NCBI RefSeq assembly: GCF_963665995.1
Contig: NZ_OY762512.1
Location: 4,216,001 to 4,280,000 of the forward strand
Reading direction: 5' to 3'
From: Pleurocapsa sp. FMAR1
GTDB taxonomy: Bacteria; Cyanobacteriota; Cyanobacteriia; Cyanobacteriales; Xenococcaceae
DNA length: 64,000 bases
The translations under genes and the position numbers were made by a program. A model generated the notes under the pieces. That model saw nothing but the letters and a program-made list of their open reading frames with translations. It was not told the DNA's origin and did not search any database. Positions 1 to 64,000 of this stretch are shown in pieces. Numbering within the stretch: the stretch's first letter is position 1; every line of letters starts with the position of its first letter.

Positions 1-2
1 AA

Positions 3-953
3 AAATTTGGTAGTACTTTGAAATCTAAGCAAGGAAATATACGTGGGGATATTAGAAAATCTCAAAGAGATAGTTTTGAATATTTAGAGCAACAAATTAA
101 GGCTGCTTTTCAAGATGTTGTGAATGCCATTCCTAAATTTGCAGAAAATCATTGGAAGGCTGAAGAGCAAGAATTAAATCGAGCCTGGAAACAAAACATT
201 GTAGATATGAATCTTGAAAAGCGTCTTCAATTATCTAATGAAGAAGCCGTCGAGAAATTTAATCAGGAAATTAAAGAATCGTTAGAAGAAATTGGTAAAG
301 AATTACAGCTAATTTCCAAGCTTAATGTTGACAGGTTTGACTTAAATGGTCACGATTCATTTGACGATAAAAAGCTGTTTAAAATTGGCGGTGGCATTAT
401 AGCTGCGATAGGAGTAGGTTTGGCTCTTTTTCCTCCTCTTGCTGGTATCGGTATTGCAATAGGTATTTTTGGTACTGGATTAAATCTAATTTCTAATTGG
501 TTTACATCGAAAGCAGAAAAACGTCGTAAAGCTGTAGAAAATATTTCTCAATCTCTTCGCAAACAGATTGACCAACAAAAACAATCTGTTATCAAGCAAG
601 CTACTAAAAACTTTGAAAAATACTCTTCTAATGTATCCACAAGTATCAACAGTTATTTTGATGAATTGACTGAAGGTTTGGATGATATCTCAAATCGATT
701 ACAAAAAGCTCAAAATAGTTTGGATGCAACGGTTAACTATCTTAACTGTGGATATGCCAAGCGCATAATTGATTGGTCAATGGATCAATACGAACCATTA
801 ACTGTTGAAAATGTAAAGAAAGTTATTGCTAAAGTTAATCGCCATTTTGGGCAAAATATAACTATTCAGACTAAAGCTGAAATTGAGCTTAAAAAATCTT
901 TGTCAGAAATGAAACAAGTAATTCAAGAAGATATCTCAATCAAGCCTTACTAA
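3..953 (+). CDS. Dynamin-like protein, 3' part (start lies outside the window)
   Basis: The frame is open from the left edge, and the first possible start inside the window is only a TTG at 18, so this is probably the C-terminal part of a longer protein. The visible part is mostly charged helix or coiled coil. A hydrophobic glycine-rich segment near residues 125-160 of the TTG-numbered frame contains PPLAGIGIAIGIFG and resembles the membrane-inserting paddle of bacterial dynamins. No GTPase motif is visible, as expected if the G domain lies upstream. It ends 47 bases before a second dynamin-like gene on the same strand, and bacterial dynamins often occur as such pairs. The family assignment rests on architecture and neighbour, not on a catalytic motif. 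Confidence 0.6.
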   Translation, partial: KFGSTLKSKQGNIRGDIRKSQRDSFEYLEQQIKAAFQDVVNAIPKFAENHWKAEEQELNRAWKQNIVDMNLEKRLQLSNEEAVEKFNQEIKESLEEIGKELQLISKLNVDRFDLNGHDSFDDKKLFKIGGGIIAAIGVGLALFPPLAGIGIAIGIFGTGLNLISNWFTSKAEKRRKAVENISQSLRKQIDQQKQSVIKQATKNFEKYSSNVSTSINSYFDELTEGLDDISNRLQKAQNSLDATVNYLNCGYAKRIIDWSMDQYEPLTVENVKKVIAKVNRHFGQNITIQTKAEIELKKSLSEMKQVIQEDISIKPY

Positions 954-1000
954 AATATTAATTTTCTAGCCAAAATACATTAATAAATATTATTAGGTAC

Positions 1001-2773
1001 ATGATGATGAATCAAAATAATCAACAATTTAATGCTGCTGCTATTACCGAAAAATTTAATTGTGCTTGCAAAAACCTAAATTGTTTTCTATCAGAAAAAT
1101 CAAATGAAAATTTCAATCAAATTAAAACCAAATTAGATCGAGATTTACAGAATTATAAACAAGAAGGTTTGATTAGTGTGGCATTTATTGGGCAATATAG
1201 CGCGGGTAAATCAACGATTATTTCTGCACTTACGGGAAAAAGAGATATTAAGATTGATGCAGACATTGCCACAGACAAAACCGCTAGCTATAACTGGAAT
1301 GATATTAAGATCGTTGATACTCCTGGCTTGTTTACAGATCGCGAAGATCACGATGCTATTACCTATGAAGCGATCGATAAAGCTGACTTACTGGTTTTCT
1401 CCCTGACTTATATGCTATTTGATTCGGTGACAGTAGAGAATTTTAAAAAGCTAGCCTACGAAAAAGGCTATGCCTGGAAAATGATGCTGGTAGTTAACAA
1501 AATGTCTGATGAAGCAGGGGAAGAAGCAGAAAAAATAATTAACTATCGCCATAGTTTAGCTGAAGCACTAAAACCATATTCCCTTGATGATTTTCCTGTA
1601 TGTTTTATCGATGCCAAAGATTATTGCGACGGTGCGGATGAAAATGATGAATTTCTATGTGAAATTAGTCGCTTTGAGACTTTTATTCAAGAACTAAATC
1701 AATTTGTCGAACGTCGCGGTTCACTGGCAAAATTAGATACTCCCGTTCGTATTGCCTTAAGCGCAGTTAATGATGTACAAGCCGAACTTGCACGTAATTC
1801 TGGAGGAGATTCAACCTTTTTTGAAATTCTCAATCAGTTGTCACGTCAGGTAAAAAATGAACGCAACCGTGTCAAGATTAAAATTCAAAGTATTGCTTTG
1901 AGATTATCTGCTGCGATCGCTCAAGAAGGAGTAGAATTAGCTAGCTATGTTGGCAAAATTAGCAGTGAAAGCGAATGGGAATACAAGCAAAAAACTGTCA
2001 ATCTAGAAATAGAAAAACAGTATGAGAAAGCTGGGCGAGAAATACAACTTGTCTTTGATGAAGCAGTTAATGATATTAGAGAAGAAGTAGAAAAAGTATT
2101 GCAAGGAAATTTAGCTCAAGCTTATATTGCTTATATAGAGAAATCTTTAGATGCTTCTGTAAATCATATTTATGAAGGAATTAATATTGACGCATTAAAA
2201 AACCAATTTACTGGATTAAATGATATTGCTAACAATATAGGTACTAATATTTTAGAAAATGCTAGTAGAAGCTTTTTAAACACTGCTGGCAAAACTGGCT
2301 TTTTACGAGGTATGGATGTCGCTGGTAGTGGCTTGCATCAAACAGTATTAGGTGTGGGTAAATTTGTAGGATTTAAATTTAAACCCTGGCAAGCTGTGGG
2401 AATAGCTAAAAATATTGGCAACTTTGCTAAATGTTTTGGACCGATTTTTGCGTTTGGTGCTTTGGCTTTAGATGTGGCTGATGTGGCTAAAGAAAGAAAA
2501 CAAGAACAAGATATGGCTGATGCCCGTCGGCAAATTACCAGCCAGTTTCAAAAACTAGCTAAAGATTTAGAACATCAGGTAGAAATTCAATTTTATGAAT
2601 TTGACAAACAGGTTTATGGCGAAATAGAACAACAAATTGCCGATGCTAGAAAACAAAACGAAGATGCGATCGCGTCATCAAATACATGGATGAAAGAACT
2701 ATTAGAAGTTCGTAAAGCTTTTAACGAAATATTGGCAAAAATTAGCTCTTTTAGCGGTGAGGACAACAAATAA
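1001..2773 (+). CDS. Dynamin-like GTPase
   Basis: This 590-residue protein has an N-terminal G domain. The G1 P-loop GQYSAGKST is at residues 64-72, a threonine-containing switch (ATDKTASY) lies near 90-97, and G3 DTPG is at 106-109. A G4-like VVNKMSD at about 164-170 has serine where aspartate is usual. Long helical segments follow, then a hydrophobic stretch around residues 465-495, which is the layout of bacterial dynamin-like proteins that bind and remodel membranes. Known members act in membrane fusion, membrane repair or phage tolerance. Which of these applies here cannot be told. It follows another dynamin-like gene by 47 bases and is probably cotranscribed with it. A terminator-like hairpin follows. 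Confidence 0.8.
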   Translation: MMMNQNNQQFNAAAITEKFNCACKNLNCFLSEKSNENFNQIKTKLDRDLQNYKQEGLISVAFIGQYSAGKSTIISALTGKRDIKIDADIATDKTASYNWNDIKIVDTPGLFTDREDHDAITYEAIDKADLLVFSLTYMLFDSVTVENFKKLAYEKGYAWKMMLVVNKMSDEAGEEAEKIINYRHSLAEALKPYSLDDFPVCFIDAKDYCDGADENDEFLCEISRFETFIQELNQFVERRGSLAKLDTPVRIALSAVNDVQAELARNSGGDSTFFEILNQLSRQVKNERNRVKIKIQSIALRLSAAIAQEGVELASYVGKISSESEWEYKQKTVNLEIEKQYEKAGREIQLVFDEAVNDIREEVEKVLQGNLAQAYIAYIEKSLDASVNHIYEGINIDALKNQFTGLNDIANNIGTNILENASRSFLNTAGKTGFLRGMDVAGSGLHQTVLGVGKFVGFKFKPWQAVGIAKNIGNFAKCFGPIFAFGALALDVADVAKERKQEQDMADARRQITSQFQKLAKDLEHQVEIQFYEFDKQVYGEIEQQIADARKQNEDAIASSNTWMKELLEVRKAFNEILAKISSFSGEDNK

Positions 2774-2795
2774 CTCAAAAAGTAGACTAATAATC

Positions 2796-2824
2796 AAAGA
2801 TAGTTGGTACAGCCAACTATCTTT
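2796..2824 (+). terminator. Hairpin terminator after the dynamin-like genes
   Basis: A perfect 12-bp stem (2796-2807 with 2813-2824) has a 5-base loop and is followed by a short T-rich run (tcttt ctt). It starts 23 bases after the stop of the dynamin-like GTPase, fitting a rho-independent terminator, although the T tract is short. Confidence 0.55.
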
Positions 2825-3127
2825 CTTACCGAACTTGTAATCGTATAAGCCATTTCATGGTGCGATCTCCAGTTTTGTAAATCCCAAAATATGGGCATAT
2901 TATCATTAATCTGCCAGATTCGTCATTTTGGGAAAGGTGATAGCTGCATTTTAACGCCTTTAGCCAATGTTCTGTCCGTTGTCAGACTACAGCATTTTGT
3001 AAACAAATACTAATGTTAGTCCTCATTTTTGGGTAATAATTAGGTGAAATTTAAACCTAGTCCAGCCAAGTTGAACTCAAATCAATTTATTGAAGAATCT
3101 TGAAACCAAGACTCCGTATACTTTTGA
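2825..3127. other. Intergenic stretch between terminator and tRNA
   Basis: About 300 bases with no convincing reading frame. It contains a weak dyad whose arms are CCCAAAAT and ATTTTGGG (near 2882-2935). The end nearest the tRNA is downstream of the tRNA gene. Nothing else is supported. Confidence 0.5.
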
Positions 3128-3207
3128 TGGGCAAAGAGAGACTCGAACTCTCACGATTTCTCGCCACATTTTGAGTGTGGTGCGTCTACCAATTCCGCCA
3201 CTCGCCC
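3128..3207 (-). tRNA. tRNA-Leu(CAA)
   Basis: Read on the minus strand, the sequence folds into a class II tRNA. It has a 7-bp acceptor stem (GGGCGAG with TTTGCCC), a D arm with GGTAGAC, an anticodon stem CCACA/TGTGG with loop CTCAAAA giving anticodon CAA, a short variable arm (CGA/TCG stem) and a T arm GAGAG-TTCGAGT-CTCTC. The variable arm and anticodon identify leucine reading UUG. It has no intron and CCA is not encoded. At 80 nt it is slightly short for tRNA-Leu. Confidence 0.95.
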
Positions 3208-3483
3208 GTGAGTTTGCTCAGAGGTAAGTATAGCGTATATAGGAGGACTATTGCAAGCAACAAGATAAAAAGAGAAAAGTCCTTGTTAAATGTCTTTAAC
3301 AATAAAAAAAGCTAAATTTTGGTAACTTTTCTCCTGCAAGCTTTATAGGTTCGTTAGTAAAAATGCCCGAACCATCGTGATTTTAATCACTTACTAAAAC
3401 TTTGTTTGTTTTTATATTAAATATGTAATTAACATTGTTTATTAAAATTACTAAATCAACTCAAGTCCTAAAGGAGACTAAAC

Positions 3484-4095
3484 ATGGGTATACTCAATAA
3501 ACTCAAAGCAACGGTTCAAGAATCAAAACAATCTCTTAGAGAAATAATTAAAGAATATATCTCATTAGATTCGGGTAACAAGCAATTAATTCTTAAGAAA
3601 AAAACTGTTTTACTCTTTTGTCAGCAAGCCTTGAATAGAGTTGAACAATTGAAAAATCTAGAATTAGACTCATCAGAAGGACTTATTGCTACGGTAGAAC
3701 ATAATAAAGTTAAAGTTAAAATTCATTTTACTTCTGAAAAGATAACTCTGAATAAAGATAATATTGAAGGTGAACTTCGTTTATTAACAACACCTCAATT
3801 TCAGACAAAAAATATTATTTACCGTTACCTCATAGCTGGTTGGCAAAATTTTCTAGGAGGCAAAGTTCCCAATGCTGTGCTACCAGAAAATATTAGAATC
3901 GAAAATAACAAAATATACTACAGTATGCCTAGAAATCAATCACAGCTTTTAGAAGCTCTTTTTTCTAGCTTAAAAAATAAATCGGCATTGAAAACTAGTA
4001 TCAAACAAGGAGAACTAACTATTGAAACTTCTGCTGCTTTGGGTTGGGATGATTTTAACCTGCAAAGCCTGTTTAAGCTTTTGAATAAAAAATAG
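3484..4095 (+). CDS. Hypothetical protein
   Basis: A 203-residue protein that I do not recognise. A good ribosome-binding site (AAAGGAGAC) precedes the ATG. It is lysine-rich with no signal peptide or membrane segment. The N-terminal ~55 residues look helical and the middle (about 65-105) has alternating beta-like segments (VKVKIHF, EGELRLL). A C-terminal part contains conserved-looking aromatic and proline residues (YRYLIAGWQNFLGG). It stands alone between tRNA-Leu (opposite strand) and an ABC ATPase. No function is proposed. Confidence 0.65.
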   Translation: MGILNKLKATVQESKQSLREIIKEYISLDSGNKQLILKKKTVLLFCQQALNRVEQLKNLELDSSEGLIATVEHNKVKVKIHFTSEKITLNKDNIEGELRLLTTPQFQTKNIIYRYLIAGWQNFLGGKVPNAVLPENIRIENNKIYYSMPRNQSQLLEALFSSLKNKSALKTSIKQGELTIETSAALGWDDFNLQSLFKLLNKK

Positions 4096-4200
4096 TTTGA
4101 GCTTTGTTAGCTTCTTTTGAGCAGCTTTAATTACAGAATCTATTCAGAATTGTCAAAATAGAAACATATGTTATTTGAGTCAAGGCGATCGCCTTTGCGT

Positions 4201-4947
4201 ATGAATCTATCTAATCAGTTTTCCCAATCTCAGCCGACCATCATTCGCCTAGAAGCAGTAGAAAAAGTTTACGGTAGTGGCAATACAACAGTTCATGCCT
4301 TAGATAAAGTCGATCTTACTATCCATCAGGGAGAATACTGCTCGATAATGGGTGCGTCTGGTTCAGGCAAATCTACAGTCATGAATATAATTGGCTGTTT
4401 GGATCGACCAACCGCAGGAAAATATTATTTAGACAATATAGCAGTAGCAGGATTAGTTGATGAAGATTTAGCAGAAATTCGCAACCGCAAAATCGGCTTT
4501 GTGTTTCAGCAGTTTCATTTATTGCCTCAAGTTAGTGCCTTAGAAAATGTTATGTTACCCATGGTTTATGCAGGAATACCTAGCAAGGAAAGGCAGGAAA
4601 GAGCAGCCCTAGCCTTAGACAAAGTTGGTTTAGGCAATAGAGTTCACAATCGACCAAATCAGCTTTCTGGAGGGCAACAGCAGCGAGTTGCGATCGCCAG
4701 GGCTATTGTTAACGAACCATTATTATTATTGGCAGATGAACCTACTGGAGCGTTAGACTCCCATACAACCAAAGAAGTATTAGCAATTTTTTGCGAACTA
4801 CATCATAGTGGCATTACCGTAGTTATGGTTACTCACGAGTCCGAGGTAGCTAAACTAACTGAAAGAATTATTTGGTTTAAAGATGGTCAAATAGTTCACT
4901 CTCACCTCACCCCCGAAGAAATGATTGCCGTAGCAGTGGCTACTTAG
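4201..4947 (+). CDS. ABC transporter ATP-binding protein, MacB/LolD/DevA type
   Basis: This is a complete nucleotide-binding subunit: Walker [11 protein letters not shown]-loop [10 protein letters not shown], signature LSGGQQQR, Walker [14 protein letters not shown] and H-loop VTHE. The sequence around the Q-loop and TGALDS is typical of the MacB/LolD/DevA group, which energises export or lipoprotein release together with an FtsX-like permease and an adaptor. No permease or adaptor gene is adjacent, so the partners must be elsewhere. An in-frame ATG at 4168 would add 11 residues. I prefer 4201 because the extra segment encodes a HIP1-containing stretch unlike the family N-terminus, but neither start has a clear ribosome-binding site. 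Confidence 0.88.
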
Positions 4948-5103
4948 TCTATATATATGTTTACTGCCACAGCGGATTATAAACTAAAACATCATAAAGT
5001 GCTAAGTAAAATGTAGTTTTGTATACTATTATGATTAATAGTAATCACATCACATATTGCTTTGAAGGCAAAAAGTGAGAATTAATTAAGTCGGTAGACA
5101 AAG

Positions 5104-6858
5104 GTGGATTTCAAGAGCGAAAAGCATTTATCTGTACGTCCAGGCGTTCAGCAAGCAACAATGGATTATTCTCAGCTAGAACCTACTTATTCTTCGCGCT
5201 ATGATGCCAAAGCGATCGGGTCTCAGTATCGTTGGCGACCTTTGCGGGTAATCTGGCGGGCGATCGCCGTTATTTGGCTATTTGGCAATTTTGCCCTGCA
5301 TCTCTTATTCGATAAGTGGACAAATAGAGTGGCTGTAAATCGGCAAAAGCGAGCTATTGAACTGCGCCGAGTCTTAACCAAACTAGGCCCTACATACATC
5401 AAGGTAGGACAGGCTCTTTCTACCAGACCCGATCTGATTCGCAAGGATTTTTTAGATGAGTTAATTAAGCTTCAGGATCAGCTTCCAGCTTTTGATAACC
5501 GAATTGCTTTTAAAATCATCGAATTGGAGCTAGAACGCTCTATCGAAGAAGCCTATCGAGAATTTTCCGCTAACCCTGTGGCTGCTGCCAGCTTGGGTCA
5601 AGTATATAAGGCGGTGCTGCATACTGGCGAAGATGTGGCTGTAAAAGTTCAACGTCCTAATTTACGTCCTACACTCAATCTCGATCTTTATTTAATGAGA
5701 CGTATAGCGGTTTGGGTAGAGCCTTGGCTACCGCTAAACTTGGGTCATGACTTGGCTCTAATTGTTGATGAATTTGGGATGAAACTATTTGAAGAAATAG
5801 ATTATTATCACGAGGCAAGAAACGCCGAACAGTTTGCTCTTAATTTTGCTGGCGATCCTGATGTTAAGGTGCCAGTGATTTATAACCAGTTTAGTAGCGA
5901 AAAAGTCTTAACCTTGGAGTGGATTGATGGCATCAAGCTAACTGACTTAGATAAATTAGCAGCAGCAGGTTTGGATGCAGACAATCTGATTAAAATTGGT
6001 GTAACTTCAGGCTTGCGTCAGCTATTGGAATATGGCTTTTTCCATGCCGATCCTCATCCTGGTAATTTATTTGCTACCCTTGATGGTCGCATGGCTTATA
6101 TCGACTTTGGCATGATGGATCAGCTTAGTGAGTCGATGAAAGAAACTATAGCCAGTGCTGTAGTGCAGCTAATTAACCGTGACTATCAGAGTTTGGCAAG
6201 AGATTTTGTCAGCTTGGGCTTTTTGACTCCTGAGACGGATATTCAGCCTATTGTCCCAGCATTAGAAAAAGTTTTGGGTAATGCCATCGGTGAAAGCGTC
6301 GGTGATTTTAACTTTAAGACCATTACCGACGAGTTTTCTGAACTAATGTACGAGTACCCTTTCCGCTTACCTGCTAAGTTTGCCCTGATTATTCGCTCTT
6401 TGATTACTCAAGAAGGATTAGCACTTAGCCTTAACCCCGACTTCAGAATTGTCGAGGTGTCTTATCCCTATGTATCTCAGAGGCTATTAACGGGTGAATC
6501 GCCTCAGTTAAGACGACGTTTACTAGATGTTTTAATTCAAGACGGCAAATTCCAGTGGACAAGATTAGAAAATATGATTGCGATCGCCAGTGCCGATGAC
6601 AACTTCGATCTATTGCCTACAGCCCGCCTAGGTTTACAGTATATTCTTTCAGAAGAAGGTCAATATTTGCGCCAGCAGCTACTTATTGCTTTAACTGAAG
6701 GCGATCGCCTGCATACTGATGAGGTGAAAAGACTCTGGAGTTTAATTCAAGACGATATTAAACCGCAAAAGATACTTGACCTAGCTTTTAATACTTTTCG
6801 TCAGATCTCTGCTGATAGCGTCGCTGCGATTATTCCTTCTGCTACCACTTCAAGATAA
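5104..6858 (+). CDS. ABC1/UbiB (AarF) family kinase-like protein
   Basis: A protein-kinase-like fold of the ABC1/UbiB family, whose members act in prenylquinone metabolism or lipid homeostasis in membranes. Family marks are KVGQALSTRPDL (residues 100-111), the alanine-rich nucleotide loop PVAAASLGQVY (158-168) replacing the usual glycine-rich loop, VAVKVQRP with lysine 181, HADPHPGNL as catalytic loop and YIDFGMMD as the metal-binding DFG. At 584 residues it has the usual length for cyanobacterial paralogues. The GTG at 5104 is the longest start. ATG 5161 (20th codon) is an equally good candidate, and neither has a strong ribosome-binding site. The exact substrate is unknown. Confidence 0.88.
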   Translation: MDFKSEKHLSVRPGVQQATMDYSQLEPTYSSRYDAKAIGSQYRWRPLRVIWRAIAVIWLFGNFALHLLFDKWTNRVAVNRQKRAIELRRVLTKLGPTYIKVGQALSTRPDLIRKDFLDELIKLQDQLPAFDNRIAFKIIELELERSIEEAYREFSANPVAAASLGQVYKAVLHTGEDVAVKVQRPNLRPTLNLDLYLMRRIAVWVEPWLPLNLGHDLALIVDEFGMKLFEEIDYYHEARNAEQFALNFAGDPDVKVPVIYNQFSSEKVLTLEWIDGIKLTDLDKLAAAGLDADNLIKIGVTSGLRQLLEYGFFHADPHPGNLFATLDGRMAYIDFGMMDQLSESMKETIASAVVQLINRDYQSLARDFVSLGFLTPETDIQPIVPALEKVLGNAIGESVGDFNFKTITDEFSELMYEYPFRLPAKFALIIRSLITQEGLALSLNPDFRIVEVSYPYVSQRLLTGESPQLRRRLLDVLIQDGKFQWTRLENMIAIASADDNFDLLPTARLGLQYILSEEGQYLRQQLLIALTEGDRLHTDEVKRLWSLIQDDIKPQKILDLAFNTFRQISADSVAAIIPSATTSR

Positions 6859-6900
6859 AGTAATAAAACATTTAGTTTGAGTTTTAAAGTTAATAATTTT

Positions 6901-7263
6901 ATGTATTATTTCCCACAGCCACCTTATCTTGCAGCCCTGATTGGCTTATTTGTTGCTTTTACTTTTGGTTTAGTGTTTGAAAAATTAATCGAACAAAAAT
7001 TACAGGAATCATATAGAAATTCTGAGGCAGAAAATTCTTTCAAATTGGATAATCCCATCCTAGTTGCTAGTTATTTGGGAACTTGTTTTGGATCCTGGCT
7101 GTTTCTGGGAGGAGGCTTTTTAATCTTTAGTTTTGGAGTTATTCCCGCCTATGGTGTTGCTTTATTACTCACTATTGTTACTGGAGCGTTGATTTGGCGA
7201 CAATTAGGTGAAGTTTTGTTACAGATAAAAGCAGGTGGTCCTGAGTCTTTGAGCTTAGATTGA
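6901..7263 (+). CDS. Small membrane protein
   Basis: A protein of about 120 residues with three predicted membrane segments: roughly residues 8-27 (LAALIGLFVAFTFGLVF), 52-75 (GTCFGSWLFLGGGFLIF) and 76-100 (VALLLTIVTGALIW). The frame is open to a TTG at 6877, but ATG 6901 is the likelier start. It lies 42 bases after the ABC1 gene on the same strand and may be cotranscribed. I do not recognise a family. Confidence 0.6.
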   Translation: MYYFPQPPYLAALIGLFVAFTFGLVFEKLIEQKLQESYRNSEAENSFKLDNPILVASYLGTCFGSWLFLGGGFLIFSFGVIPAYGVALLLTIVTGALIWRQLGEVLLQIKAGGPESLSLD

Positions 7264-7437
7264 CATCACAACTATAAACAGTAGTAAAGATAACCAAAAC
7301 TTATTCTGATTAACTAACTCTTGTCGCCAAATCCAGAGAATGCAAGAATAAGAGAAGTTATTAAAAAAAATAAAAGTAATCAATAATTAGTAACTCAACC
7401 AATAACTTTATCAAATTAAGTTCAGGAGATAATCCTA

Positions 7438-7827
7438 ATGGCTGAAGAAAATAAAACCAGCAGTACTCAGGCAGATGAAACTAACGCCAAAACCACAGCT
7501 ACTAAGAGTCGAACCGAAACTAAAGCCAAAACTACAAAGACAGACGACAAAGCTTTAGCCTTATCGGTGCAGCCCAGGGCAATGCTACCTCAAAATAGAC
7601 CCATTGAACCAAGTCACATAGAAATAGTTCACACCTATTCCTCTGTCGGCTCGGATCGCCCAGTTTCCAAGGGTCCCGTTGAATTTAGTAGTACTATAGC
7701 CATATCAGGAAATCGTCCTATTGCTGCTAGCACTCTTCAAATCAGCGAGTCTTATATTATGGGAAATCGTCCTATAGCATCTAATGAATCAGATGATACT
7801 GATAGTCTTATGGGATATCTAGACTAA
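7438..7827 (+). CDS. NRPI-repeat protein of unknown function
   Basis: A soluble 129-residue protein. A strong ribosome-binding site (AGGAGATAATCCT) precedes the ATG. The first ~38 residues are low-complexity Thr/Lys/Ala/Glu. The rest holds four related blocks, each opening with an (N/D)RP(I/V) tetrapeptide (QNRPI, SDRPV, GNRPI, GNRPI). The first three blocks are about 20-25 residues long and run on into a Ser/Thr/Ile-rich strand-like segment. The C-terminus is acidic (ESDDTDSLMGYLD). There is no signal peptide or membrane segment. A well-formed terminator follows, so it is an independent transcription unit. Function unknown. Confidence 0.7.
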   Translation: MAEENKTSSTQADETNAKTTATKSRTETKAKTTKTDDKALALSVQPRAMLPQNRPIEPSHIEIVHTYSSVGSDRPVSKGPVEFSSTIAISGNRPIAASTLQISESYIMGNRPIASNESDDTDSLMGYLD

Positions 7828-7856
7828 CTACCTGCTTCAAACATGAGCAAAAAAGA

Positions 7857-7914
7857 CGAGGAAAGTAAAGCCTGAAACAATATACGTATAGCTTTACTCT
7901 CCTCGTTTTGTTAT
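7857..7914 (+). terminator. Rho-independent terminator
   Basis: A 15-bp stem with one A/C mismatch (7857-7871 with 7891-7905) and a 19-base loop, followed immediately by TTTTGTTATT. It lies 30 bases past the stop of the NRPI-repeat gene, which it should terminate. Confidence 0.75.
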
Positions 7915-8089
7915 TTGATGTTCAATACCGAGACAAGCTTTTGATACTGAGTCGCGCCATCAATAACTTTCTGAGAAAGAATTATTGCCATCTCAACACT
8001 TAAAAAATGATATTAGTTAATAGCAAAAAAATATCAACCCTTTCGTTGAAGGATTGAATATTAATAAGTATTTAGAACAGCGATGCGAA

Positions 8090-8168
8090 CCCGCGTCGCC
8101 GACAGGCGCAAGGGTCCGACACGAGGGCATCCCTAGACGGGAAGCCACGCGGACTTGGGAAAGCGCAT
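8090..8168. repeat. GC-rich repeat-like segment
   Basis: A stretch much richer in GC than its surroundings, with several short palindromes and phrases such as GGCGCAAGGGTCC and GGACTTGGGAAAGCGCAT. Similar phrases (TTCCCAAGTCCGCATGG) recur near 61000. It has no reading frame and looks like a cyanobacterial intergenic repetitive element. Confidence 0.45.
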
Positions 8169-8169
8169 C

Positions 8170-8217
8170 AATACAGCGATCGCCATAACAAATCCTGGTT
8201 ATGGCGATCGCTGTATT
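8170..8217. terminator. Perfect 20-bp hairpin containing HIP1 in both arms
   Basis: Arms 8170-8189 and 8198-8217 are exact reverse complements with an 8-base loop, and each arm contains GCGATCGC. A T run (TTTTT) follows on the plus strand. On the minus strand the structure starts two bases after the stop codon of the ChaB-fusion gene but lacks a following T run. It could be a bidirectional or plus-strand terminator, or an mRNA 3' stabilising hairpin. Confidence 0.5.
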
Positions 8218-8218
8218 T

Positions 8219-8983
8219 TTATGATGCTACTTTAGATTTTGACCAGATGCCATTCTCGTCTTCATCATATTTGTCTTTGATGGTTGCCCAAGCTTTATGC
8301 TCTGCTTGAGTCTCATTGTTTGTTTCATCAAATGCAGCATTATAACTGGCGATAAACTCTTGCTGCGCTGCATCTGAAAGATGAGAGCGAATTTCCGGGG
8401 ATAAATCTTCTGCTCCTTCACAGCGACCAGGACAAGGACGGGGCAAGGTAGAATCATTAATGTGAATTTCTTCTCCTCCTGCGCCCTCGATTAATAGCTG
8501 GTACTCTCCAGATTTATTAGCTGGAACTTCCGCCATCAATAAATACTCACCCGCCTTGACGCGAGTCTCGTAAACCGCAGCCTTCTCCTTGGGCATTCCC
8601 AAAGTAGCTAGAGCCGAAGCCAAACTCGCTCCCGCACCTCCAGCGATCGCTCCAGTGGCAGCACCTAAAAGTACAGAGGTTATTGGTCCAGCCGCTACAA
8701 CCGAACCAATAAAGGGAATAAATAGTACGCCGATACCAGTAAATAAGCTTAAAAGAGAACCAAATAAAGAGCCAAAGACAGCACCAGTACGCAAGCCACC
8801 CAGCACAACGTCTTTTTTACTGATAAATCCAGTAATGCGAGTCTGAGATTGAAAGTTTTGTCCCATTACCGAAATGTGGTCTTGAGGTACGCCACGATCG
8901 ATCAAACGACGGACAATATTATCTATTTGTTCTTCTTCTTTTAAGACTGCGGTGATAGTACGTTCGGCTGTATAATCTGCCAT
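8219..8983 (-). CDS. Glycine-rich stress-type membrane protein fused to a ChaB domain
   Basis: A 254-residue protein with two recognisable parts. Residues 1-170 resemble the general stress protein 17M-like family: an N-terminal alpha/beta module ([20 protein letters not shown]), then a Gly/Ala-rich hydrophobic hairpin at about 75-130, then a closing beta module. Residues ~193-252 match ChaB ([43 protein letters not shown]), originally described as a cation-transport regulator. A strong ribosome-binding site (GAGGAGG) precedes the ATG. It stands 61 bases downstream of dps on the same strand, so the two may be cotranscribed. Function is unproven, but the stress association fits. Confidence 0.8.
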
Positions 8984-9044
8984 CTTCTCTCAATTCCTCC
9001 TCAAAAATGCTTTTGTTTATGGTTTTTGACTAGACAAAATCTAT

Positions 9045-9584
9045 CTAGGCATTAACAGTTGGTTTAGTTTCTGCACCAGGGCGATCGCCACTAGATTCTA
9101 GCTCTTCACCTTCTAAGAAGGAACGTAACATCCAAGCCATTTCTTCGTGCTGTTCCATTAAGCCAGTTAGAAAATCAGCCGTACCTTCGTCATGGAATTG
9201 ATCGCCACACTTGTCGATATCTTCTCGCAAATCGCGAATAACTAGCTCGTGATCCTGTACTAAACGGCTTACCATCTCATTAGCGTTGGGTAAATCGCTA
9301 GCGTGTTCTGAAATAGTACCGTACTGAATAAATCCTGCTGCTGTGCCTATGGGATAACCACCCAAAGCGCGTACTCTTTCGGCTGTTGCATCTATATTGA
9401 GAGTTAAAGCCTCGTAATGCTCTTCCCAAAGGGTATGTAGGGTACGAAACTGAGGCCCAATAACATCCCAGTGATACTTTTTGGTTTTGATGATCAATAA
9501 GTATTGATTGGCTAAATCTCGATTCAAGAGTTCTATTACGCCATGTCGCTGTTCTTCTGTTAGACCGATATTTAACTTTGGCAT
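9045..9584 (-). CDS. dps: Dps family DNA-protecting ferritin-like protein
   Basis: Dps dodecamers oxidise and store iron, often using peroxide, and can coat DNA. Numbered from the ATG at 9584 (MPKLNIGL, 179 residues), the inter-subunit ferroxidase ligands align as H38, H50, E54, D65 and E69, with spacing equal to Listeria Dps (H31, H43, D47, D58, E62). E54 replaces the usual Asp. An upstream in-frame start at 9650 would add 22 residues that look non-native (several Cys) and is not preferred. The ChaB-fusion gene lies just downstream on the same strand. Confidence 0.9.
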   Translation of the reverse strand: MPKLNIGLTEEQRHGVIELLNRDLANQYLLIIKTKKYHWDVIGPQFRTLHTLWEEHYEALTLNIDATAERVRALGGYPIGTAAGFIQYGTISEHASDLPNANEMVSRLVQDHELVIRDLREDIDKCGDQFHDEGTADFLTGLMEQHEEMAWMLRSFLEGEELESSGDRPGAETKPTVNA

Positions 9585-9843
9585 GAGTATAAAGATAATT
9601 GCTTGTGTAACTTCATCTTTATTAGAGCAACATTTCAAGCGATCGCACATCTATATATAGAAAGATTTTCAGCGTTCAATATCTAACCAGAGAAATAGGT
9701 AATAAAGATTACATATATCTACCCTGAGAACGATAAATACTAAAAAAATATCATTTAAGCTGACCTGTAACTTATTAATAATTGTTAATGTTAATGTTAA
9801 TTAATACATAAGCTGATATCGATAACTATCTTAACCAGAAACT

Positions 9844-12522
9844 ATGCCAGACCATCAAAAGCTTACTCAAGAAGAACTTAGGTTGCAAGAAGATAGAGAG
9901 CGTAAAGCATACTGGCGTAGATGGGGATGTTATTTAAGCGATCGCCAGTGGGGTACTATACGGGAAGACTATAGTGCCGACGGTTCAGCTTGGGATTACT
10001 TTGACTTTGAACAGTCTCACTATCGGGCATATCGTTGGGGAGAAGATGGTATTGCGGGTATTTCTGATAATCACCAAAGGTTATGCTTTTCTTTATCGCT
10101 TTGGAATGGAAATGACCCTTTTTTAAAAGAAAGATTTTATGGTTTAACTAACTCTCAAGGTAATCATGGAGAAGATGTTAAAGAGTATTATTTTCAACTT
10201 GATAACACTCCTACCCATTCTTACATGAAGTTCCTCTACAAGTATCCTCAAGCAGCTTTTCCTTATGATGAGTTAGCCAAGAAAAACCAGGAGAGAGGTC
10301 TAGAAGATAGAGAATTTGAATTAATCGAAACAGGAGTTTTTGAGGACGATAAATATTTTGATGTCACCATTGAATACGCCAAAGCTAGCGATGAAGATAT
10401 TTTAATTTATATTCAAGTTGCCAACCGCGCAGCAGAAAGTGCAACCATTCATTTATTGCCTACACTCTGGTTTCGGAATATTTGGTCTTGGGGTTATGAG
10501 GTTGAAAAACCCAAATTAAAAATATACGATCGCTCAGAAAACTACAGCGTTATTGAAACACAGCATCCTGATTTGGGTAAACGATGGCTGTATTGCGCTC
10601 ATGATGATAATACACCCCTACTGTTTACCGAAAATAACACTAATTATCAAAGGTTATCTCAGACAACCAACGATTCCCCCTACGTCAAAGATGCCTTTAA
10701 TAGTTACGTGGTAGACAAAGAAGAAGACGCAGTTAATCCCGATAATATTGGCACTAAATTCGCTATTCATCACGTCTTAGAATTAGGTGCGGGGGAAACC
10801 ACAGGTATACAGCTAAGACTATCTAATCAGCCAGATCTGAAAACACCTTTTGGGCAGACTTTTAATGACACCTTTCAAGTGCGTCAACAAGAAGCTGACG
10901 AATTTTATCAGCGTGTATCTCCTCATCAAAAAAGCCTAGAATTACAAAATATTGAACGTCAGGCATTTGCAGGGATGCTCTGGAACAAACAATATTATTA
11001 TTATGTAGTTGATACTTGGCTAAAAGGCGATCCATCTCAACCCGAACCACCAGCAGAAAGGAAAAACGGCAACAAGAGTAACTGGATACATCTTCACACT
11101 GATGATGTCATATCTATGCCCGACAAGTGGGAGTATCCCTATTTTGCAGCTTGGGATTTAGCCTTTCATATGATTCCTTTAGCAGCGATTGACCCTGATT
11201 TTGCTAAAAAACAGCTAGAAAGACTTACTCGTGAGTGGTATATGCACCCCAACGGACAAATGCCCTCCTATGAATGGGATTTTAGTGGAGTCAACCCGCC
11301 TGTCCATGCTTGGGCTGTGTGGCAAGTGTATAACATTGAACAAAAAATATACGGGCGTTCGGACAAGAAGTTTTTAGAAAGAGTTTTCCAAAAGCTGTTG
11401 ATGAACTTTACCTGGTGGGTAAATCAAAATGACGACGAAAACAATAATGTCTTCCAAGGTGGATTTTTGGGTTTAGATAACATTGGTGTATTTAATCGCG
11501 GCGACTTACCCACAGGAGGCAAACTATCCCAGTCTGATGGTACTAGCTGGATGGCAATGTATTGTTTGGACTTACTAACTATTGCTTTAGAGTTGGCAGG
11601 GGATAACGACATTTATGAAGATATTGCCAGTAAGTTTTTTGAACATTTTCTTTATATTGTCGATGCCATGAACCATCTAGGTACAGAAGGCGCAGACTTA
11701 TGGAATGAGGAAGATGGTTTTTATTATGATGTTTTGCATCTTCCTAATGGTGAAAATATCAATCTAAAAGTGCGATCGCTCGTCGGTTTAATTCCTCTAC
11801 TGGCTGTAACTACTATTCAACAAGAGACTTTAGAAAAACTACCCAGCTTTAAAAACCGTATTGATTGGTTTGTTAACGAACGTCCTCAGCTTAGTCGCAA
11901 CCTCGCCTGTATGGAAGGATGCGACAATGATTCTAGTCGTTTGTTAGCAGTAGTTAATGAGGATAGGTTACGTCTTCTATTGGCGAAAATGCTAGATGAA
12001 ACTGAATTTCTCAGTGATTACGGCATTCGTTCTGTATCTAAATATCATCAAGAACATCCCTACGTCTTTGAGACTGATGATGAAGAATACGATGTAACTT
12101 ATGAACCAGCCGAGTCGCCGACCAAAATGTTTGGGGGTAATTCTAACTGGCGAGGACCTATTTGGTTTCCCATCAACTATCTTCTAATAGAATCTTTGCA
12201 GAAATTTGACTACTATTACGATGGTAATTTTAAAGTAGAATGCCCCACAGGTTCGGGTACAATGCTAAGTCTCAAGGAAATAGCATCAGAATTAGAAAGA
12301 AGATTGATTAATATCTTTTTACCCAAAGCCAACGGATCGAAACCAGTATACGGAGATTTTACCAAATTTTACGCCGATCCTCATTGGCAAAACTTGATTC
12401 TATTTCATGAGTATTTTCATGGCGATAATGGCGCAGGTTTAGGCGCATCTCATCAGACTGGCTGGACTGGTTTAATTGCTAAGTTGATTATGCAAAAAAG
12501 TGAATATGAATCCAAAAGTTAA
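9844..12522 (+). CDS. GH63/MGH1-type glucosidase
   Basis: An 892-residue glycoside hydrolase of the mannosyl-oligosaccharide glucosidase/YgjK-like type. An N-terminal beta domain is followed by an (alpha/alpha)6 barrel. Typical stretches are MPSYEWDFSGVNPPVHAW (about 475-492), FLGLDNIGVFNR (about 540) and GGNSNWRGPIWFPINYLL (about 763-780). Bacterial members hydrolyse alpha-glucosides such as glucosylglycerate, trehalose-like or oligosaccharide substrates. The substrate here is not evident. There is no signal peptide, so it is probably cytoplasmic. It is a single-gene unit on the plus strand, diverging from dps. Confidence 0.85.
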   Translation: MPDHQKLTQEELRLQEDRERKAYWRRWGCYLSDRQWGTIREDYSADGSAWDYFDFEQSHYRAYRWGEDGIAGISDNHQRLCFSLSLWNGNDPFLKERFYGLTNSQGNHGEDVKEYYFQLDNTPTHSYMKFLYKYPQAAFPYDELAKKNQERGLEDREFELIETGVFEDDKYFDVTIEYAKASDEDILIYIQVANRAAESATIHLLPTLWFRNIWSWGYEVEKPKLKIYDRSENYSVIETQHPDLGKRWLYCAHDDNTPLLFTENNTNYQRLSQTTNDSPYVKDAFNSYVVDKEEDAVNPDNIGTKFAIHHVLELGAGETTGIQLRLSNQPDLKTPFGQTFNDTFQVRQQEADEFYQRVSPHQKSLELQNIERQAFAGMLWNKQYYYYVVDTWLKGDPSQPEPPAERKNGNKSNWIHLHTDDVISMPDKWEYPYFAAWDLAFHMIPLAAIDPDFAKKQLERLTREWYMHPNGQMPSYEWDFSGVNPPVHAWAVWQVYNIEQKIYGRSDKKFLERVFQKLLMNFTWWVNQNDDENNNVFQGGFLGLDNIGVFNRGDLPTGGKLSQSDGTSWMAMYCLDLLTIALELAGDNDIYEDIASKFFEHFLYIVDAMNHLGTEGADLWNEEDGFYYDVLHLPNGENINLKVRSLVGLIPLLAVTTIQQETLEKLPSFKNRIDWFVNERPQLSRNLACMEGCDNDSSRLLAVVNEDRLRLLLAKMLDETEFLSDYGIRSVSKYHQEHPYVFETDDEEYDVTYEPAESPTKMFGGNSNWRGPIWFPINYLLIESLQKFDYYYDGNFKVECPTGSGTMLSLKEIASELERRLINIFLPKANGSKPVYGDFTKFYADPHWQNLILFHEYFHGDNGAGLGASHQTGWTGLIAKLIMQKSEYESKS

Positions 12523-12658
12523 TTGTATTTATGGACAATGGCGATCGCCTTGTTTCTAAAAATTTTTGACTAAATTTCGGATATTACTACTCTAGATAGA
12601 GTCAAGTCTTCTTAAACTTTGTTTACAATGTATATATAAAATAAAGAGGGCAAGAGCA

Positions 12659-12871
12659 ATGAAAAGATTAGAAAATAGCCTTTCTGTCGAACAAGAATTT
12701 AATCACAAAGTATTTGAAAGTCGGGTCAAGCAGCTATCCCGTGAGGAAGCGCAAGAGCTACTCGTACAGATGCACAAGCAAATGTTTTACAAAGAGAATC
12801 TCTACAAAGAATTATTTATTAGCCAAGAAAAAGATATTGTTGATTCTTTGTTTGGAGTCAAAAACAATTAA
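12659..12871 (+). CDS. nblA: Phycobilisome degradation protein NblA
   Basis: A 70-residue helical protein matching NblA: LSVEQEFNHKVFESRVKQLSREEA, then QELLVQMHKQMFYKENLYKELF. Members bind phycobiliproteins and Clp chaperone partners and trigger phycobilisome dismantling during nutrient or high-light stress. The core has the usual length, plus a C-terminal tail of about 15 residues (EKDIVDSLFGVKNN) longer than many homologues. A ribosome-binding site (AAAGAGG) lies 9 bases before the ATG, and an AT-rich TATATAAAAT stretch upstream could serve as a -10 region. A group 2 sigma factor gene follows 290 bases downstream. Confidence 0.92.
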   Translation: MKRLENSLSVEQEFNHKVFESRVKQLSREEAQELLVQMHKQMFYKENLYKELFISQEKDIVDSLFGVKNN

Positions 12872-13161
12872 GCATTTAATTGCAGTTTAACTACAAAGGC
12901 GTTTTTTAGTAGCGGGGAGAAGTTTTTGGGTTTACTGCTTTAGAGGGATGTGTACCACGACCAAAAATTGATATACGTAGAAAAAGTAAGAGCAAACTTG
13001 TAGCGCGACACAATTTCATTCTTATGTAAAGTATCTAATTTTTTTTCATAGTTAACTTATTGAAGAGTAAGACGAAGTTGAACAGGATTCTTTGTCGATT
13101 TCTTATACATAAATTAATCAAGGAAAACCGCTAATTATATAACTAATCTAAACAGCTAAAA

Positions 13162-14043
13162 ATGAATTCAAGTAATACTATCGCTAAATATCTAAAAGAA
13201 ATTGGACGTACACCTTTACTGAAAGGAGAAGAAGAGGTTGAGCTTGCAAATCAAATTCAGGCGATGATGCCTTTATTAGAGCAAGATGATTTGACTGCTG
13301 AAGAAGAAAAGATTGTTCGCAGAGGACAACGAGCCAAACAAAAAATGGCTCGAGCAAACCTACGTCTAGTAGTCTCTATTGCCAAAAAATACCAGAATCG
13401 AGGTTTGTCCTTCTTAGATTTGATTCAAGAAGGTAGTATTGGTGTAATGAGGGCAGCAGAAAAATTTGACCCAAGCAAAGGATACAAATTTTCTACCTAT
13501 AGTTACTGGTGGATTAGACAAGCCATGACCAGAGCGCTCGCCAATCAAGCTCGTACTATTCGTTTGCCAATTCACATTACTCAAGACCTCAACAAAATAA
13601 AAAAAGTCACTCGTCAATTGTCTCAGGAACTGGGCAGAAAACCCAGTGAAGATGAACTAATTGCTGAACTTGATATTAGCCAGAAAAAATTTAGATCTAT
13701 TCTTAGAGCTTCGCAAGTTACTAAGCCAAGAAGCCTCAATGTAACCATTGATGACAATCAGACCGAGTTAGGGCAAATATTAGCAGATGATTCAGCTTCG
13801 CCTACGGACTTTATCTATGAAAAAGAATTAAGTTCTCAGGTTGAAGATTTATTAGATACTTTGTCTCCTAAACAACGAGATGTAATTACTCTTCGCTTTG
13901 GTTTGAAAGATGGCGAAATAATGACTTATGAACAGATAGGCAATCAGTGCGGTATCAGCAGGGAACGAGTAAGACAAATTAAGAATAGAGCTTTAAGGTT
14001 ATTAAAACAAAGAGCAAGCGTGCTTTCTCAACAAGCAGGATAG
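13162..14043 (+). CDS. Group 2 RNA polymerase sigma factor (sigma-70 family)
   Basis: A 293-residue sigma-70 family protein. Region 1.2 is at the N-terminus ([14 protein letters not shown]). Region 2 follows ([62 protein letters not shown], about 62-122), then region 3 (RLPIH...). Region 4 ends with the helix-turn-helix [28 protein letters not shown] (about 255-282). The short N-terminus without region 1.1 and the near-primary region 2.4 place it among the non-essential group 2 factors (SigB/C/D/E type) used in stress, light and nitrogen responses. It is downstream of nblA, but functional coupling is only an inference. Confidence 0.92.
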
Positions 14044-14198
14044 AAAATAAATACTCAGGATAAGGCTATTTTGTCCCAAAAAACTTATTTAACTAAAATA
14101 AGTTAACAGATTTAGGCTTTATGAAGGTTTGTATTAATATACCTGTGCCAAGATAAAGTTGGACTTTTTTCTTGATTGACAAAATACAACCAAAGATC

Positions 14199-14681
14199 AT
14201 GACCCAGCCCTTTTATTTTTCTAATGGTCAACTAGCCCATAATGCCGATGACCTATTGCAATTGTGTCAACAATTTCCTGACGATGGCACTAATTATTTA
14301 GTCAGAGAAGATTTAGAAAAATGGCTTTCTTACATTGGCAAAGATGGCATTGCTCAGTGTGCTACCAACGCACGTCAAACAGCTTTAGAAGACAGTCAAA
14401 AACTCGGAGAGTTTTTCAATAAGTGCCATAAATTATCATCTTCAGCAATAGAGCATTCAGCATTTGAAACCTTTACGGACTCAGAAGCAGCCAAAGATAC
14501 TGATGTAGCTGAAATAGAGTCAGAAGCAACTTCAGAACCACAACAAGTTGATGCCGTAAAAGAATCGGAAAACAAAGAGCAAGAACCTTCAGTATCTCCT
14601 ACCTCTAATGGACGTAAGCCTAGCTTTTTTAAAATTATTGCTAGGCTAATTGTTAATGTTTTGTATCGGCAGAAAAATTAA
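14199..14681 (+). CDS. Hypothetical protein with C-terminal basic/hydrophobic tail
   Basis: A 160-residue protein starting at ATG 14199 (an in-frame TTG at 14172 is less likely). The N-terminal ~65 residues (FYFSNGQLAHNADDLLQLCQQFPDDGTNYLVREDLEKWLSYIG) form a module I have seen at the N-terminus of cyanobacterial proteins but cannot name. The middle is acidic and low-complexity. The C-terminus (FFKIIARLIVNVLYRQ) is amphipathic or membrane-associating. It lies about 155 bases after the sigma-factor gene on the same strand. Function unknown. Confidence 0.6.
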   Translation: MTQPFYFSNGQLAHNADDLLQLCQQFPDDGTNYLVREDLEKWLSYIGKDGIAQCATNARQTALEDSQKLGEFFNKCHKLSSSAIEHSAFETFTDSEAAKDTDVAEIESEATSEPQQVDAVKESENKEQEPSVSPTSNGRKPSFFKIIARLIVNVLYRQKN

Positions 14682-14690
14682 TTTTAAAAG

Positions 14691-14719
14691 TGAGCAAATC
14701 GATTCAATCAATTTGCTCA
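14691..14719 (+). terminator. Hairpin after 14199-14681
   Basis: A 14-bp stem with one mismatch (TGAGCAAATCGATT with AATCAATTTGCTCA) around a single-base loop starts 9 bases past the stop. The T run after it is weak (TCTTAATCT), so termination is plausible but not certain. Confidence 0.45.
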
Positions 14720-14832
14720 TCTTAATCTGTGGAAACGACAACAAGGCTGAAAATCAGACAGAAAGAGAAACTGTTATCCATAAAATTAATTAAAGTTAAG
14801 CTAGAGCGATCGCAAAACACATAATATCTATC

Positions 14833-14861
14833 TTGACATTAAATGTACAATGATATGTACA
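14833..14861 (+). promoter_or_regulatory. yefM-yoeB promoter with paired TGTACA operator
   Basis: A -35 box TTGACA lies at 14833-14838. Two copies of TGTACA begin at 14844 and 14856, so their centres are exactly 12 bp apart. This is the core motif and spacing described for the YefM-YoeB operator of E. coli, where the antitoxin binds paired TGTACA palindromes overlapping the promoter. The second copy falls where a -10 element would be, so binding would block polymerase. The yefM start is 20 bases downstream. Confidence 0.8.
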
Positions 14862-14881
14862 GTTGCTTTCAAAAATAAATC

Positions 14882-15148
14882 ATGGATACAGTAACATATA
14901 CAGAATTTAGAAAAAACTTAGCTACTCATCTAAATCAAATTGAAGCAGATTGCACGCCACTTATCGTCACAAGGCAAAATGCACCCTCGGTAGTAGTAAT
15001 GAGTTTAGATGATTTTAAAGCCTATGAAGCTACTTTTCACTTACTATCGGGTCGAAATAATGCACAAAGATTGGATCGAGCTATTAAGAATCTTCGCCAA
15101 GGAAAAGGAACAGAACATCAGTTAATTAAAGAATCTGAAGATGACTAA
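14882..15148 (+). CDS. yefM: Antitoxin YefM (Phd/YefM family)
   Basis: An 88-residue antitoxin. Its N-terminal Phd/YefM DNA-binding fold (TYTEFRKNLATHLNQIEADCTPLIVTRQNAPSVVVMSLDDFKAYEAT) dimerises on operator DNA. Its C-terminal flexible segment (RGKGTEHQLI-like, here GKGTEHQLIKE) wraps the toxin. It is followed after only 3 bases by the toxin gene, the usual antitoxin-first order. A paired TGTACA operator precedes it, implying autoregulation by the toxin-antitoxin complex. Confidence 0.93.
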   Translation: MDTVTYTEFRKNLATHLNQIEADCTPLIVTRQNAPSVVVMSLDDFKAYEATFHLLSGRNNAQRLDRAIKNLRQGKGTEHQLIKESEDD

Positions 15149-15151
15149 AAA

Positions 15152-15406
15152 ATGAAGCTGGTATTTGACGAACAAGCTTGGGAAGACTACCAGTATTGGA
15201 TTAAAACAGATAAAAAAATACTTAAGCGGATTAACTTATTAATCAAAGAAATCCCAAAAGAACCTTTTGATGGCATTGGCGACCCAGAACTACTCAAATA
15301 CAATTGGTCTGGCTTCTGGTCTAGAAGAATAACCAAAGAGCATAGACTAGTTTATGCGGTTGAATCTAATTCAATTTTGATTGCTCAATGCAGATTTCAT
15401 TATTAA
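15152..15406 (+). CDS. yoeB: Toxin YoeB (ribosome-dependent mRNA endonuclease)
   Basis: An 84-residue RelE-superfamily toxin that cleaves mRNA in the ribosomal A site when freed from YefM. Length and key residues match E. coli YoeB position for position: E46, R65 and the C-terminal H83-Y84 are all present (LLKYNWSGFWSRRITKEHRLVY ... RFHY). All catalytic residues are intact, so it should be active. It starts 3 bases after the yefM stop and is translationally coupled to it. Confidence 0.95.
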   Translation: MKLVFDEQAWEDYQYWIKTDKKILKRINLLIKEIPKEPFDGIGDPELLKYNWSGFWSRRITKEHRLVYAVESNSILIAQCRFHY

Positions 15407-15536
15407 TAGTAAAAAGCTAATTTTAGTCATAGCGATCGCCTTTTCACAGAGCAAAAAATCAAAAACAGTAGCAAACGTTCCCTGAAAAGCTCATTGCCCT
15501 CTGCCAAAACTCCCGTTAAGCAAGATAATACTGAGA

Positions 15537-15564
15537 CAGTAATCAGTAATCAGTAGTTAGTACA
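15537..15564. repeat. Heptamer tandem repeat (STRR), CAGTAAT type
   Basis: Four consecutive 7-base units: CAGTAAT, CAGTAAT, CAGTAGT, TAGTACA. They directly abut the ATG of the permease gene. Heptanucleotide short tandem repeats are a known feature of cyanobacterial genomes. Confidence 0.7.
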
Positions 15565-16454
15565 TGAATTCTGTTAAACAAGTTGAGAGTAATTTATGGT
15601 TGGATAGTTGGCGCAGATATAAACGAGACAAGCCTGCTGTTTTTGGCTCGATAGTAATTCTAATTATTACTTTGGCGGTTGTTTTTGCTCCTCTTATCTA
15701 TACTAATTCCGCTGATAAAATAGACTTCCTGGCTTCTTCTGCGCCTCCTAGCTGGGAACATCCTTTTGGTACAAATGATTTAGGGCAAGATCAATTAGCG
15801 AGAATTTTGCAGGGAGGCAGAGTATCTTTAACGGTGGGTATTGCTTCAATGCTGGTGGCGATATTTCTCGGTACAATTGTGGGCGCGATCGCTGGTTTTT
15901 ATGGCGGTATTATTGATGGGATTTTAATGCGAATTACCGATTTATTTTTGGCATTACCTCAATTACCTTTATTACTTTTAATTGTTTATTTGTTTCGCGA
16001 TTCGATTAAAAAAGTTGCAGGGGCAGAACTAGGCATATTTATTTTAATTGTCTTGCTGATAGGTGGATTAAATTGGATGTCGGTAGCTAGATTAGTTAGA
16101 GCAGATTTTCTCAAACTCAAAGAGTTAGAATTTGTCAGCGCAGCCAGAGCGATCGGTGCAAAACCAAGTCGGCTTATATGGACACATTTATTTCCTAATG
16201 TTTTAAGCGTCATTATTGTGGCTGCTACCTTATCAGTTGGTAACGCCATTATTACCGAATCTACCTTGAGTTTTCTAGGTTTAGGTTTTCCTCCTGATGT
16301 GCCAACTTGGGGGCGAATGTTATTTGAGGCAAAAGATTATTTAACTTCTGCTCCTTATATGGCAATTTTTCCCGGCATGGCAATATTTTTTACCGTATTA
16401 AGTATTAACTATATTGGTGATGGGCTTAGGGATGCTCTCGATCCGAAAAGATAA
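15564..16454 (+). CDS. ABC transporter permease, OppC/DppC family
   Basis: A 296-residue permease of the peptide/nickel (OppC/DppC) group. An N-terminal cytoplasmic tail (LWLDSWRRYKRDKPAVFGS) leads into the first membrane helix. A periplasmic segment with HPFGTNDLGQDQLARILQGGRVSLTVG follows, then the inner-membrane BPD signature with EAA loop (EFVSAARAIGAKPSRLIWTHLFPNVL) and the C-terminal ESTLSFLGLGFPPDVPTWG. Six helices are expected. No binding protein, second permease or ATPase is next to it, so it is an orphan whose partners must be elsewhere. Heptamer repeats flank it on both sides, and its start has no visible ribosome-binding site, since repeat units occupy that position. Confidence 0.9.
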   Translation: MNSVKQVESNLWLDSWRRYKRDKPAVFGSIVILIITLAVVFAPLIYTNSADKIDFLASSAPPSWEHPFGTNDLGQDQLARILQGGRVSLTVGIASMLVAIFLGTIVGAIAGFYGGIIDGILMRITDLFLALPQLPLLLLIVYLFRDSIKKVAGAELGIFILIVLLIGGLNWMSVARLVRADFLKLKELEFVSAARAIGAKPSRLIWTHLFPNVLSVIIVAATLSVGNAIITESTLSFLGLGFPPDVPTWGRMLFEAKDYLTSAPYMAIFPGMAIFFTVLSINYIGDGLRDALDPKR

Positions 16455-16529
16455 GTAGCAAGTAGCAAGTAGCAGATAGCAAGTAATAAGTAATAAGTAA
16501 TAAGTAATAAGTAATAAGTAGCAAGTTAG
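16453..16529. repeat. Heptamer tandem repeat (STRR), AAGTAAT/AAGTAGC
   Basis: Eleven consecutive 7-base units: three AAGTAGC, one AGATAGC, five AAGTAAT, one AAGTAGC and one AAGTTAG. They start within the stop codon of the permease gene and end 124 bases before the likely pentapeptide gene start. Confidence 0.9.
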
Positions 16530-16652
16530 ATATAGTCAAGGTTTGAGGTCAACTAAATGGTGTCTTCACTTACGCTCATGTCTACTAGTATTCTACATTT
16601 GAAATTTATAGAGGCTAAAATAGCGGAATCTTCGCGCTCTATTTTAAAACCT

Positions 16653-17435
16653 ATGAAACCTCAATTATTATCTGTAATCGTTATTTCAACAACTATTGCT
16701 TTATCTTTACCTGCTCAATCCGAAAGTTTAACTGATTTAAATCAACTTTTAAGTACTAAAAAGTGTTCTCAATGTGACCTAAATAGCTCTGGATTAGTAC
16801 AGGCAGATTTGAAGGGGGCAGACTTGCTTCAGGCGGATCTAACGGGGGCAAATTTGAGTCAGGCAAATCTAACAGGAGCAAATTTAACGGGAGCAAATTT
16901 AACAGGAACATCCCTAAATGGAGCAAATCTAACGGGGGCAAATTTAACAGGCGCAAATTTGGCTGGTACAGATCTCAGAAATGCTTATGTAGGCAACACG
17001 AATTTGACCGAAGTCGATCTTGACTCTGCTCATTTAGAAGGAATTAAAGGTTTATCTGAGACGGCTGCATCGGCAGAACAGTTTCACCGTTGGGGAGTAA
17101 AAGAAGCAGCGCGGGGAAATTATAATGCTGCGATCGCCAATTACCGTAAAGCAATTAAAATAGATCCTGAATTAGCTCCATCTTACCTAGGATTAGCAAT
17201 TATTGAATATAACTTCGATCGACGAGCAGAAGCTAAAAAAAATACGGCGATCGCAGCTAAGTTATTTAAAAAACAAGAACATCAACTAGGCTACAAAACT
17301 GCTACGGATTTTCAGCAAAAAATGGCTTTGATTCAGAAAGCAGAAGATAATGCAGAGCAGCAAGAAGGAGGAATGGGTAACGTAGGTAAATTTATAGGCA
17401 GTATTGGTTCATTATTGTTGCAATTTTTACTTTAG
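16653..17435 (+). CDS. Exported pentapeptide-repeat and TPR protein
   Basis: From ATG 16653 the product has 260 residues with a Sec signal peptide (MKPQLLSVIVISTTIALSLPAQS). It continues with a CSQC pair, then about 16 pentapeptide repeats of the A(D/N)LxxA type forming a right-handed beta helix. A linker and two TPR-like helices follow (NYNAAIANYRKAIKIDPELAPSYLGLAI), and the C-terminus is hydrophobic (FIGSIGSLLLQFLL). The frame is open to 16557, but the extra 32 residues do not resemble a leader. It is probably located in the periplasm or thylakoid lumen, and the function of such proteins is unknown. The repeats also produce an antisense open frame that is not a gene. Confidence 0.82.
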   Translation: MKPQLLSVIVISTTIALSLPAQSESLTDLNQLLSTKKCSQCDLNSSGLVQADLKGADLLQADLTGANLSQANLTGANLTGANLTGTSLNGANLTGANLTGANLAGTDLRNAYVGNTNLTEVDLDSAHLEGIKGLSETAASAEQFHRWGVKEAARGNYNAAIANYRKAIKIDPELAPSYLGLAIIEYNFDRRAEAKKNTAIAAKLFKKQEHQLGYKTATDFQQKMALIQKAEDNAEQQEGGMGNVGKFIGSIGSLLLQFLL

Positions 17436-17494
17436 TCAGAGTTCGAGAGCTAGATTTTTAAGCTGCTCAACCAAGTAATCTTTACATAAAGTTT

Positions 17495-19213
17495 TTAAAA
17501 ACCTAAATCTGCTTTGGCAACTTCTGCTGCTGCATATACCTGTTCATTGGGCATTTCTTCCCAGTCGGTACAGCCAATCTCGCGGTAGAATTGAGCATCG
17601 TAGGCGCGAGTTCTTACTACTACAGGCATTGGTACGGCATGACCTAAAATCAAAGCTTGTTGCTTGGAGTCTAGTTTAGCTAATACCGACTTTAAATTAG
17701 CTCCTCCGGAAACACCTGTAAAGATCGCCTCGATATCTTTTTCGTCGTTTAGTAAGCAGGTAACCCGTGTACCAATCTGGGACATGACTTCGTTATCAAT
17801 TCCTGATGGACGCTGATCTACCACCAAAAGAGTAACAAAATACTTACGCATTTCGCGGGCGATCGTGCCAAAGATGGTTTGGTGGACAATACTAGAATCA
17901 AGGAAACGGTGCGCTTCTTCAATGGTAATTACTAACTGGCGGGGTTTATCGAGGGGGTTTTTGGTTTGTAAAAAGTGATCGGCTTTTTTGACGTAGCTGG
18001 AGTGAATACGACGAGTAATCATATTTGTTGCCAGCATATAGGACAGCATATTAGACTGAGAACCAAATTCGATGATAATATTTTTCCCTGCATCTAAAGC
18101 TTGAATCAATTGCTCAATATAGTTGTGGGGACAGGCTGAACGAATGTATTTTAGGCTATCTAGACGCATCAATTTGCGCTGCAAAGAAGAAATTGAACCT
18201 TGATGACCTTGTTTGGCTTCGCAGAACATTTTAATATCTTCGTTGGTCATATTTAGCAAACGCATGATCCAAGACTTACCATATTCGTTGTATAAGATGT
18301 TGGCGTTATCCATTGCTGCTTCAGATAGACCTAATTCGGAAGAGACTAACTTTAGGTCTTCAATTTCAATTTGATCGTAGCTAAGATAAAGTTCTTGGGC
18401 ATCCCTAACGCCTCTGCGCTTGGTAGATTCGGGGTCAAGAGTATACATTTCTACTTTCCCTGGAAAAAGCTGACGCAAGCCTTTAACGGTGCTTACCTGC
18501 TTTCCTTCCTTCATTGCTTCCCAGCCGTATTCTGAGTGCATATCAAACATCAGATTGACTGCTGCATCCTTGCGAATAACTCCCGAAAGCAGAAGACGAG
18601 TGAGAAAAGATTTACCAGTTCCAGATTTACCGAAGATTCCATTACTACGTTCTACAAAGCGATCGAGATCGATACAGACAGGCACATTCATATCTAAAGG
18701 TTCACCAATAGAAAAATTGCGACGAAAAGGATCGTCTTCCCAACCAAAGACGCTGCGGAAATCATGTTCGGTAGCTTCGTAGCATTGACTAAAGTGGGCA
18801 GGAATTGTCTTGACGGGTAATAATTCCATATCAATGCTAGTTTGAGCTTGCAGAGAACCCAAACTTGTATCCTTATCTGGATCTATAGGTAAATTAGGAA
18901 AATCGCTCTGAGTGGCTGTGGGGGTAAACATCAGCATGGGGGAAAGAGCAACAGTACCATAAGTACCGCTTCCTGCTAAGACATCCCGTAAAAAAGTATC
19001 TTCAATAGGTGGAGGATTGGCAATAATGCGATCGCTCGAACACCCAAGAGATACATCAGTTAATAAGCAAAAGAAACGTGACCTTGTTCCTTGAATTACT
19101 AAAAATTTACCGACTCGCATATCTTCAACTGATACATCAGGGTGTAATCTTACTTCTAAGCCTTTGGTTAAAGAACCTTGAATTACTGAGCCTAAAGGGA
19201 GTTGCGAGTTCAT
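17495..19213 (-). CDS. HerA-type ATPase (DUF87) with N-terminal barrel
   Basis: A 572-residue HerA/FtsK-superfamily ATPase. Residues 1-130 form a beta-rich HAS-barrel-like domain. Walker A GKSGTGKS is at 195-202, followed by the conserved MFDMHSEYGWEAM. Walker B LVITIEEAHRF is near 425-435. The sensor region VVDQRPSGIDNEVMSQIGTRV and arginine-rich C-terminal part follow. HerA proteins are hexameric DNA translocases that work with the nuclease NurA in end resection or in defence. No nurA is adjacent. It converges with the pentapeptide gene. An Uma2 gene lies 37 bases upstream on the same strand and may be cotranscribed. Confidence 0.85.
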   Translation of the reverse strand: MNSQLPLGSVIQGSLTKGLEVRLHPDVSVEDMRVGKFLVIQGTRSRFFCLLTDVSLGCSSDRIIANPPPIEDTFLRDVLAGSGTYGTVALSPMLMFTPTATQSDFPNLPIDPDKDTSLGSLQAQTSIDMELLPVKTIPAHFSQCYEATEHDFRSVFGWEDDPFRRNFSIGEPLDMNVPVCIDLDRFVERSNGIFGKSGTGKSFLTRLLLSGVIRKDAAVNLMFDMHSEYGWEAMKEGKQVSTVKGLRQLFPGKVEMYTLDPESTKRRGVRDAQELYLSYDQIEIEDLKLVSSELGLSEAAMDNANILYNEYGKSWIMRLLNMTNEDIKMFCEAKQGHQGSISSLQRKLMRLDSLKYIRSACPHNYIEQLIQALDAGKNIIIEFGSQSNMLSYMLATNMITRRIHSSYVKKADHFLQTKNPLDKPRQLVITIEEAHRFLDSSIVHQTIFGTIAREMRKYFVTLLVVDQRPSGIDNEVMSQIGTRVTCLLNDEKDIEAIFTGVSGGANLKSVLAKLDSKQQALILGHAVPMPVVVRTRAYDAQFYREIGCTDWEEMPNEQVYAAAEVAKADLGF

Positions 19214-19250
19214 ACTTATACCTAATACGTTAAATTACCAATGCCTTTTA

Positions 19251-19835
19251 CTACACTGGAAATATTTGACTACAATCTAGATTTAGTTTGAAAGGTCTGT
19301 CAAAACAAATCATTTTGCTACTAACATCATGAATTTCTGATTCATATAAACCATCTTGGAGTTGCAAACAAACAAATTTTTGCTCTTGAGGATCTATAAT
19401 CCAATAATGCTCAATTCCTCTGGCAGCATACTCTGAACGCTTATATCTATAGTCTTTGTCACGATTAGCTTTTCCTGGAGAAACCACTTCGACTACCAAA
19501 ACTGGAGGAGGCATATCTAGAGTCACAACAGCACGTTTGTACAGTTCTATTTCCGATAGTCCTTCAGGAGATAAAACAACTAAGTCAGGAATTCTGGCAT
19601 TTACCCGATTGCCACTAGTAATTATTTCGGTTTTGAGAGAAATACGTTCAAAAGATATAACCTTAGCTATTTCCATTAGCAAATACATAGCTATTTTAGT
19701 ATTTTGCCAAGATTCAGGTGGCATTTCTCGTAACTGTCCATTTTCTAATTCATATATTTTTTCCGAATCTACCTGAGAAAAATTTAGATATTCTTCTAAA
19801 GTAAAGCGATTAGATAGTAATTTTTGAGTTAGCAT
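19251..19835 (-). CDS. Uma2 family (DUF820) PD-(D/E)XK nuclease-like protein
   Basis: A 194-residue member of the Uma2 family, very abundant in cyanobacteria and built on a restriction-endonuclease-like core. Likely active-site residues are D84 in IPDLVVLSP and E116 in VLVVEVVSPG, followed by the conserved RGIEHYWIIDP. The biological role of Uma2 proteins is not established. It is one of three in this window and sits upstream of the HerA-type ATPase on the same strand. Confidence 0.9.
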   Translation of the reverse strand: MLTQKLLSNRFTLEEYLNFSQVDSEKIYELENGQLREMPPESWQNTKIAMYLLMEIAKVISFERISLKTEIITSGNRVNARIPDLVVLSPEGLSEIELYKRAVVTLDMPPPVLVVEVVSPGKANRDKDYRYKRSEYAARGIEHYWIIDPQEQKFVCLQLQDGLYESEIHDVSSKMICFDRPFKLNLDCSQIFPV

Positions 19836-19993
19836 TTTTCAATTTAATACAAGGCATTCTCAGAATAAAATTTGTTTTAATTAGATTTTAGACTTTGGCA
19901 AATAATTGATATTTTTCTGGTAACTTAGGCTTATTCCGCTAATTTTAGCCGATTTTATTTTTATATCCTACCAAATTAAAATAAAGAGTTATT

Positions 19994-20971
19994 ATGTCAA
20001 CTACTAAAAAACTAACTTTACCCCTAATGGGTTGCGGGACTTGGGCGTGGGGAAACCGCCTGTTGTGGGGTTATGACGAAAGTATGGATAATCAGCTACA
20101 GGAAGTATTTAATCTCTGCGTGAATCGTGGCGTTACTTTGTTTGACACTGGAGATTCTTACGGTACGGGTAAGTTTAATGGTCAGAGTGAAAAGCTACTA
20201 GGGAAATTTGCACAAGAATATACAGGGTTGAATAAAAATGATATCTGTCTGGCGACTAAATTAGCTGCCTATCCCTGGCGATTAACTAGAGGTTCAATGG
20301 TAGCTGCGGGGAAAGCTTCAATACAACGGATGGGTAGGGTGGATTTAGCGCAAATGCACTGGTCAACGGCTAATTATTTTCCTTGGCAAGAATGGCAGCT
20401 TTTAGACGGCTTGGCAGACCTATACGAACAAGGATTGATTAAAGGAGTGGGACTATCTAACTATGGAACAAAGAGATTGAAAAAAGTAGCTGAGAAATTT
20501 AGTAGTCGCAACATTCCCATTGCAACTTTACAGGTGCAGTATTCTCTGCTTTCAACCTATCCTGTAACGGAATTAGATATCAAGACTACCTGTGACGAAT
20601 TGGGTATTAAATTAATTGCCTATAGTCCCTTATGTCTGGGTATCTTAACAGGCAAATATACTGACCCTAGCACTTATCCCCAAGGCTTACGAGGCTTACT
20701 GTTTAAAAGACTAGTCCCCGAAGCCAAATCGCTTTTAGACTGTATGAGTGCGATCGCTTTATCCCGTGATAAAACCATGTCTCAAGTAGCGATTAACTGG
20801 TGTATTGCTAAAGGTGCAATTCCCATTCCTGGAGCAAAAAATATCAAACAGGCTCAAGAAAACATCGCTGCCAAAGACTGGAAACTAGACGCAGGAGAAA
20901 TAGCAGAATTAGATCGTGCAGCAGCAAGGATAGACAAGCCAATGGTACAGAATGTCTTCCAAACTCGATAA
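19994..20971 (+). CDS. Aldo/keto reductase
   Basis: A 325-residue NADPH-dependent aldo/keto reductase with a TIM-barrel fold. The catalytic tetrad reads as D51, Y56, K89 and H122 (LFDTGDSYG, LATKLAAYP, AQMHW). The C-terminal cofactor segment is IPIPGAKNIKQAQEN. Cyanobacterial and plant relatives (YakC/AKR-type) reduce aldehydes or ketones. The substrate is not predictable. It is a single gene upstream of the MerR-controlled oxidoreductase region. Confidence 0.9.
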   Translation: MSTTKKLTLPLMGCGTWAWGNRLLWGYDESMDNQLQEVFNLCVNRGVTLFDTGDSYGTGKFNGQSEKLLGKFAQEYTGLNKNDICLATKLAAYPWRLTRGSMVAAGKASIQRMGRVDLAQMHWSTANYFPWQEWQLLDGLADLYEQGLIKGVGLSNYGTKRLKKVAEKFSSRNIPIATLQVQYSLLSTYPVTELDIKTTCDELGIKLIAYSPLCLGILTGKYTDPSTYPQGLRGLLFKRLVPEAKSLLDCMSAIALSRDKTMSQVAINWCIAKGAIPIPGAKNIKQAQENIAAKDWKLDAGEIAELDRAAARIDKPMVQNVFQTR

Positions 20972-21010
20972 GCGAACAACAATAAATGGCATTATATCAA
21001 AGTTTAAAAT

Positions 21011-21110
21011 TAATACTTGACATTGGAGTATACTCCGTAGTTTAAGTTTGACATAGTTGTTTAATTTACAGGCAAGACACTATGCAAAATTCAACCAAAG
21101 CAAGCAAAAA
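21011..21110 (+). repeat. Copy A of a duplicated promoter plus start region
   Basis: About 100 bases almost identical to 22584-22688. The shared segment covers the MerR-type promoter, the untranslated leader and the first ~9 codons (MQNSTKA). Differences are scattered single bases and a small indel just before the ATG. Sequence identity stops where the GC-rich coding sequence begins. Confidence 0.85.
21017..21046 (+). promoter_or_regulatory. MerR-type promoter/operator upstream of 21082
   Basis: A -35 box TTGACA (21017-21022) is followed by the perfect palindrome GGAGTATACTCC (21025-21036) in a lengthened spacer before a weak -10 (around TTTAAG/TTAAGT). This is the layout of promoters activated by MerR-family regulators through DNA untwisting. 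The same element stands before the SDR gene next to merR. Confidence 0.8.
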
Positions 21111-22089
21111 AGATGAGGTAATCATGCAAGACATTCCCCAACAGATGAAAGCAATGGCTGTGGACGATTTCGGCGGTTCTGACAAGCTGACTTTGCACAC
21201 CTTACCTGTACCTCCAGTGGAGGCAGGCGAAGTTTTGATTCGCATCGAGATCGCTGGAGTTGGCATCTGGGACGCGATGGAGCGCGAAGGTGATCTAGTA
21301 TATAACGAAGTTCACTTCCCGCGCGTACTGGGTGGTGAATGTGCTGGCATCATTGCTGCTGTCGGCAACAGTGTCGAGCGTTTTGCCGTCGGCGATCGCG
21401 TTTACGCCCAAAGCTTCATGAACGATAAGGGCGGTTCCTACGCGCAATACGTCGTGGTGCCAGAAAAGAGCGTCGCGACCATTCCTGATGGCTTCGATAT
21501 GATGATGGCGGGCGGTTTTCCCATCGCTGGTGCGACGGCGTTGCGTAACCTGGAGGCACTAGGCATCGATGACGAGACCCAACTGATGCTGTGGGGCGCG
21601 AGCGGTGGCGTGGGTCATGTAGCCTTGCAGCTTGCCAAACGGATGGGAGCGCGCGTCTTTGCAATCGCATCGGGCGATGACGGCGTGGCATTGTCTAAAG
21701 AATTGGGTGCTGACGAAACTGTTGACGGGCGTAGCGATGACGTGATCGAACGCGCTCGCGCCTTTGCACCCGATGGCTTTGATAAAGCGTTTCTGCTGAT
21801 CATGGGCGACCAAGTGCAAGACTCGTTAGACTTGGTGAGGCAAGGCGGGAGGATTTCTTTCCCTAACGGCGTGATGCCCGAACCTGTAGCGCCCGACGGC
21901 GTGGAACTGACTAAGGCTGACGGCTATGGGGATGAGCGATTGTTCCGTCAACTCAACACCTTGGCCGAAATCGGCGACTTCCGAGTTCACATCGCGCAGA
22001 CGTTTCCGCTCGAAGAGGTCGCGCAAGCGCAAGAAGCGATGAAAAAGCATTATCTGGGCAAAATCGTGCTGCGCGTGAGCGGCGAATAA
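21082..22089 (+). CDS. Zinc-independent quinone oxidoreductase-like MDR enzyme, GC-rich
   Basis: A 335-residue NADPH-dependent medium-chain dehydrogenase/reductase of the quinone-oxidoreductase type. The N-terminal GroES-like domain includes GECAGIIAAVGNSVERFAVGDRVYA and the Rossmann fold contains GASGGVGHVALQLAKRMGARVF. The first ~14 residues (MQNSTKASK...) copy the start of the neighbouring SDR gene. A second ATG at 21124 has its own good ribosome-binding site (GAGG, 5 bases) and may be the native start. From about 21150 the coding sequence is clearly richer in GC and GC-ending codons than its neighbours, indicating horizontal acquisition. It is probably under MerR control. Confidence 0.88.
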   Translation: MQNSTKASKKDEVIMQDIPQQMKAMAVDDFGGSDKLTLHTLPVPPVEAGEVLIRIEIAGVGIWDAMEREGDLVYNEVHFPRVLGGECAGIIAAVGNSVERFAVGDRVYAQSFMNDKGGSYAQYVVVPEKSVATIPDGFDMMMAGGFPIAGATALRNLEALGIDDETQLMLWGASGGVGHVALQLAKRMGARVFAIASGDDGVALSKELGADETVDGRSDDVIERARAFAPDGFDKAFLLIMGDQVQDSLDLVRQGGRISFPNGVMPEPVAPDGVELTKADGYGDERLFRQLNTLAEIGDFRVHIAQTFPLEEVAQAQEAMKKHYLGKIVLRVSGE

Positions 22090-22207
22090 GAGCCTGTCGA
22101 AAGGGCGCTATAAATCACCAACCTCTGCCCAACGATAAAGTTGAGCCGACGCAGATAACACTGAAATGCAGACCAGTAATCTCTCGCTATTTGGCTTCAA
22201 AACCTTG

Positions 22208-22555
22208 TTATCCCTTGCTTTCCAGGCGTTTTAGCTTTTCGACAAGATGGCACTTATACTCTTGAAGTTGAGCGATCTTCTCATCCATTTCTTCAATTTT
22301 TTTGCGAATTAGCCGCGCCTTATCTTCGTTTGAAAGTATGTCCCACTCATCCATCGATTGCTTAATTTCCCTGAGGGTAAATCCCAGGGCTTTTCCATGC
22401 TTGATAAACTCTAAACGCGACACAACTTCATCATCGTAGTTCCGATAGTTATTTTCTGCACGCTTGTTGTTTGAGTTGAGGAGTCCAGTCTTCTCGTAGA
22501 AACGAATTGTATCTTTCGAGAATCCTGTTTTTTGGGAGAGTTCGCTAATCAACAT
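22208..22555 (-). CDS. MerR family transcriptional regulator
   Basis: A 115-residue MerR-type regulator. The winged helix-turn-helix at the N-terminus is LISELSQKTGFSKDTIRFYEKTGLL, followed by the typical RNYDDEVVSRLEFIKHGKALGFTLREIK and a coiled-coil dimerisation helix. There is no cysteine-rich metal or iron-sulfur site; a single Cys lies near residue 102. The effector is therefore probably organic or redox-related rather than a metal. It diverges from the SDR gene and points tail-to-tail with the GC-rich oxidoreductase gene. Both flanking genes carry the same MerR-type operator, so both are likely targets. Confidence 0.9.
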   Translation of the reverse strand: MLISELSQKTGFSKDTIRFYEKTGLLNSNNKRAENNYRNYDDEVVSRLEFIKHGKALGFTLREIKQSMDEWDILSNEDKARLIRKKIEEMDEKIAQLQEYKCHLVEKLKRLESKG

Positions 22556-22583
22556 AAAACACTAAGGTTGAGAAGTTTAGAAT

Positions 22584-22688
22584 TAGTACTTGACATTGGA
22601 GTATACTCCATAGTTTAAGTTTGACATAGTTCTTAAATTTACAGGTTAGACACTATACTATGCAAAATTCAACTAAAGCAAACAAAAC
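22584..22688 (+). repeat. Copy B of the duplicated promoter plus start region
   Basis: This is the counterpart of 21011-21110. Here the shared coding start MQNSTKANK runs smoothly into a typical SDR nucleotide-binding motif, so this copy is likely the original. Confidence 0.85.
22590..22619 (+). promoter_or_regulatory. MerR-type promoter/operator in the merR-SDR divergent region
   Basis: TTGACA at 22590-22595, then the palindrome GGAGTATACTCC at 22598-22609, then a weak -10 near TTTAAGT, matching the copy at 21017-21046. It lies between divergent merR and the SDR gene, the classic arrangement for MerR autoregulation and activation. Confidence 0.82.
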
Positions 22689-23619
22689 TGTTATTATTAC
22701 TGGCGCAACCAGTGGTTTAGGCTATTCCTGCGCTGAGGCGATCGCCAGATCTGGGCAAGACTGGCAGATCATCATCGCTAGTCGAAATCTGTCTAAAGTT
22801 GAAGAAGCCGTTCGTACCTTAATAGCTGAAACTAAATACCCAAATATTGAAGGTATGAGTCTTGATTTAGCATCCACAGCATCAGTACGTCAGTTCGTAA
22901 AAAACTTTCTTACTGGAGAACGTCCACCTTTACAGGCGATCGTTTGTAATGCAGGAATTTCACTCGTTTCAGACACGCTCTATACAGAAGATGGGTTTGA
23001 GATGACGTTTGGTGTAAACCATCTAGGACACTTTCTACTCGTCAATCTGCTTTTGCCCCAGATGAGCGATCGCTCTGGCATCGTATTTGTCAGCAGCAGC
23101 GTACACGATCCAGATGCCAATACTGGAATGCCTCACCCGCAATACCAAGCTGCAAAAGCCCTCGCATTTCCCACCGATGACGATAATAACGCCAACATCG
23201 GAAACACGGGGCGGGAACGCTATACCACTTCTAAGCTCTGCAATATTCTCTGTGCTTACGAGCTTTCCCGTCGCTTGCAAAAGCAACAGTCAAATATTAC
23301 AGTTAATGCTTTCAACCCAGGTTTAATGCTCGACACAAAGTTTTATCGAGACTGCAGCGAATCAGAAATGTCTGCTTTCGTCGCAAATGTTCCACAGTCT
23401 ATCATGGATAGCGCTAGAGACTCTAAAACAATGGGCAACGCTCTGGCTAGACTCATTCTCGACCCCTCACTTAATGGTACTACGGGTAAATATTTCGATG
23501 GACTGGAGGAAGTTCGATCTTCTGATGAATCCTACGATGAGAAGAAAGCAACCGAACTTTGGGAGTCCAGTGCAGAATTACTCAAGCTTTCACCTAAAGA
23601 AGCAACGCTTGTGCAATAA
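22660..23619 (+). CDS. Short-chain dehydrogenase/reductase, protochlorophyllide-reductase-like
   Basis: A 319-residue SDR with the NADP-binding TGATSGLGYS at about residues 13-22, CNAGIS (NAG motif), and the catalytic Tyr-x3-Lys in RYTTSK (Y~188, K~192). Its length and the extra loop after the catalytic serine strand (VSSSVHDPDANTGMPHP) resemble the light-dependent protochlorophyllide reductase/retinol dehydrogenase branch of SDRs. True LPOR function is not claimed. It is divergent from merR and carries a MerR-type promoter, so it is probably induced by the regulator's signal. Confidence 0.87.
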   Translation: MQNSTKANKTVIITGATSGLGYSCAEAIARSGQDWQIIIASRNLSKVEEAVRTLIAETKYPNIEGMSLDLASTASVRQFVKNFLTGERPPLQAIVCNAGISLVSDTLYTEDGFEMTFGVNHLGHFLLVNLLLPQMSDRSGIVFVSSSVHDPDANTGMPHPQYQAAKALAFPTDDDNNANIGNTGRERYTTSKLCNILCAYELSRRLQKQQSNITVNAFNPGLMLDTKFYRDCSESEMSAFVANVPQSIMDSARDSKTMGNALARLILDPSLNGTTGKYFDGLEEVRSSDESYDEKKATELWESSAELLKLSPKEATLVQ

Positions 23620-23722
23620 GCATTTGTTACTGCATACTGCTCTTTCATTCATTGTCTAGCAAAACCATCCCGTAGGCTTATCATACTAAATCCTATTCAA
23701 GTAGGTTACTTGACTGTTGGGT

Positions 23723-23743
23723 TAGGTAGTAGGTAGTAGGCAA
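23723..23743. repeat. Short heptamer repeat TAGGTAG
   Basis: Two exact TAGGTAG units and one diverged unit (TAGGCAA) in tandem, in the 365-base gap (23620-23984) between the SDR gene and the phosphate transporter. The rest of that gap shows no reading frame or other convincing signal. Confidence 0.5.
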
Positions 23744-23984
23744 CTGTTTAATAAGTAACTGATTAATAAGTTGGAAATTTTAAGATACTTTTCCCAATCG
23801 AATTTAGTATCAATTTATCAAAATCGCGTATCTAGATCACAAAAAATTTCGGTAGGATCGCTTTGGAGAATTTAATTTTATGGCTGAGAAAGGGCTTGCC
23901 CGCATCTGTTGAAATACTACTTTTAGCAGAAGTCTCAGCCTTTTGCTTGCTTTGTAATTTTTCGTCGAACTCACGTTCTGCTGA

Positions 23985-25232
23985 TTAAAACAAAGGCAAT
24001 AGCAAAGAGAAAATAACTGCACCTAAAACCGCTGCCACAGGTAGGGTAATTACCCAAGCTAAAACTACAGACTTGATAGTTGACCAACGTACCTCTTGAT
24101 TAGTAGAAATTAAACCAATGCCGATAACGCTACCAACTAAGGCATGGGAAGTAGAAACGGGTAAACCGATACGAGAGGCAAGTAGAATCGTAGTTGCAGT
24201 GGCGATCTCAGCGCAGAAACCAGTACTAGGTACTAGAGTAATAATATTCTCACCGACAGTAGCTATCACATTTTTTCCCTGTACGGCTAATCCTGCCACA
24301 ATCCCTAAACCTCCCAAGACCAAAATCCAAATAGGAATTTCTAAACTGTTAATTGGTACTTCGTTGGTATGAAAAATATAGACTATGGCTGCTAAAGGCG
24401 CGATCGCATTGCCCACATCATTTGAACCATGAGCAAAAGCCACAAAACAGGCACTAAGCACCTGAAACTTACCCATAATTTTTTCTAAAACTGAAGTCTC
24501 AAACCATTGTTTTTGATATTCGTCTAGGCGATTCCAGCTATACAAAGTAATTCCTGTAGTGGCTATTAAGCCAATACCCAAGCTAATAGTTTGCTTTGGT
24601 AGCACAAGGTAATTAAAAACGGGTAGCTGTACAACAGTAGGCAAAACAATAATGCCAAAAATGCTAATCAAAGCTGCGCTTAACCAGGGAATCCATTCTC
24701 TTAACTGCTTTAAGGTATCTTGCCGTTCAAATAACCAGTAGCGCAACAGACTATATAAACCTGCTGCCACAATGGCACTGATTATAGGAGTTACAATCCA
24801 ACCCAAACAGATCAAGCCGATATTGCCCCAGGCGATCGCTTCTTTACCAATAGCTATCCAGCTAAATCCTGCGATCGCACCTACGACTGCATGGGAAGAA
24901 GCCACGGGTAAACCTTTGCTGGTAGCAACCTGTAACCAAATACCACAGGAAAGCAAAACCGCAATCATGCCTACTAAAAACGTCTGGGGAGTATCGATAA
25001 ACAAACTAGGGTTGGCCACCTTGGTGGCTAAGGTTGCCGATACCTGTTTACCAAATATTACCGCTCCCGTGAACTCTAAAATTCCAGCGATGATAACTGC
25101 TTGATTCAGGGTAATTGCTTTTGAACCGACGGATGTTCCCATAGAGTTCGCCACATCATTTGCACCCAAATTCCAGGCGACATAAGCAGCAAGCAGAGAA
25201 ATTAAAACCAGAGCGAGAATGTTTATAGACAA
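23985..25232 (-). CDS. pit: PiT family inorganic phosphate transporter
   Basis: A 415-residue low-affinity phosphate permease driven by cation symport. The duplicated PiT signature is present in both halves: GANDVANSMGTSVGSKAITL near residues 23-42 and AHGSNDVGNAIAPLAAI near 267-283. About ten to eleven membrane helices are visible, with a cytoplasmic loop (RYWLFERQDTLKQLREWIPW) dividing the halves. It acts in the inner membrane. It is a single gene with no PhoU neighbour. Confidence 0.93.
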   Translation of the reverse strand: MSINILALVLISLLAAYVAWNLGANDVANSMGTSVGSKAITLNQAVIIAGILEFTGAVIFGKQVSATLATKVANPSLFIDTPQTFLVGMIAVLLSCGIWLQVATSKGLPVASSHAVVGAIAGFSWIAIGKEAIAWGNIGLICLGWIVTPIISAIVAAGLYSLLRYWLFERQDTLKQLREWIPWLSAALISIFGIIVLPTVVQLPVFNYLVLPKQTISLGIGLIATTGITLYSWNRLDEYQKQWFETSVLEKIMGKFQVLSACFVAFAHGSNDVGNAIAPLAAIVYIFHTNEVPINSLEIPIWILVLGGLGIVAGLAVQGKNVIATVGENIITLVPSTGFCAEIATATTILLASRIGLPVSTSHALVGSVIGIGLISTNQEVRWSTIKSVVLAWVITLPVAAVLGAVIFSLLLPLF

Positions 25233-25471
25233 AGGACTGTAAAATTTATTTAGGGTTGGAAACGACGAAGTTAGAAGTCAGAAGTTTTTGCGTACCTTGA
25301 GTGGTAACTTAGAACCAATACAATAGTTGTGATTAATACTGATTTAAATCAATCAATTAAATAGAATACGGTTATCGATTCCTAACTTTTCTGGTATTCA
25401 TTATCTCGCTATTACGCTTAGATATAAATAGGTCGCTTTAGATATCAAAATTAAATTAAACATTGAAAAAA

Positions 25472-26323
25472 ATGTATCAGCCCCTAGAATGCCGTCCAGA
25501 TAGTTATTCCGAATGGTATCGACAAGGTAATCAGCTACGTTTAGAAGGCTATTATCAAGAAGCATTAACTAGCTATGAGCGCGCCATAAACTATAAACCT
25601 CTTGATTACTGGTCATGGTATCGCAAAGGTGCAGTTTTAGAAACTTTGGGCGAATATTCTCAGGCAATAGAATGTTATGCCTATGCTGCCAAGATAGAAC
25701 CAAACAATTACTGGGCATGGTATGAACAAGGCTATATTTACTTTGTTGAATTAAACCAATACGATCTGGCGATCGCTTGTTTTACGAAAGCTCTAGCTGC
25801 CCATCCCCAAGATTACTGGGCAATTTACCGTATTGCCGAAGCTTGGCGTAAGTTAGAAGATTACGAACAGGCAATATCATACTACGAGCGGGCTTTAGAG
25901 TTGCGTCCGCAAGATTTTTGGTCTTTTTATCGTCGTGGCGAAGCACAACAGCACTGGGGTAAATTAGAATTGGCTTTGCAAAGTTACGACCACGCTTTAG
26001 ATATTGAAGCTGATGATTACTGGGCTTGGTATCAAAAAGGCAGGGTTTTACAGCAGAAGAAGCAATATCAGCAGGCTATTTATAATTACAATCAAGCTCT
26101 AGAACTCGACGCTCGCTTCGATCCAGCTTGGTACCAGCTTGCTTGTTGCTATGCTCAACAGCATAATCATAATTGGGCAATTATGAGTTTAGAAAAAGCG
26201 GTCGATCTCAATCCAAAAAAATATTTAGAGTTAGCTACTGATGACCTTATTTGGCAAGAATTCCGTCGGCAAAGAGGGTTTCAACTGCTAATCATGAACA
26301 AAAGCGATCGCTATGGTTATTAA
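25472..26323 (+). CDS. TPR protein with tryptophan-rich repeats
   Basis: A protein of about 283 residues with seven or more tetratricopeptide repeats spaced 34 residues apart. Each repeat begins with an unusually aromatic (D/N)(Y/F)W(S/A)W(Y/I) motif: DYWSWYRKG, NYWAWYEQG, DYWAIYRIA, DFWSFYRRG, DYWAWYQKG. TPRs mediate protein-protein contacts. There is no signal peptide. ATG 25472 is preferred over the TTG at 25463. It lies upstream of hemC on the same strand with about 100 bases between. Partner unknown. Confidence 0.82.
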   Translation: MYQPLECRPDSYSEWYRQGNQLRLEGYYQEALTSYERAINYKPLDYWSWYRKGAVLETLGEYSQAIECYAYAAKIEPNNYWAWYEQGYIYFVELNQYDLAIACFTKALAAHPQDYWAIYRIAEAWRKLEDYEQAISYYERALELRPQDFWSFYRRGEAQQHWGKLELALQSYDHALDIEADDYWAWYQKGRVLQQKKQYQQAIYNYNQALELDARFDPAWYQLACCYAQQHNHNWAIMSLEKAVDLNPKKYLELATDDLIWQEFRRQRGFQLLIMNKSDRYGY

Positions 26324-26421
26324 GCTTAAGTTAAAATAAAAACAAAAATTAACCAATACGTTTGCAGGAACTGCGATACCCTAGATTGGGTGATTTATTA
26401 GATTTTTTTAAGATACTGTTT

Positions 26422-27390
26422 ATGACATCCTCAATTGAAACTTCTAAACGCACTGTGCGTATCGGCACACGGAAAAGCCAGCTTGCTTTGGTGCAAACCT
26501 ACTGGGTAAAAGCAGAGTTAGAAAAGCATTTTCCCGATCTTGAATTTGAAGTCGAGAAAATGAGTACTAAAGGGGATAAGATTCTGGATGTTCCTTTGGC
26601 AAAAATCGGCGACAAAGGTTTGTTTACCAAAGAGCTAGAGACGGGAATGCTCAACAATCAAACGGATTTTGCGGTACATTCTCTCAAGGATCTACCGACT
26701 AATTTACCCGCAGGGTTGATGTTAGGTTGTGTAACTAAAAGAGAAGATCCTGCCGATGCTCTAGCGGTTAATGAAAAAAATAAGGATAGAAAACTAGAAA
26801 CTCTTCCTGCTGGTGCGGTAATTGGTACGTCTTCCCTCAGACGTTTGGCACAGCTACGACACAGCTATCCTCATTTGGAATTTAAGGATATTCGCGGCAA
26901 TGTCAATACTCGTTTGGCTAAATTAGATGCGGGAGAGTATGACGGGATTATTTTAGCGGTGGCTGGTTTGCAGCGATTAGATATGAGCGATCGCATTCAC
27001 CAAATTATTTCTCCTGAAATTTCGCTTCATGCAGTGGGACAAGGTGCATTGGGTATTGAATGTCGTGCAGGCGATGAAGAAATTCTCAAGATTTTAAAAG
27101 CATTAGAAGATGCCGACAGTTGCGATCGCGCTTTGGCAGAAAGATCATTTTTGAGAGAGCTAGAAGGAGGTTGCCAAGTGCCAATTGGCGTTAATACCAG
27201 CATTGAAAATAATAATTTAACTATCAAAGGAATGGTAGCTAGTCTAGATGGATTAAGACTGATTAAGGACACCGTAAGCGGTGATCGTCACAATTCAGAG
27301 CAACTGGGCAAAGACTTGGCAGCTAAATTGCGAGAACAAGGAGCAGGTGATATACTGGCGGAAATTTTTGCTGAGGTTGGGCGAGATTAA
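26422..27390 (+). CDS. hemC: Hydroxymethylbilane synthase (porphobilinogen deaminase)
   Basis: HemC joins four porphobilinogen molecules into hydroxymethylbilane in haem and chlorophyll synthesis. From ATG 26422 the product has 322 residues, the normal family size. Key features are [13 protein letters not shown] at the N-terminus, [26 protein letters not shown] and [10 protein letters not shown], in which C251 should carry the dipyrromethane cofactor. The frame is open to a TTG at 26362, but that extension is atypical. It is the only tetrapyrrole gene in the window. Confidence 0.95.
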
Positions 27391-27484
27391 ATCAGCCTAA
27401 CAACAAAAATTCAATCTTCCTTTGACTCTATTAGAATGATCGAGTATCACTTAAGTTGTCTAGTAATTTTTTTTGTATTAAATT

Positions 27485-27805
27485 ATGAATATTAAAACTA
27501 TCGCCATTCCCATGTTTGTTGCTCTATCTCTTTTATTTGGAGCCTGTGCAGACAAAACAGAAACCCCTAATGGGGTAGACGGTGCAGCAAATGACGCTGG
27601 AGGTGCCGTAAATGATGCTGGCGATGCCACTGGAGATGCTGTAAATGATGCTGGCGGTGCCATGAAAGATGGTGCAAATGACGCTGGAGATGCTATGAAA
27701 GATGCTGGAGGTGACATGAAAGATAAAGCTGGCGGTGCCATGGAAGATACTGGAGGTGCCATGAAAGACACTGGAAATGATATGAAAAATGATGGTAACA
27801 ACTAA
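27485..27805 (+). CDS. Small lipoprotein with Gly/Ala/Asp repeats
   Basis: A 106-residue protein. Its lipoprotein signal peptide ends in LLFGAC (lipobox, Cys ~21). The mature part consists almost wholly of repeats such as DAGGAVNDAGDA, DAGGAMKDGAND and DTGGAMKDTGND. The acidic, glycine/alanine-rich, lysine-spaced composition recalls LEA-like or other disordered stress proteins anchored to a membrane. The repeats leave the reverse strand open too (27478-27801), but that frame lacks any functional sign. A terminator-like hairpin follows at 27942. Confidence 0.72.
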   Translation: MNIKTIAIPMFVALSLLFGACADKTETPNGVDGAANDAGGAVNDAGDATGDAVNDAGGAMKDGANDAGDAMKDAGGDMKDKAGGAMEDTGGAMKDTGNDMKNDGNN

Positions 27806-27941
27806 AGTACGAGGGATGCTATCAAAGATTTCGGGAACAAAGCTCCTTGAAGTAAAAGCAAATAAATCCTAATTGTCTAATGATTTTTAGCTGATTTTGA
27901 GCAATCTGACCATCTAACTGATATTATTTTCATATCAAGAT

Positions 27942-27982
27942 AATAGGTATCGACTAGCTAAGGCTATCGATGCCTATTTTTT
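27942..27982 (+). terminator. Rho-independent terminator
   Basis: A 12-bp stem with one G-T pair (AATAGGTATCGA with TCGATGCCTATT, 27942-27953 and 27967-27978) followed by TTTTT. It lies 137 bases past the lipoprotein stop and 48 bases before the Ycf51 gene. Confidence 0.7.
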
Positions 27983-28029
27983 ATCTTGTAGCTCTAGACT
28001 ATATCTACTAAATTATTTAATAACTTAAT

Positions 28030-28554
28030 ATGACATTGCCAACTGATCTTTTCTTTTATGCCAAATGGTCAGGTATTGCGACAATTATTTGCCTTCTCGT
28101 AGCGATTGTATCTTTTGTCGTCGGTTGGGGGTTTCGCTTTCGTCTTGTAGGTGTAACCAGCTTTATGGGAGTTCTCACGACTGGAATATTTGCCCTGGGT
28201 TTAGGTTTATTTCCCCATGCAAAAATTCCTGGTGCAGCACGTTATTCCTTGATTTATGATAATGGGGCAAATCAAGCTGTAGTAGCCGTAGCTCCAGATA
28301 TAGAGAAATCCGCTATCGAACCGACCTTGCTTCAGGCAGCCTCAGATCTATATTCTTATGGTAGGACTGGCGCAAATGGCGATAACCAGTTTACGATCAA
28401 ATTGAGGACTGTTTTACATCCCCAGACGGGTGTTTCTCAACCTCTGTTTTTAGGAGAAGCAAAGCGATCGCTAATTACTAGAGAAGACAAAGATATTGAA
28501 ATTAAGGTGTTTTCTCAGAATATAAACAAGCTACCTCCAGCTAAAAATACTTAA
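28030..28554 (+). CDS. ycf51: Ycf51 family protein (DUF2518)
   Basis: A 174-residue protein matching the Ycf51 family of cyanobacteria and red-algal plastids. The start MTLPTDLFFYAKWSGIATI is followed by two membrane helices (about 15-38 and 40-62) and a soluble C-terminal domain with YDNGANQAVVAVAPDI and SDLYSYGRTGANGDNQFTIKLRTV. Function is unknown, with conservation restricted to oxygenic phototrophs. It is followed 11 bases later by a dehydrogenase gene and probably cotranscribed with it. Confidence 0.88.
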   Translation: MTLPTDLFFYAKWSGIATIICLLVAIVSFVVGWGFRFRLVGVTSFMGVLTTGIFALGLGLFPHAKIPGAARYSLIYDNGANQAVVAVAPDIEKSAIEPTLLQAASDLYSYGRTGANGDNQFTIKLRTVLHPQTGVSQPLFLGEAKRSLITREDKDIEIKVFSQNINKLPPAKNT

Positions 28555-28565
28555 TTGAAGCAGAC

Positions 28566-29717
28566 ATGAGCAAAACCGCAGCAGCAAATAAAACAGCAAC
28601 TAGCTATACTCCCTTAGCCATCTCTCCTGCACGGGTGCTGCGGGGTGAACATTGTTTGGCAAACTCAGGTCAAGAAATTGCCAAATTGGGTGTGCGTCCT
28701 TTGGTGATCGGCGGTAATAATACCCTGAAGACTATTAAGCCTTTTATAGAGCCTGTGCTGAAGGCTGAGAAACTAATTAGCCAATCTGCCAGCTATAGTC
28801 CAGATTGTGCCGAGTCTTCACTGATTAAATTAAAAAATTTAGCCACAGAACATCAGGCAGATTTAGTTATTGGTGTTGGTGGTGGCAAAGCTTTAGATAC
28901 GGCGAAACTTTTGGCTCATCAGTGTGGTTTACCAATAGTTACCATTCCCACTTCTGGAGCTACCTGTGCTGCCTGGACGGCTTTATCAAATATTTATTCT
29001 GAGGCAGGAGCGTTTGAGTATGATGTAACTCTTAGCCGTTGTCCTGAGCTTTTGATTCTAGATTATGGTTTGGTGCGTACTGCTCCTCAAAGAACTTTGG
29101 TTGCAGGTATTGGCGACGCGATCGCTAAATGGTATGAGGCTTCAGTTAGTAGTGGTGAATCTTCAGCTACCTTGTTAATTTCGGCGGTACAGCAGGCGCG
29201 AATTTTGCGAGATATTCTATTCCAAAAATCGGCGATCGCTTTACAAAAACCTGATAGTAATGAATGGCGCGAAGTAGTTGACGCTACGGTTTTGCTGGCA
29301 GGGGTAATCGGCGGTCTTGGAGGAGCAGAATGTCGAACTGTAGCTGCTCACGCGGTTCATAATGGCTTGACCCATCTTGTAGAAGCTCATGACGTACTGC
29401 ACGGAGAAAAGGTAGCCTACGGTATTCTAGTTCAGTTACGTTTAGAAGAAATGGTGCAGGGTAATATTTTGGCAGCATCATCCAGGCAACAGCTAATTAA
29501 GTTTTATACTGAAATTGGTCTGCCAAAAACTTTAGAAGATTTAGGATTAGAAAATATTAGCTTGGCTCAACTACGCAAGGTAGCAATTATCGCCACTCAG
29601 CCTCAATCGGATATTCATCGATTACCCTTTAGCGTATCTGCTGAACAGTTAACAGCAGCAATGGTTTCAACTACGGTAAAAACTGCTAAAGCTACTAGTA
29701 CCGCTACGCGGAAGTAG
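28566..29717 (+). CDS. Iron-containing alcohol dehydrogenase / glycerol dehydrogenase-like protein
   Basis: A 383-residue member of the group III (Fe-ADH/GldA/dehydroquinate-synthase-like) superfamily. The NAD-binding GVGGGKALDTAK is near residues 105-116 and TIPTSGATCAAWTALS forms the adjoining loop. Metal-ligand candidates are D in GIGDAIAKWYE and the histidines in AAHAVHNGLTHLVEAHDVLHGEKVAYG. The substrate may be a polyol or aldehyde and is not determined. It follows ycf51 by 11 bases. Confidence 0.85.
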   Translation: MSKTAAANKTATSYTPLAISPARVLRGEHCLANSGQEIAKLGVRPLVIGGNNTLKTIKPFIEPVLKAEKLISQSASYSPDCAESSLIKLKNLATEHQADLVIGVGGGKALDTAKLLAHQCGLPIVTIPTSGATCAAWTALSNIYSEAGAFEYDVTLSRCPELLILDYGLVRTAPQRTLVAGIGDAIAKWYEASVSSGESSATLLISAVQQARILRDILFQKSAIALQKPDSNEWREVVDATVLLAGVIGGLGGAECRTVAAHAVHNGLTHLVEAHDVLHGEKVAYGILVQLRLEEMVQGNILAASSRQQLIKFYTEIGLPKTLEDLGLENISLAQLRKVAIIATQPQSDIHRLPFSVSAEQLTAAMVSTTVKTAKATSTATRK

Positions 29718-29738
29718 CCAAGGGGTACCCCCCGCAGG
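29718..29738. repeat. GC-rich 21-base repeat, copy 1
   Basis: A GGGGTACCCC-containing 21-mer just after the dehydrogenase stop, identical to 37583-37603. It lies in a 283-base gap before mnmG that otherwise shows no clear feature. Confidence 0.6.
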
Positions 29739-30000
29739 GAGTACTGATTTATCGGCTTTGATAGATTATTCGACAGTCACTTTATTTACGCCGTCTACTG
29801 GGTAAGCTTTCATCCATCAAAGCTTGCTAGTTAAAACTGAGCAGCGGAAGCAAAATGGGGCAGGAATTGATATACGTTACAATAAACTCCAGATTATAAA
29901 ATTGCAGTTGAGCGAAGCTTAGGTTAGGCGATCGCCCCAGCTAGACATTCTTCAATTTCTAAAACTTATAAGTATTTCTCTGTTTTGATTCTTATTTAAC

Positions 30001-31920
30001 ATGACCGTATCTCATCCCGTAGATTTTCAAGATGCTTTTGATATCATCGTCGTCGGTGGTGGACACTCTGGCTGTGAAGCTGCCTTGGCAGCAGCTAGGT
30101 TAGGCTGTCGTACCTTAATGTTGACCCTTAATCTAGACAGAATTGCTTGGCAACCCTGTAATCCTGCGGTGGGTGGTCCTGCTAAGTCTCAGTTAACTCA
30201 CGAGATTGATGCCTTGGGAGGCGAAATCGGCAAAGTAAGCGATCGCACTTATCTGCAAAAAAGGGTGCTTAACGCTTCTCGTGGTCCTGCGGTCTGGGCA
30301 TTACGGGCGCAAACTGACAAGCGCGAATATGCTACGGTGATGAAGCAAATCGTCGAGAATCAAGAAAACTTAAGTATTCGCGAAAGTACGGTTACCGATT
30401 TAATACTGGGTAAAAATGACGAAATAATTGGGATTGAGACTTATTTTGGGACTTGTTTTGCTGCTAAAGCCGTCATTCTCACCACAGGCACGTTTTTAGG
30501 TGGCAAGATTTGGGTTGGCAATAAATCGATGGATGCAGGACGTTCAGGTGAGTTTGCCGTTACAGGTTTGACAGAAACCTTGAATCAATTGGGTTTTGAA
30601 ACCAGCAGGCTAAAAACTGGAACTCCCGCTAGAGTCGATCGGCGATCGGTAGACTATAGCAAAATGCAGGCGCAGCCAGGAGATGAGATAGTGCGCTGGT
30701 TTAGTTTTGACCCCGCAGCCTGGGTAGAAAGAGAGCAAATGAACTGCTATTTAACTCGCACTACCGCCGAAACTCATAAAATTATTCGCGATAATTTGCA
30801 TCTGTCTCCTGTGTATGGTGGTTGGGTGGATGCTAAAGGTCCTCGCTACTGTCCTAGTATTGAAGATAAAATTGTTCGTTTTGCCGACAAAGAAAGCCAT
30901 CAGATTTTTATTGAGCCAGAAGGCAGAGATATCCCTGAACTTTATATCCAAGGATTTTCTACAGGACTGCCCGAAAAATTGCAGTTAGCAATGCTTAGAA
31001 CTCTACCAGGACTGGAAAAATGTGCCATGCTGCGTCCTGCCTATGCGGTAGAATATGACTTTTTGCCTGCTACCCAGTGTTACCCTACCCTGATGACCAA
31101 AAAAGTTGAGGGGCTGTTTAGCGCGGGTCAAATAAACGGCACTACAGGCTATGAAGAAGCAGCAGCACAGGGTTTGGTTGCGGGTATCAACGCTGTTAAA
31201 TTCGTCCGAGGTGAACCAGAGGTAATTTTCTCTAGGGAACAAAGTTACCTGGGTACGCTGATTGATGATCTGTGTACTAAAGATCTTCGTGAACCCTATC
31301 GGATGTTAACTAGTCGTTCAGAATATCGTCTTATTTTACGCTCTGATAATGCCGATCGCCGTTTGACTCCTTTGGGTAGAGAAATAGGCTTAATTGACGA
31401 TCGCCGTTGGCAGCTATATACCGACAAACAAGGGAAAATCATAGCCGAAAAAGCAAGGCTAGAGGCTACTCGCATTAAAGAACAAGATGCAGTAGGAATG
31501 GCGATCGCCAGCGAAAATCAGCAAAATATCAAAGGATCGATTACTCTAGCTGAGTTGTTGCGCCGTCCCAAATTTCATTATGCTGATTTGCAAAACTATG
31601 GGCTAGATAATGCTGAACTAAATATAGCCGAGACAGAAGGGGCAGAAATTGACCTTAAATATTCTGGCTATATCAAACGTCAACAAACCCAAATCGAACA
31701 AATCAGCCGTCATACCCAGCGCAGATTACCCCAAGATCTAGACTATCTCACAGTAGAGACTCTACGGATGGAGGCAAGGGAAAAACTCAATCAGGTCAAG
31801 CCTTTGACCATTGGTCAGGCAACCCGAATCGGTGGAGTCAATCCAGCCGATGTTAATGCCTTATTGGTATATCTAGAAATGCGATCGCAACACCAAGCTA
31901 AGGCAATCGCAGGTAGCTAA
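30001..31920 (+). CDS. mnmG: tRNA uridine-5-carboxymethylaminomethyl modification enzyme MnmG (GidA)
   Basis: A 639-residue FAD enzyme that, with MnmE, modifies U34 of certain tRNAs. The FAD-binding GGGHSG is at residues 19-24, then [57 protein letters not shown] and [17 protein letters not shown]. The C-terminal helical MnmE-binding part has [13 protein letters not shown]. The length is standard for bacteria, and all signature motifs are intact. No mnmE is nearby. Confidence 0.97.
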
Positions 31921-31922
31921 AA

Positions 31923-32687
31923 TTAAACATAGCAAATAGGTACAACATCAAGAAATCTTTCTCCTTCCATAGCTAAACGTAAAGGGCAATCTTTGCTGGG
32001 CCACTGGCTACGATTTTCGTAAACATATAGCTGATGTTTGGTAGGTAAGGCATCGGAGTTAATTCGCTCAACTCTGCTAAAGTAAGCTTCGTAGCGTTCA
32101 AAGTATTCCAGACCAGGGGCGCGGACATGATATTCCTCTTTAGGGTTAGGTTCAGGATATTCAATAGTTTGCTCTGCCACTAAAGGTACAGGTAATATGG
32201 CAATTCCCTTGGGTTTTAAAATACGACGAATTTCCGCGATCGCTTTTAAATCGTCAGGAATATGTTCTAAAACATGAGAAGCAAAAACAAAATCGTAGCT
32301 TTGATCGGCAAAAGGAAGATTTTGTAAATCTACCCGATGATCTACCTCTGGCATATAAAGATCGGCTGTCTCGTATCTACCAAATTTATCGGCAAAATAA
32401 CCTCGAAAAAAATTTTCAGGCGCAAAATGAAGCATACTCAAAGTCGAAGTATCGAGCTTTGATAATAACTGGTCAACTACTAAATATTGAATACGATGTC
32501 TTTCTAAAGCTCTACATTTGGGACATTGAGCGTGCTTGCGCCAAGCAGTAGCAGCTTTCAAATCTTTAAAAGCACCAGTGTAGTTGCAGACTGGACAATT
32601 AAATTGTTCTTTATGGCGATTTTGTAATTTAAAGACCCAAGATTTGACTTCTTTTTTTAATTCTCTTGCTTGGTTTTTTAGATTCAT
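31923..32687 (-). CDS. SAM-dependent methyltransferase with N-terminal zinc ribbon
   Basis: A 254-residue protein from ATG 32687. An N-terminal zinc ribbon (C31, C34, C55, C58; CPVCNYTGAF and CPKCRALERHR) is followed by a class I methyltransferase core with VDLQNLPFADQSYDFVFASHVLEHIPDD and ILKPKGIAILPVPL. The C-terminus is HVRAPGLEYFERYEAYF. Relatives often modify glycans or lipids in polysaccharide clusters, but nothing nearby fixes the substrate. The TTG at 32705 would add six residues. It converges with mnmG, with two bases between the stops. Confidence 0.85.
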   Translation of the reverse strand: MNLKNQARELKKEVKSWVFKLQNRHKEQFNCPVCNYTGAFKDLKAATAWRKHAQCPKCRALERHRIQYLVVDQLLSKLDTSTLSMLHFAPENFFRGYFADKFGRYETADLYMPEVDHRVDLQNLPFADQSYDFVFASHVLEHIPDDLKAIAEIRRILKPKGIAILPVPLVAEQTIEYPEPNPKEEYHVRAPGLEYFERYEAYFSRVERINSDALPTKHQLYVYENRSQWPSKDCPLRLAMEGERFLDVVPICYV

Positions 32688-32820
32688 GATCTTGGCAAGT
32701 CGCAAATTTCAGTTAATAGTAATTTACGCTATTTTTACCTGATTACGTATCAACTTTCGCGATTGAGCTTGCCTTGTTTTAGCCTTTTAATCGATACTAC
32801 AATCGTAGTTAGGCTGAAAA

Positions 32821-35226
32821 TTATTGATCGCATCTGATTGCAACCTGATAGTTCCGTCCTTCCCAGCTATTACAGTCGCTCCAGAAAAAGGTAAACTCAA
32901 CTAATAATGTTTCCAGCTTTTGAATCGGAATATCGACAAAATAAATTGCTAAATTTGTAGAACTTGAGAACGTTTCTTCAATCGTCTGCCAGTCATTCCA
33001 CGTCCAATGCAATTTAAATGCGCGACCGCACTGAATTCGCAGTAAAGATTTAGGCTTGACTTGTGCCACTTGTCGATTAAACTGCCAAACTTCAATTTGC
33101 CAGCGATCGCTGGTTTTTTGGTAACGTTCGACAACTTCGGGAATTAAATCGAAAAGGCGATCGTCACGAACCGAGCGCAATAATTTAATATACTCCGCAT
33201 GGGACCACATCAAGGGCATCGCCGAACCTGTAGGTGTACCTAAGTACATATGGGCATCGGGGATATCGGGCGCATCCCAAACTTGCTCTGGTAGTAACGC
33301 CGTATCGTCTGCCATTTTTTCCATAGCGCGAATAAATGGTTTGGGATCTCGACGGGCTGCTAATTCGTATACTCCTCTCTCGCCTGTTAGTAGCGTCCAA
33401 GACCGCCCCGTACCCCAACCATCCCAAGCACTACCATCTTCTCGTTGTCCGTGTCCATCGTGATTATAGCGTTTCCATACAGGGCCAAAGGGAGTTTCGG
33501 TTTTTAGTATTTTATCTACCACTTTAAGAGAGTCTACAATCAAAGGATCGTCAGCAGAGCGAATGCCATAGCGTACTAATTCGAGAAAACTGGGATCGAC
33601 AATTTCTTTGGCGGGAAATTCTTGTTGGGAATCTGGATGGCGATGGGGAATTTTTAGCATACCCTGGTTAGGATTCTCATTGGGCTGAGGATCGTTAACG
33701 TCGGCTGGATTAATGCGGATATAGTACCGTTGGATCTCTGGGTCTAGTGTACCTTCTGTAGTTACCGTCCAAGCTTCGATATGTGTCTCCAAAAAGTCGG
33801 CATAATCTTCAATAAACCGTGCTGTATCCTCGTCACCAGCTTCTTTTGCCCAGGTAGCAGCACAAATAAGGGCAGCAATGGTTACGGCTAAAGTAGCTGG
33901 AGAAAACCCACTCGACTGTTCCCATCTTTCTTGTTGAGTTACGGGACTTTGAAGAATTAAATATTTAGCTGCTGAAATTACTGTAAAATAAGCATCGAAT
34001 TGACCCAAAGCCTTGGCTTGTTTGAGATGCCAGGCTAACATAATTGGCTTTGCCACCTCATCTAGCTGAAGTCCTCGCCTCTTTACTTCACCATCGACGT
34101 AAAAGTTTTGGGCAAAACCCCCATCTGGATGTTGGGAATTGGCTAGATAAATTAAAACTCTTAGGGGTGTGTCAGTCTCACCTGCTGCTAAGGCGCCGAT
34201 CGCACTGTTGACTAAATCTCGTGGCCAAACATAGTGATAGCCACCATATTCGCTATCGTCTCCTTTTACTTGCCCCCAGGGAATAGAAAGGGAGGCAATC
34301 ATCGCACCTGGATATTGTTTATCTTCGTGAGCGAGTAAGACACTAAAGCTATTGCGGTAAAGTTTGCCGTTATCTTGAGTTACTTCTTCTAAAGGCAGAA
34401 TTTGATCGTGAGTTCGATTCCATTGGTCGATAAAACGCTCTTTGTGCTGTTTAAAGGGAATACCCAAAGATTGGAAAAGATTAGTTGTCGCTCGGTGCAG
34501 AGTATTGCCAAAAGCAATTGTTAGCGTGAATTCAGTTTTTTCTGACAGGTCGAGTTCTCCCATCAAAGCCACATTACCATCCTCGGCGCAATCGAATTCC
34601 CAATCCATCTGATAATTATCGGCTAAGTCAGTCCAGCCATCGCTGTGTCCGACATAACCGCAAGAAAGACGTTTAAAAGGAACTGTGGCTGATATAGCTA
34701 GCCAAGTATTGTCTTTTTGGGCTACCAAAATTTCTCGTCCCGCTGCTATGATTACATACGCATTATTATGCTTACCTCCATCATTCAAGTGAGGCGCACA
34801 AAGAGCATAAAGCTTTAGTCGAGCGAGATATTCTGGACTACCAGTCAGCCAAGTATGCTGCAAAATACAGGGTAGGTGAGGATCGCTGATAATTTCCTTG
34901 TGAATTGTGTAATTTCCATTGGGATCGTCATTAGTAACGTAGTAACCTAAAGCGTTTTTGTCTATTTCTTGGATTTTAGTTTTTAAATGACGCTTTTCTT
35001 CATGAAAGAAACTTTCTCCATCGCTAACTAAATACTGCAAGTCTCTGATCTGAGGGCGATCGATAGTAGGATAATAAACTTCGGTAATAACTCCATTCCA
35101 CAGGGTAAACCAAATACGGCTAGAGGTTGAGTAAGCAGTACCTACACCCTGTTTGTTGCCTTGTGTCCAGCGAGGTTCGATTCCTGGATGACCAAAAGCT
35201 TGATTTTGACCGCGAAAATTTACCAT
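32821..35226 (-). CDS. GH15 glucoamylase-like glucan 1,4-alpha-glucosidase
   Basis: An 801-residue GH15 enzyme. An N-terminal beta-sandwich (about 1-280) is followed by the (alpha/alpha)6 catalytic barrel with SLSIPWGQVKGDDSEYGGYHYVWPRD (about 312-340), QHPDGGFAQNFYVDG and GSAWDGWGTGRSWTLLTGERGVYEL (about 600-625). The glutamate in GERG is a likely catalytic residue. Members release glucose from the ends of alpha-glucans. No signal peptide is seen, so it probably acts on cytoplasmic glycogen or oligosaccharides. A C-terminal ~100-residue region resembles a carbohydrate-binding domain. Confidence 0.9.
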   Translation of the reverse strand: MVNFRGQNQAFGHPGIEPRWTQGNKQGVGTAYSTSSRIWFTLWNGVITEVYYPTIDRPQIRDLQYLVSDGESFFHEEKRHLKTKIQEIDKNALGYYVTNDDPNGNYTIHKEIISDPHLPCILQHTWLTGSPEYLARLKLYALCAPHLNDGGKHNNAYVIIAAGREILVAQKDNTWLAISATVPFKRLSCGYVGHSDGWTDLADNYQMDWEFDCAEDGNVALMGELDLSEKTEFTLTIAFGNTLHRATTNLFQSLGIPFKQHKERFIDQWNRTHDQILPLEEVTQDNGKLYRNSFSVLLAHEDKQYPGAMIASLSIPWGQVKGDDSEYGGYHYVWPRDLVNSAIGALAAGETDTPLRVLIYLANSQHPDGGFAQNFYVDGEVKRRGLQLDEVAKPIMLAWHLKQAKALGQFDAYFTVISAAKYLILQSPVTQQERWEQSSGFSPATLAVTIAALICAATWAKEAGDEDTARFIEDYADFLETHIEAWTVTTEGTLDPEIQRYYIRINPADVNDPQPNENPNQGMLKIPHRHPDSQQEFPAKEIVDPSFLELVRYGIRSADDPLIVDSLKVVDKILKTETPFGPVWKRYNHDGHGQREDGSAWDGWGTGRSWTLLTGERGVYELAARRDPKPFIRAMEKMADDTALLPEQVWDAPDIPDAHMYLGTPTGSAMPLMWSHAEYIKLLRSVRDDRLFDLIPEVVERYQKTSDRWQIEVWQFNRQVAQVKPKSLLRIQCGRAFKLHWTWNDWQTIEETFSSSTNLAIYFVDIPIQKLETLLVEFTFFWSDCNSWEGRNYQVAIRCDQ

Positions 35227-35320
35227 GATTAATTAAACTTACAAAGTCTTGAGAAATTAGTAGAAACGTATAAATTAAACAGTTCTCTTCCACCATAATA
35301 AAGCGCGATCGCATCGCTTT

Positions 35321-36239
35321 TTATGAATGACGACGTGAGAAAGATTTTGCTTCGACAAAGAGATTTTTAATCTCTGGATGCTGACTACGAATTTTTGCTT
35401 CTAAACGGTCGATCGCCTCTGTTACTTCTTCAACTGATAGTTCTCGCTGAAAGACAATTTCAATATTAAGTAATACTTCCTCAGGTCCAAAATGCAAAGT
35501 AAGAACGCGCATTACTTCTTTAACGGCCCTATCTTCGGCGGCTATTTGGCGAATACTGTCGATCGTCGCAATATCGGCACTTTCACCTACTAATAAACCT
35601 TTACATTCGTAAGCCAGCAAAATGGCAACCATTGTCAAGATGATGCCAATAATAATCGAAGCCACTCCGTCAAAATAAGGATTTTTGAATAAGTGACCCA
35701 AGAAAACGCCCAAAAAAGCGACGATTAAACCCAAAAGAGCAGCAGAGTCTTCAAATAAAACCGTAAAAATAGTGGGGTCTTTACTATTTTTTGCTGCTTG
35801 CCAAATATTGCGATCGCTCTTGTTAGATAATAACGCTCGATAAGACACGCGCCAAGACAGCCCTTCAAACACGAACGCACAGCCTAAAACAATATAACTC
35901 CATAATGGGTCTTCTAAAGGAGACGGCTCGATTAAATGAGTTACGCCTTCATAAAAAGACATTCCACCACCGAGGGCAAAAATGAGAATCGCTACGATTA
36001 GAGTCCAGAAATATAATTCCTGACCATAGCCAAAAGGATGGCTAGCATCTGCTGGTTTTTGACTCAGACGGATGCCTAATAATAATAGTAATTCATTGCC
36101 TGTATCGACTAGCGAATGAATACCTTCAACAGAGCATAGCCGAACTACCGCTAATCCCTGCTGCAATAAATTTAGTAATGGCGATCGCTGCTAACATAGC
36201 GATCGCCGCAAAAATAGTTTTTTTTGAATCAGATGCCAT
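35321..36239 (-). pseudogene. Cation diffusion facilitator transporter, one-base frameshift near codon 37
   Basis: The frame from 36166 to 35321 encodes a CDF-type transporter (EGIHSLVDTGNELLLLLGIRLSQKPADASHPFGYGQELYFW, several membrane helices, C-terminal metal-sensor-like domain) but lacks the first helix. Reading from ATG 36239 on the minus strand gives MASDSKKTIFAAIAMLAAIA and continues through SGSSAML, the missing helix. It then hits TGA at 36128-36126. The two frames join by removing one base at about 36126-36132 (CTCTGTTGAAGG where CTCTGTGAAGG would be expected). The gene is therefore either inactivated by a +1 insertion or carries a sequencing error. Function if intact would be divalent metal efflux. 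Confidence 0.82.
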
Positions 36240-36278
36240 GATCGGTTTGGTGGTACAAATTGTGGATCTGCCGCATTT

Positions 36279-37037
36279 TTAATTCACTGTAAACCCACCA
36301 TCGATCGCCAAAGGTTGTCCAGTAATATAACTAGCAGCATCAGAGCAAAGAAAAACCACAGTCTGAGCGATTTCTGCTGCCCGTCCCATGCGCCCCATAG
36401 GAACCGTAGACGCTAAATCATCAGCCGTCCCATCCATCCCATCTGCCAGGCGATCGATCATATCAGTGGCGATAATGCCAGGATTGACTGCGTTAATCCG
36501 AATGCCTTGCTTGGCATAGTCGAGGGCTGCCGAGCGCGTCAGCCCCATGACTGCATGTTTACTAGCGATATAGGGAGACATTCCTGGAAAACCAATTAAA
36601 CCCCCCATTGAGGAGTTATTAACGATTACCCCAGCACCTTGGGACAGCATTTGTTGGATTTCATATTTCATACACAAAAAGAGTCCCCGCACATTGATTG
36701 ACATCAGTTTGTCAAACTCCTCGATCGGTTGTTCGTGCAGCGGTTTCTGGGGTGGATCGATACCTGCATTATTGAAAGCACAGTCGAGTCGTCCATAAGT
36801 CTCCACCGTCTTCTGTACTAATGCTTTGATATCTTCTTCTTCTGACGCATCGGAGCGCACAAATAAGCATTCAGCACCAGCATCGCGAATTAATCCAGCC
36901 GTTTCTTCTCCTTCTGGCTCGCGCCGACCTGAGAAAACAACTTTTGCCCCAGCCACTCCTAGGGCGATCGCGGTAGCTCTACCAATTCCCGATGTTCCTC
37001 CTGTAACTAAAGCTATTTTGTTTTCAAGTATCATCAT
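36279..37037 (-). CDS. SDR family oxidoreductase (glucose/3-oxoacyl reductase type)
   Basis: A 252-residue classical SDR with the cofactor motif TGGTSGIGRA near residues 13-22, NNAG, catalytic Ser in NNSSMGG, YIASK (Tyr-x3-Lys) and the C-terminal FLCSDAASYITGQPLAIDGGF. Substrate prediction is not possible beyond hydroxy/keto oxidoreduction with NAD(P). It is on the same strand as the CDF pseudogene, which lies 40 bases downstream. Confidence 0.9.
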   Translation of the reverse strand: MMILENKIALVTGGTSGIGRATAIALGVAGAKVVFSGRREPEGEETAGLIRDAGAECLFVRSDASEEEDIKALVQKTVETYGRLDCAFNNAGIDPPQKPLHEQPIEEFDKLMSINVRGLFLCMKYEIQQMLSQGAGVIVNNSSMGGLIGFPGMSPYIASKHAVMGLTRSAALDYAKQGIRINAVNPGIIATDMIDRLADGMDGTADDLASTVPMGRMGRAAEIAQTVVFLCSDAASYITGQPLAIDGGFTVN

Positions 37038-37177
37038 GTTGCTCTTTTTTTATCTATATTTCCTAGAGATTTATTTGTTGTTTAGATCGTAGTTTAGCGT
37101 CATTTTTCTCTTTTAATTAGAATAAATTTTAAGCTGGCTCGAAGCATTAGCCTGAAACGTATTTTTTATGCCAAAAT

Positions 37178-37519
37178 TTAAGTTTGCGGTCTGGATAAGG
37201 CTTGCAGTTGCTCCCAAGAATAATGGGCGAGAATTTCATTTTCTCCCTGAGCTTCTCCTAAAACTTCCATCGCCTTTTGTTCGAGTTGTTCTAGATCTTC
37301 TCCGACTACATCACTCATTGCACCGCCAACTACAGCACCAGCGATCGCACCTACTACAGCACCAGTTTTACCGCCGATTAATTTACTACCAATTGCAGCA
37401 CCAGCTACACCGCCACCAACCGCACCAATTCCTGTTTCCAAGGCATTATGCTTTGATTTCTGGGTAACTTCTGGTATTTTTTGCTCTTGCCGCTCTTTAT
37501 TCTTATTTTCTTCGTTCAT
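37178..37519 (-). CDS. Glycine-zipper protein
   Basis: A 113-residue protein starting at ATG 37519 with a good ribosome-binding site (AGGAGA, 6 bases). An acidic/basic N-terminus is followed by a glycine-zipper segment (GIGAVGGGVAGAAIGSKLIGGKTGAVVGAIAGAVVGGAM) likely to insert in membranes, and a short charged C-terminus. Such proteins are often stress-related. The frame stays open to 37666 but that part reads through a GC-rich repeat and is not coding. Function unknown. Confidence 0.72.
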   Translation of the reverse strand: MNEENKNKERQEQKIPEVTQKSKHNALETGIGAVGGGVAGAAIGSKLIGGKTGAVVGAIAGAVVGGAMSDVVGEDLEQLEQKAMEVLGEAQGENEILAHYSWEQLQALSRPQT

Positions 37520-37582
37520 TGTTGTTCTCCTATACTTATTAATTATTACTTCCTTCTTACGAAGTTTGCTCGCCCTCGACAA

Positions 37583-37680
37583 CCAAGGGGTACCCCCCGC
37601 AGGTACCTCAACGGGGGGAACCCCCGCAACGCACGGCGGCTTTTGAGACAGAGTACTCTTTCTCAAAACGCGCCTTAACT
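37583..37680. repeat. GC-rich repeat element containing copy 2 of the 21-base repeat
   Basis: 37583-37603 equals the 21-mer at 29718-29738. It is followed by further short palindromes (CGGGGGGAACCCCCG and a GAGTACTC dyad) and high GC in an AT-rich setting, typical of a cyanobacterial intergenic repeat. Confidence 0.55.
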
Positions 37681-37692
37681 TCGCGCTACTTC

Positions 37693-39306
37693 TTACTTCC
37701 TACTTATCACTTCCCCCAACCCAGCAAGGTCAGGCACTCCCATACGTTCTTTTAAATGCTCTGCTACGCGAATGGCATTGGCAATAATAGTTAAAGTGGG
37801 ATTTACTCCAGAGTGGGAAGGAAAGAAACTACCATCGACTACATAGAGGTTGTCTACATCATGAGTACGGCAGTTGATGTCTAAAACAGAAGTTTGGGGA
37901 TCTACGCCAAAGCGACAAGTACCGCACTGATGAGCTACCGCCGACAGTGGTAAATAGTTGCGGGGATAAATACCAAAGGGAATAACGTGCTTGGTGCTGC
38001 GCTCTACTGCCTTGAGAATTGAAGTCCAGCGATAGATCAAGCGATCTCTGGCTTCCGTATTGTTAGGGGTATAGTCTAAATGCAGCTTACCATTTATCCA
38101 CTGCACGCGATTATTAGGAACGGGCAAATCTTCGGTTTGCAACCACCAGCCTGTAGTATGCTTTGCCATCACTTCTAAAACATTTTCTGGTGTCAACTTA
38201 ACGTAAGGAGCAAGCAGCGGTGGCGAATCGGCGGGCATCATGCCTGCTTTGACGTTGCCTGTATTCTGCACCATGCCCATGGGGTAAGGAAAATCAGGTT
38301 CGCCCCAGTAGTAGTCATTTAAACCGATAGTTTTTTGATGTACCGACTCGTTAGGCTCATCTTGCAGAGATACCATTGCGGTTGCCAAGTGTTTCATAAA
38401 GTTACGTCCTACTTGGTCGGAACTATTGGCTAGTCCGTTGGCATGGGAATCATTAGCCGAACGGAGTAACAAAGCAGATGAATTGATTGCACCACAGGAA
38501 ACGACTACCAAATCGGCAGAAAATAAATGTTTTTGCTCGCCAATTTTGGTTTCTACTGCCGTAATCTCTTGTCCAGACTCGCTCGTATGTAGCCTGACTA
38601 CCTTAGCTCCCGTCAACAAGGTTAAATTAGAATGAGTCTGCGCTGGACGGACGCAGTTAACTTCAGCATCGCCTTTAGCGTGAACCAAACAAGGAAAACC
38701 ATCGCAGGTATCGCAACGAATACATTCAGATAAAGTTTTATCTACTTCATTGAGTTTTATTGCTACTGGTAAATGAAAAGGATAAAACCCTAACTGGCTG
38801 AGTTGGTCTACTATCCTCTGCATAAAAGGTTCTTGGCTAACTGGGGGATAAGGATAGTCAGCTTCGGCGGGTGGTTCGGTGGGGTCTTCTTTTCGTTTTC
38901 CGTGAACGTTGAAAAGTTTTTCAGCTTTAGTATAGTAGGGAGCAAAATCTGGGAACTTCAGCGGCCAAGCTGGAGAAATACCGCCTTTATGCTGTACCTC
39001 TTCAAAATCCCGCTCTCTTAAAGGCAATAGTGCAGCACCATAAACTTTAGTATTGCCACCTACCCAATAGCAGGTTTGGGGTTTAAAGGTTTTCCCTTCT
39101 TTGTTGCACCACTCCTCGTCAGTATAGTAGCGTTGCTTTTGATAGACTTCGGTAGGATTCCAGTTATCTTTTTCACGAGGTAAAAACTCGCCACGCTCTA
39201 GAAGCAAGATTTTTTTGCCTGTAGGTGCGAGTTCGTGAGCGACGGTACCTCCTCCCGCTCCCGTACCGATAATAATGATGTCGTAGTGTCGGTCTTTAAC
39301 GCTCAT
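37693..39306 (-). CDS. GMC family FAD-dependent oxidoreductase
   Basis: A 537-residue glucose-methanol-choline oxidoreductase. The N-terminal FAD-binding segment is DIIIIGTGAGGGTVAHELAPTG, followed by CYWVGGNTKVYGAALLPLRERDF. The cysteine-rich CIRCDTCDGFPC (about 200) is found in a subgroup of bacterial members. The C-terminal domain has AHQCGTCRFG and SGVNPTLTIIANAIRVAEHL with the usual His and Asn positions. The substrate is an alcohol or sugar and the electron acceptor is unknown. A possible tiny membrane ORF lies just upstream on the same strand. Confidence 0.9.
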   Translation of the reverse strand: MSVKDRHYDIIIIGTGAGGGTVAHELAPTGKKILLLERGEFLPREKDNWNPTEVYQKQRYYTDEEWCNKEGKTFKPQTCYWVGGNTKVYGAALLPLRERDFEEVQHKGGISPAWPLKFPDFAPYYTKAEKLFNVHGKRKEDPTEPPAEADYPYPPVSQEPFMQRIVDQLSQLGFYPFHLPVAIKLNEVDKTLSECIRCDTCDGFPCLVHAKGDAEVNCVRPAQTHSNLTLLTGAKVVRLHTSESGQEITAVETKIGEQKHLFSADLVVVSCGAINSSALLLRSANDSHANGLANSSDQVGRNFMKHLATAMVSLQDEPNESVHQKTIGLNDYYWGEPDFPYPMGMVQNTGNVKAGMMPADSPPLLAPYVKLTPENVLEVMAKHTTGWWLQTEDLPVPNNRVQWINGKLHLDYTPNNTEARDRLIYRWTSILKAVERSTKHVIPFGIYPRNYLPLSAVAHQCGTCRFGVDPQTSVLDINCRTHDVDNLYVVDGSFFPSHSGVNPTLTIIANAIRVAEHLKERMGVPDLAGLGEVISRK

Positions 39307-39370
39307 TTTTAATCTTTGTCAAATTGTTTGCTTTTTTATTGATTTGAAAGCTTTAAGTATCTTTTGGTTT

Positions 39371-39475
39371 TTAAGATGGAGAATTACGAATTAATATCTG
39401 AATCATAAATAAAGCACCAGATAGCAAAAAAGCATCGATCAAATAGGTTTCTATTAGCCAGTAAATCCATCTCAT
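39371..39475 (-). CDS. Possible 34-residue single-helix membrane protein
   Basis: A short frame, MRWIYWLIETYLIDAFLLSG then ALFMIQILIRNSPS, with a good ribosome-binding site (GAGGAAA, about 9 bases before the ATG). One hydrophobic helix is flanked by charged ends. It lies 64 bases upstream of the GMC oxidoreductase on the same strand and could encode a small accessory subunit or anchor. It is too short to judge from composition alone. Confidence 0.4.
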   Translation of the reverse strand: MRWIYWLIETYLIDAFLLSGALFMIQILIRNSPS

Positions 39476-39676
39476 TACCAATTTCCTCAGGTTACGCGCA
39501 GTGTAATCGCATTTACTATGCTTAGCGATTTACTTAATACGTTAGAGCGATCGCGTGTCAGAGTTATGTCATTGCCATCACGTTTTGGCGAAACTATTAT
39601 TTGATTATTAGAATTGGCTACTTTAAAAATACTAAATGATTATCGAGAAAAATGCAGAGTCCTAGCGAAGGAGATA

Positions 39677-39748
39677 ATGACAATCTCTAATTATTCTGGA
39701 AAAAAGTTTGTTAGTTTCTCTTTCTGGTCGAATAGTATTGTATCTTGA
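39677..39748 (+). CDS. Possible 23-residue leader ORF before the aspartase/fumarase gene
   Basis: ATG 39677 is preceded by GAAGGAGATA, the strongest ribosome-binding site in this gap, and runs 23 codons (MTISNYSGKKFVSFSFWSNS then IVS) to TGA 39746-39748, 36 bases before the enzyme start. It might be a leader peptide or translational enhancer. The spacing of 3 bases to the ATG is short, so support is weak. Confidence 0.25.
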   Translation: MTISNYSGKKFVSFSFWSNSIVS

Positions 39749-39784
39749 GTTTTGGGACAAGATCTGGAAATATCTGTAGGAAAG

Positions 39785-41185
39785 ATGACAAACAACTATC
39801 GCACCGAAAAAGACTCCATGGGGTCAAAGGAAATACCCTCTAACGTATATTATGGTATTCAGACTTTAAGAGCTACAGAGAATTTTCCGATTAGCGGTAT
39901 CAAACCTTTGGCAACTTATGTAGATGCCTGCATCCTGATTAAAAAAGCTACAGCGATCGCCAATGGAGAATTAGGCTGTATAGACTCAGAAATTAGTCAG
40001 GCAATTGTCAAAGCTGCGGATGAAGTTTTAGAGGGAAGTCTGCGAGATCAGTTTGTGGTCGATGTCTATCAAGCTGGGGCGGGAACATCTCATCACATGA
40101 ACGTCAACGAAGTCTTGGCTAATCGAGCTTTAGAAATACTGGGAGATGAGAAAGGTAACTACAAGAAAATTAGTCCTAACGATCACGTTAATTATGGTCA
40201 GTCTACCAATGATGTAATTCCTACAGCGATCAGGGTTGGAGCATTGTTAGCTTTAGACAAAACTCTTTATCCTGCTTTAGATAGTGCGATCGCCGCAGTT
40301 GAGCAAAAGGCGATAGAATTCCAGGATATTGTTAAATCTGGTCGCACCCATATGCAGGATGCTGTACCTGTGCGTTTAGGAGCAGGATTTCAAGCCTGGG
40401 GGCAAATTTTACAAGACCATAAGGGGAGAATTGAAGCTGCTGCTGGCGATCTGTATAGCTTAGGCTTGGGCGGTAGTGCTACAGGCACAGGATTAAATAC
40501 CCATCCTCAATATCGTCATCGTGCAGCCGAATTGCTAGGAGAATTTATTGGCAAACCGCTACAGCCCGCCCCGCAGCTAATGGCAGCCATGCAAAGCATG
40601 AGTCCTTTTGTAAACGTCTCAGGGAGTTTACGTAATTTAGCACAAGATTTAGTCAAGATTTCCCATGATTTGCGTCTGATGGATTCAGGTCCACAAACAG
40701 GATTTAAAGAAATTCAGCTACCCGCTGTGCAGCCAGGCTCATCAATTATGCCAGGAAAATATAACCCTGTAATGGCGGAAATGACCTCAATGGTCTGTTT
40801 TCAAGTGATGGGCTACGATACGGCGATCGCTTTTGCAGCCCAGGCAGGACAGTTAGAATTAAACGTGATGATGCCTCTGATCGCCTATGATTTAATTCAC
40901 AGCATCGAAATCTTAGGCAATACTATTGATAGCTTGAGTAAGCGTTGTTTGCTAGGCATTACTGCCCGTCGCGATCGCTGCTTGGCTTATGCTGAAGGCA
41001 GTTTAGCTTTAGTTACGGCTCTTAATACTCATATTGGTTATCTAAAAGCAGCAGATGTAGCCAAAAAGTCTTTAGCCACTGGAAAATCTATCAGAGCGAT
41101 CGTTTTAGAGGCAGGTTTAATGGACGAAAATCAATTAGCAGCAGTCTTAGATTTAGGTAAAATGAGCAATTTGCCAGAATCTTGA
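39785..41185 (+). CDS. aspA: Aspartate ammonia-lyase / class II fumarase family enzyme
   Basis: A 466-residue member of the aspartase-fumarase superfamily. The N-terminus (DSMGSKEIPSNVYYGIQTLRATENFPISG) with YGIQTLRA matches aspartases better than fumarases, as does PNDHVNYGQSTNDVIPTA. The catalytic loop GSSIMPGKYNPV is near residues 318-329, and GAGTSHHMNVNEV replaces the common GAGTSTNMN. It interconverts aspartate with fumarate and ammonia if aspartase. ATG 39785 is preferred over TTG 39752. Fumarase activity cannot be excluded. Confidence 0.85.
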   Translation: MTNNYRTEKDSMGSKEIPSNVYYGIQTLRATENFPISGIKPLATYVDACILIKKATAIANGELGCIDSEISQAIVKAADEVLEGSLRDQFVVDVYQAGAGTSHHMNVNEVLANRALEILGDEKGNYKKISPNDHVNYGQSTNDVIPTAIRVGALLALDKTLYPALDSAIAAVEQKAIEFQDIVKSGRTHMQDAVPVRLGAGFQAWGQILQDHKGRIEAAAGDLYSLGLGGSATGTGLNTHPQYRHRAAELLGEFIGKPLQPAPQLMAAMQSMSPFVNVSGSLRNLAQDLVKISHDLRLMDSGPQTGFKEIQLPAVQPGSSIMPGKYNPVMAEMTSMVCFQVMGYDTAIAFAAQAGQLELNVMMPLIAYDLIHSIEILGNTIDSLSKRCLLGITARRDRCLAYAEGSLALVTALNTHIGYLKAADVAKKSLATGKSIRAIVLEAGLMDENQLAAVLDLGKMSNLPES

Positions 41186-41304
41186 TAAGATTTTGAAATA
41201 AAATTTATCTAGCACTATTCAACAAAGTAAGTTGCTATATTAATTAAGTCTTATTGCCTAAAATTTATAAATATTGGTTTTTGGTTAATAGTTTCTATTA
41301 CCCT

Positions 41305-41561
41305 AGGACTTACGCAGTTTAAAGAGTTTTGCCCCCCTAGCCCCCCAAATCTGGGGGAACAAGAATTAAAAGTCCCCCACTCGCGCATTTCCAAGCCAGT
41401 CCGTTGCGGGTCTGTGACCCGAGTTACGGAACTGGCGTTTGCGCCTGACGGCGACGCGGTGAGACAGTTGCGGTGGACGGGTTCCCCGGCATAAGCAAAC
41501 TGTCGAACCCTTTAGGGGGTCGCTCGTCTTGGGGGATTTAGGGGGCGAGTGCGTAAGTCCT
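41305..41561. mobile_element. MITE-like element with 12-bp terminal inverted repeats
   Basis: The ends AGGACTTACGCA (41305-41316) and TGCGTAAGTCCT (41550-41561) are perfect inverted repeats bounded by TA on both sides, as for Tc1/IS630-type non-autonomous elements. Just inside are C-rich and G-rich tracts (CCCCCCTAGCCCCCC; GGGGGATTTAGGGGG). The centre (about 41385-41520) is a different GC-rich palindromic block, apparently nested. No transposase is encoded, and open frames crossing it are not genes. Confidence 0.75.
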
Positions 41562-41612
41562 ATACCCATGCTTCAATTTTTAACCAATTATAGCTATACA
41601 AATTATAAAATA

Positions 41613-41831
41613 ATGTCAAAATCAACTATTTGGGTAAACGAACAGATCGATCCAGGTGGGCTAATCCATGCTTGTATTGCCTGTCAAAATAAAGATGCAG
41701 CAGAAAATTGTCATCAAAATTGGCAAAATGATCTGACTGAAGAACAAAAGCAAAACGGCTGGATTGCCAGTCTGCGTACAGTTGATTCTTGGGATGATGT
41801 TCCTGTAAATGCTTTGAAATTAAGCTTTTAG
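41613..41831 (+). CDS. Small conserved-looking protein with Cys pair
   Basis: A 72-residue protein from ATG 41613 (MSKSTIWVNEQIDPGG...). It contains HACIACQNKDAAENCHQNW with three cysteines that could bind metal or form disulfides, and ends in SLRTVDSWDDVPVNALKLSF. There is no membrane segment. The frame is open further upstream only because it crosses the MITE. I do not recognise a named family. Confidence 0.6.
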   Translation: MSKSTIWVNEQIDPGGLIHACIACQNKDAAENCHQNWQNDLTEEQKQNGWIASLRTVDSWDDVPVNALKLSF

Positions 41832-41843
41832 TATAGTTAGCCA

Positions 41844-41908
41844 GTCAGAGATTACTCTGTCCGTTTAGGACGAAGCGAAGGACAGCATTCTGCGGTCAGA
41901 GATTACTC
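41844..41908. repeat. Direct repeat GTCAGAGATTACTC
   Basis: Two exact 14-base copies at 41844-41857 and 41895-41908 flank a segment with the dyad CTGTCC/GGACAG. They lie upstream of the Crp-family gene. Repeat or operator function is undecided. Confidence 0.55.
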
Positions 41909-41938
41909 AGAAAAGCCTGAAAAGTATGTTTTATTTTT

Positions 41939-41977
41939 TTACGATCGTAACTCAACTTTGTTGAGTTACGATCGTAA
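41939..41977. promoter_or_regulatory. Perfect 17-bp inverted repeat upstream of the Crp-family gene
   Basis: The arms 41939-41955 and 41961-41977 are exact reverse complements around a 5-base loop, and each contains the self-complementary ACGATCGT. It is not followed by a T run on either strand, so it is not an ordinary terminator. It lies about 100 bases before the regulator start and could be an operator or an mRNA structure. Confidence 0.45.
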
Positions 41978-42076
41978 TGCTTATAAAATTTGGCGACATA
42001 GGAATTTAAACATAGGTTTCCTTTTTGTGCCGTTAGCTTTTTTAGCAGCAGCACAAATTAATAAAGAGGTTTTTCT

Positions 42077-42775
42077 TTGTCACAAAACCATTCGCATTCG
42101 GCTAATCGTCTTCTGGCTGCCTTGCCAGAAATTGAATACCAGCGTTTAGAGCCTTACTTAACTCCTGCTTCTATGACTTTGGGAACTGTTTTATACGAAG
42201 CTTCAGAAAAGATTGAAACCGTTTACTTCCCCAATACCGCGTTGATTTCTGTGGTTAACATTCTCAGCGACGGTCTGACTACCGAAATTGGTATAATCGG
42301 CGGGACGGGAATTGTTGGTCTTCCAGTTATTCTCAGCAATGGTTATAGTGCCAACCGTGCCATAGTTCAAGTACCAGATCATGCTCTGAAGATTTCTGCT
42401 ATCGTTTTAAAACGGGAGTTTGACCGAGGAGAAGAGTTGCAAAGGGTGTTGCTTAACTACACCCAGACTAGATTAAATGAGACTGCCCAAATAGCAGTTT
42501 GTAACCGTCATCATACAATAGAAGAGCGTCTGGCTCGTTGGCTGCTGACGGTTCAGGATTTAACTCAATCTAATGAATTGCCTCTGACTCAGGAATTTAT
42601 TAGTAATATGCTAGGAGTTCGTCGTTCGGGCGTAACCATAGCCGCAGGTATTCTTCAATCAGCAGGATTGATTCGTTATTCTCGTGGCAAAATTACTATT
42701 TTAACTCGGTCTGCTTTAGAAAATTCTGCTTGCGAATGCTATGGGCTGTTTCGTGATAACTTTTATCGAGAATAA
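42077..42775 (+). CDS. Crp/Fnr family transcriptional regulator
   Basis: A 232-residue regulator. The N-terminal cyclic-nucleotide-binding-like barrel (LEPYLTPASMTLGTVLYEASEKIETVYFPNTALISVV) lacks a canonical cAMP-binding cassette, so the effector is unclear. The C-terminal winged helix is TQEFISNMLGVRRSGVTIAAGILQSAGLIRYSRGKITI, followed by ENSACECYG. The TTG start at 42077 is supported by AGAGG seven bases before it and by absence of a better ATG. It lies about 1.3 kb upstream of the rhodopsin gene, in between being a gene on the other strand. Confidence 0.87.
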   Translation: MSQNHSHSANRLLAALPEIEYQRLEPYLTPASMTLGTVLYEASEKIETVYFPNTALISVVNILSDGLTTEIGIIGGTGIVGLPVILSNGYSANRAIVQVPDHALKISAIVLKREFDRGEELQRVLLNYTQTRLNETAQIAVCNRHHTIEERLARWLLTVQDLTQSNELPLTQEFISNMLGVRRSGVTIAAGILQSAGLIRYSRGKITILTRSALENSACECYGLFRDNFYRE

Positions 42776-42777
42776 GT

Positions 42778-43401
42778 TTATTGTTGTTTAATTTCCTGGG
42801 TAGTATTATCGTTAATTGATTGTTGGTTCATTGAAGAATAAGAAACCATACTAAATAACAAGATAGTTCCCGATATCAAAGCTGTACCTATAGCTAATTT
42901 TTTTGAATATTTATAGTTAGCTATTTTTTGCCATAAACTCTGAGAGCGGAAGTTTTTATGTGATGGGATATTATCATGCTGGGAGCTTTGGTCTTTTCTT
43001 TCAAGTAATCTATAAATTCGTTCTGGGGTAAAGCCACCAATTCTTTCTTCTTGCACGGCTTCTAGCCTTTCTTTTAAAACAATTATATTTTTGAGCTTAG
43101 ATTCAAAAGTAGTTAGGTAAACAAATATTCCCTCTAAATCGTCCACTAAAAAATCTAATTTAATATCTGTTTCTTTAATTGGCGATGGCAAAATAGAATT
43201 TTGTGAATCATAGAAGTTTGTTTGAGATGATTGGAGTTTCAAAAACTCCAACTGCTGCTTTAAACTATCTAGTTCTGTAGGAAGTGCGCTTAACTTATTT
43301 TTGCTTTTGTCAATCTCTTCTATTAAGGGAATATACATTTCTACAATAGAAATCAAATTTACTATTTGACGCTGAAGATCTTGATGACGAATTTTTTTCA
43401 T
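42778..43401 (-). CDS. Coiled-coil protein with C-terminal membrane anchor
   Basis: A 207-residue protein. Residues 1-125 are mainly coiled coil (QRQIVNLISIVEMYIPLIEEIDKSKNKL...), a linker follows, and one membrane helix is near 168-187 (LAIGTALISGTILLFSMVSY). The topology suggests a cytoplasmic domain anchored in the membrane. It is not recognised as a named family. It converges with the Crp-family gene (two bases between stops) and is divergent from the rhodopsin gene. Confidence 0.6.
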   Translation of the reverse strand: MKKIRHQDLQRQIVNLISIVEMYIPLIEEIDKSKNKLSALPTELDSLKQQLEFLKLQSSQTNFYDSQNSILPSPIKETDIKLDFLVDDLEGIFVYLTTFESKLKNIIVLKERLEAVQEERIGGFTPERIYRLLERKDQSSQHDNIPSHKNFRSQSLWQKIANYKYSKKLAIGTALISGTILLFSMVSYSSMNQQSINDNTTQEIKQQ

Positions 43402-44032
43402 TGAATTGTTATTAAAAATTTAAAACTAAATAAATAATTGTTAGCGATAAGACTAAAGTTGTATTTGGCGATCGCAAAATGAATAAAAGAGACATTAAGT
43501 AGCGCACGATTAGTTGAAATGTCTCCTTGAAGCCAAATCATTGAGAATGCTCGGTAGATGATCTTTCTGGATGAACATGACCTTTGGTAGTATCCGCTTG
43601 TGAACTACCCGAATCATAATTATTTACCAATCTCTGCTTCTATTAGCTTATTTAGAAGTAGAAAACAATTTCATCAGTCTAAAGTTATAGATAATTATTA
43701 CTAACTATAAGCTATTAAAGATTTAACTTTATATTTATGTTTGAAATCGTACAGAAACTATTTTTAAAAACAAATATTTTGCTCCAATATTTTTTAATTT
43801 TTTGTTTACAAATTTACATATAATTTTGACTGTTATATCTGTCTAAAGAAAGAAGAATAATTCGCAGATTAGAAATTAACTTAAAAAGTAATCTAGCTTG
43901 TGAACTTAGGTTCATTGAGAGGCGATAAATACAATCTATCTAGAAGATGAGTATAAAATTTCAAACATCTTGAAGACGATTGAAACCAATTTTTGAAGTT
44001 GAAGTAAAAGTTGAAAAAATAGGAGGAAAATA
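43402..44032. other. Long intergenic region upstream of the rhodopsin gene
   Basis: About 630 bases, AT-rich, with no convincing gene. A 30-codon minus-strand frame from a TTG (43630 to 43538) has a hydrophilic, protein-like composition (NNYDSGSSQADTTKGHVHPE) and might be a gene remnant. The last part must hold the rhodopsin promoter and a long leader. A strong ribosome-binding site (AGGAGG) stands just before the rhodopsin ATG. No regulator site is identifiable by eye. Confidence 0.5.
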
Positions 44033-44773
44033 ATGCCACAAGGTTGGACAGAAATTTGGCTTTGGGTAGCTTTTATCGGCATGGTAATTGGATTCGTAAT
44101 TTTAGGCATAAGAGCGATCTCTCACCGTCACAGAGAAGGCATGGAGTTTAGCATGATAAGCTTCTTTATCTGTCTTTGGGCTGCCTGTATGTATCTCTCA
44201 ATGGCTCTCGGTCACACTATCACTTTAGCAGGTGGTCAAGAGGTATACTGGGGACGCTATCTCGACTGGATTGTCACTACACCATTGCTGCTTCTCGATC
44301 TAGGTGTTCTCGCGGGTGCAAGACCAAAATTGATTGGCGCAGTTATTGGTGCAGATATTTTCATGATCGTCACGGGGGTTATTGCCTCGCTGACAACTCC
44401 TCCAGAAAATTTTATCTGGTATGTAATTAGTTGCGGGGCTTTTGTGGCTCTTCTGTGGGCTTTATTTAGCGAATATAGTGCCACTGCTCGCCGTCGTGAC
44501 GACAAAGTAAGCAAGCTGTTTTCTACTATGCGTAATCTGCTGGTTGTATTGTGGATTTGCTACCCAATTGTCTGGATCTTAGGAGCGCAGGGAATTACGG
44601 CTATTGGCACAGCATGGGAAGCGTTTTTCTATGCAGTGCTAGATGTGACAGCTAAAGTAGTCTTTGGTTTAATTCTGACTTCTGCTAGTTCAACAACGTT
44701 GGCAAAAGCAAGCAATTCCGACAGAATGATGAAGACAGCCGAGTCATACATCCAGGGATATCAAGGGGAGTGA
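44033..44773 (+). CDS. Microbial rhodopsin, predicted outward proton pump (cyanorhodopsin-like)
   Basis: A 246-residue seven-helix retinal protein. The retinal Schiff-base lysine is K208 in VLDVTAKVVFG and its counter-ion partner is D204. The helix C motif RYLDWIVTTPLLLLDL gives R75, D78, T82 and D89, equal to bacteriorhodopsin R82, D85, T89 and D96: the DTD set of an outward proton pump. L86 (BR L93) predicts green absorption. Of the proton-release pair, E196 (BR E204) is kept but BR E194 is Q186. Y130 stands at BR W138, where carotenoid-antenna rhodopsins have glycine, so no antenna is expected. An AGGAGG ribosome-binding site lies 7 bases before the ATG. No retinal-synthesis gene is adjacent. 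Confidence 0.95.
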   Translation: MPQGWTEIWLWVAFIGMVIGFVILGIRAISHRHREGMEFSMISFFICLWAACMYLSMALGHTITLAGGQEVYWGRYLDWIVTTPLLLLDLGVLAGARPKLIGAVIGADIFMIVTGVIASLTTPPENFIWYVISCGAFVALLWALFSEYSATARRRDDKVSKLFSTMRNLLVVLWICYPIVWILGAQGITAIGTAWEAFFYAVLDVTAKVVFGLILTSASSTTLAKASNSDRMMKTAESYIQGYQGE

Positions 44774-44860
44774 TCGAGGCTTCGCCCTTAAGGGATGAAT
44801 TATGAGGACGAAGGAAAGAATTTGCTTTTTATCCTCAATTCTCATCCCTCATATTTTAAT

Positions 44861-44946
44861 ACCGTTCGGTTAAGCCCCCCTGCCCCCAACTTTGGGGGAG
44901 CTAGATTCAAAGAAGTCCCCCAGACTTAAACGACTAACCGAACAGT
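44861..44946. mobile_element. 86-bp MITE-like element
   Basis: The ends ACCGTTCGGTTA (44861) and TAACCGAACAGT (ending 44946) are inverted repeats with one mismatch and are flanked by TA on both sides. The interior has CCCCCCTGCCCCC and GTCCCCC tracts resembling the element at 41305. It encodes nothing and lies 88 bases after the rhodopsin stop. Confidence 0.7.
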
Positions 44947-44982
44947 ATTGCACCATATCTTATTTGACCAGGGCTTCGCCCT

Positions 44983-45017
44983 TGAAGTATGAAGTGTGAG
45001 GTATGAAGTATGAAGTA
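44983..45017. repeat. Heptamer tandem repeat TGAAGTA
   Basis: Five consecutive 7-base units: TGAAGTA, TGAAGTG, TGAGGTA, TGAAGTA, TGAAGTA. The remaining region up to 45212 holds small palindromes (CCGTCGTTCACGACGG; GGAAGAGG with CCTCTTCC) but no gene. The frame that runs through it is an artefact of the downstream gene's open frame. Confidence 0.8.
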
Positions 45018-45212
45018 AAACAGCTACTTCCTCCTACATGCGGACAAGTCCTTTGTTCCACTATAGTTGCAAGCCCCGTCGTTCACGACGGAAGAGGTTT
45101 GGTAGAGGTACAAGCCTCTTCCAAACTTGAAACTTCGCGCCTTCATACTTCTGTCTTCAAACTTCTATTGACTTGTCAAACTTACTGTTTCAATAAAACG
45201 GATTTAACATTT

Positions 45213-46157
45213 ATGAAAGCAGCAATTATCGATCGCTATGGATCTTCTGAAGTTTTGCAGATTAAAGAGGTTGCTAAACCCCAGATTGAATCAGACCAAA
45301 TGCTAGTTAAGGTTCATGCTAGCAGCATTAACCCTATTGATTGGAAAATTAGAAAAGGTCTGCTGAAAAATCGTTCGGGCAGTGAATTTCCCATGTTTTT
45401 AGGGTACGATGTTTCGGGTGAAGTTGTTGAAGTAGGCGATCGCGTTAATCGATTTCAACCAGGCGTTTCAATTTATGCTCGTCTCGACCAATCTACGGGA
45501 GGTGCTTATGCCGAATATGTTGCGGTTTCCCAACGGGTTGCTGCTGCCAAACCGAACAATATGACCCACGAAGAGGCAGCAACAGTACCTCTAGCTGCCA
45601 TGACTGCACTACAGGCTTTGGAAAATAAAGGCAACATAGCAGCGGGACAAAAAGTACTAATTAATGGTGCTTCAGGGGGAGTTGGTATTTTTGCCGTTCA
45701 GATTGCTAAAGTATTAAAGGCCGAGGTTACGGCAGTTTGCAGCGGTAGCAATGTCGAAATGGTAAAAAGTTTGGGTGCAGATCGCGTTATTGACTACAAG
45801 GAGCAAGACTTCACCGAAGATAACGTCGAATACGACATTGTTTTTGATGTGGTTGGCAATCGCACGCCACCTGAATGTAAGTCTGTCATGAAACCTGATG
45901 GAGTCTATATTACGACTCAGCCAACTGCCGATGACCAGCTAAAAGAATGGAAACAGAAGCTCATGCCCAACCAAAAAGCAGAAGTAATTATGCTTCAATC
46001 TAATACAAAGGATCTTGTTTATCTTACGAGACAAATCGAAGCAGGTAAGATTAAAACTGTCATCGATCGCACTTATCCCCTCTCAGAAATAGCAGATGCT
46101 CACGCTTATAGTGAAACAGAACACGCAGCAGGCAAAATTGCGATCGCTATTAATTAA
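45213..46157 (+). CDS. NADP-dependent MDR oxidoreductase (quinone oxidoreductase-like)
   Basis: A 314-residue medium-chain dehydrogenase/reductase starting at ATG 45213 (MKAAIIDRYGSSEVLQIKEV). The GroES-like domain contains SSINPIDWKIRKG and GYDVSGEVVEVGDRVNRFQPG. The Rossmann domain contains INGASGGVGIFAVQIAKVLKAEVTAV. There are no zinc-binding cysteines. Homologues reduce quinones or enones. Codon use is like the surroundings, unlike the GC-rich relative at 21082. The open frame upstream to 45003 reads through repeats and is not coding. Confidence 0.88.
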   Translation: MKAAIIDRYGSSEVLQIKEVAKPQIESDQMLVKVHASSINPIDWKIRKGLLKNRSGSEFPMFLGYDVSGEVVEVGDRVNRFQPGVSIYARLDQSTGGAYAEYVAVSQRVAAAKPNNMTHEEAATVPLAAMTALQALENKGNIAAGQKVLINGASGGVGIFAVQIAKVLKAEVTAVCSGSNVEMVKSLGADRVIDYKEQDFTEDNVEYDIVFDVVGNRTPPECKSVMKPDGVYITTQPTADDQLKEWKQKLMPNQKAEVIMLQSNTKDLVYLTRQIEAGKIKTVIDRTYPLSEIADAHAYSETEHAAGKIAIAIN

Positions 46158-46263
46158 TCGGCGTTATTGAATTTTGCTAGAAGTCTATTGCTAAAATGTT
46201 AAGCTTGGAAATAGTAACAAAACAACCTTAGATAATATGTAATTAATTACGTTCAAGTAGGTT

Positions 46264-46857
46264 ATGTTAATCAATACCAAGCTTCCTTTAGATAGCGATC
46301 GCCTTCAAAAACAAGACCAAACTTTGTGTTTGGCAGGAATGACTTGGATAGATTATGAAAAATTTGATTCTGAAGAATACCCAGGCTATAGAGTCTCTTA
46401 TTTCGATGGAGTAATTACTTTAGTGTCTCCCAGTAAGAATCACGAAAGAATTGCCCAAACCATTGCTATTTTAGTGTCTGCTTACTGTAGAAAGTTCAGT
46501 CTACTTTATTTTCCACTGGGTTCTACCAGATTAGAAAATAAACCACTGGCAGGAAAAGAGCCAGACGTTAGTTTCGCTTTCAATACTGATAAAGATATTC
46601 CTGATTTGGCGATTGAAGTCATATTTTCTAGTGGTAGCCTTGACGATCTTAATAAATATCAAGCCATTGGTGTAAATGAAGTCTGGTTCTGGAGAAATAA
46701 TAAAATTACTTTTTATCAACTACAAAAAGAGTATAGAAAAATTTCTACTAGCAAACTGTTACCCAACTTGTCATCTAAAACATTGGAAAACTTTGTTAAC
46801 CAAAGTCTTACTAAAAGTCCGTTAGCTATTGAAGCCGATTTTTTACAACAAATTTAA
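46264..46857 (+). CDS. Uma2 family (DUF820) nuclease-like protein
   Basis: A 197-residue Uma2 protein. Candidate active-site residues are D101 (KEPDVSFAF) and E118 (PDLAIEVIFSSG), followed by YQAIGVNEVWFWRNNKI. It diverges noticeably from the other two Uma2 proteins here, which have VEVVSPG and WIIDP. Function of the family is unsettled. Confidence 0.87.
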   Translation: MLINTKLPLDSDRLQKQDQTLCLAGMTWIDYEKFDSEEYPGYRVSYFDGVITLVSPSKNHERIAQTIAILVSAYCRKFSLLYFPLGSTRLENKPLAGKEPDVSFAFNTDKDIPDLAIEVIFSSGSLDDLNKYQAIGVNEVWFWRNNKITFYQLQKEYRKISTSKLLPNLSSKTLENFVNQSLTKSPLAIEADFLQQI

Positions 46858-46923
46858 CTAACAATTCAAATTAAAATCTAAACTCCCTCGCGCCTTTGCC
46901 CCCTGCACACATTTAATTACGAC

Positions 46924-47889
46924 ATGAAGACTCGTCCGACGGTGCTAGTCACCCGCAAATTACCCGATGCTGTAGAAACACGTTTAGAAAAAGATTATCT
47001 GCCCTGTCTCAATCAAGACGACCATCCCTATTCTATAGAAGAACTCTTGCTAGGTAGTCATCAAGCAGATGCTTTAATTATCACTGGGCAAGATTCTCTA
47101 GATGCAGAAGCGATCGCTCAATTGCCCGAACAAATAAAGGCGATCGCCACTTTCTCTGTAGGCTATGACCATATCGATCTCGAAGCAGCCAAAAAGCGTG
47201 ACATTTACGTAATTAATACTCCCGATGTGTTAACTAATGCTACAGCAGATGTAACCTGGTTATTACTGCTAGCTGCTGCCCGTCGCGCCTATGAAGGAGA
47301 GCAGCTAGTACGTCAAGGCAAATGGAGCGATCCTCATCCTACTCAACTACTTGGTACGGAAGTTACGGGTAAGCGTCTGGGTATTTTAGGCATGGGACGA
47401 ATTGGCAGGGCAGTTGCTCGACGAGCCAAAGCCTTTAAGATGGAGGTTCATTACAGTAATCGTCATCGGCTTTCGCCAGAACAAGAGTCAGGAGCAATTT
47501 TTCACGACGATCCAGAAGATTTGTTAAGGGTAAGCGATTTCTTTTCTTTTCACTGTCCCGCCACCCCCGAAACCGAACACTTCCTCAACGCTCGACGGAT
47601 TGAATTATTACCCGACGGAGCGATTATCGTTAATGCAGCCCGTGGTAGTTTGGTAGTAGATGAAGATTTAACTGCAGCCTTGCGATCGCGCAAAATTCAA
47701 GCTGCTGGTTTAGATGTATTTGAAGGAGAGCCTGAAATTAATTCTGCTTATCAAACTTTACCTAATGTATTTCTCTTACCCCATATTGGCAGTGCGACGA
47801 TAGAAACTCGCACCCAGATGGGTTTTTTGTTGCTGGATAATTTAGATGCTGTCTTTGCTGGTAAGCAGCCCCCTAATTCCCTTACCTGA
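46924..47889 (+). CDS. D-2-hydroxyacid dehydrogenase (glyoxylate/hydroxypyruvate reductase type)
   Basis: A 321-residue NAD(P)-dependent 2-hydroxyacid dehydrogenase. The Rossmann motif GMGRIG is at 156-161 and the catalytic residues are R240 (NAARGSLV), E269 (FEGEP) and H287 (LPHIGSAT). The sequence resembles the GRHPR/D-glycerate dehydrogenase group, which reduces glyoxylate or hydroxypyruvate, in cyanobacteria linked to photorespiratory carbon recovery. All active-site residues are present. Confidence 0.92.
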   Translation: MKTRPTVLVTRKLPDAVETRLEKDYLPCLNQDDHPYSIEELLLGSHQADALIITGQDSLDAEAIAQLPEQIKAIATFSVGYDHIDLEAAKKRDIYVINTPDVLTNATADVTWLLLLAAARRAYEGEQLVRQGKWSDPHPTQLLGTEVTGKRLGILGMGRIGRAVARRAKAFKMEVHYSNRHRLSPEQESGAIFHDDPEDLLRVSDFFSFHCPATPETEHFLNARRIELLPDGAIIVNAARGSLVVDEDLTAALRSRKIQAAGLDVFEGEPEINSAYQTLPNVFLLPHIGSATIETRTQMGFLLLDNLDAVFAGKQPPNSLT

Positions 47890-47936
47890 CTCTATACTCT
47901 ATTCTTCTGTAGTTAAATTCATCCAGACTATTCTGC

Positions 47937-48398
47937 TTATTCGTGGGCAAGATCGAAAATCTGTAAATTGCCATCTGTCCAGGTAACATGAACGGTACAG
48001 CCATAAATTTTCCATGCCTTTCGTGTACGAACGAGACTATAAAAATAACGTCCTCCTAGCGTCCATAAGCTATTACCGCGATCGTTAGGCAGAAAATGCT
48101 GTGCCTGAAAGTTTACTCGACATTTTGCTTTGTCTTCCTCAAGGATAACAAGATGGTTAGTCGTAATATGCTGTATGCCTCGAAGTCCCTGATGATTGAG
48201 TCGCACATTTTCTACTAATTCATCTGCGGTAGGAGGCATCTGCGTCCCAAAGAGGGCGGTGTAATCAAACTCAATTCGATCCGTTAAACAATTCCGCATA
48301 ATTTCATAATCACGCATATCTACGCTGAAATAAAAACGGTTAATTAAATTGATGATGTTTGATTCATCAATTAGTTGTTGAAAATGAGTATTATTCAT
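47937..48398 (-). CDS. SnoaL-like / NTF2-fold protein
   Basis: A 153-residue protein with the NTF2-like pattern: an N-terminal helix DESNIINLINRFYFSVDMRDYEIMRNCLTDRIEFDY, then strands through HITTNHLVILEEDKAKCRVNFQAQHFL and a final WKIYGCTVHVTWTDG. The family includes ring-modifying enzymes and non-catalytic binders, so activity is not assignable. It converges with the hydroxyacid dehydrogenase gene. Confidence 0.75.
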   Translation of the reverse strand: MNNTHFQQLIDESNIINLINRFYFSVDMRDYEIMRNCLTDRIEFDYTALFGTQMPPTADELVENVRLNHQGLRGIQHITTNHLVILEEDKAKCRVNFQAQHFLPNDRGNSLWTLGGRYFYSLVRTRKAWKIYGCTVHVTWTDGNLQIFDLAHE

Positions 48399-48444
48399 GA
48401 TGAACTAATAAACAGGCGATCGCATTTTGTAATTATCAGAACAG

Positions 48445-48792
48445 CTAACTAGCAATTAGATTAGTTTCTTTTCGGATAGATTGTGTAATGGCTTCTACTA
48501 ATAATAGCCGTTCGTTAATTGATAACTGCAAAGTTGATTCTGTTAAGGATTCTAGAGTCTCTTTTGATTTGGTCTGAGATGAAACACTCGAATAAACTAT
48601 ATTTTCAGCATTTATATTCTGCTCTATTTCTGATTTCAAAGATTCCAAAAACATACAGTCATTAGCTAAATCAGAAGCTTCATCCTCATGTTCTTTTGAG
48701 TCTTCAATTTTTTCCAACCGAGTGTTGTATTGATTTAAAAGGAGATCGATTGACTCTAAAATAAACTTGAGATCTTTATATGATAAATTCAT
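48445..48792 (-). CDS. Hypothetical protein, antitoxin-like C-terminus
   Basis: A 115-residue, acidic, helical protein. The C-terminal part (LQLSINERLLLVEAITQSIRKE) resembles the motif found in addiction-module antitoxins, while the N-terminus (YKDLKFILESIDLLLNQYNTRL) is coiled-coil-like. No toxin gene is adjacent. The family is not certain. Confidence 0.55.
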   Translation of the reverse strand: MNLSYKDLKFILESIDLLLNQYNTRLEKIEDSKEHEDEASDLANDCMFLESLKSEIEQNINAENIVYSSVSSQTKSKETLESLTESTLQLSINERLLLVEAITQSIRKETNLIAS

Positions 48793-48964
48793 AAACGCTT
48801 AACTTATACAATATAAATCAACTGGTGTTTTCGCCATAGGCTTTTATTCTAACGAGCGATCGTTTATCCTTTAGGGCATTTTAAATTCTATAGTCATTTC
48901 AATTAATTTCAGAGATGGTTAATTTGTATTAATGATCGTGGTAAATTTTACTTGCTACTAGTAC

Positions 48965-49029
48965 AGACGCGAAATTTGAGGGGCTGTCTCTTCGGGAAAC
49001 CCGAAGAGTTTATATGCCCCGTCGCGTCT
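48965..49029. repeat. Nested palindromic repeat
   Basis: Outer arms AGACGCG (48965-48971) and CGCGTCT (49023-49029) enclose an inner perfect hairpin CTCTTCGGG-AAA-CCCGAAGAG (48988-49008). This is a GC-rich intergenic repeat type common in cyanobacteria. The open frame crossing it is not a gene. Confidence 0.6.
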
Positions 49030-49080
49030 CTAACTACCTACTCGCTACTTTTTCAGAAGATCGACTGGTTGCTATTTGGA

Positions 49081-49266
49081 ATGACTATAGTTCAAATTGT
49101 AGACAGTGCGATCGCCCTCGCCCGTAACTTAAGCGACACAGATGACCGCCTCGTTAAAAAGAGTCAAACTTATGCCCAATTACTTAAGGTAAAAGTAAAT
49201 AACCCCTTACAGTGGTTCGCTCAAATAATGCTAATGGAGGATAACAACAATGAAAACCCAGAATGA
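49081..49266 (+). CDS. Small hypothetical protein
   Basis: A 61-residue helical protein from ATG 49081 (MTIVQIVDSAIALARNLSDT...). It overlaps the next gene by 17 bases, and the overlap supplies that gene's ribosome-binding site. The frame is open upstream only through a palindromic repeat. Its first 28-base coding segment is repeated at 49492. Unknown function. Confidence 0.5.
   Translation: MTIVQIVDSAIALARNLSDTDDRLVKKSQTYAQLLKVKVNNPLQWFAQIMLMEDNNNENPE
49088..49115. repeat. 28-base direct repeat, copy 1
   Basis: This segment, ending in GACAGTGCGATCGC, matches 49492-49519 with one mismatch. The copies bracket the two overlapping small genes. Confidence 0.7.
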
Positions 49267-49474
49267 AATTATCGAACAAGGCTATAAAGCATTAGTGGAT
49301 TCTTTGGGAGTTGTAGATGCAATTCGATTTATTCAACACTTTAGTCCTGGGGAGGTTAACTATACCGAAGAACATTATCAATGGTTAAAACAAAAATCTT
49401 TAAATGATGTCTTTCAAGATATAGAGCAGTTAGGCAAAGACAATCTTGACCAATATCAAAAAGTTATTGAATAG
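49250..49474 (+). CDS. Small conserved-looking cyanobacterial protein
   Basis: A 74-residue protein with a strong ribosome-binding site (GGAGG) inside the preceding gene. Sequence: MKTQNEIIEQGYKALVDSLG at the start, then VVDAIRFIQHFSPGEVNYTEEHYQWLKQ, ending in an acidic helix. I recall similar sequences being widespread in cyanobacteria, often beside another small gene as here, but know no function. A small toxin-antitoxin-like pair is possible but unproven. Confidence 0.62.
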   Translation: MKTQNEIIEQGYKALVDSLGVVDAIRFIQHFSPGEVNYTEEHYQWLKQKSLNDVFQDIEQLGKDNLDQYQKVIE

Positions 49475-49491
49475 TTGCTTTATTGTAATTG

Positions 49492-49519
49492 TAGTTTAAA
49501 TTGTAGACAGTGCGATCGC
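49492..49519. repeat. 28-base direct repeat, copy 2
   Basis: Second copy of 49088-49115 (one mismatch), located between the small gene pair and the TetR gene. Confidence 0.7.
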
Positions 49520-49535
49520 GCAAAATCTTCAACAC

Positions 49536-50102
49536 TCACTTTAAAGCTTTTAGCATCATATTTTTAGCTTCTGAGGTTGCCTGCGTAAAAACATTTGTAT
49601 CATCAGTAGCTTGTGCCATTACAAGTCCACCTTGAATTGCCACCATCGAACACTGTGCTAAGTGTCGGCTTTCTGGTTCTGACAAGCCTTGGTTCTGTAG
49701 ATAAGTGGTAATAGCCTCTATCCATCGTTGAAAATAGCTTTTAATCTCAGATGAAAACGGTTCTCTAGCATCATAAAGAGCAAAAGCTCCAAATAAACAG
49801 ATTCTTTGTCCACTATCGAAATATGTATTGACTGCTATAAACATCTTACAGAAGACTTTTTCTGGGACATCGTTTGTATCTAAGGGAGCAAATATATTTT
49901 CTTCAAACCAGCAGTCAATCTGTTTCAATACGGCTTTGGCAATATCTACTTTTCCTGCTGGAAAATAATTGTAAAAACTTCCTTTTCCTAAACCAGAAGC
50001 CTTCATAATTTGAGCGTAGGATGTGCCATGATAACCTTGTTCCCTAAATAACTCAGCTATAGCTGCAATAGCTCGCGCTTTGTCAATTTTGGGTGCGGGC
50101 AT
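49536..50102 (-). CDS. TetR/AcrR family transcriptional regulator
   Basis: A 188-residue repressor-type regulator. The N-terminal helix-turn-helix is IAELFREQGYHGTSYAQIMKASGLGKGSFYNYFPAGKVDIAKAVL (about 13-58), followed by a divergent helical ligand-binding domain. Its start lies 16 bases after the stop of the DUF1348 gene on the same strand, so the two are likely cotranscribed and the enzyme-like gene is a candidate target. Confidence 0.9.
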   Translation of the reverse strand: MPAPKIDKARAIAAIAELFREQGYHGTSYAQIMKASGLGKGSFYNYFPAGKVDIAKAVLKQIDCWFEENIFAPLDTNDVPEKVFCKMFIAVNTYFDSGQRICLFGAFALYDAREPFSSEIKSYFQRWIEAITTYLQNQGLSEPESRHLAQCSMVAIQGGLVMAQATDDTNVFTQATSEAKNMMLKALK

Positions 50103-50118
50103 AATTCTAAAGACCTAA

Positions 50119-50583
50119 TTACGTTAAACCTGGATGGTCTTCTGGTCTTATATTTCTTGACCAAAAGAATTTACGTTCTTCTACTCTAATTTTAACGTCA
50201 TTAATACTGGCTTCTCGACGAGACATCAAGCCATTTTTATCAAATTCCCATAATTCATTTCCATAAGCGCGATACCATTGCTCTGAATCATCATGCCATT
50301 CATACTGAAAGCGTACTGCTATTTTGTTGTCGTCAAATGCCCACAACTCTTTTATAAGCCGATAATCTAGTTCTTTAAGCCACTTGCGAGTTAGAAATTC
50401 TATTATCTTATCGCGACCTTGAAAAAATTCGTCACGATTACGCCAGATACTGTCAAATGTATAAGCTAGTGCTACTTTCTGAGGATCGCGAGTATTCCAG
50501 GCATTTTCTGCCATCCGCACTTTTTGAATTGCTGTGTCTTGATTGAAAGGGGGAAGTGGAAGGCGTTGTTCGCTTGCGTTCAT
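50119..50583 (-). CDS. DUF1348 (NTF2-like) protein
   Basis: A 154-residue member of the DUF1348 family, an NTF2/SnoaL-like fold. Characteristic text includes [43 protein letters not shown] and [39 protein letters not shown]. Its precise activity is unknown. It is the first gene of a probable two-gene unit with the TetR regulator. Confidence 0.88.
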
Positions 50584-50742
50584 TTTCTATTAAACTTATC
50601 GGCATAATAAAATTAGCATTTTACCAATAGATTTAATAAATTAAAAAACTTTTTCAACTTAAACTGTAACCGTCATCGATAATTTCAAAGCATTAATAAA
50701 ATTATCGACAACAAAGTAAAAACTGGCGATCGCTTTTGTTGG

Positions 50743-51615
50743 CTATTTAGAAAGTTGCTCGTCGATCCGTTTTACCTCTTGGTTGTCAAGTTTCAAATCA
50801 ATGGCTTTAACCGAATCTTCAATACTAGAAATATGGCTTGCACCAGGAATCGGTACGATACAGTCATATTTGGCTCGCAACCATGCTAAAACAATTTGAT
50901 AAACTGAAACCTCTCTATCTTTAGCTAATTCGGCAATAACTTGAATATCCTGCAAACGACTAACGCGACTGCTTCCCCCTAGAGGACTCCAGGGAAAGAA
51001 GATTAATCCTTCTTGTTCACAATAATCCAATACACCATCAAATTCGGGTTGACGATGCCAAGGATTATATTGATTCTGCACTGAAACAATATCTACTACT
51101 TTACGAGCCTGTTCGATCTGCTCGACACTAAAGTTAGAAACGCCAACGTAGCGTATTAATCCTTGTTCTACAGCTTCTTTAGCTGGAGTTAGAGCTTCTT
51201 CAATTGTATAGTTGGTATCTGGCGCATGGTATTGCCAAAGATCGATTGGTTGAGAACCCTTCAGAATTGCATGGCTTTCACGAATGGTTTTTCGTAAGCG
51301 ATCGGGATTGCCATCTTGAGTCCATCTGCCTTCAGGACGCAACAAACCCCCTTTAGTGGCAACCGTAACCGAACTTGTATCTCCTGAGTACTGTTGCAGT
51401 GCTTTAGCAATCAGGCTTTCATTATGATGTTTATCGGATTCATCTTGGCAATAAGCATCAGAGGTGTCGATTAAAGTCACGCCAAGATCGAGAGCTTTAT
51501 GGATAACGGCGATCGCGTCTGTTTCTGACGGACGACCTGATATTGATAACGGCATTGCACCTAAACCGATCGCACTAATTTTATTACTGCCTAGCTGTTT
51601 ATATTTCACGAGCAA
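50743..51615 (-). CDS. Aldo/keto reductase
   Basis: A 290-residue aldo/keto reductase with catalytic tetrad D50, Y55, K88 and H130 (TLIDTSDAYC, VATKGG, WQYHAPD). The NADP-binding IPIPGASHISSIEDS is near the C-terminus. It is distinct from the AKR at 19994. It is a single gene upstream of DUF1348-tetR on the same strand with about 160 bases between, so regulation by TetR is possible. Confidence 0.9.
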   Translation of the reverse strand: MLVKYKQLGSNKISAIGLGAMPLSISGRPSETDAIAVIHKALDLGVTLIDTSDAYCQDESDKHHNESLIAKALQQYSGDTSSVTVATKGGLLRPEGRWTQDGNPDRLRKTIRESHAILKGSQPIDLWQYHAPDTNYTIEEALTPAKEAVEQGLIRYVGVSNFSVEQIEQARKVVDIVSVQNQYNPWHRQPEFDGVLDYCEQEGLIFFPWSPLGGSSRVSRLQDIQVIAELAKDREVSVYQIVLAWLRAKYDCIVPIPGASHISSIEDSVKAIDLKLDNQEVKRIDEQLSK

Positions 51616-51668
51616 TCTTTAATTTTTAATTGAAATTATTTCTATTTACTCTTAGAGCAACCAAAAGT

Positions 51669-52262
51669 TTATCTATCGTAAGTATCAACATTAGCTGAGG
51701 CAAAGATTTGTGCTGCTGTTAAATTAAGTTCTTTAAACTGTGGCGAGCGCACTAACTCTTCTCCAGAAAAACTACCTACCTCATTATAAGTATTAGCAAC
51801 AAGTTCTAATACTAGTAACGTTTGAGCATCAGGGTCAATAATCCAATATTCAGGGATACCGCAATCTTGATATTGCGATCGCTTGGCAATGTAATCTCGA
51901 TCGCGTTGTAACTCACCAGGACTGACAACTTCGATAACTAGCAAAGGAGAAGCCATTGTCAGGCGAACCGTATTACGTTTTGCTAACTGTTGAATATGTT
52001 CTTCTCGAAGAATTGTCAGGTCGGGATAACGATTTCTTGGTTCTCCATTGACTTCGACCTCTAACCCATGCCCTCTAACTCGACGATAGCCTACAAGCAA
52101 GGCAAATTGCAGCAATAAGAATGTGGCAATCTGCACATTGTTTCCTGATTCAGGTGGCACTTCAATCAACTCTCCGTTGAATAGTTCATACAGCTTATTC
52201 GTGCCATCATCGTAGGATAAATATTCGGCAAAGCTTTGAAACCGAGGTTTAACTTTGATCAT
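51669..52262 (-). CDS. Uma2 family (DUF820) nuclease-like protein
   Basis: A 197-residue protein from ATG 52262 (MIKVKPRFQSFAEYLSYDDG). Candidate catalytic residues are E26, D81 (RYPDLTIL) and E111 (LLVIEVVSPG), followed by CGIPEYWIIDPDAQ. The frame is open to 52394, but that extension is not family-like. It is related more closely to the copy at 19251 than to that at 46264. Confidence 0.9.
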   Translation of the reverse strand: MIKVKPRFQSFAEYLSYDDGTNKLYELFNGELIEVPPESGNNVQIATFLLLQFALLVGYRRVRGHGLEVEVNGEPRNRYPDLTILREEHIQQLAKRNTVRLTMASPLLVIEVVSPGELQRDRDYIAKRSQYQDCGIPEYWIIDPDAQTLLVLELVANTYNEVGSFSGEELVRSPQFKELNLTAAQIFASANVDTYDR

Positions 52263-52430
52263 AATCTTAATTATAATGCGATCGCGTGGGGTCGGCGTTG
52301 GGCGAAGTTGAGGCACGTTTTGCGAGAAAGGCGCACTTCTGCATCTAAGGACTAATTGCGGGGTTTTCTCCGTTAAAGGAATCGAGTATGACATAAAACT
52401 AAATATAGATATTAAGCAAGTTTCAATTGC

Positions 52431-53273
52431 CTAACTACCTAATATCGGCACAAATAACAGCCCTTCAATCCAAATACTATAAACCCATCGGGGAGTATCT
52501 GTACTTATCTTCCAAATATAAATTAGATTAACTGCTATAGCTATAATCATCTCTGGATGGTAAGCCATAATGTCTGTTATCCATGAGGTGGTTATAGTTA
52601 GCAACGTCAATATATTCATTACCGTCAAAATTATTTTTGTCTTTTTAATTCCCGCTATGATTGGCAAAGTAACTACACCTTTTTTCAAATCGGATTGAAT
52701 ATCCCGAATATCAAAAGCATGAGAATTAGTCACAATAAAAACGAACAAAAACAAGGTAACTAACGCTGCTACAGAATCGAATTGTGAGCCTGCATAAGCT
52801 ATTGGCAAAGCAACTACGGCATAGGTTAAGATACCGCCAACAGTCCAAGCTTTTGAACCAGGAATGTCTTTGAGGCGATACCACTGCCATCTTGACTCCC
52901 GCTTCCAAGGGAATATGGGTGTACCGTAAAGTAAAGGAATAATACCTGCAATACTAACTAGGCGAACATTTGCAGGGGCTTTGTACAATAGCATAACAGT
53001 ACTTGCGATCGCCGTACACAATAAGATCCAAATATAAGGCTGTCGAAAAAATAACTGAGTTTTAGCATCAGGTATTTCTTGTATATAGGAGTCGAAAATA
53101 CGGTCTAAATTGTAGGGTATTAAAGCAGAAGCAAAAATCAAAGCGATTGGTTGCCAACCATAACCCAATTCCAGTATTTTTTGGGTGTATATTCCCAAAG
53201 ACGCGATCGCCGCAGCAACCCAAATACTAGGATAGATAATTAGTTCCAAAAAGCGATCGTAAAACCATCTCAT
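52431..53273 (-). CDS. UbiA-like membrane protein
   Basis: A 280-residue integral membrane protein with about eight or nine helices. Two aspartate motifs sit where UbiA prenyltransferases have theirs: NLDRIFDSYIQE (residues 55-66) and DIRDIQSDLKKG (about 187-199), the latter followed by VVTLPIIAGIKKT as in UbiA proteins. UbiA enzymes join prenyl diphosphates to aromatic or other acceptors in the membrane. Substrate unknown. It differs from the standard chlorophyll/quinone enzymes and stands alone. Confidence 0.7.
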   Translation of the reverse strand: MRWFYDRFLELIIYPSIWVAAAIASLGIYTQKILELGYGWQPIALIFASALIPYNLDRIFDSYIQEIPDAKTQLFFRQPYIWILLCTAIASTVMLLYKAPANVRLVSIAGIIPLLYGTPIFPWKRESRWQWYRLKDIPGSKAWTVGGILTYAVVALPIAYAGSQFDSVAALVTLFLFVFIVTNSHAFDIRDIQSDLKKGVVTLPIIAGIKKTKIILTVMNILTLLTITTSWITDIMAYHPEMIIAIAVNLIYIWKISTDTPRWVYSIWIEGLLFVPILGS

Positions 53274-53747
53274 ATATAATTATTTATTGCTCGAAACTAA
53301 TTCTGATTTTTTTTAGTATGATTTTGCCTACAATCTGGCAATTTTAGTAATAAACAAATGTGAGGCGCATTTTTTGTCATCTATTTTCGCTCCTCTTTTG
53401 TTTGTGTAGTTTTGTATATCCTAGCTCGAAGAAAAAAAACACACATCTAACTTTTGTAGGGTAAACTATGGTTTTTTGGTCAGTCCTGATACTGATATTA
53501 GATTCAGTAAATCAAAGTACGACCAGGGAAAGATGTCTGGTCAGAAGAATATTAATAAGTTTAAAGAATAGCAGTTTTATCTTAGCAACAAAAATCTAAT
53601 GCTATTAAACGCAAAGAAAGCAAAATCTCCAATAACATTGGCACATTTGTTATTGAGTCTGATTTTTGCAGATATTTTTTTGCCCTGACCAAGCTGTTAT
53701 CTTAACATACCAATTATTAAAACAGTTCATATAAGAATGCCAAGGTT
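53274..53747. other. Intergenic region upstream of GT4 gene
   Basis: 474 AT-rich bases with no secure gene. A 43-codon plus-strand frame (53468-53599, MVFWSVLILI...) has an AGGG upstream but a composition that does not look coding beyond its first helix. A short GACCAG/CTGGTC dyad lies near 53521. No convincing promoter is identified. Confidence 0.5.
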
Positions 53748-55016
53748 ATGCTTCCTAACAACCAAAAAAAAATAGCTCTCATTTCAGTTCACGGCGATCC
53801 CGCCATCGACATAGGAGAAGAAGAAGCGGGGGGGCAAAATGTATATGTCAGGAAGGTAGGACAAGCACTAGCCCGTTTGGGTTGGCAAGTAGATATGTTT
53901 ACCCGTCGCAGTAGCCAAGAGCAAGCAGCAATTGTTGAACATAGTCCCAACTGTCGCACAATTCGTTTAGTTGCAGGAGCAAAAAAATTTATTAAAAGAC
54001 AAGAAATTTTTCAGCACCTACCAGAGTTTGTTACAGCTTTTTTAGAGTTTCAAGCACAGCAGGAGACTGTCTATCTCCTTATTCATAGCAACTACTGGCT
54101 TTCTGCTTGGGTGGGAATGGAGCTTAAAAAACGCCAGTCGAGTAAGCTTTTGCATACATATCATTCCTTGGGCGCAGTTAAATACAAAGCGGTTAAGAAT
54201 ATACCGCAAATATCTAAAACCCGTTTAGAAATAGAAAAACAGTGCTTAGAAACTGCTGATACGATCGTTGCCACCTCGCCCCAAGAACAAGAAGATATGC
54301 GATCGCTCTTGTCACCACAAGGAAATATTGCCGTGATTTCCTGCGGAACTGATATCGAGCGTTTTGGCAGTGTATCTCGGCTAGAAAGTAGAGCAAAATT
54401 AGATATCGAACCAGAAGCCCAAGTTGTTTTGTACGTAGGACGTTTCGATCGGCGTAAAGGTATTGAAACCTTAGTTAGAGCAGTAGGTTGTAATCAAGTA
54501 AAACAACATCCCAATTTAAAATTAATTATTGTTGGTGGCAGTGCTCCTGGCAAAAAAGATGGCAAAGAAAGAGAACGAATTGAAAATATTGTTCGAGAAT
54601 TGGAACTAGAAGCAATAACTACCTTTGCAGGACGTATCGAACACGCAGACTTGACTTATTATTATGCAGCAGCAGATGTTTGTGTTGTCCCCAGCCATTA
54701 CGAACCATTTGGTTTAGTGGCAATAGAAGCGATGGCTTGTAGAACGCCAGTTATTGCCTCGGATGTGGGAGGGCTAAAATTCACTGTTGTTAATGAGTTG
54801 ACTGGTCTACTTGTAACACCTCAGGATGAGCAAGCTTTTGCAGAAGCAATTAATCATGTACTATCGTATCCTGCCTGGAGTAGACAGCTAGAAAAAGATG
54901 CCAGAAAAAGAGTCGAGTCTATGTTTAGCTGGGATGGCGTAGCAAAACAGCTAGAACAGCAATATCTAGCTGAACTTAATCAAATACAACCAGAACTTTT
55001 AGAATCAAAAATATGA
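53748..55016 (+). CDS. Glycosyltransferase family 4 (sucrose-synthase/phosphate-synthase-like)
   Basis: A 422-residue GT-B glycosyltransferase. The N-terminal donor loop GEEEAGGQNVYVRKVGQALARLG (22-44) resembles sucrose-phosphate synthase and MshA-type enzymes. The C-terminal domain has VLYVGRFDRRKGIETLVRA and the EX7E-type segment PSHYEPFGLVAIEAMACRTPVIASDVGG (about 314-341). The donor is probably a UDP- or ADP-sugar; the acceptor is unknown. Its stop overlaps the next gene by ATGA, showing translational coupling. Confidence 0.88.
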   Translation: MLPNNQKKIALISVHGDPAIDIGEEEAGGQNVYVRKVGQALARLGWQVDMFTRRSSQEQAAIVEHSPNCRTIRLVAGAKKFIKRQEIFQHLPEFVTAFLEFQAQQETVYLLIHSNYWLSAWVGMELKKRQSSKLLHTYHSLGAVKYKAVKNIPQISKTRLEIEKQCLETADTIVATSPQEQEDMRSLLSPQGNIAVISCGTDIERFGSVSRLESRAKLDIEPEAQVVLYVGRFDRRKGIETLVRAVGCNQVKQHPNLKLIIVGGSAPGKKDGKERERIENIVRELELEAITTFAGRIEHADLTYYYAAADVCVVPSHYEPFGLVAIEAMACRTPVIASDVGGLKFTVVNELTGLLVTPQDEQAFAEAINHVLSYPAWSRQLEKDARKRVESMFSWDGVAKQLEQQYLAELNQIQPELLESKI

Positions 55017-55528
55017 ATTATCTAGTTACAGTTTTAGCCGACAAACAACAGGCACAAGAAGCATACTCGGTATTACGCCGAGATGGAATACCAACTGAAA
55101 AAATCACTATTTTGGGTGAAGGTTATCAAAGTGCGGATGACTTTGGTTTAATCGATCCTAGTCAACAGGCCAGTAAAGGAGCAAAAAAGCTGGCTTATAT
55201 GCTTGTTCCCTTTGGTTTTGTTGCAGGATATGCGTTTAACGTACTTACAGGCATTGAACTTTTTTCTTTTACTAATTCAATTACCGAGCATATTATTGGT
55301 GGTGTCTTAGGCGCAGTCTCTGGGTTATTGGGGGCAATTGTTGTTGGCGGTGGTGTTGGCTTAACCGTAGGCAGTGGAGATGCTTTGACCTATCGTAATC
55401 GTCTTAATGCAGGGCAGTATATTATTGTCACCCAGGGAACGGATAGTGTGATTCGACAAGCTACGAAATTATTGCGTCAGTTTGAGCCAGAGTTTATTCA
55501 AGGATATACTGAGCCTGTTAACAGTTAG
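55013..55528 (+). CDS. General stress protein 17M-like membrane protein
   Basis: A 171-residue protein: an N-terminal alpha/beta module (VTVLADKQQAQEAYSVLRRDGIPTEKITILGEGY), a glycine-rich hydrophobic hairpin (about 60-125, LVPFGFVAGYAF and IIGGVLGAVSGLLGAIVVGGGVG), then YRNRLNAGQYIIVTQG. It has the same layout as the N-terminal part of the ChaB-fusion protein at 8219. Its ATG overlaps the GT4 stop (ATGA), so it is cotranslated. Role unknown, likely stress- or membrane-related. Confidence 0.75.
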   Translation: MNYLVTVLADKQQAQEAYSVLRRDGIPTEKITILGEGYQSADDFGLIDPSQQASKGAKKLAYMLVPFGFVAGYAFNVLTGIELFSFTNSITEHIIGGVLGAVSGLLGAIVVGGGVGLTVGSGDALTYRNRLNAGQYIIVTQGTDSVIRQATKLLRQFEPEFIQGYTEPVNS

Positions 55529-55636
55529 GGCAGTTAGGGGCGAACAGAGGCCGTTCGCCCGTACAAAGGGCAGAGGTCAAAAGTACACTTTGTTAATCGG
55601 ATTGAGGATAAAGAGCGATCGCGTCGCTTTTTGCTC

Positions 55637-58600
55637 CTACTGCACCAATTCTGTAATCACAGTTATCAATTCAGGAATATTAATTGGTTTGGCAAGATGT
55701 CGATTAAATCCCGCATCTAAAGAAAGCTGCCGATCTACTTCTCCAGCATAAGCCGTAAGGGCGATCGCTGGTATATTTTTCTCCTTAGACATTGCGCGAA
55801 TCTGACTCATGAGACTATAACCATCAGTTTTGGGCATACCGATATCACTAACAATTAAATCGGGAGTTGATTTATTTAGGGCTTTTAAGGCTGATGCTGC
55901 TGATGCTACCGATGTTACTGATGCACCCTCTTGTTTTAGAACCAAAGTGAGTATATCTAGCGAGTCTACTTCATCATCTACTACCAAAATTTTGATACCG
56001 CTAAAGCGATTTGGCTTTACTGATAGATCGATGGGATTAATATTTATTGGCTCTGCTGTAGGTGTATTTATAAGTGGTAATTTGACGCTAAATGTCGCTC
56101 CTTTTCCCTTGCCTTCGCTGGCAGCGGCAACTGTTCCCCCGTGTAGTTCGCTTAAGTGGCGCACTATGGCTAAACCCAAACCCAAGCCGCCAAACTCTCT
56201 GGTATTACCAACTTCTGCCTGACGAAAGCGATCGAATACGTGAGGTAAAAACTCTGAATCGATTCCTTGTCCTGTATCTTGAACTTCAAGTAATGCTTGT
56301 TTACCTATTTTGCTTAACTTAACTAAAACTTGACCGCCTTCTGGGGTAAATTTTACGGCATTGGAAACCAGATTCCAAACGATCTGCTGTAAACGACCTG
56401 CATCCCCTAAAACCTGTCCAATATTGGGTTCAAATTCAGTTTCAATTTTAATTGATTTGGCATCGGCTGCTAATTGAACTGTAGTTAGTGCAGACTTTAT
56501 AACCATTTCAAGATCGAGAGAAATTTTATTTAGATTTAGCTTACCCCGCAAGATTCTCGAAACATCCAATAAATCGTCAATCAGTTGTGCCTGAAGTTTG
56601 GCATTACGTTCAATTATCCCAATTCCCGTTGTTGTTTTCTCAGCATCAAGTCTGCCAGAAGCCAGTAATTGTGACCAGCCGAGAATAGGATTAAGGGGTG
56701 TGCGTAGTTCATGAGAAACAATTGCCAGAAAATCGTCTTTTAGCTGGTTGGCCTCGATCAAATCTTCGGTTTGTTGCCGTAGTCTTTGTTCTAATTCTTT
56801 AATTCGGGTAATGCTGGTATTTGTCCCATACCACCTAATAATTTCTCCCTGTTCGTTACGTAATGGTCTGGCTTTGATTAAAAACCAGCGATATACTCCG
56901 TCTGCACCGCGCAAGCGAACCTCCATATCATATTTCTTACCTGAACTTACTGATTTTGTCCAACTTTTCATAGCTTTGGCTGAATCTTCGGGATGCAGAA
57001 TAATTGACCAACCGCTATTGACTGTATCTTCTAAAGAAATTCCCGTGTAATCTATCCAGCGTTGATTAAAATAGTCTATTTCGCCATTGGGTAATGCCGT
57101 CCAGATCTGCTGAGGAATGACTTCGGTAATTAGCTTAAGCTCTTGTTCTCTTTGCGTTAGAGCCTGTTTGTTGGCCTCGCGATCGCTAATATCAATACCA
57201 GAAGGAATCAAATATTCTACCTTGCCGTTGCTATCAAACAAGGGAATGACGGAAAAGTCGAGCAAAATATACTGTTCTGTCCCTATGCGAGCTTGAACAT
57301 CAAAACGAATTGTTTCTCCTGCTGCTGCTCGTTTGATCGCCTCGTTTAACTGTGCTTGGCTTTGAGTCGAATAAGACCACCAATAGTCTTGGGCAAAGGG
57401 TTTTCCTAAAACATCCTCTGGTTGCAGATTGTCAGCGTCTAAAGCGGTACGATTAGCTTCAATTAAGATCCCATCAGGAGTCATTACGCCGACAAAGGTA
57501 TATAGACTGTCTAGAACTCTTCTCAAGTGGTGTTCGCTGTGACGGAGTTGTGCTTCTATTTGTTTGCGATCGCTGATATCCTGTACCGTACCCATCATGC
57601 GGACTGGTTCGCCTGCTTGGTTATAAAAACCTTTACCTTTGGCTACGATCCAGTGAACGCTACCATCTGACCAAATAACACGGTATTCGATGTTGTATTC
57701 TGTTTGATTAGCTAAAGCCTGTTCTACTGCCTGATTAGTGCGATCGCGATCTTCAGGATGGAGAGTATTTAGGAATATTTCGTGGCTTAATTCGCCATCA
57801 GAAGGTACTCCAAAGATTGCTTTACACTGCTCTGTCCACTCTAGGGTATCTGCAACCAAATCCCAAAACCACATACCGATGCCAGAAGCATCAGTAGCTA
57901 GTTTTAATCTTGTTTCGCTTTCTTTTAAAGCTGTTTGCGCCTGTTGACGATTAGTAATATCCCTGGCAATACCTAATATTCGCTCTAGCTTACCGTCCTG
58001 AGTACGGCTGTGTACTCTATCTTGAGTGCAAAACCAACGCCATTCGCCATTTTTATGACGCATTCGATATTCAAGTTTGCATACTTCTCCTGGTTGCGAT
58101 CGCTCTAGCCTTTGGATGTGAGGAGTCAAAGAAGCCCTATCTTCAGGGTGCATGACCTTAGTTCTAAACTCTTGCCCCATTTCTAGAATCTGTTCTGGAG
58201 TATAGCCTAAGCAATCATAAGCCTGAGAATTAATATAAAGATTGCGTTGAGAAATTGCGTCGAATATGTATAGTATTCCAGGAATAGCATCGGCAAATAG
58301 TTTAAAATCTTTGCTTAACTCTAACTTCTGCGGATTTTCCCGATCTCTTTTTGCTGCGGTGATATCTTTAAAAGTTGTCACTACTCCTAATGGGCGATCG
58401 CTGCCTGCTGAAAATAAAGGCTGAAAATTTAGTGAAAGCCATACCAAGCTACCATCTGGCTGATAAAATTTCATCTCCCCATCAACAGGCTGTCCCGTTT
58501 CTAAGGCAGTTACTACACTTCTAGAATTACTAAAGGCGATCGCAGGATTTGAAGCAGCAACCCCAATCATTTTCTCAGCAGGATAACCTAATATCTTCTC

Positions 58601-58699
58601 TGCATTTCTATTACAACTTTGGATACTACCATCAGCTAGCTGAACTAAAATTCCTACTGCTGTAGCTGTATGAGAAATGCCATCTGAACCTGTCTTCAT
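55637..58699 (-). CDS. Hybrid sensor histidine kinase with five PAS domains
   Basis: A 1020-residue soluble hybrid kinase. Five PAS/PAC units lie at about 10-118, 125-255, 265-385, 390-510 and 520-645. The HisKA box DFLAIVSHELRTPLNPIL is near 655-672, and the HATPase with NLVSNAVKFTPEGG, DTGQGI and GLGLGLAIV is at about 780-885. A C-terminal receiver domain ILVVDDEVDSLDIL...DLIVSDIGMPKTDGY with phosphoacceptor Asp, then LTAYAG and LAKPI, is at about 900-1018. There is no transmembrane segment, so it probably senses cytoplasmic signals. No cognate regulator gene is adjacent. Confidence 0.95.
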   Translation of the reverse strand: MKTGSDGISHTATAVGILVQLADGSIQSCNRNAEKILGYPAEKMIGVAASNPAIAFSNSRSVVTALETGQPVDGEMKFYQPDGSLVWLSLNFQPLFSAGSDRPLGVVTTFKDITAAKRDRENPQKLELSKDFKLFADAIPGILYIFDAISQRNLYINSQAYDCLGYTPEQILEMGQEFRTKVMHPEDRASLTPHIQRLERSQPGEVCKLEYRMRHKNGEWRWFCTQDRVHSRTQDGKLERILGIARDITNRQQAQTALKESETRLKLATDASGIGMWFWDLVADTLEWTEQCKAIFGVPSDGELSHEIFLNTLHPEDRDRTNQAVEQALANQTEYNIEYRVIWSDGSVHWIVAKGKGFYNQAGEPVRMMGTVQDISDRKQIEAQLRHSEHHLRRVLDSLYTFVGVMTPDGILIEANRTALDADNLQPEDVLGKPFAQDYWWSYSTQSQAQLNEAIKRAAAGETIRFDVQARIGTEQYILLDFSVIPLFDSNGKVEYLIPSGIDISDREANKQALTQREQELKLITEVIPQQIWTALPNGEIDYFNQRWIDYTGISLEDTVNSGWSIILHPEDSAKAMKSWTKSVSSGKKYDMEVRLRGADGVYRWFLIKARPLRNEQGEIIRWYGTNTSITRIKELEQRLRQQTEDLIEANQLKDDFLAIVSHELRTPLNPILGWSQLLASGRLDAEKTTTGIGIIERNAKLQAQLIDDLLDVSRILRGKLNLNKISLDLEMVIKSALTTVQLAADAKSIKIETEFEPNIGQVLGDAGRLQQIVWNLVSNAVKFTPEGGQVLVKLSKIGKQALLEVQDTGQGIDSEFLPHVFDRFRQAEVGNTREFGGLGLGLAIVRHLSELHGGTVAAASEGKGKGATFSVKLPLINTPTAEPININPIDLSVKPNRFSGIKILVVDDEVDSLDILTLVLKQEGASVTSVASAASALKALNKSTPDLIVSDIGMPKTDGYSLMSQIRAMSKEKNIPAIALTAYAGEVDRQLSLDAGFNRHLAKPINIPELITVITELVQ

Positions 58700-59167
58700 G
58701 TTAATACTTCGACTGCACTGCCAATAACACTAAATCGATTTTATTTTCATAACTGAATTACTGTTTACTAGCACTTTTACCTCTGCCGTAGAGAACTAAA
58801 AGGAACATTTTTAAAAATGTTTCGCTCACTATTATAAAAAATTTACAACTTTTGATCTATCTAAATTTCTATCTTTAGAAAGATTTTATTTATTAGGTGA
58901 TGCCGATTATAAAAGAGCGATCGCGCCTAAAAAAGCTGATGTTAAGACAAGCGGCTACGCCGTAGTTATTAATTCGGGGTTATTATACCAAATCCAATTA
59001 TCAACACGGTGATTGGACAAGGGTCGGAAAACATGCTGGCAAGCCCTTTGTCCGCGTCCCTCACCGTCAAAACATACTTAAAACATGAGCTGGCAAACAG
59101 CCTAAACCTACTGACCTCTGACCTCTGACCTCATTCTCAATCGATATTTCTGATTCGTGCAAGAGGT
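58700..59167. other. Intergenic region with repeats
   Basis: 468 bases without a gene. Contains a long imperfect palindrome near 59009-59070 (ACGGTGA..TCACCGT with GGACAAGGG..CCCTTTGTCC) that may fold as a large hairpin, and three heptamers near its end. The promoter of the histidine kinase lies at the left. Confidence 0.55.
59112..59132. repeat. Heptamer tandem repeat TGACCTC x3
   Basis: Three exact 7-base units in tandem, between the histidine kinase and GT2 genes. Confidence 0.75.
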
Positions 59168-60166
59168 CTATTTTTGACCAAAAACATCTCTAATGCGATA
59201 AATTGGTCTTCTTTGAGATTCGTGATAGGTACGCATTAGTAGTTCAGTTACTAAGCCAAAGCAAAATAAATTAACCCCAGTTATGACTAGCAGCACAGCT
59301 AAAATTAATAAAGGGCGATCGCCAATGTTTTGAGCGAAAAATAGTTTGACAATGGTAAGATAAGCACCCATTCCTATTCCCGCAGCCAAAGAAATTACGC
59401 CTCCTAAACCGAAGACGTGCATAGGACGAGTCAGAAATTTCTTCATAAAGAAGACGGTCAACAAGTCCATTACTACCCGAATTGTTCTACCCAAGCCATA
59501 TTTACTCTGTCCAAAGCGTCGAGGATGATGACGCACTGGTACTTCTGCTATTCTCGCCCCTTCGATATATGCTAATGCTGGTAAAAAACGATGTAGCTCT
59601 CCATAAAGGTTCATATCTGCAACTAATTCAGAGCGATACGCCTTGAGGGAGCAACCATAGTCATGTAGTCTGACTCCTGTTACCTTAGCAATAATCAGGT
59701 TGGCAATTTTAGAGGGAAGCAGTCTAGTTAATGCTGCATCCTGTCTATTTTTGCGCCAGCCACTAACTAAATCATAGCCTTCGTTTAACTTGGCAAGCAG
59801 CATGGGAATATCGGCAGGATCATTTTGCAAATCGCCGTCTAAAGTTACAATGACCTTTCCCTCTGCTAACCCAAATCCTGCTGCCATCGCTGGAGTTTGA
59901 CCATAGTTACGCCGTAAGATTACCGCTTTTAAATCGACACGTCTCTGTGCCAAGTTGGTTAGTACCTGAGTTGAACCGTCTTTTGAGCCATCGTCCACAC
60001 AAATTATTTCGTAGCTTAATTGGGTTTCTCTGACAGAATTGGCGATCGCTTCTACTAATGCCTCTACACTCTCAGCTTCGTTATAAATCGGCACAACTAC
60101 TGATAGATCTAGCTGTGGTGACTCTAAAACGGAGGCAATACGGTTTTTTATAGATGGAGATGGCAT
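59168..60166 (-). CDS. Glycosyltransferase family 2 (GtrB/polyprenyl-phosphate type)
   Basis: A 332-residue GT-A enzyme. SVVVPIYNEAESVEALV, CVDDGSKDGS and the catalytic DxD-like LDGDLQNDP (D110-G-D112) fill the N-terminal half. Two membrane helices end the protein (IGMGAYLTIVKLFF-like and LLILAVLLVITGVNLFCFGL). This matches DPM1/GtrB/ArnC-like enzymes that charge polyprenyl phosphate with a sugar at the membrane. The TAG stop coincides with a 13-bp repeat shared with 62832. Confidence 0.92.
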   Translation of the reverse strand: MPSPSIKNRIASVLESPQLDLSVVVPIYNEAESVEALVEAIANSVRETQLSYEIICVDDGSKDGSTQVLTNLAQRRVDLKAVILRRNYGQTPAMAAGFGLAEGKVIVTLDGDLQNDPADIPMLLAKLNEGYDLVSGWRKNRQDAALTRLLPSKIANLIIAKVTGVRLHDYGCSLKAYRSELVADMNLYGELHRFLPALAYIEGARIAEVPVRHHPRRFGQSKYGLGRTIRVVMDLLTVFFMKKFLTRPMHVFGLGGVISLAAGIGMGAYLTIVKLFFAQNIGDRPLLILAVLLVITGVNLFCFGLVTELLMRTYHESQRRPIYRIRDVFGQK

Positions 60167-60442
60167 AGTAGAATTTAGCCGAGAAGCATTAAAGATAACT
60201 TTATGTATGTCTCATAGATTATCCAGTATTAGATAGCTCTTGTCACTAAATCAATTTTGTTTTATTTGAAAAGGTTATATATTGCTTGATTAGCTACTAG
60301 TTTCAAGCTTGTCTATTCTATTAAACAATTGTTTATTGATAATTGGTGTTCTTAGATGAGCGTCTTCTTTGCACGATCGCTATTTTTTCTCACTTTAGCT
60401 AGAATTTAATTACTGTCTCAAAATTTCCCCGAAAAATAAGAT

Positions 60443-60817
60443 ATGACATCAGCTAAGAATGTTTTGGGTGGAGAACTTAAAGTTTGTTGCACATCGCCCA
60501 TGACAGGATTTTATCGCACAGGAAAATGTGAAACAGGTCCTCAAGACCAAGGCGTTCACGTAATTTGCACCGAAGTTACCGCTAAGTTTTTGGCTTTTAG
60601 CAAAGAAAGAGGCAACGATCTTACTACTCCTATGCCAATGTATAATTTTCCAGGACTCAAACCAGGAGATTGCTGGTGTTTATGTGCATTGCGCTGGAAA
60701 GAGGCTTTAGATACGGGTTTTGCCCCACCAATTAACTTAGAAGCTACCCATGAGTCGATGCTAAATTATGTTCCCTTGGAAGTTCTCAAAGAGCATTCTA
60801 TGAACTTAGCAAAATGA
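60443..60817 (+). CDS. DUF2237 family protein
   Basis: A 124-residue protein matching DUF2237: KNVLGGELKVCCTSPMTGFYRTGKCETGPQDQGVHVICTEVTAKFL, then RGNDLTTPMPMYNFPGLKPGDCWCLCALRWKEA. Conserved cysteines and aromatic residues are all present. Length is as usual for the family. The function is unknown. Single-gene unit. Confidence 0.92.
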   Translation: MTSAKNVLGGELKVCCTSPMTGFYRTGKCETGPQDQGVHVICTEVTAKFLAFSKERGNDLTTPMPMYNFPGLKPGDCWCLCALRWKEALDTGFAPPINLEATHESMLNYVPLEVLKEHSMNLAK

Positions 60818-61410
60818 GCAAAAAAGGGCATTGCTAATTCTATGAGGTGACTTCACGTTATAGTGGCAATGCCAAGAAAGTAATCAAAGGAATCGAAGCA
60901 ATACTTCTCGTTTAACGATTCAAGTTTATCGGTGACGATTAGGGTAAAGGGGAAGGGGTAAAGGATTGTTTTTTCCCTTTAACCCTTCTCGCGCATTCCC
61001 AAGTCCGCATGGCTTACCGTTTAGGAGTCCCCGTTGGTCATATAGTATTAATGATTTACTCGAAAAATCATGCTCATATAAGTAGATTTTTCAAACTATT
61101 GGCGATCGCTACCAAGATTTAATCCCTATGTTGTATTCTCTTCATTCACAACTATACAACTAGCATCGTCAAATTTCTGTCATCTAAACCAAGCTATAAA
61201 TCTTATATAACAAGTTTGGCTAATTTTAATTTTAATGTCAGAAAAATTAACGCTAATTAACAAAAAAAGCTAGTACTTGTTTTTAGTCTTTTGACACGAT
61301 ATCTTAAATTAAACTCGCAAATTGTTACTTTTACACAAATCGATAAAGTGACAATTTAGTACTTTAATCTTGAATATTTACAATATATAGAACTAGATTT
61401 ACTAAAGCCT
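60818..61410. other. Intergenic region with palindromes
   Basis: 593 bases without a gene. A dyad GGCATTGC/GGCAATGCC lies just after the DUF2237 stop (about 60830-60876), too loose for a standard terminator. A purine-rich block GGGTAAAGGGGAAGGGG with CCCTTTAACCC lies at about 60950-60988, followed by a GC-rich phrase shared with 8130-8165. The rest is AT-rich leader of the next gene. Confidence 0.5.
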
Positions 61411-62487
61411 ATGTCTACTCAAGATCAGCCCCCCTTAAGAAGTATTGCTTTAGGTGAAAAGGTGGTTTGCCCTTGTTGTCTCTATATGTACAATTCCCTA
61501 TCAGATAATCGCTGCCAAAAATGTGACCAAGTACTAACTGTAAGCGTAGAAGCGGTTGACTTAGAAGCATCTGGTGTCAAAAGAATAGTTAATGAAAAGC
61601 TTCCATACTTTAATCTCAAGAAAAATTTTCCAAATTCTACTCGGACAATTTTGACCCTTGCCATCCTCTCTGGTGCAATCTTGTTTTCTGGTGTTACTTA
61701 CTACGTAGTGCAAAAAAATTCAGCACAGCAAGAATTAGCAGCAAGCCAAGCAGAAATAAAGACCAAAACAGTAATAGCTGCTCGTAATTTAGAGCAATTT
61801 GTTGGCACACAATACCTTCAGGTTCAAGAAATGGCTGCGAGTCCTTTCCTCACCAATCTTTCTGTTTGGTCGGCTTGGTCTATCGAGCGCAAGCAAGAGT
61901 ATTTTCAGAAGAATTTTTTAGCGAATTCAGACGGTATGGATAGTTATGTAGTTATTGATGCTCAAACTGGAGACACAGTTTTTAGCGGTGGAACAGAAAC
62001 TAACAACAGCAGCGATATAGATTACCACCAGCAAGTAGTCAAATTTAAAAAGCCAGTTATCATTCCTTACCAAAAATCGACCAAAACAGGAATTGCCTAT
62101 ATGTATATGGCAGCTCCTTCTTTTGATGAAAGAGGAAAACTGTTATTTGTCACTCAAACTCGAATCAGATTTGATAAGGTGCAAAAAAAAATCTCTGCTG
62201 ATTTAAATGATTTAAGTTTGATTGTTGGTGATTCAGGTCAATCTCTTGGTTTTTTCCTCGTCAACGGAATTGGACGAATTATTGCTACTAAAAATATAGA
62301 AAACTTGAACCCGTATATCGATCGTTCTTTCTTTTTCTCTCGTATTCGGCGACAAAACAACTCATCATCTGTAGACTTAGAAACAATAGGTGGCTCATCT
62401 TATCTTGTGGCGTATGCACCAATTATAGAAACAAGAGGACTACCAGAATTGGGCTGGAGCTTAATTTTCACAGCTAAAGTAGATTAA
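61411..62487 (+). CDS. Zinc-ribbon, membrane, Cache-type sensor protein without output domain
   Basis: A 358-residue protein. An N-terminal zinc ribbon (C20, C22/C23, C35, C38) is followed by one membrane helix near 77-100 (ILTLAILSGAILFSGVTYYVV). A ~250-residue extracytoplasmic part resembles a dCache ligand-binding domain (MDSYVVIDAQTGDTVFSGG ... VDLETIGGSSYLVAYAPIIETRGLPELGWSLIFT). Such domains usually precede HAMP and kinase or chemoreceptor modules, but here the protein simply ends. The zinc ribbon may instead mediate contact with a partner. It may work with the periplasmic-binding protein downstream. Confidence 0.72.
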   Translation: MSTQDQPPLRSIALGEKVVCPCCLYMYNSLSDNRCQKCDQVLTVSVEAVDLEASGVKRIVNEKLPYFNLKKNFPNSTRTILTLAILSGAILFSGVTYYVVQKNSAQQELAASQAEIKTKTVIAARNLEQFVGTQYLQVQEMAASPFLTNLSVWSAWSIERKQEYFQKNFLANSDGMDSYVVIDAQTGDTVFSGGTETNNSSDIDYHQQVVKFKKPVIIPYQKSTKTGIAYMYMAAPSFDERGKLLFVTQTRIRFDKVQKKISADLNDLSLIVGDSGQSLGFFLVNGIGRIIATKNIENLNPYIDRSFFFSRIRRQNNSSSVDLETIGGSSYLVAYAPIIETRGLPELGWSLIFTAKVD

Positions 62488-62501
62488 ATTTTATTTTAGC
62501 T

Positions 62502-62662
62502 GGGCGTGTCATCATTTGGGGGGAAAGATGCTTTTGAGAATATTTTAGCGAGATACAAGGAGAAAAATGTTCTGCATAGCAGGGCTACGGAGGTTATTTT
62601 TCGACGCAGTAGGTCGTTAAAATAGCGAAAAAAGTACTTTTTTTCTAATTGATGACACGCCC
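62502..62662. mobile_element. MITE-like or IS-remnant element, 13-bp inverted repeats
   Basis: GGGCGTGTCATCA (62502-62514) and its exact reverse complement TGATGACACGCCC (62650-62662) bound a 161-bp non-coding segment. The ends recall those of cyanobacterial insertion sequences, so it may be two IS ends joined by internal deletion. No transposase frame remains. Confidence 0.65.
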
Positions 62663-62831
62663 TGATAGCAATGGAAAAAGATTACCGAAACTTTTGACAA
62701 GCAGTCCATGTTTAATCTAGCGTCTAAAAATTTCCATTTATTTATGTTTGCTTTAAATCAAGATCTTGGCTTTCTGCCCTGCTTTCATCGATCGACTAGC
62801 TTCAGCATAATGGCAAAGTTGTCTTTTATAT

Positions 62832-62844
62832 TAGACCTCTTGCA
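62832..62844. repeat. 13-bp motif shared (inverted) with 59158-59170
   Basis: TAGACCTCTTGCA here is the reverse complement of TGCAAGAGGTCTA at 59158-59170. The phrase recurs at ends of small cyanobacterial elements. It could be a degenerate IS end. Confidence 0.4.
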
Positions 62845-62887
62845 TAAATAGGGAAGGAATGAGAAAAACTACTTCCGTATTATTATC

Positions 62888-64000
62888 ATGAATAAAAAAA
62901 ATCAAGTAATCACAATTTTCTCGATTCTTGTTATTATCTCATTGCCTATTTGGTTACTCATTCGTCCACAAATAGGCATATTTCAAAATCAAACCGATAG
63001 CAGCCAAAAGACAGCTTCCAGCGAAAATGGACAGGCAAACCAAAAACAAAGCAGTTTTAAAGCTGAAAATAGATTTAGTTCGGGGGAGAAAATTTTAATT
63101 GGTGCGGATAACAATCCTGATAAGCAGTTAGCAGCACAGATGTATGCAAAAAAAGATTTTGGTGAGGCAATAAGTAAATTTCAAAAATCTTTAGAAACTT
63201 ATCCAAACGATCCAGAGGCATTGATTTATCTGAACAATTCTATTGCCGCAATCGATCCCAATGCAATAACAATTGGTGTAAGCGTACCAATTGGTGGAAC
63301 TCTAGACGTTGCCAAGGAAATATTACGTGGAGTAGCTCAGGCACAAAACGAAATCAATTCCAAAAATGGCATCGCCAATAGTGGCAGGAACGATCTACTT
63401 CAAATCATTATTGCCAATGATGACAATGAACCTGAAGTTGCCAAGCAAATTGCTACTGAGTTTGTAGATAATACTCAAGTGGAGGCTGTGATCGGTCATA
63501 ATTCTAGTAGTGCTTCGATCGCAGCAGCACCAATATATCAACAGGGTGGCTTGGTAATGATTTCTCCTACTAGCGTTGCCACAGAATTATCTCAGGCAGG
63601 AAACTATATATTCCGAACTACACCTACTACTAGAATATTGGCACAGACTCTGGCAGAATATACGATAGAGAAGCTGCATCGACAAAAGATAGCCGTTTGT
63701 TCTGATTCAGAAGATTCTGCCAGCAGTTCGTTTAGAGAGGACTTTTCTCTGTCTGTGTTTGAGTTGGATGGAGAAATTACTGCTACTGAGTGTGATTTTG
63801 GCAGTGATAATTTTAATGCTGATGAAATTCCTGGAAAAGCGATCGCTGATGGAGCAGAAGCTCTCTTACTTATTCCTTCGGTAGACAAAATTAATCAGGC
63901 TTTGCAAGTAGCTCAATCTAATCAAAATCGCTTGACTTTATTGGGTAATCATTCAATGTACGGCTACGAAACTTTAAAGGTTGGAGGCTCTGATACCAAC
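62888..64000 (+). CDS. Membrane-anchored TPR plus periplasmic-binding (type 1) protein, 3' truncated by window
   Basis: ATG 62888 opens a frame with no stop to the window end, giving 371 codons visible. An N-terminal membrane helix (VITIFSILVIISLPIWLLI) is followed by a Gln/Ser-rich linker, a TPR-like pair (DFGEAISKFQKSLETYPNDPEALIYLNN) and, from residue ~127, a periplasmic-binding fold of the Leu/Ile/Val-receptor type (ITIGVSVPIGGTLDVAKEILRGVAQAQNEIN, AVIGHNSSSASIAAAPIYQQGGLVMISPTS). Cyanobacterial relatives are sensors or transporter receptors. It begins about 400 bases after the Cache-type protein on the same strand. Confidence 0.82.
   Translation, partial: MNKKNQVITIFSILVIISLPIWLLIRPQIGIFQNQTDSSQKTASSENGQANQKQSSFKAENRFSSGEKILIGADNNPDKQLAAQMYAKKDFGEAISKFQKSLETYPNDPEALIYLNNSIAAIDPNAITIGVSVPIGGTLDVAKEILRGVAQAQNEINSKNGIANSGRNDLLQIIIANDDNEPEVAKQIATEFVDNTQVEAVIGHNSSSASIAAAPIYQQGGLVMISPTSVATELSQAGNYIFRTTPTTRILAQTLAEYTIEKLHRQKIAVCSDSEDSASSSFREDFSLSVFELDGEITATECDFGSDNFNADEIPGKAIADGAEALLLIPSVDKINQALQVAQSNQNRLTLLGNHSMYGYETLKVGGSDTN

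Follow-up and report, generated by a model that had tools for sequence, protein, structure and literature searches.

A GC-rich, apparently mobile oxidoreductase gene probably joined by promoter capture to a copied MerR-type promoter in a cyanobacterial genome

The window, i.e., the whole stretch of 64,000 nucleotides that was analysed, belongs to a genome of 5.43 Mb whose phylum, cyanobacteria, was deduced from its relatives. From left to right, the locus contains an aldo/keto reductase gene, a promoter copy (Q), a GC-rich oxidoreductase gene (QOR), a merR gene, a second promoter copy (S) and the gene of an SDR-family reductase. A third promoter copy (T) lies elsewhere in the genome. The features are:

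19994-20971: aldo/keto reductase gene, ending at 20971, left of copy Q
21000-21109, plus strand: promoter copy Q, the duplicated operator-promoter, leader and nine initial SDR codons, upstream of QOR
21017-21048, plus strand: MerR-type promoter of copy Q, with -35 box TTGACA (21017-21022), 20-bp spacer and -10 box TAAGTT (21043-21048), the latter assigned from conservation across copies
21025-21036, plus strand: dyad GGAGTATACTCC of copy Q
21082-22089, plus strand: QOR, GC-rich medium-chain oxidoreductase gene, with ancestral start at 21124 and an in-frame extension of 14 codons
21110-21123, plus strand: junction bases that link the SDR-derived codons to the ancestral QOR start, including GAGG, a possible ribosome-binding site
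22208-22555, minus strand: merR, encoding a MerR-family regulator of 115 aa, transcribed towards QOR and away from the SDR gene
22573-22687, plus strand: promoter copy S, the divergent merR-SDR gap and the initial SDR codons
22590-22595, 22598-22609 and 22616-22621, plus strand: -35 box, dyad and -10 box of copy S
22660-23619, plus strand: SDR-family reductase gene (PF00106), the partner of merR
G000:C1:1418877-1418986: promoter copy T, in a paralogous merR-SDR divergent pair about 2.8 Mb from the window locus

The aldo/keto reductase gene was considered as a member of the regulon and set aside: it is present in 12 of 12 congeners, and its flanks in these genomes (up to 1.5 kb, some shorter) presented no match to QOR, merR or the SDR gene. 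Within window positions 17495-20971, an ATPase gene, which we take to be HerA-like, adjoins the aldo/keto reductase gene, an arrangement found in 9 of the 12 congener loci. The ORF between the two (19251-19835) had matches in the window genome and in one other genome (G004) only.

A preliminary description of this DNA had claimed that about 100 bases of promoter and gene start occur twice, before QOR and before the SDR gene, and had attributed this to promoter duplication from the MerR locus. The repeat is real: 77 of 84 bases are identical between 21000-21083 and 22573-22656 (92%), as compared with at most 47 of 84 in 1,000 mononucleotide shuffles. TTGACA, GGAGTATACTCC and the ATG are common to copies Q and S. 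Including nine codons, the copy spans 110 columns with nine substitutions, and the match ends at 21109, one base past the ninth codon of the copied reading frame (N-termini MQNSTKAS for QOR and MQNSTKAN for SDR). The number of copies, however, is three rather than two (next-best match in the genome, E = 0.1). Copy T, at 1.419 Mb, is flanked by paralogues of merR (83% amino acid identity) and of the SDR gene (80%), and QOR is absent beside this pair. The copied sequence carries the site of the MerR clade, and the merR-SDR pair in the window is not the only one of this genome. The second pair, likewise divergent, shares the promoter, has no adjoining QOR and occupies positions 4946-6352 of locus L004 (G000:C1:1413000-1424000). 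A homologue of the SDR gene in genome G118 (54% identity) likewise adjoins a merR. Delivery of the promoter by a plasmid or a virus was considered and dropped, the plasmids searched giving no match and the viral contigs no exact 20-base match to it.

A sigma-70 scan with spacers of 16-18 nt identified no plus-strand promoter at copy Q or S; with these spacers, the scan is blind to promoters of the 20-bp type. Promoter-like sites overlap both copies on the minus strand without enrichment (4 observed and 3.3 expected from shuffles), and the one at copy S could serve merR.

The window MerR carries the winged-helix domain of its family (PF13411, 67 bits for a cut-off of 21.6; PF09278, 53.6 bits for a cut-off of 25.4), and a dyad lies within a -35/-10 spacer of 19-20 bp, as in MerR-family promoters, with the -10 box placed by conservation. 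The protein scored below every listed equivalog cut-off and did not fall into the metal-sensing subfamily (MerR, CueR, CadR, ZntR). The paired cysteines flanking the C-terminal metal loop are absent, and no cysteine column was found in ten aligned proteins; single cysteines are present in each of the genome's two MerR proteins and in the C-terminal extension of the protein at locus L082. Because the paired metal-binding cysteines are missing, the usual metal signal is unlikely. The types of enzymes encoded nearby would point to a reactive carbonyl or quinone as the signal. Among the titles and abstract beginnings that literature searches listed, we found no paper on this locus or its MerR clade; NsrM and CvkR appear there as other cyanobacterial MerR proteins.

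We further analysed the distribution of the operator. A survey of 291 genomes of the order recovered this MerR (E<=1e-22) in eight genomes, representing nine genes with the window genome's two included, and all nine present a TTGAC[A/T]-20 bp-TAnnnT promoter with a dyad in the gap to the divergent gene. The same dyad-bearing promoter lies in the divergent gap of a Synechocystis plasmid merR that was found via its protein. The operator is thus found in 10 of 10 merR genes identified by protein search and examined (nine from the order and one from plasmids), a count outside which stand weaker plasmid MerR matches (at most 41% among the matches listed; at least 5,000 records). One more merR locus, in G298, was found through the site itself and contains the same promoter and dyad. 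Operator-first searches led to five distinct places, of which four are gaps between a merR and its divergent neighbour; the remaining place, copy Q, is the sole operator copy found outside such a gap. A consensus pattern derived from the copies matched 20 of 92 fetched loci, corresponding by coordinates to 11 distinct merR-divergent gaps, and copy Q misses this pattern because of a single odd base. The distance from the -35 box to the conserved TAnnnT, a -10 box recognized via conservation, is 20 bp in copies Q, S and T and in nine other merR loci. Relatives of the SDR protein (50-57% identity) from nine other genomes presented no GGAG-N4/5-CTCC dyad within the sequence stretch examined. On sequence grounds, the operator is that of the window MerR's clade.

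The divergent partners of these merR genes are mostly SDR-type reductases; they include a SnoaL-like protein in G017, a Lactonase-propeller match in G044 and a shortened SDR in G144. The last gene (72-aa match; positions 1071-1442 of locus L083) shares its divergent gap with a merR of this clade that is intact. A merR-SDR pair with the same operator-promoter was observed on a plasmid of Synechocystis sp. PCC 7339 (L092, 1595-2869).

QOR differs strongly in composition from its surroundings, with a GC-content of 0.553 and a GC3 of 0.600. Among the window's ORFs of 150 aa or more, called mechanically (48 in total, counting QOR), GC3 averages 0.329 (sd 0.064) and the next highest value is 0.423. 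The GC-content in 50-bp steps rises from 0.26 to 0.32, 0.40 and 0.52 at positions 21000, 21050, 21100 and 21150, confirming the earlier observation that the gene becomes GC-rich right after the copied start. Its product scored 165.2 bits against TIGR02824 (PIG3-type quinone oxidoreductase; cut-off 296.8), making it a relative and not a member by the NCBIfam cut-off.

The close kin of QOR that were found are all cyanobacterial (74-81% identity), as are the five relatives recovered by a contig scan of genomes that relied on exact peptides (21 stretches). In a sample of the phylum, with five candidates scored per genome, QOR was detected at E<=1e-70 in 2 of 386 genomes. Among the matches listed for 60 relatives, the congener G012 has the sole close copy besides the window's (others at most 38%), and this copy is broken by stops and gaps into pieces of 77, 71 and 63% identity and lacks the copied promoter. 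The check for presence in close relatives that had been proposed earlier thus found the gene in 1 of 12 congeners and only as a pseudogene, among the matches listed. Around the decayed gene (L035, 5000-6520) the sequence is GC-rich, and other open pieces look reductase-like by eye. On plasmids, one of 4,067 matching records was 60-80% identical and the rest were below 60% (others listed, 33-36%); the close match comes from a plasmid of Nostoc that was classed as conjugative. On this plasmid, of Nostoc sp. C052, an AraC-type regulator, QOR and an aldo/keto reductase lie beside partition genes (L072, 3947-7005).

The relatives' QOR genes lie in GC-rich reductase clusters. Aldo/keto reductase genes are close to QOR in six of seven relatives and an AraC-type regulator in five of seven; neither was present in the stretch examined at L040, and the neighbourhood of L056 covered 1.5 kb on each side. 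The AraC_N domain, which YqhC also has, was confirmed by Pfam in the two loci tested (L036 and L037), and the regulator was called from resemblance of the listed N-termini in L038 and L039 and from annotation in L072. Three genes separate regulator and QOR in L036. In Rhizonema, a 365-aa ORF lies between the two (L039, 1207-2304), which by eye we take to resemble IscB-like nucleases.

In the QOR tree, the window sequence, the G012 piece and seven cyanobacterial sequences form one clade (100/100) without resolution inside it, separate from the resident paralogues used; the tree drew on 10 of the 28 other loci matched in the 60 relatives and on one plasmid sequence (outgroup), with an unsettled bootstrap and a long-branch warning. 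QOR therefore groups with cyanobacteria by phylogeny but not by composition, which is half of what the preliminary description had named as evidence against its view of a foreign gene. The gene does combine the patchy distribution and the deviant composition by which horizontal acquisition is recognized. Because of its presence in 2 of 386 genomes, its copy on a plasmid classed as conjugative and its deviant GC3, QOR looks horizontally mobile. The close kin found being all cyanobacterial, the searches reveal no distant donor.

The two ATGs of QOR (21082 and 21124) lie in the same frame at a distance of 42 nt. Its relatives begin with MQNTPQQMKAMAV or similar at the second one (that of L039 is a few residues shorter), and 21124 is therefore the ancestral start, in line with the second start and ribosome-binding site described earlier. 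The 14 codons before it consist of the copied SDR start (28 nt) and the 14 junction bases. Either start is usable because the fusion is in frame. The relatives carry leaders other than copy Q, and the window retains no recognisable native leader (1 to 9 of 16 pre-ATG bases match across seven relatives). A copy of a host promoter is here fused to a gene that formerly had a different leader, which is one mark of promoter capture; under this reading, the captured promoter would also drive the gene. An insertion-sequence end after the QOR stop was considered and rejected: GAGCCTGTCNAAAG occurs once in the genome, and GAGCCTGTCNAAA is no abundant repeat (three occurrences in G012, two in G010 and none in G002, G008 and G249). 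This candidate sequence directly follows the QOR stop in both G012 and the window, which suggests a common 3' flank of the gene.

These results suggest promoter capture, i.e., that a mobile QOR was fused to a copy of the merR-SDR promoter and that MerR would control both reductases; we give this reading a probability of roughly 0.7. The mobile GC-rich gene, encoding an NAD(P)H-type oxidoreductase, would have arrived beside the merR-SDR pair. A copy of the divergent promoter, with the MerR site, the leader and nine SDR codons, would then have fused upstream of its start, displacing the original leader. The direction of copying, from SDR to QOR, is supported, because the site belongs to the MerR clade while QOR relatives have other leaders. 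The copy may plausibly have arisen by tandem duplication, its end points lying behind the ninth SDR codon and immediately ahead of QOR; the extra QOR and merR would have been lost by later trimming. Left of copy Q the merR start region is unrecognisable (11 of 29 bases match), and therefore no trace of a duplication of the whole pair is seen there. On small and rough counts, the capture may date from around the same time as the event that duplicated the merR-SDR pair, whose copies differ by a dS of 0.42 (SDR) and 0.26 (merR). MerR, possibly together with the paralogue encoded about 2.8 Mb from it, would bind and repress both promoters on their over-long 20-bp spacers, and upon a signal would distort the DNA such that SDR and QOR are made together.

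Alternatively, a third SDR gene could once have stood here: QOR would have taken the place of everything beyond its ninth codon, leaving copy Q behind, with the same regulatory outcome. The three promoters are about equidistant over the 110 columns (Q-S 9, Q-T 11 and S-T 8 differences), the five-base insertion ACTAT found before the SDR start of copy S is missing from Q and likewise from T, and the second merR-SDR pair shows that the unit can duplicate. However, reading 22090-22207 and 20972-20999 by eye showed neither an SDR 3' end nor a remnant of a third merR, and we consider such a replacement possible but doubtful.

It is less probable, and in our view unlikely, that copy Q is a relic which MerR no longer binds, with QOR silent or driven by another promoter. 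Copy Q presents a G at 21037 where the ten other aligned copies have an A, which breaks an outer pair of the dyad and may weaken MerR binding, and the terminal branch of QOR (0.19) exceeds those of all other full-length clade members. Yet 22 of 34 core positions are invariant across the ten other copies and Q retains 21 of them; Q and S differ at one position in this core and at eight in the remaining 76 columns. The QOR frame is open, and dN (0.12-0.16) is well below dS (0.81-1.13) relative to its kin, indicating purifying selection. Finally, an old, vertically inherited and merely GC-rich gene would fit the cyanobacterial origin of every close relative found but is very improbable given its scarcity in phylum and genus, the GC3 of 0.56-0.65 in all seven intact relatives measured and the plasmid-borne copy.

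Under promoter capture, a broader and only tentative scenario is that this MerR clade is an uncharacterised sensor of reactive carbonyls or quinones without metal cysteines, and that its operator-promoter is a portable unit serving a variety of redox enzymes. A mobile reductase might thereby have gained lasting regulated expression by natural capture, while its counterpart in G012, lacking the promoter, decayed, and two MerR paralogues might share three promoters. The locus supplies a testable operator for the clade. Knowledge of how foreign genes come under regulated expression derives largely from laboratory selections. At this locus, the sequence itself displays the original promoter and its duplicate, the start codon used ancestrally, the altered leader and a degenerate relative that lacks the promoter.

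In the laboratory, capture by tandem duplication or deletion activates horizontally transferred genes, according to one report (PMC11111574), which cites work by Li and Bock in 2019, Blount et al. in 2012 and Anderson and Roth in 1978. As described there, a promoterless gene is fused to a neighbour's promoter and duplication is a stated route, as proposed for QOR. Unlike in those selections, the QOR locus is natural, the captured promoter has a regulator site, the regulator gene adjoins it, and the duplication route is one that we infer.

In published MerR-type sites, the spacer measures 19-20 bp and the centre of the dyad falls 8 bp past the -35 box (PMC5045206, PMC1526738, PMC9909328). The regulator dimer, seated on a promoter with an extended spacer, represses it as long as the signal is absent and distorts the DNA once the signal is present (PMC9909328). 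The window promoters resemble these ZntR/MerR-type promoters in the dyad between the -35 and -10 boxes, the 20-bp spacer and the position of the centre, and the operator of the window clade contains the half-site GGAGT..ACTCC of the ZntR consensus (PMC1526738, PMC5045206, PMC9909328). In contrast to ZntR/MerR systems, the partners are mostly reductases rather than metal exporters, and paired cysteines are missing from the regulator.

The available text on yqhC-yqhD-dkgA describes a regulated aldehyde reductase cluster (PMC6115493, PMC8262776). Several relatives' QOR genes similarly lie near AraC_N regulator and aldo/keto reductase genes, and by analogy their cluster may answer to aldehydes, whereas the window QOR has no flanking AraC-type gene and its control element is MerR-type. 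Overall, the QOR locus looks like a natural case of an evolutionary route known from the laboratory: the kind of event is apparently familiar, and the sequence documents its steps with unusual completeness.
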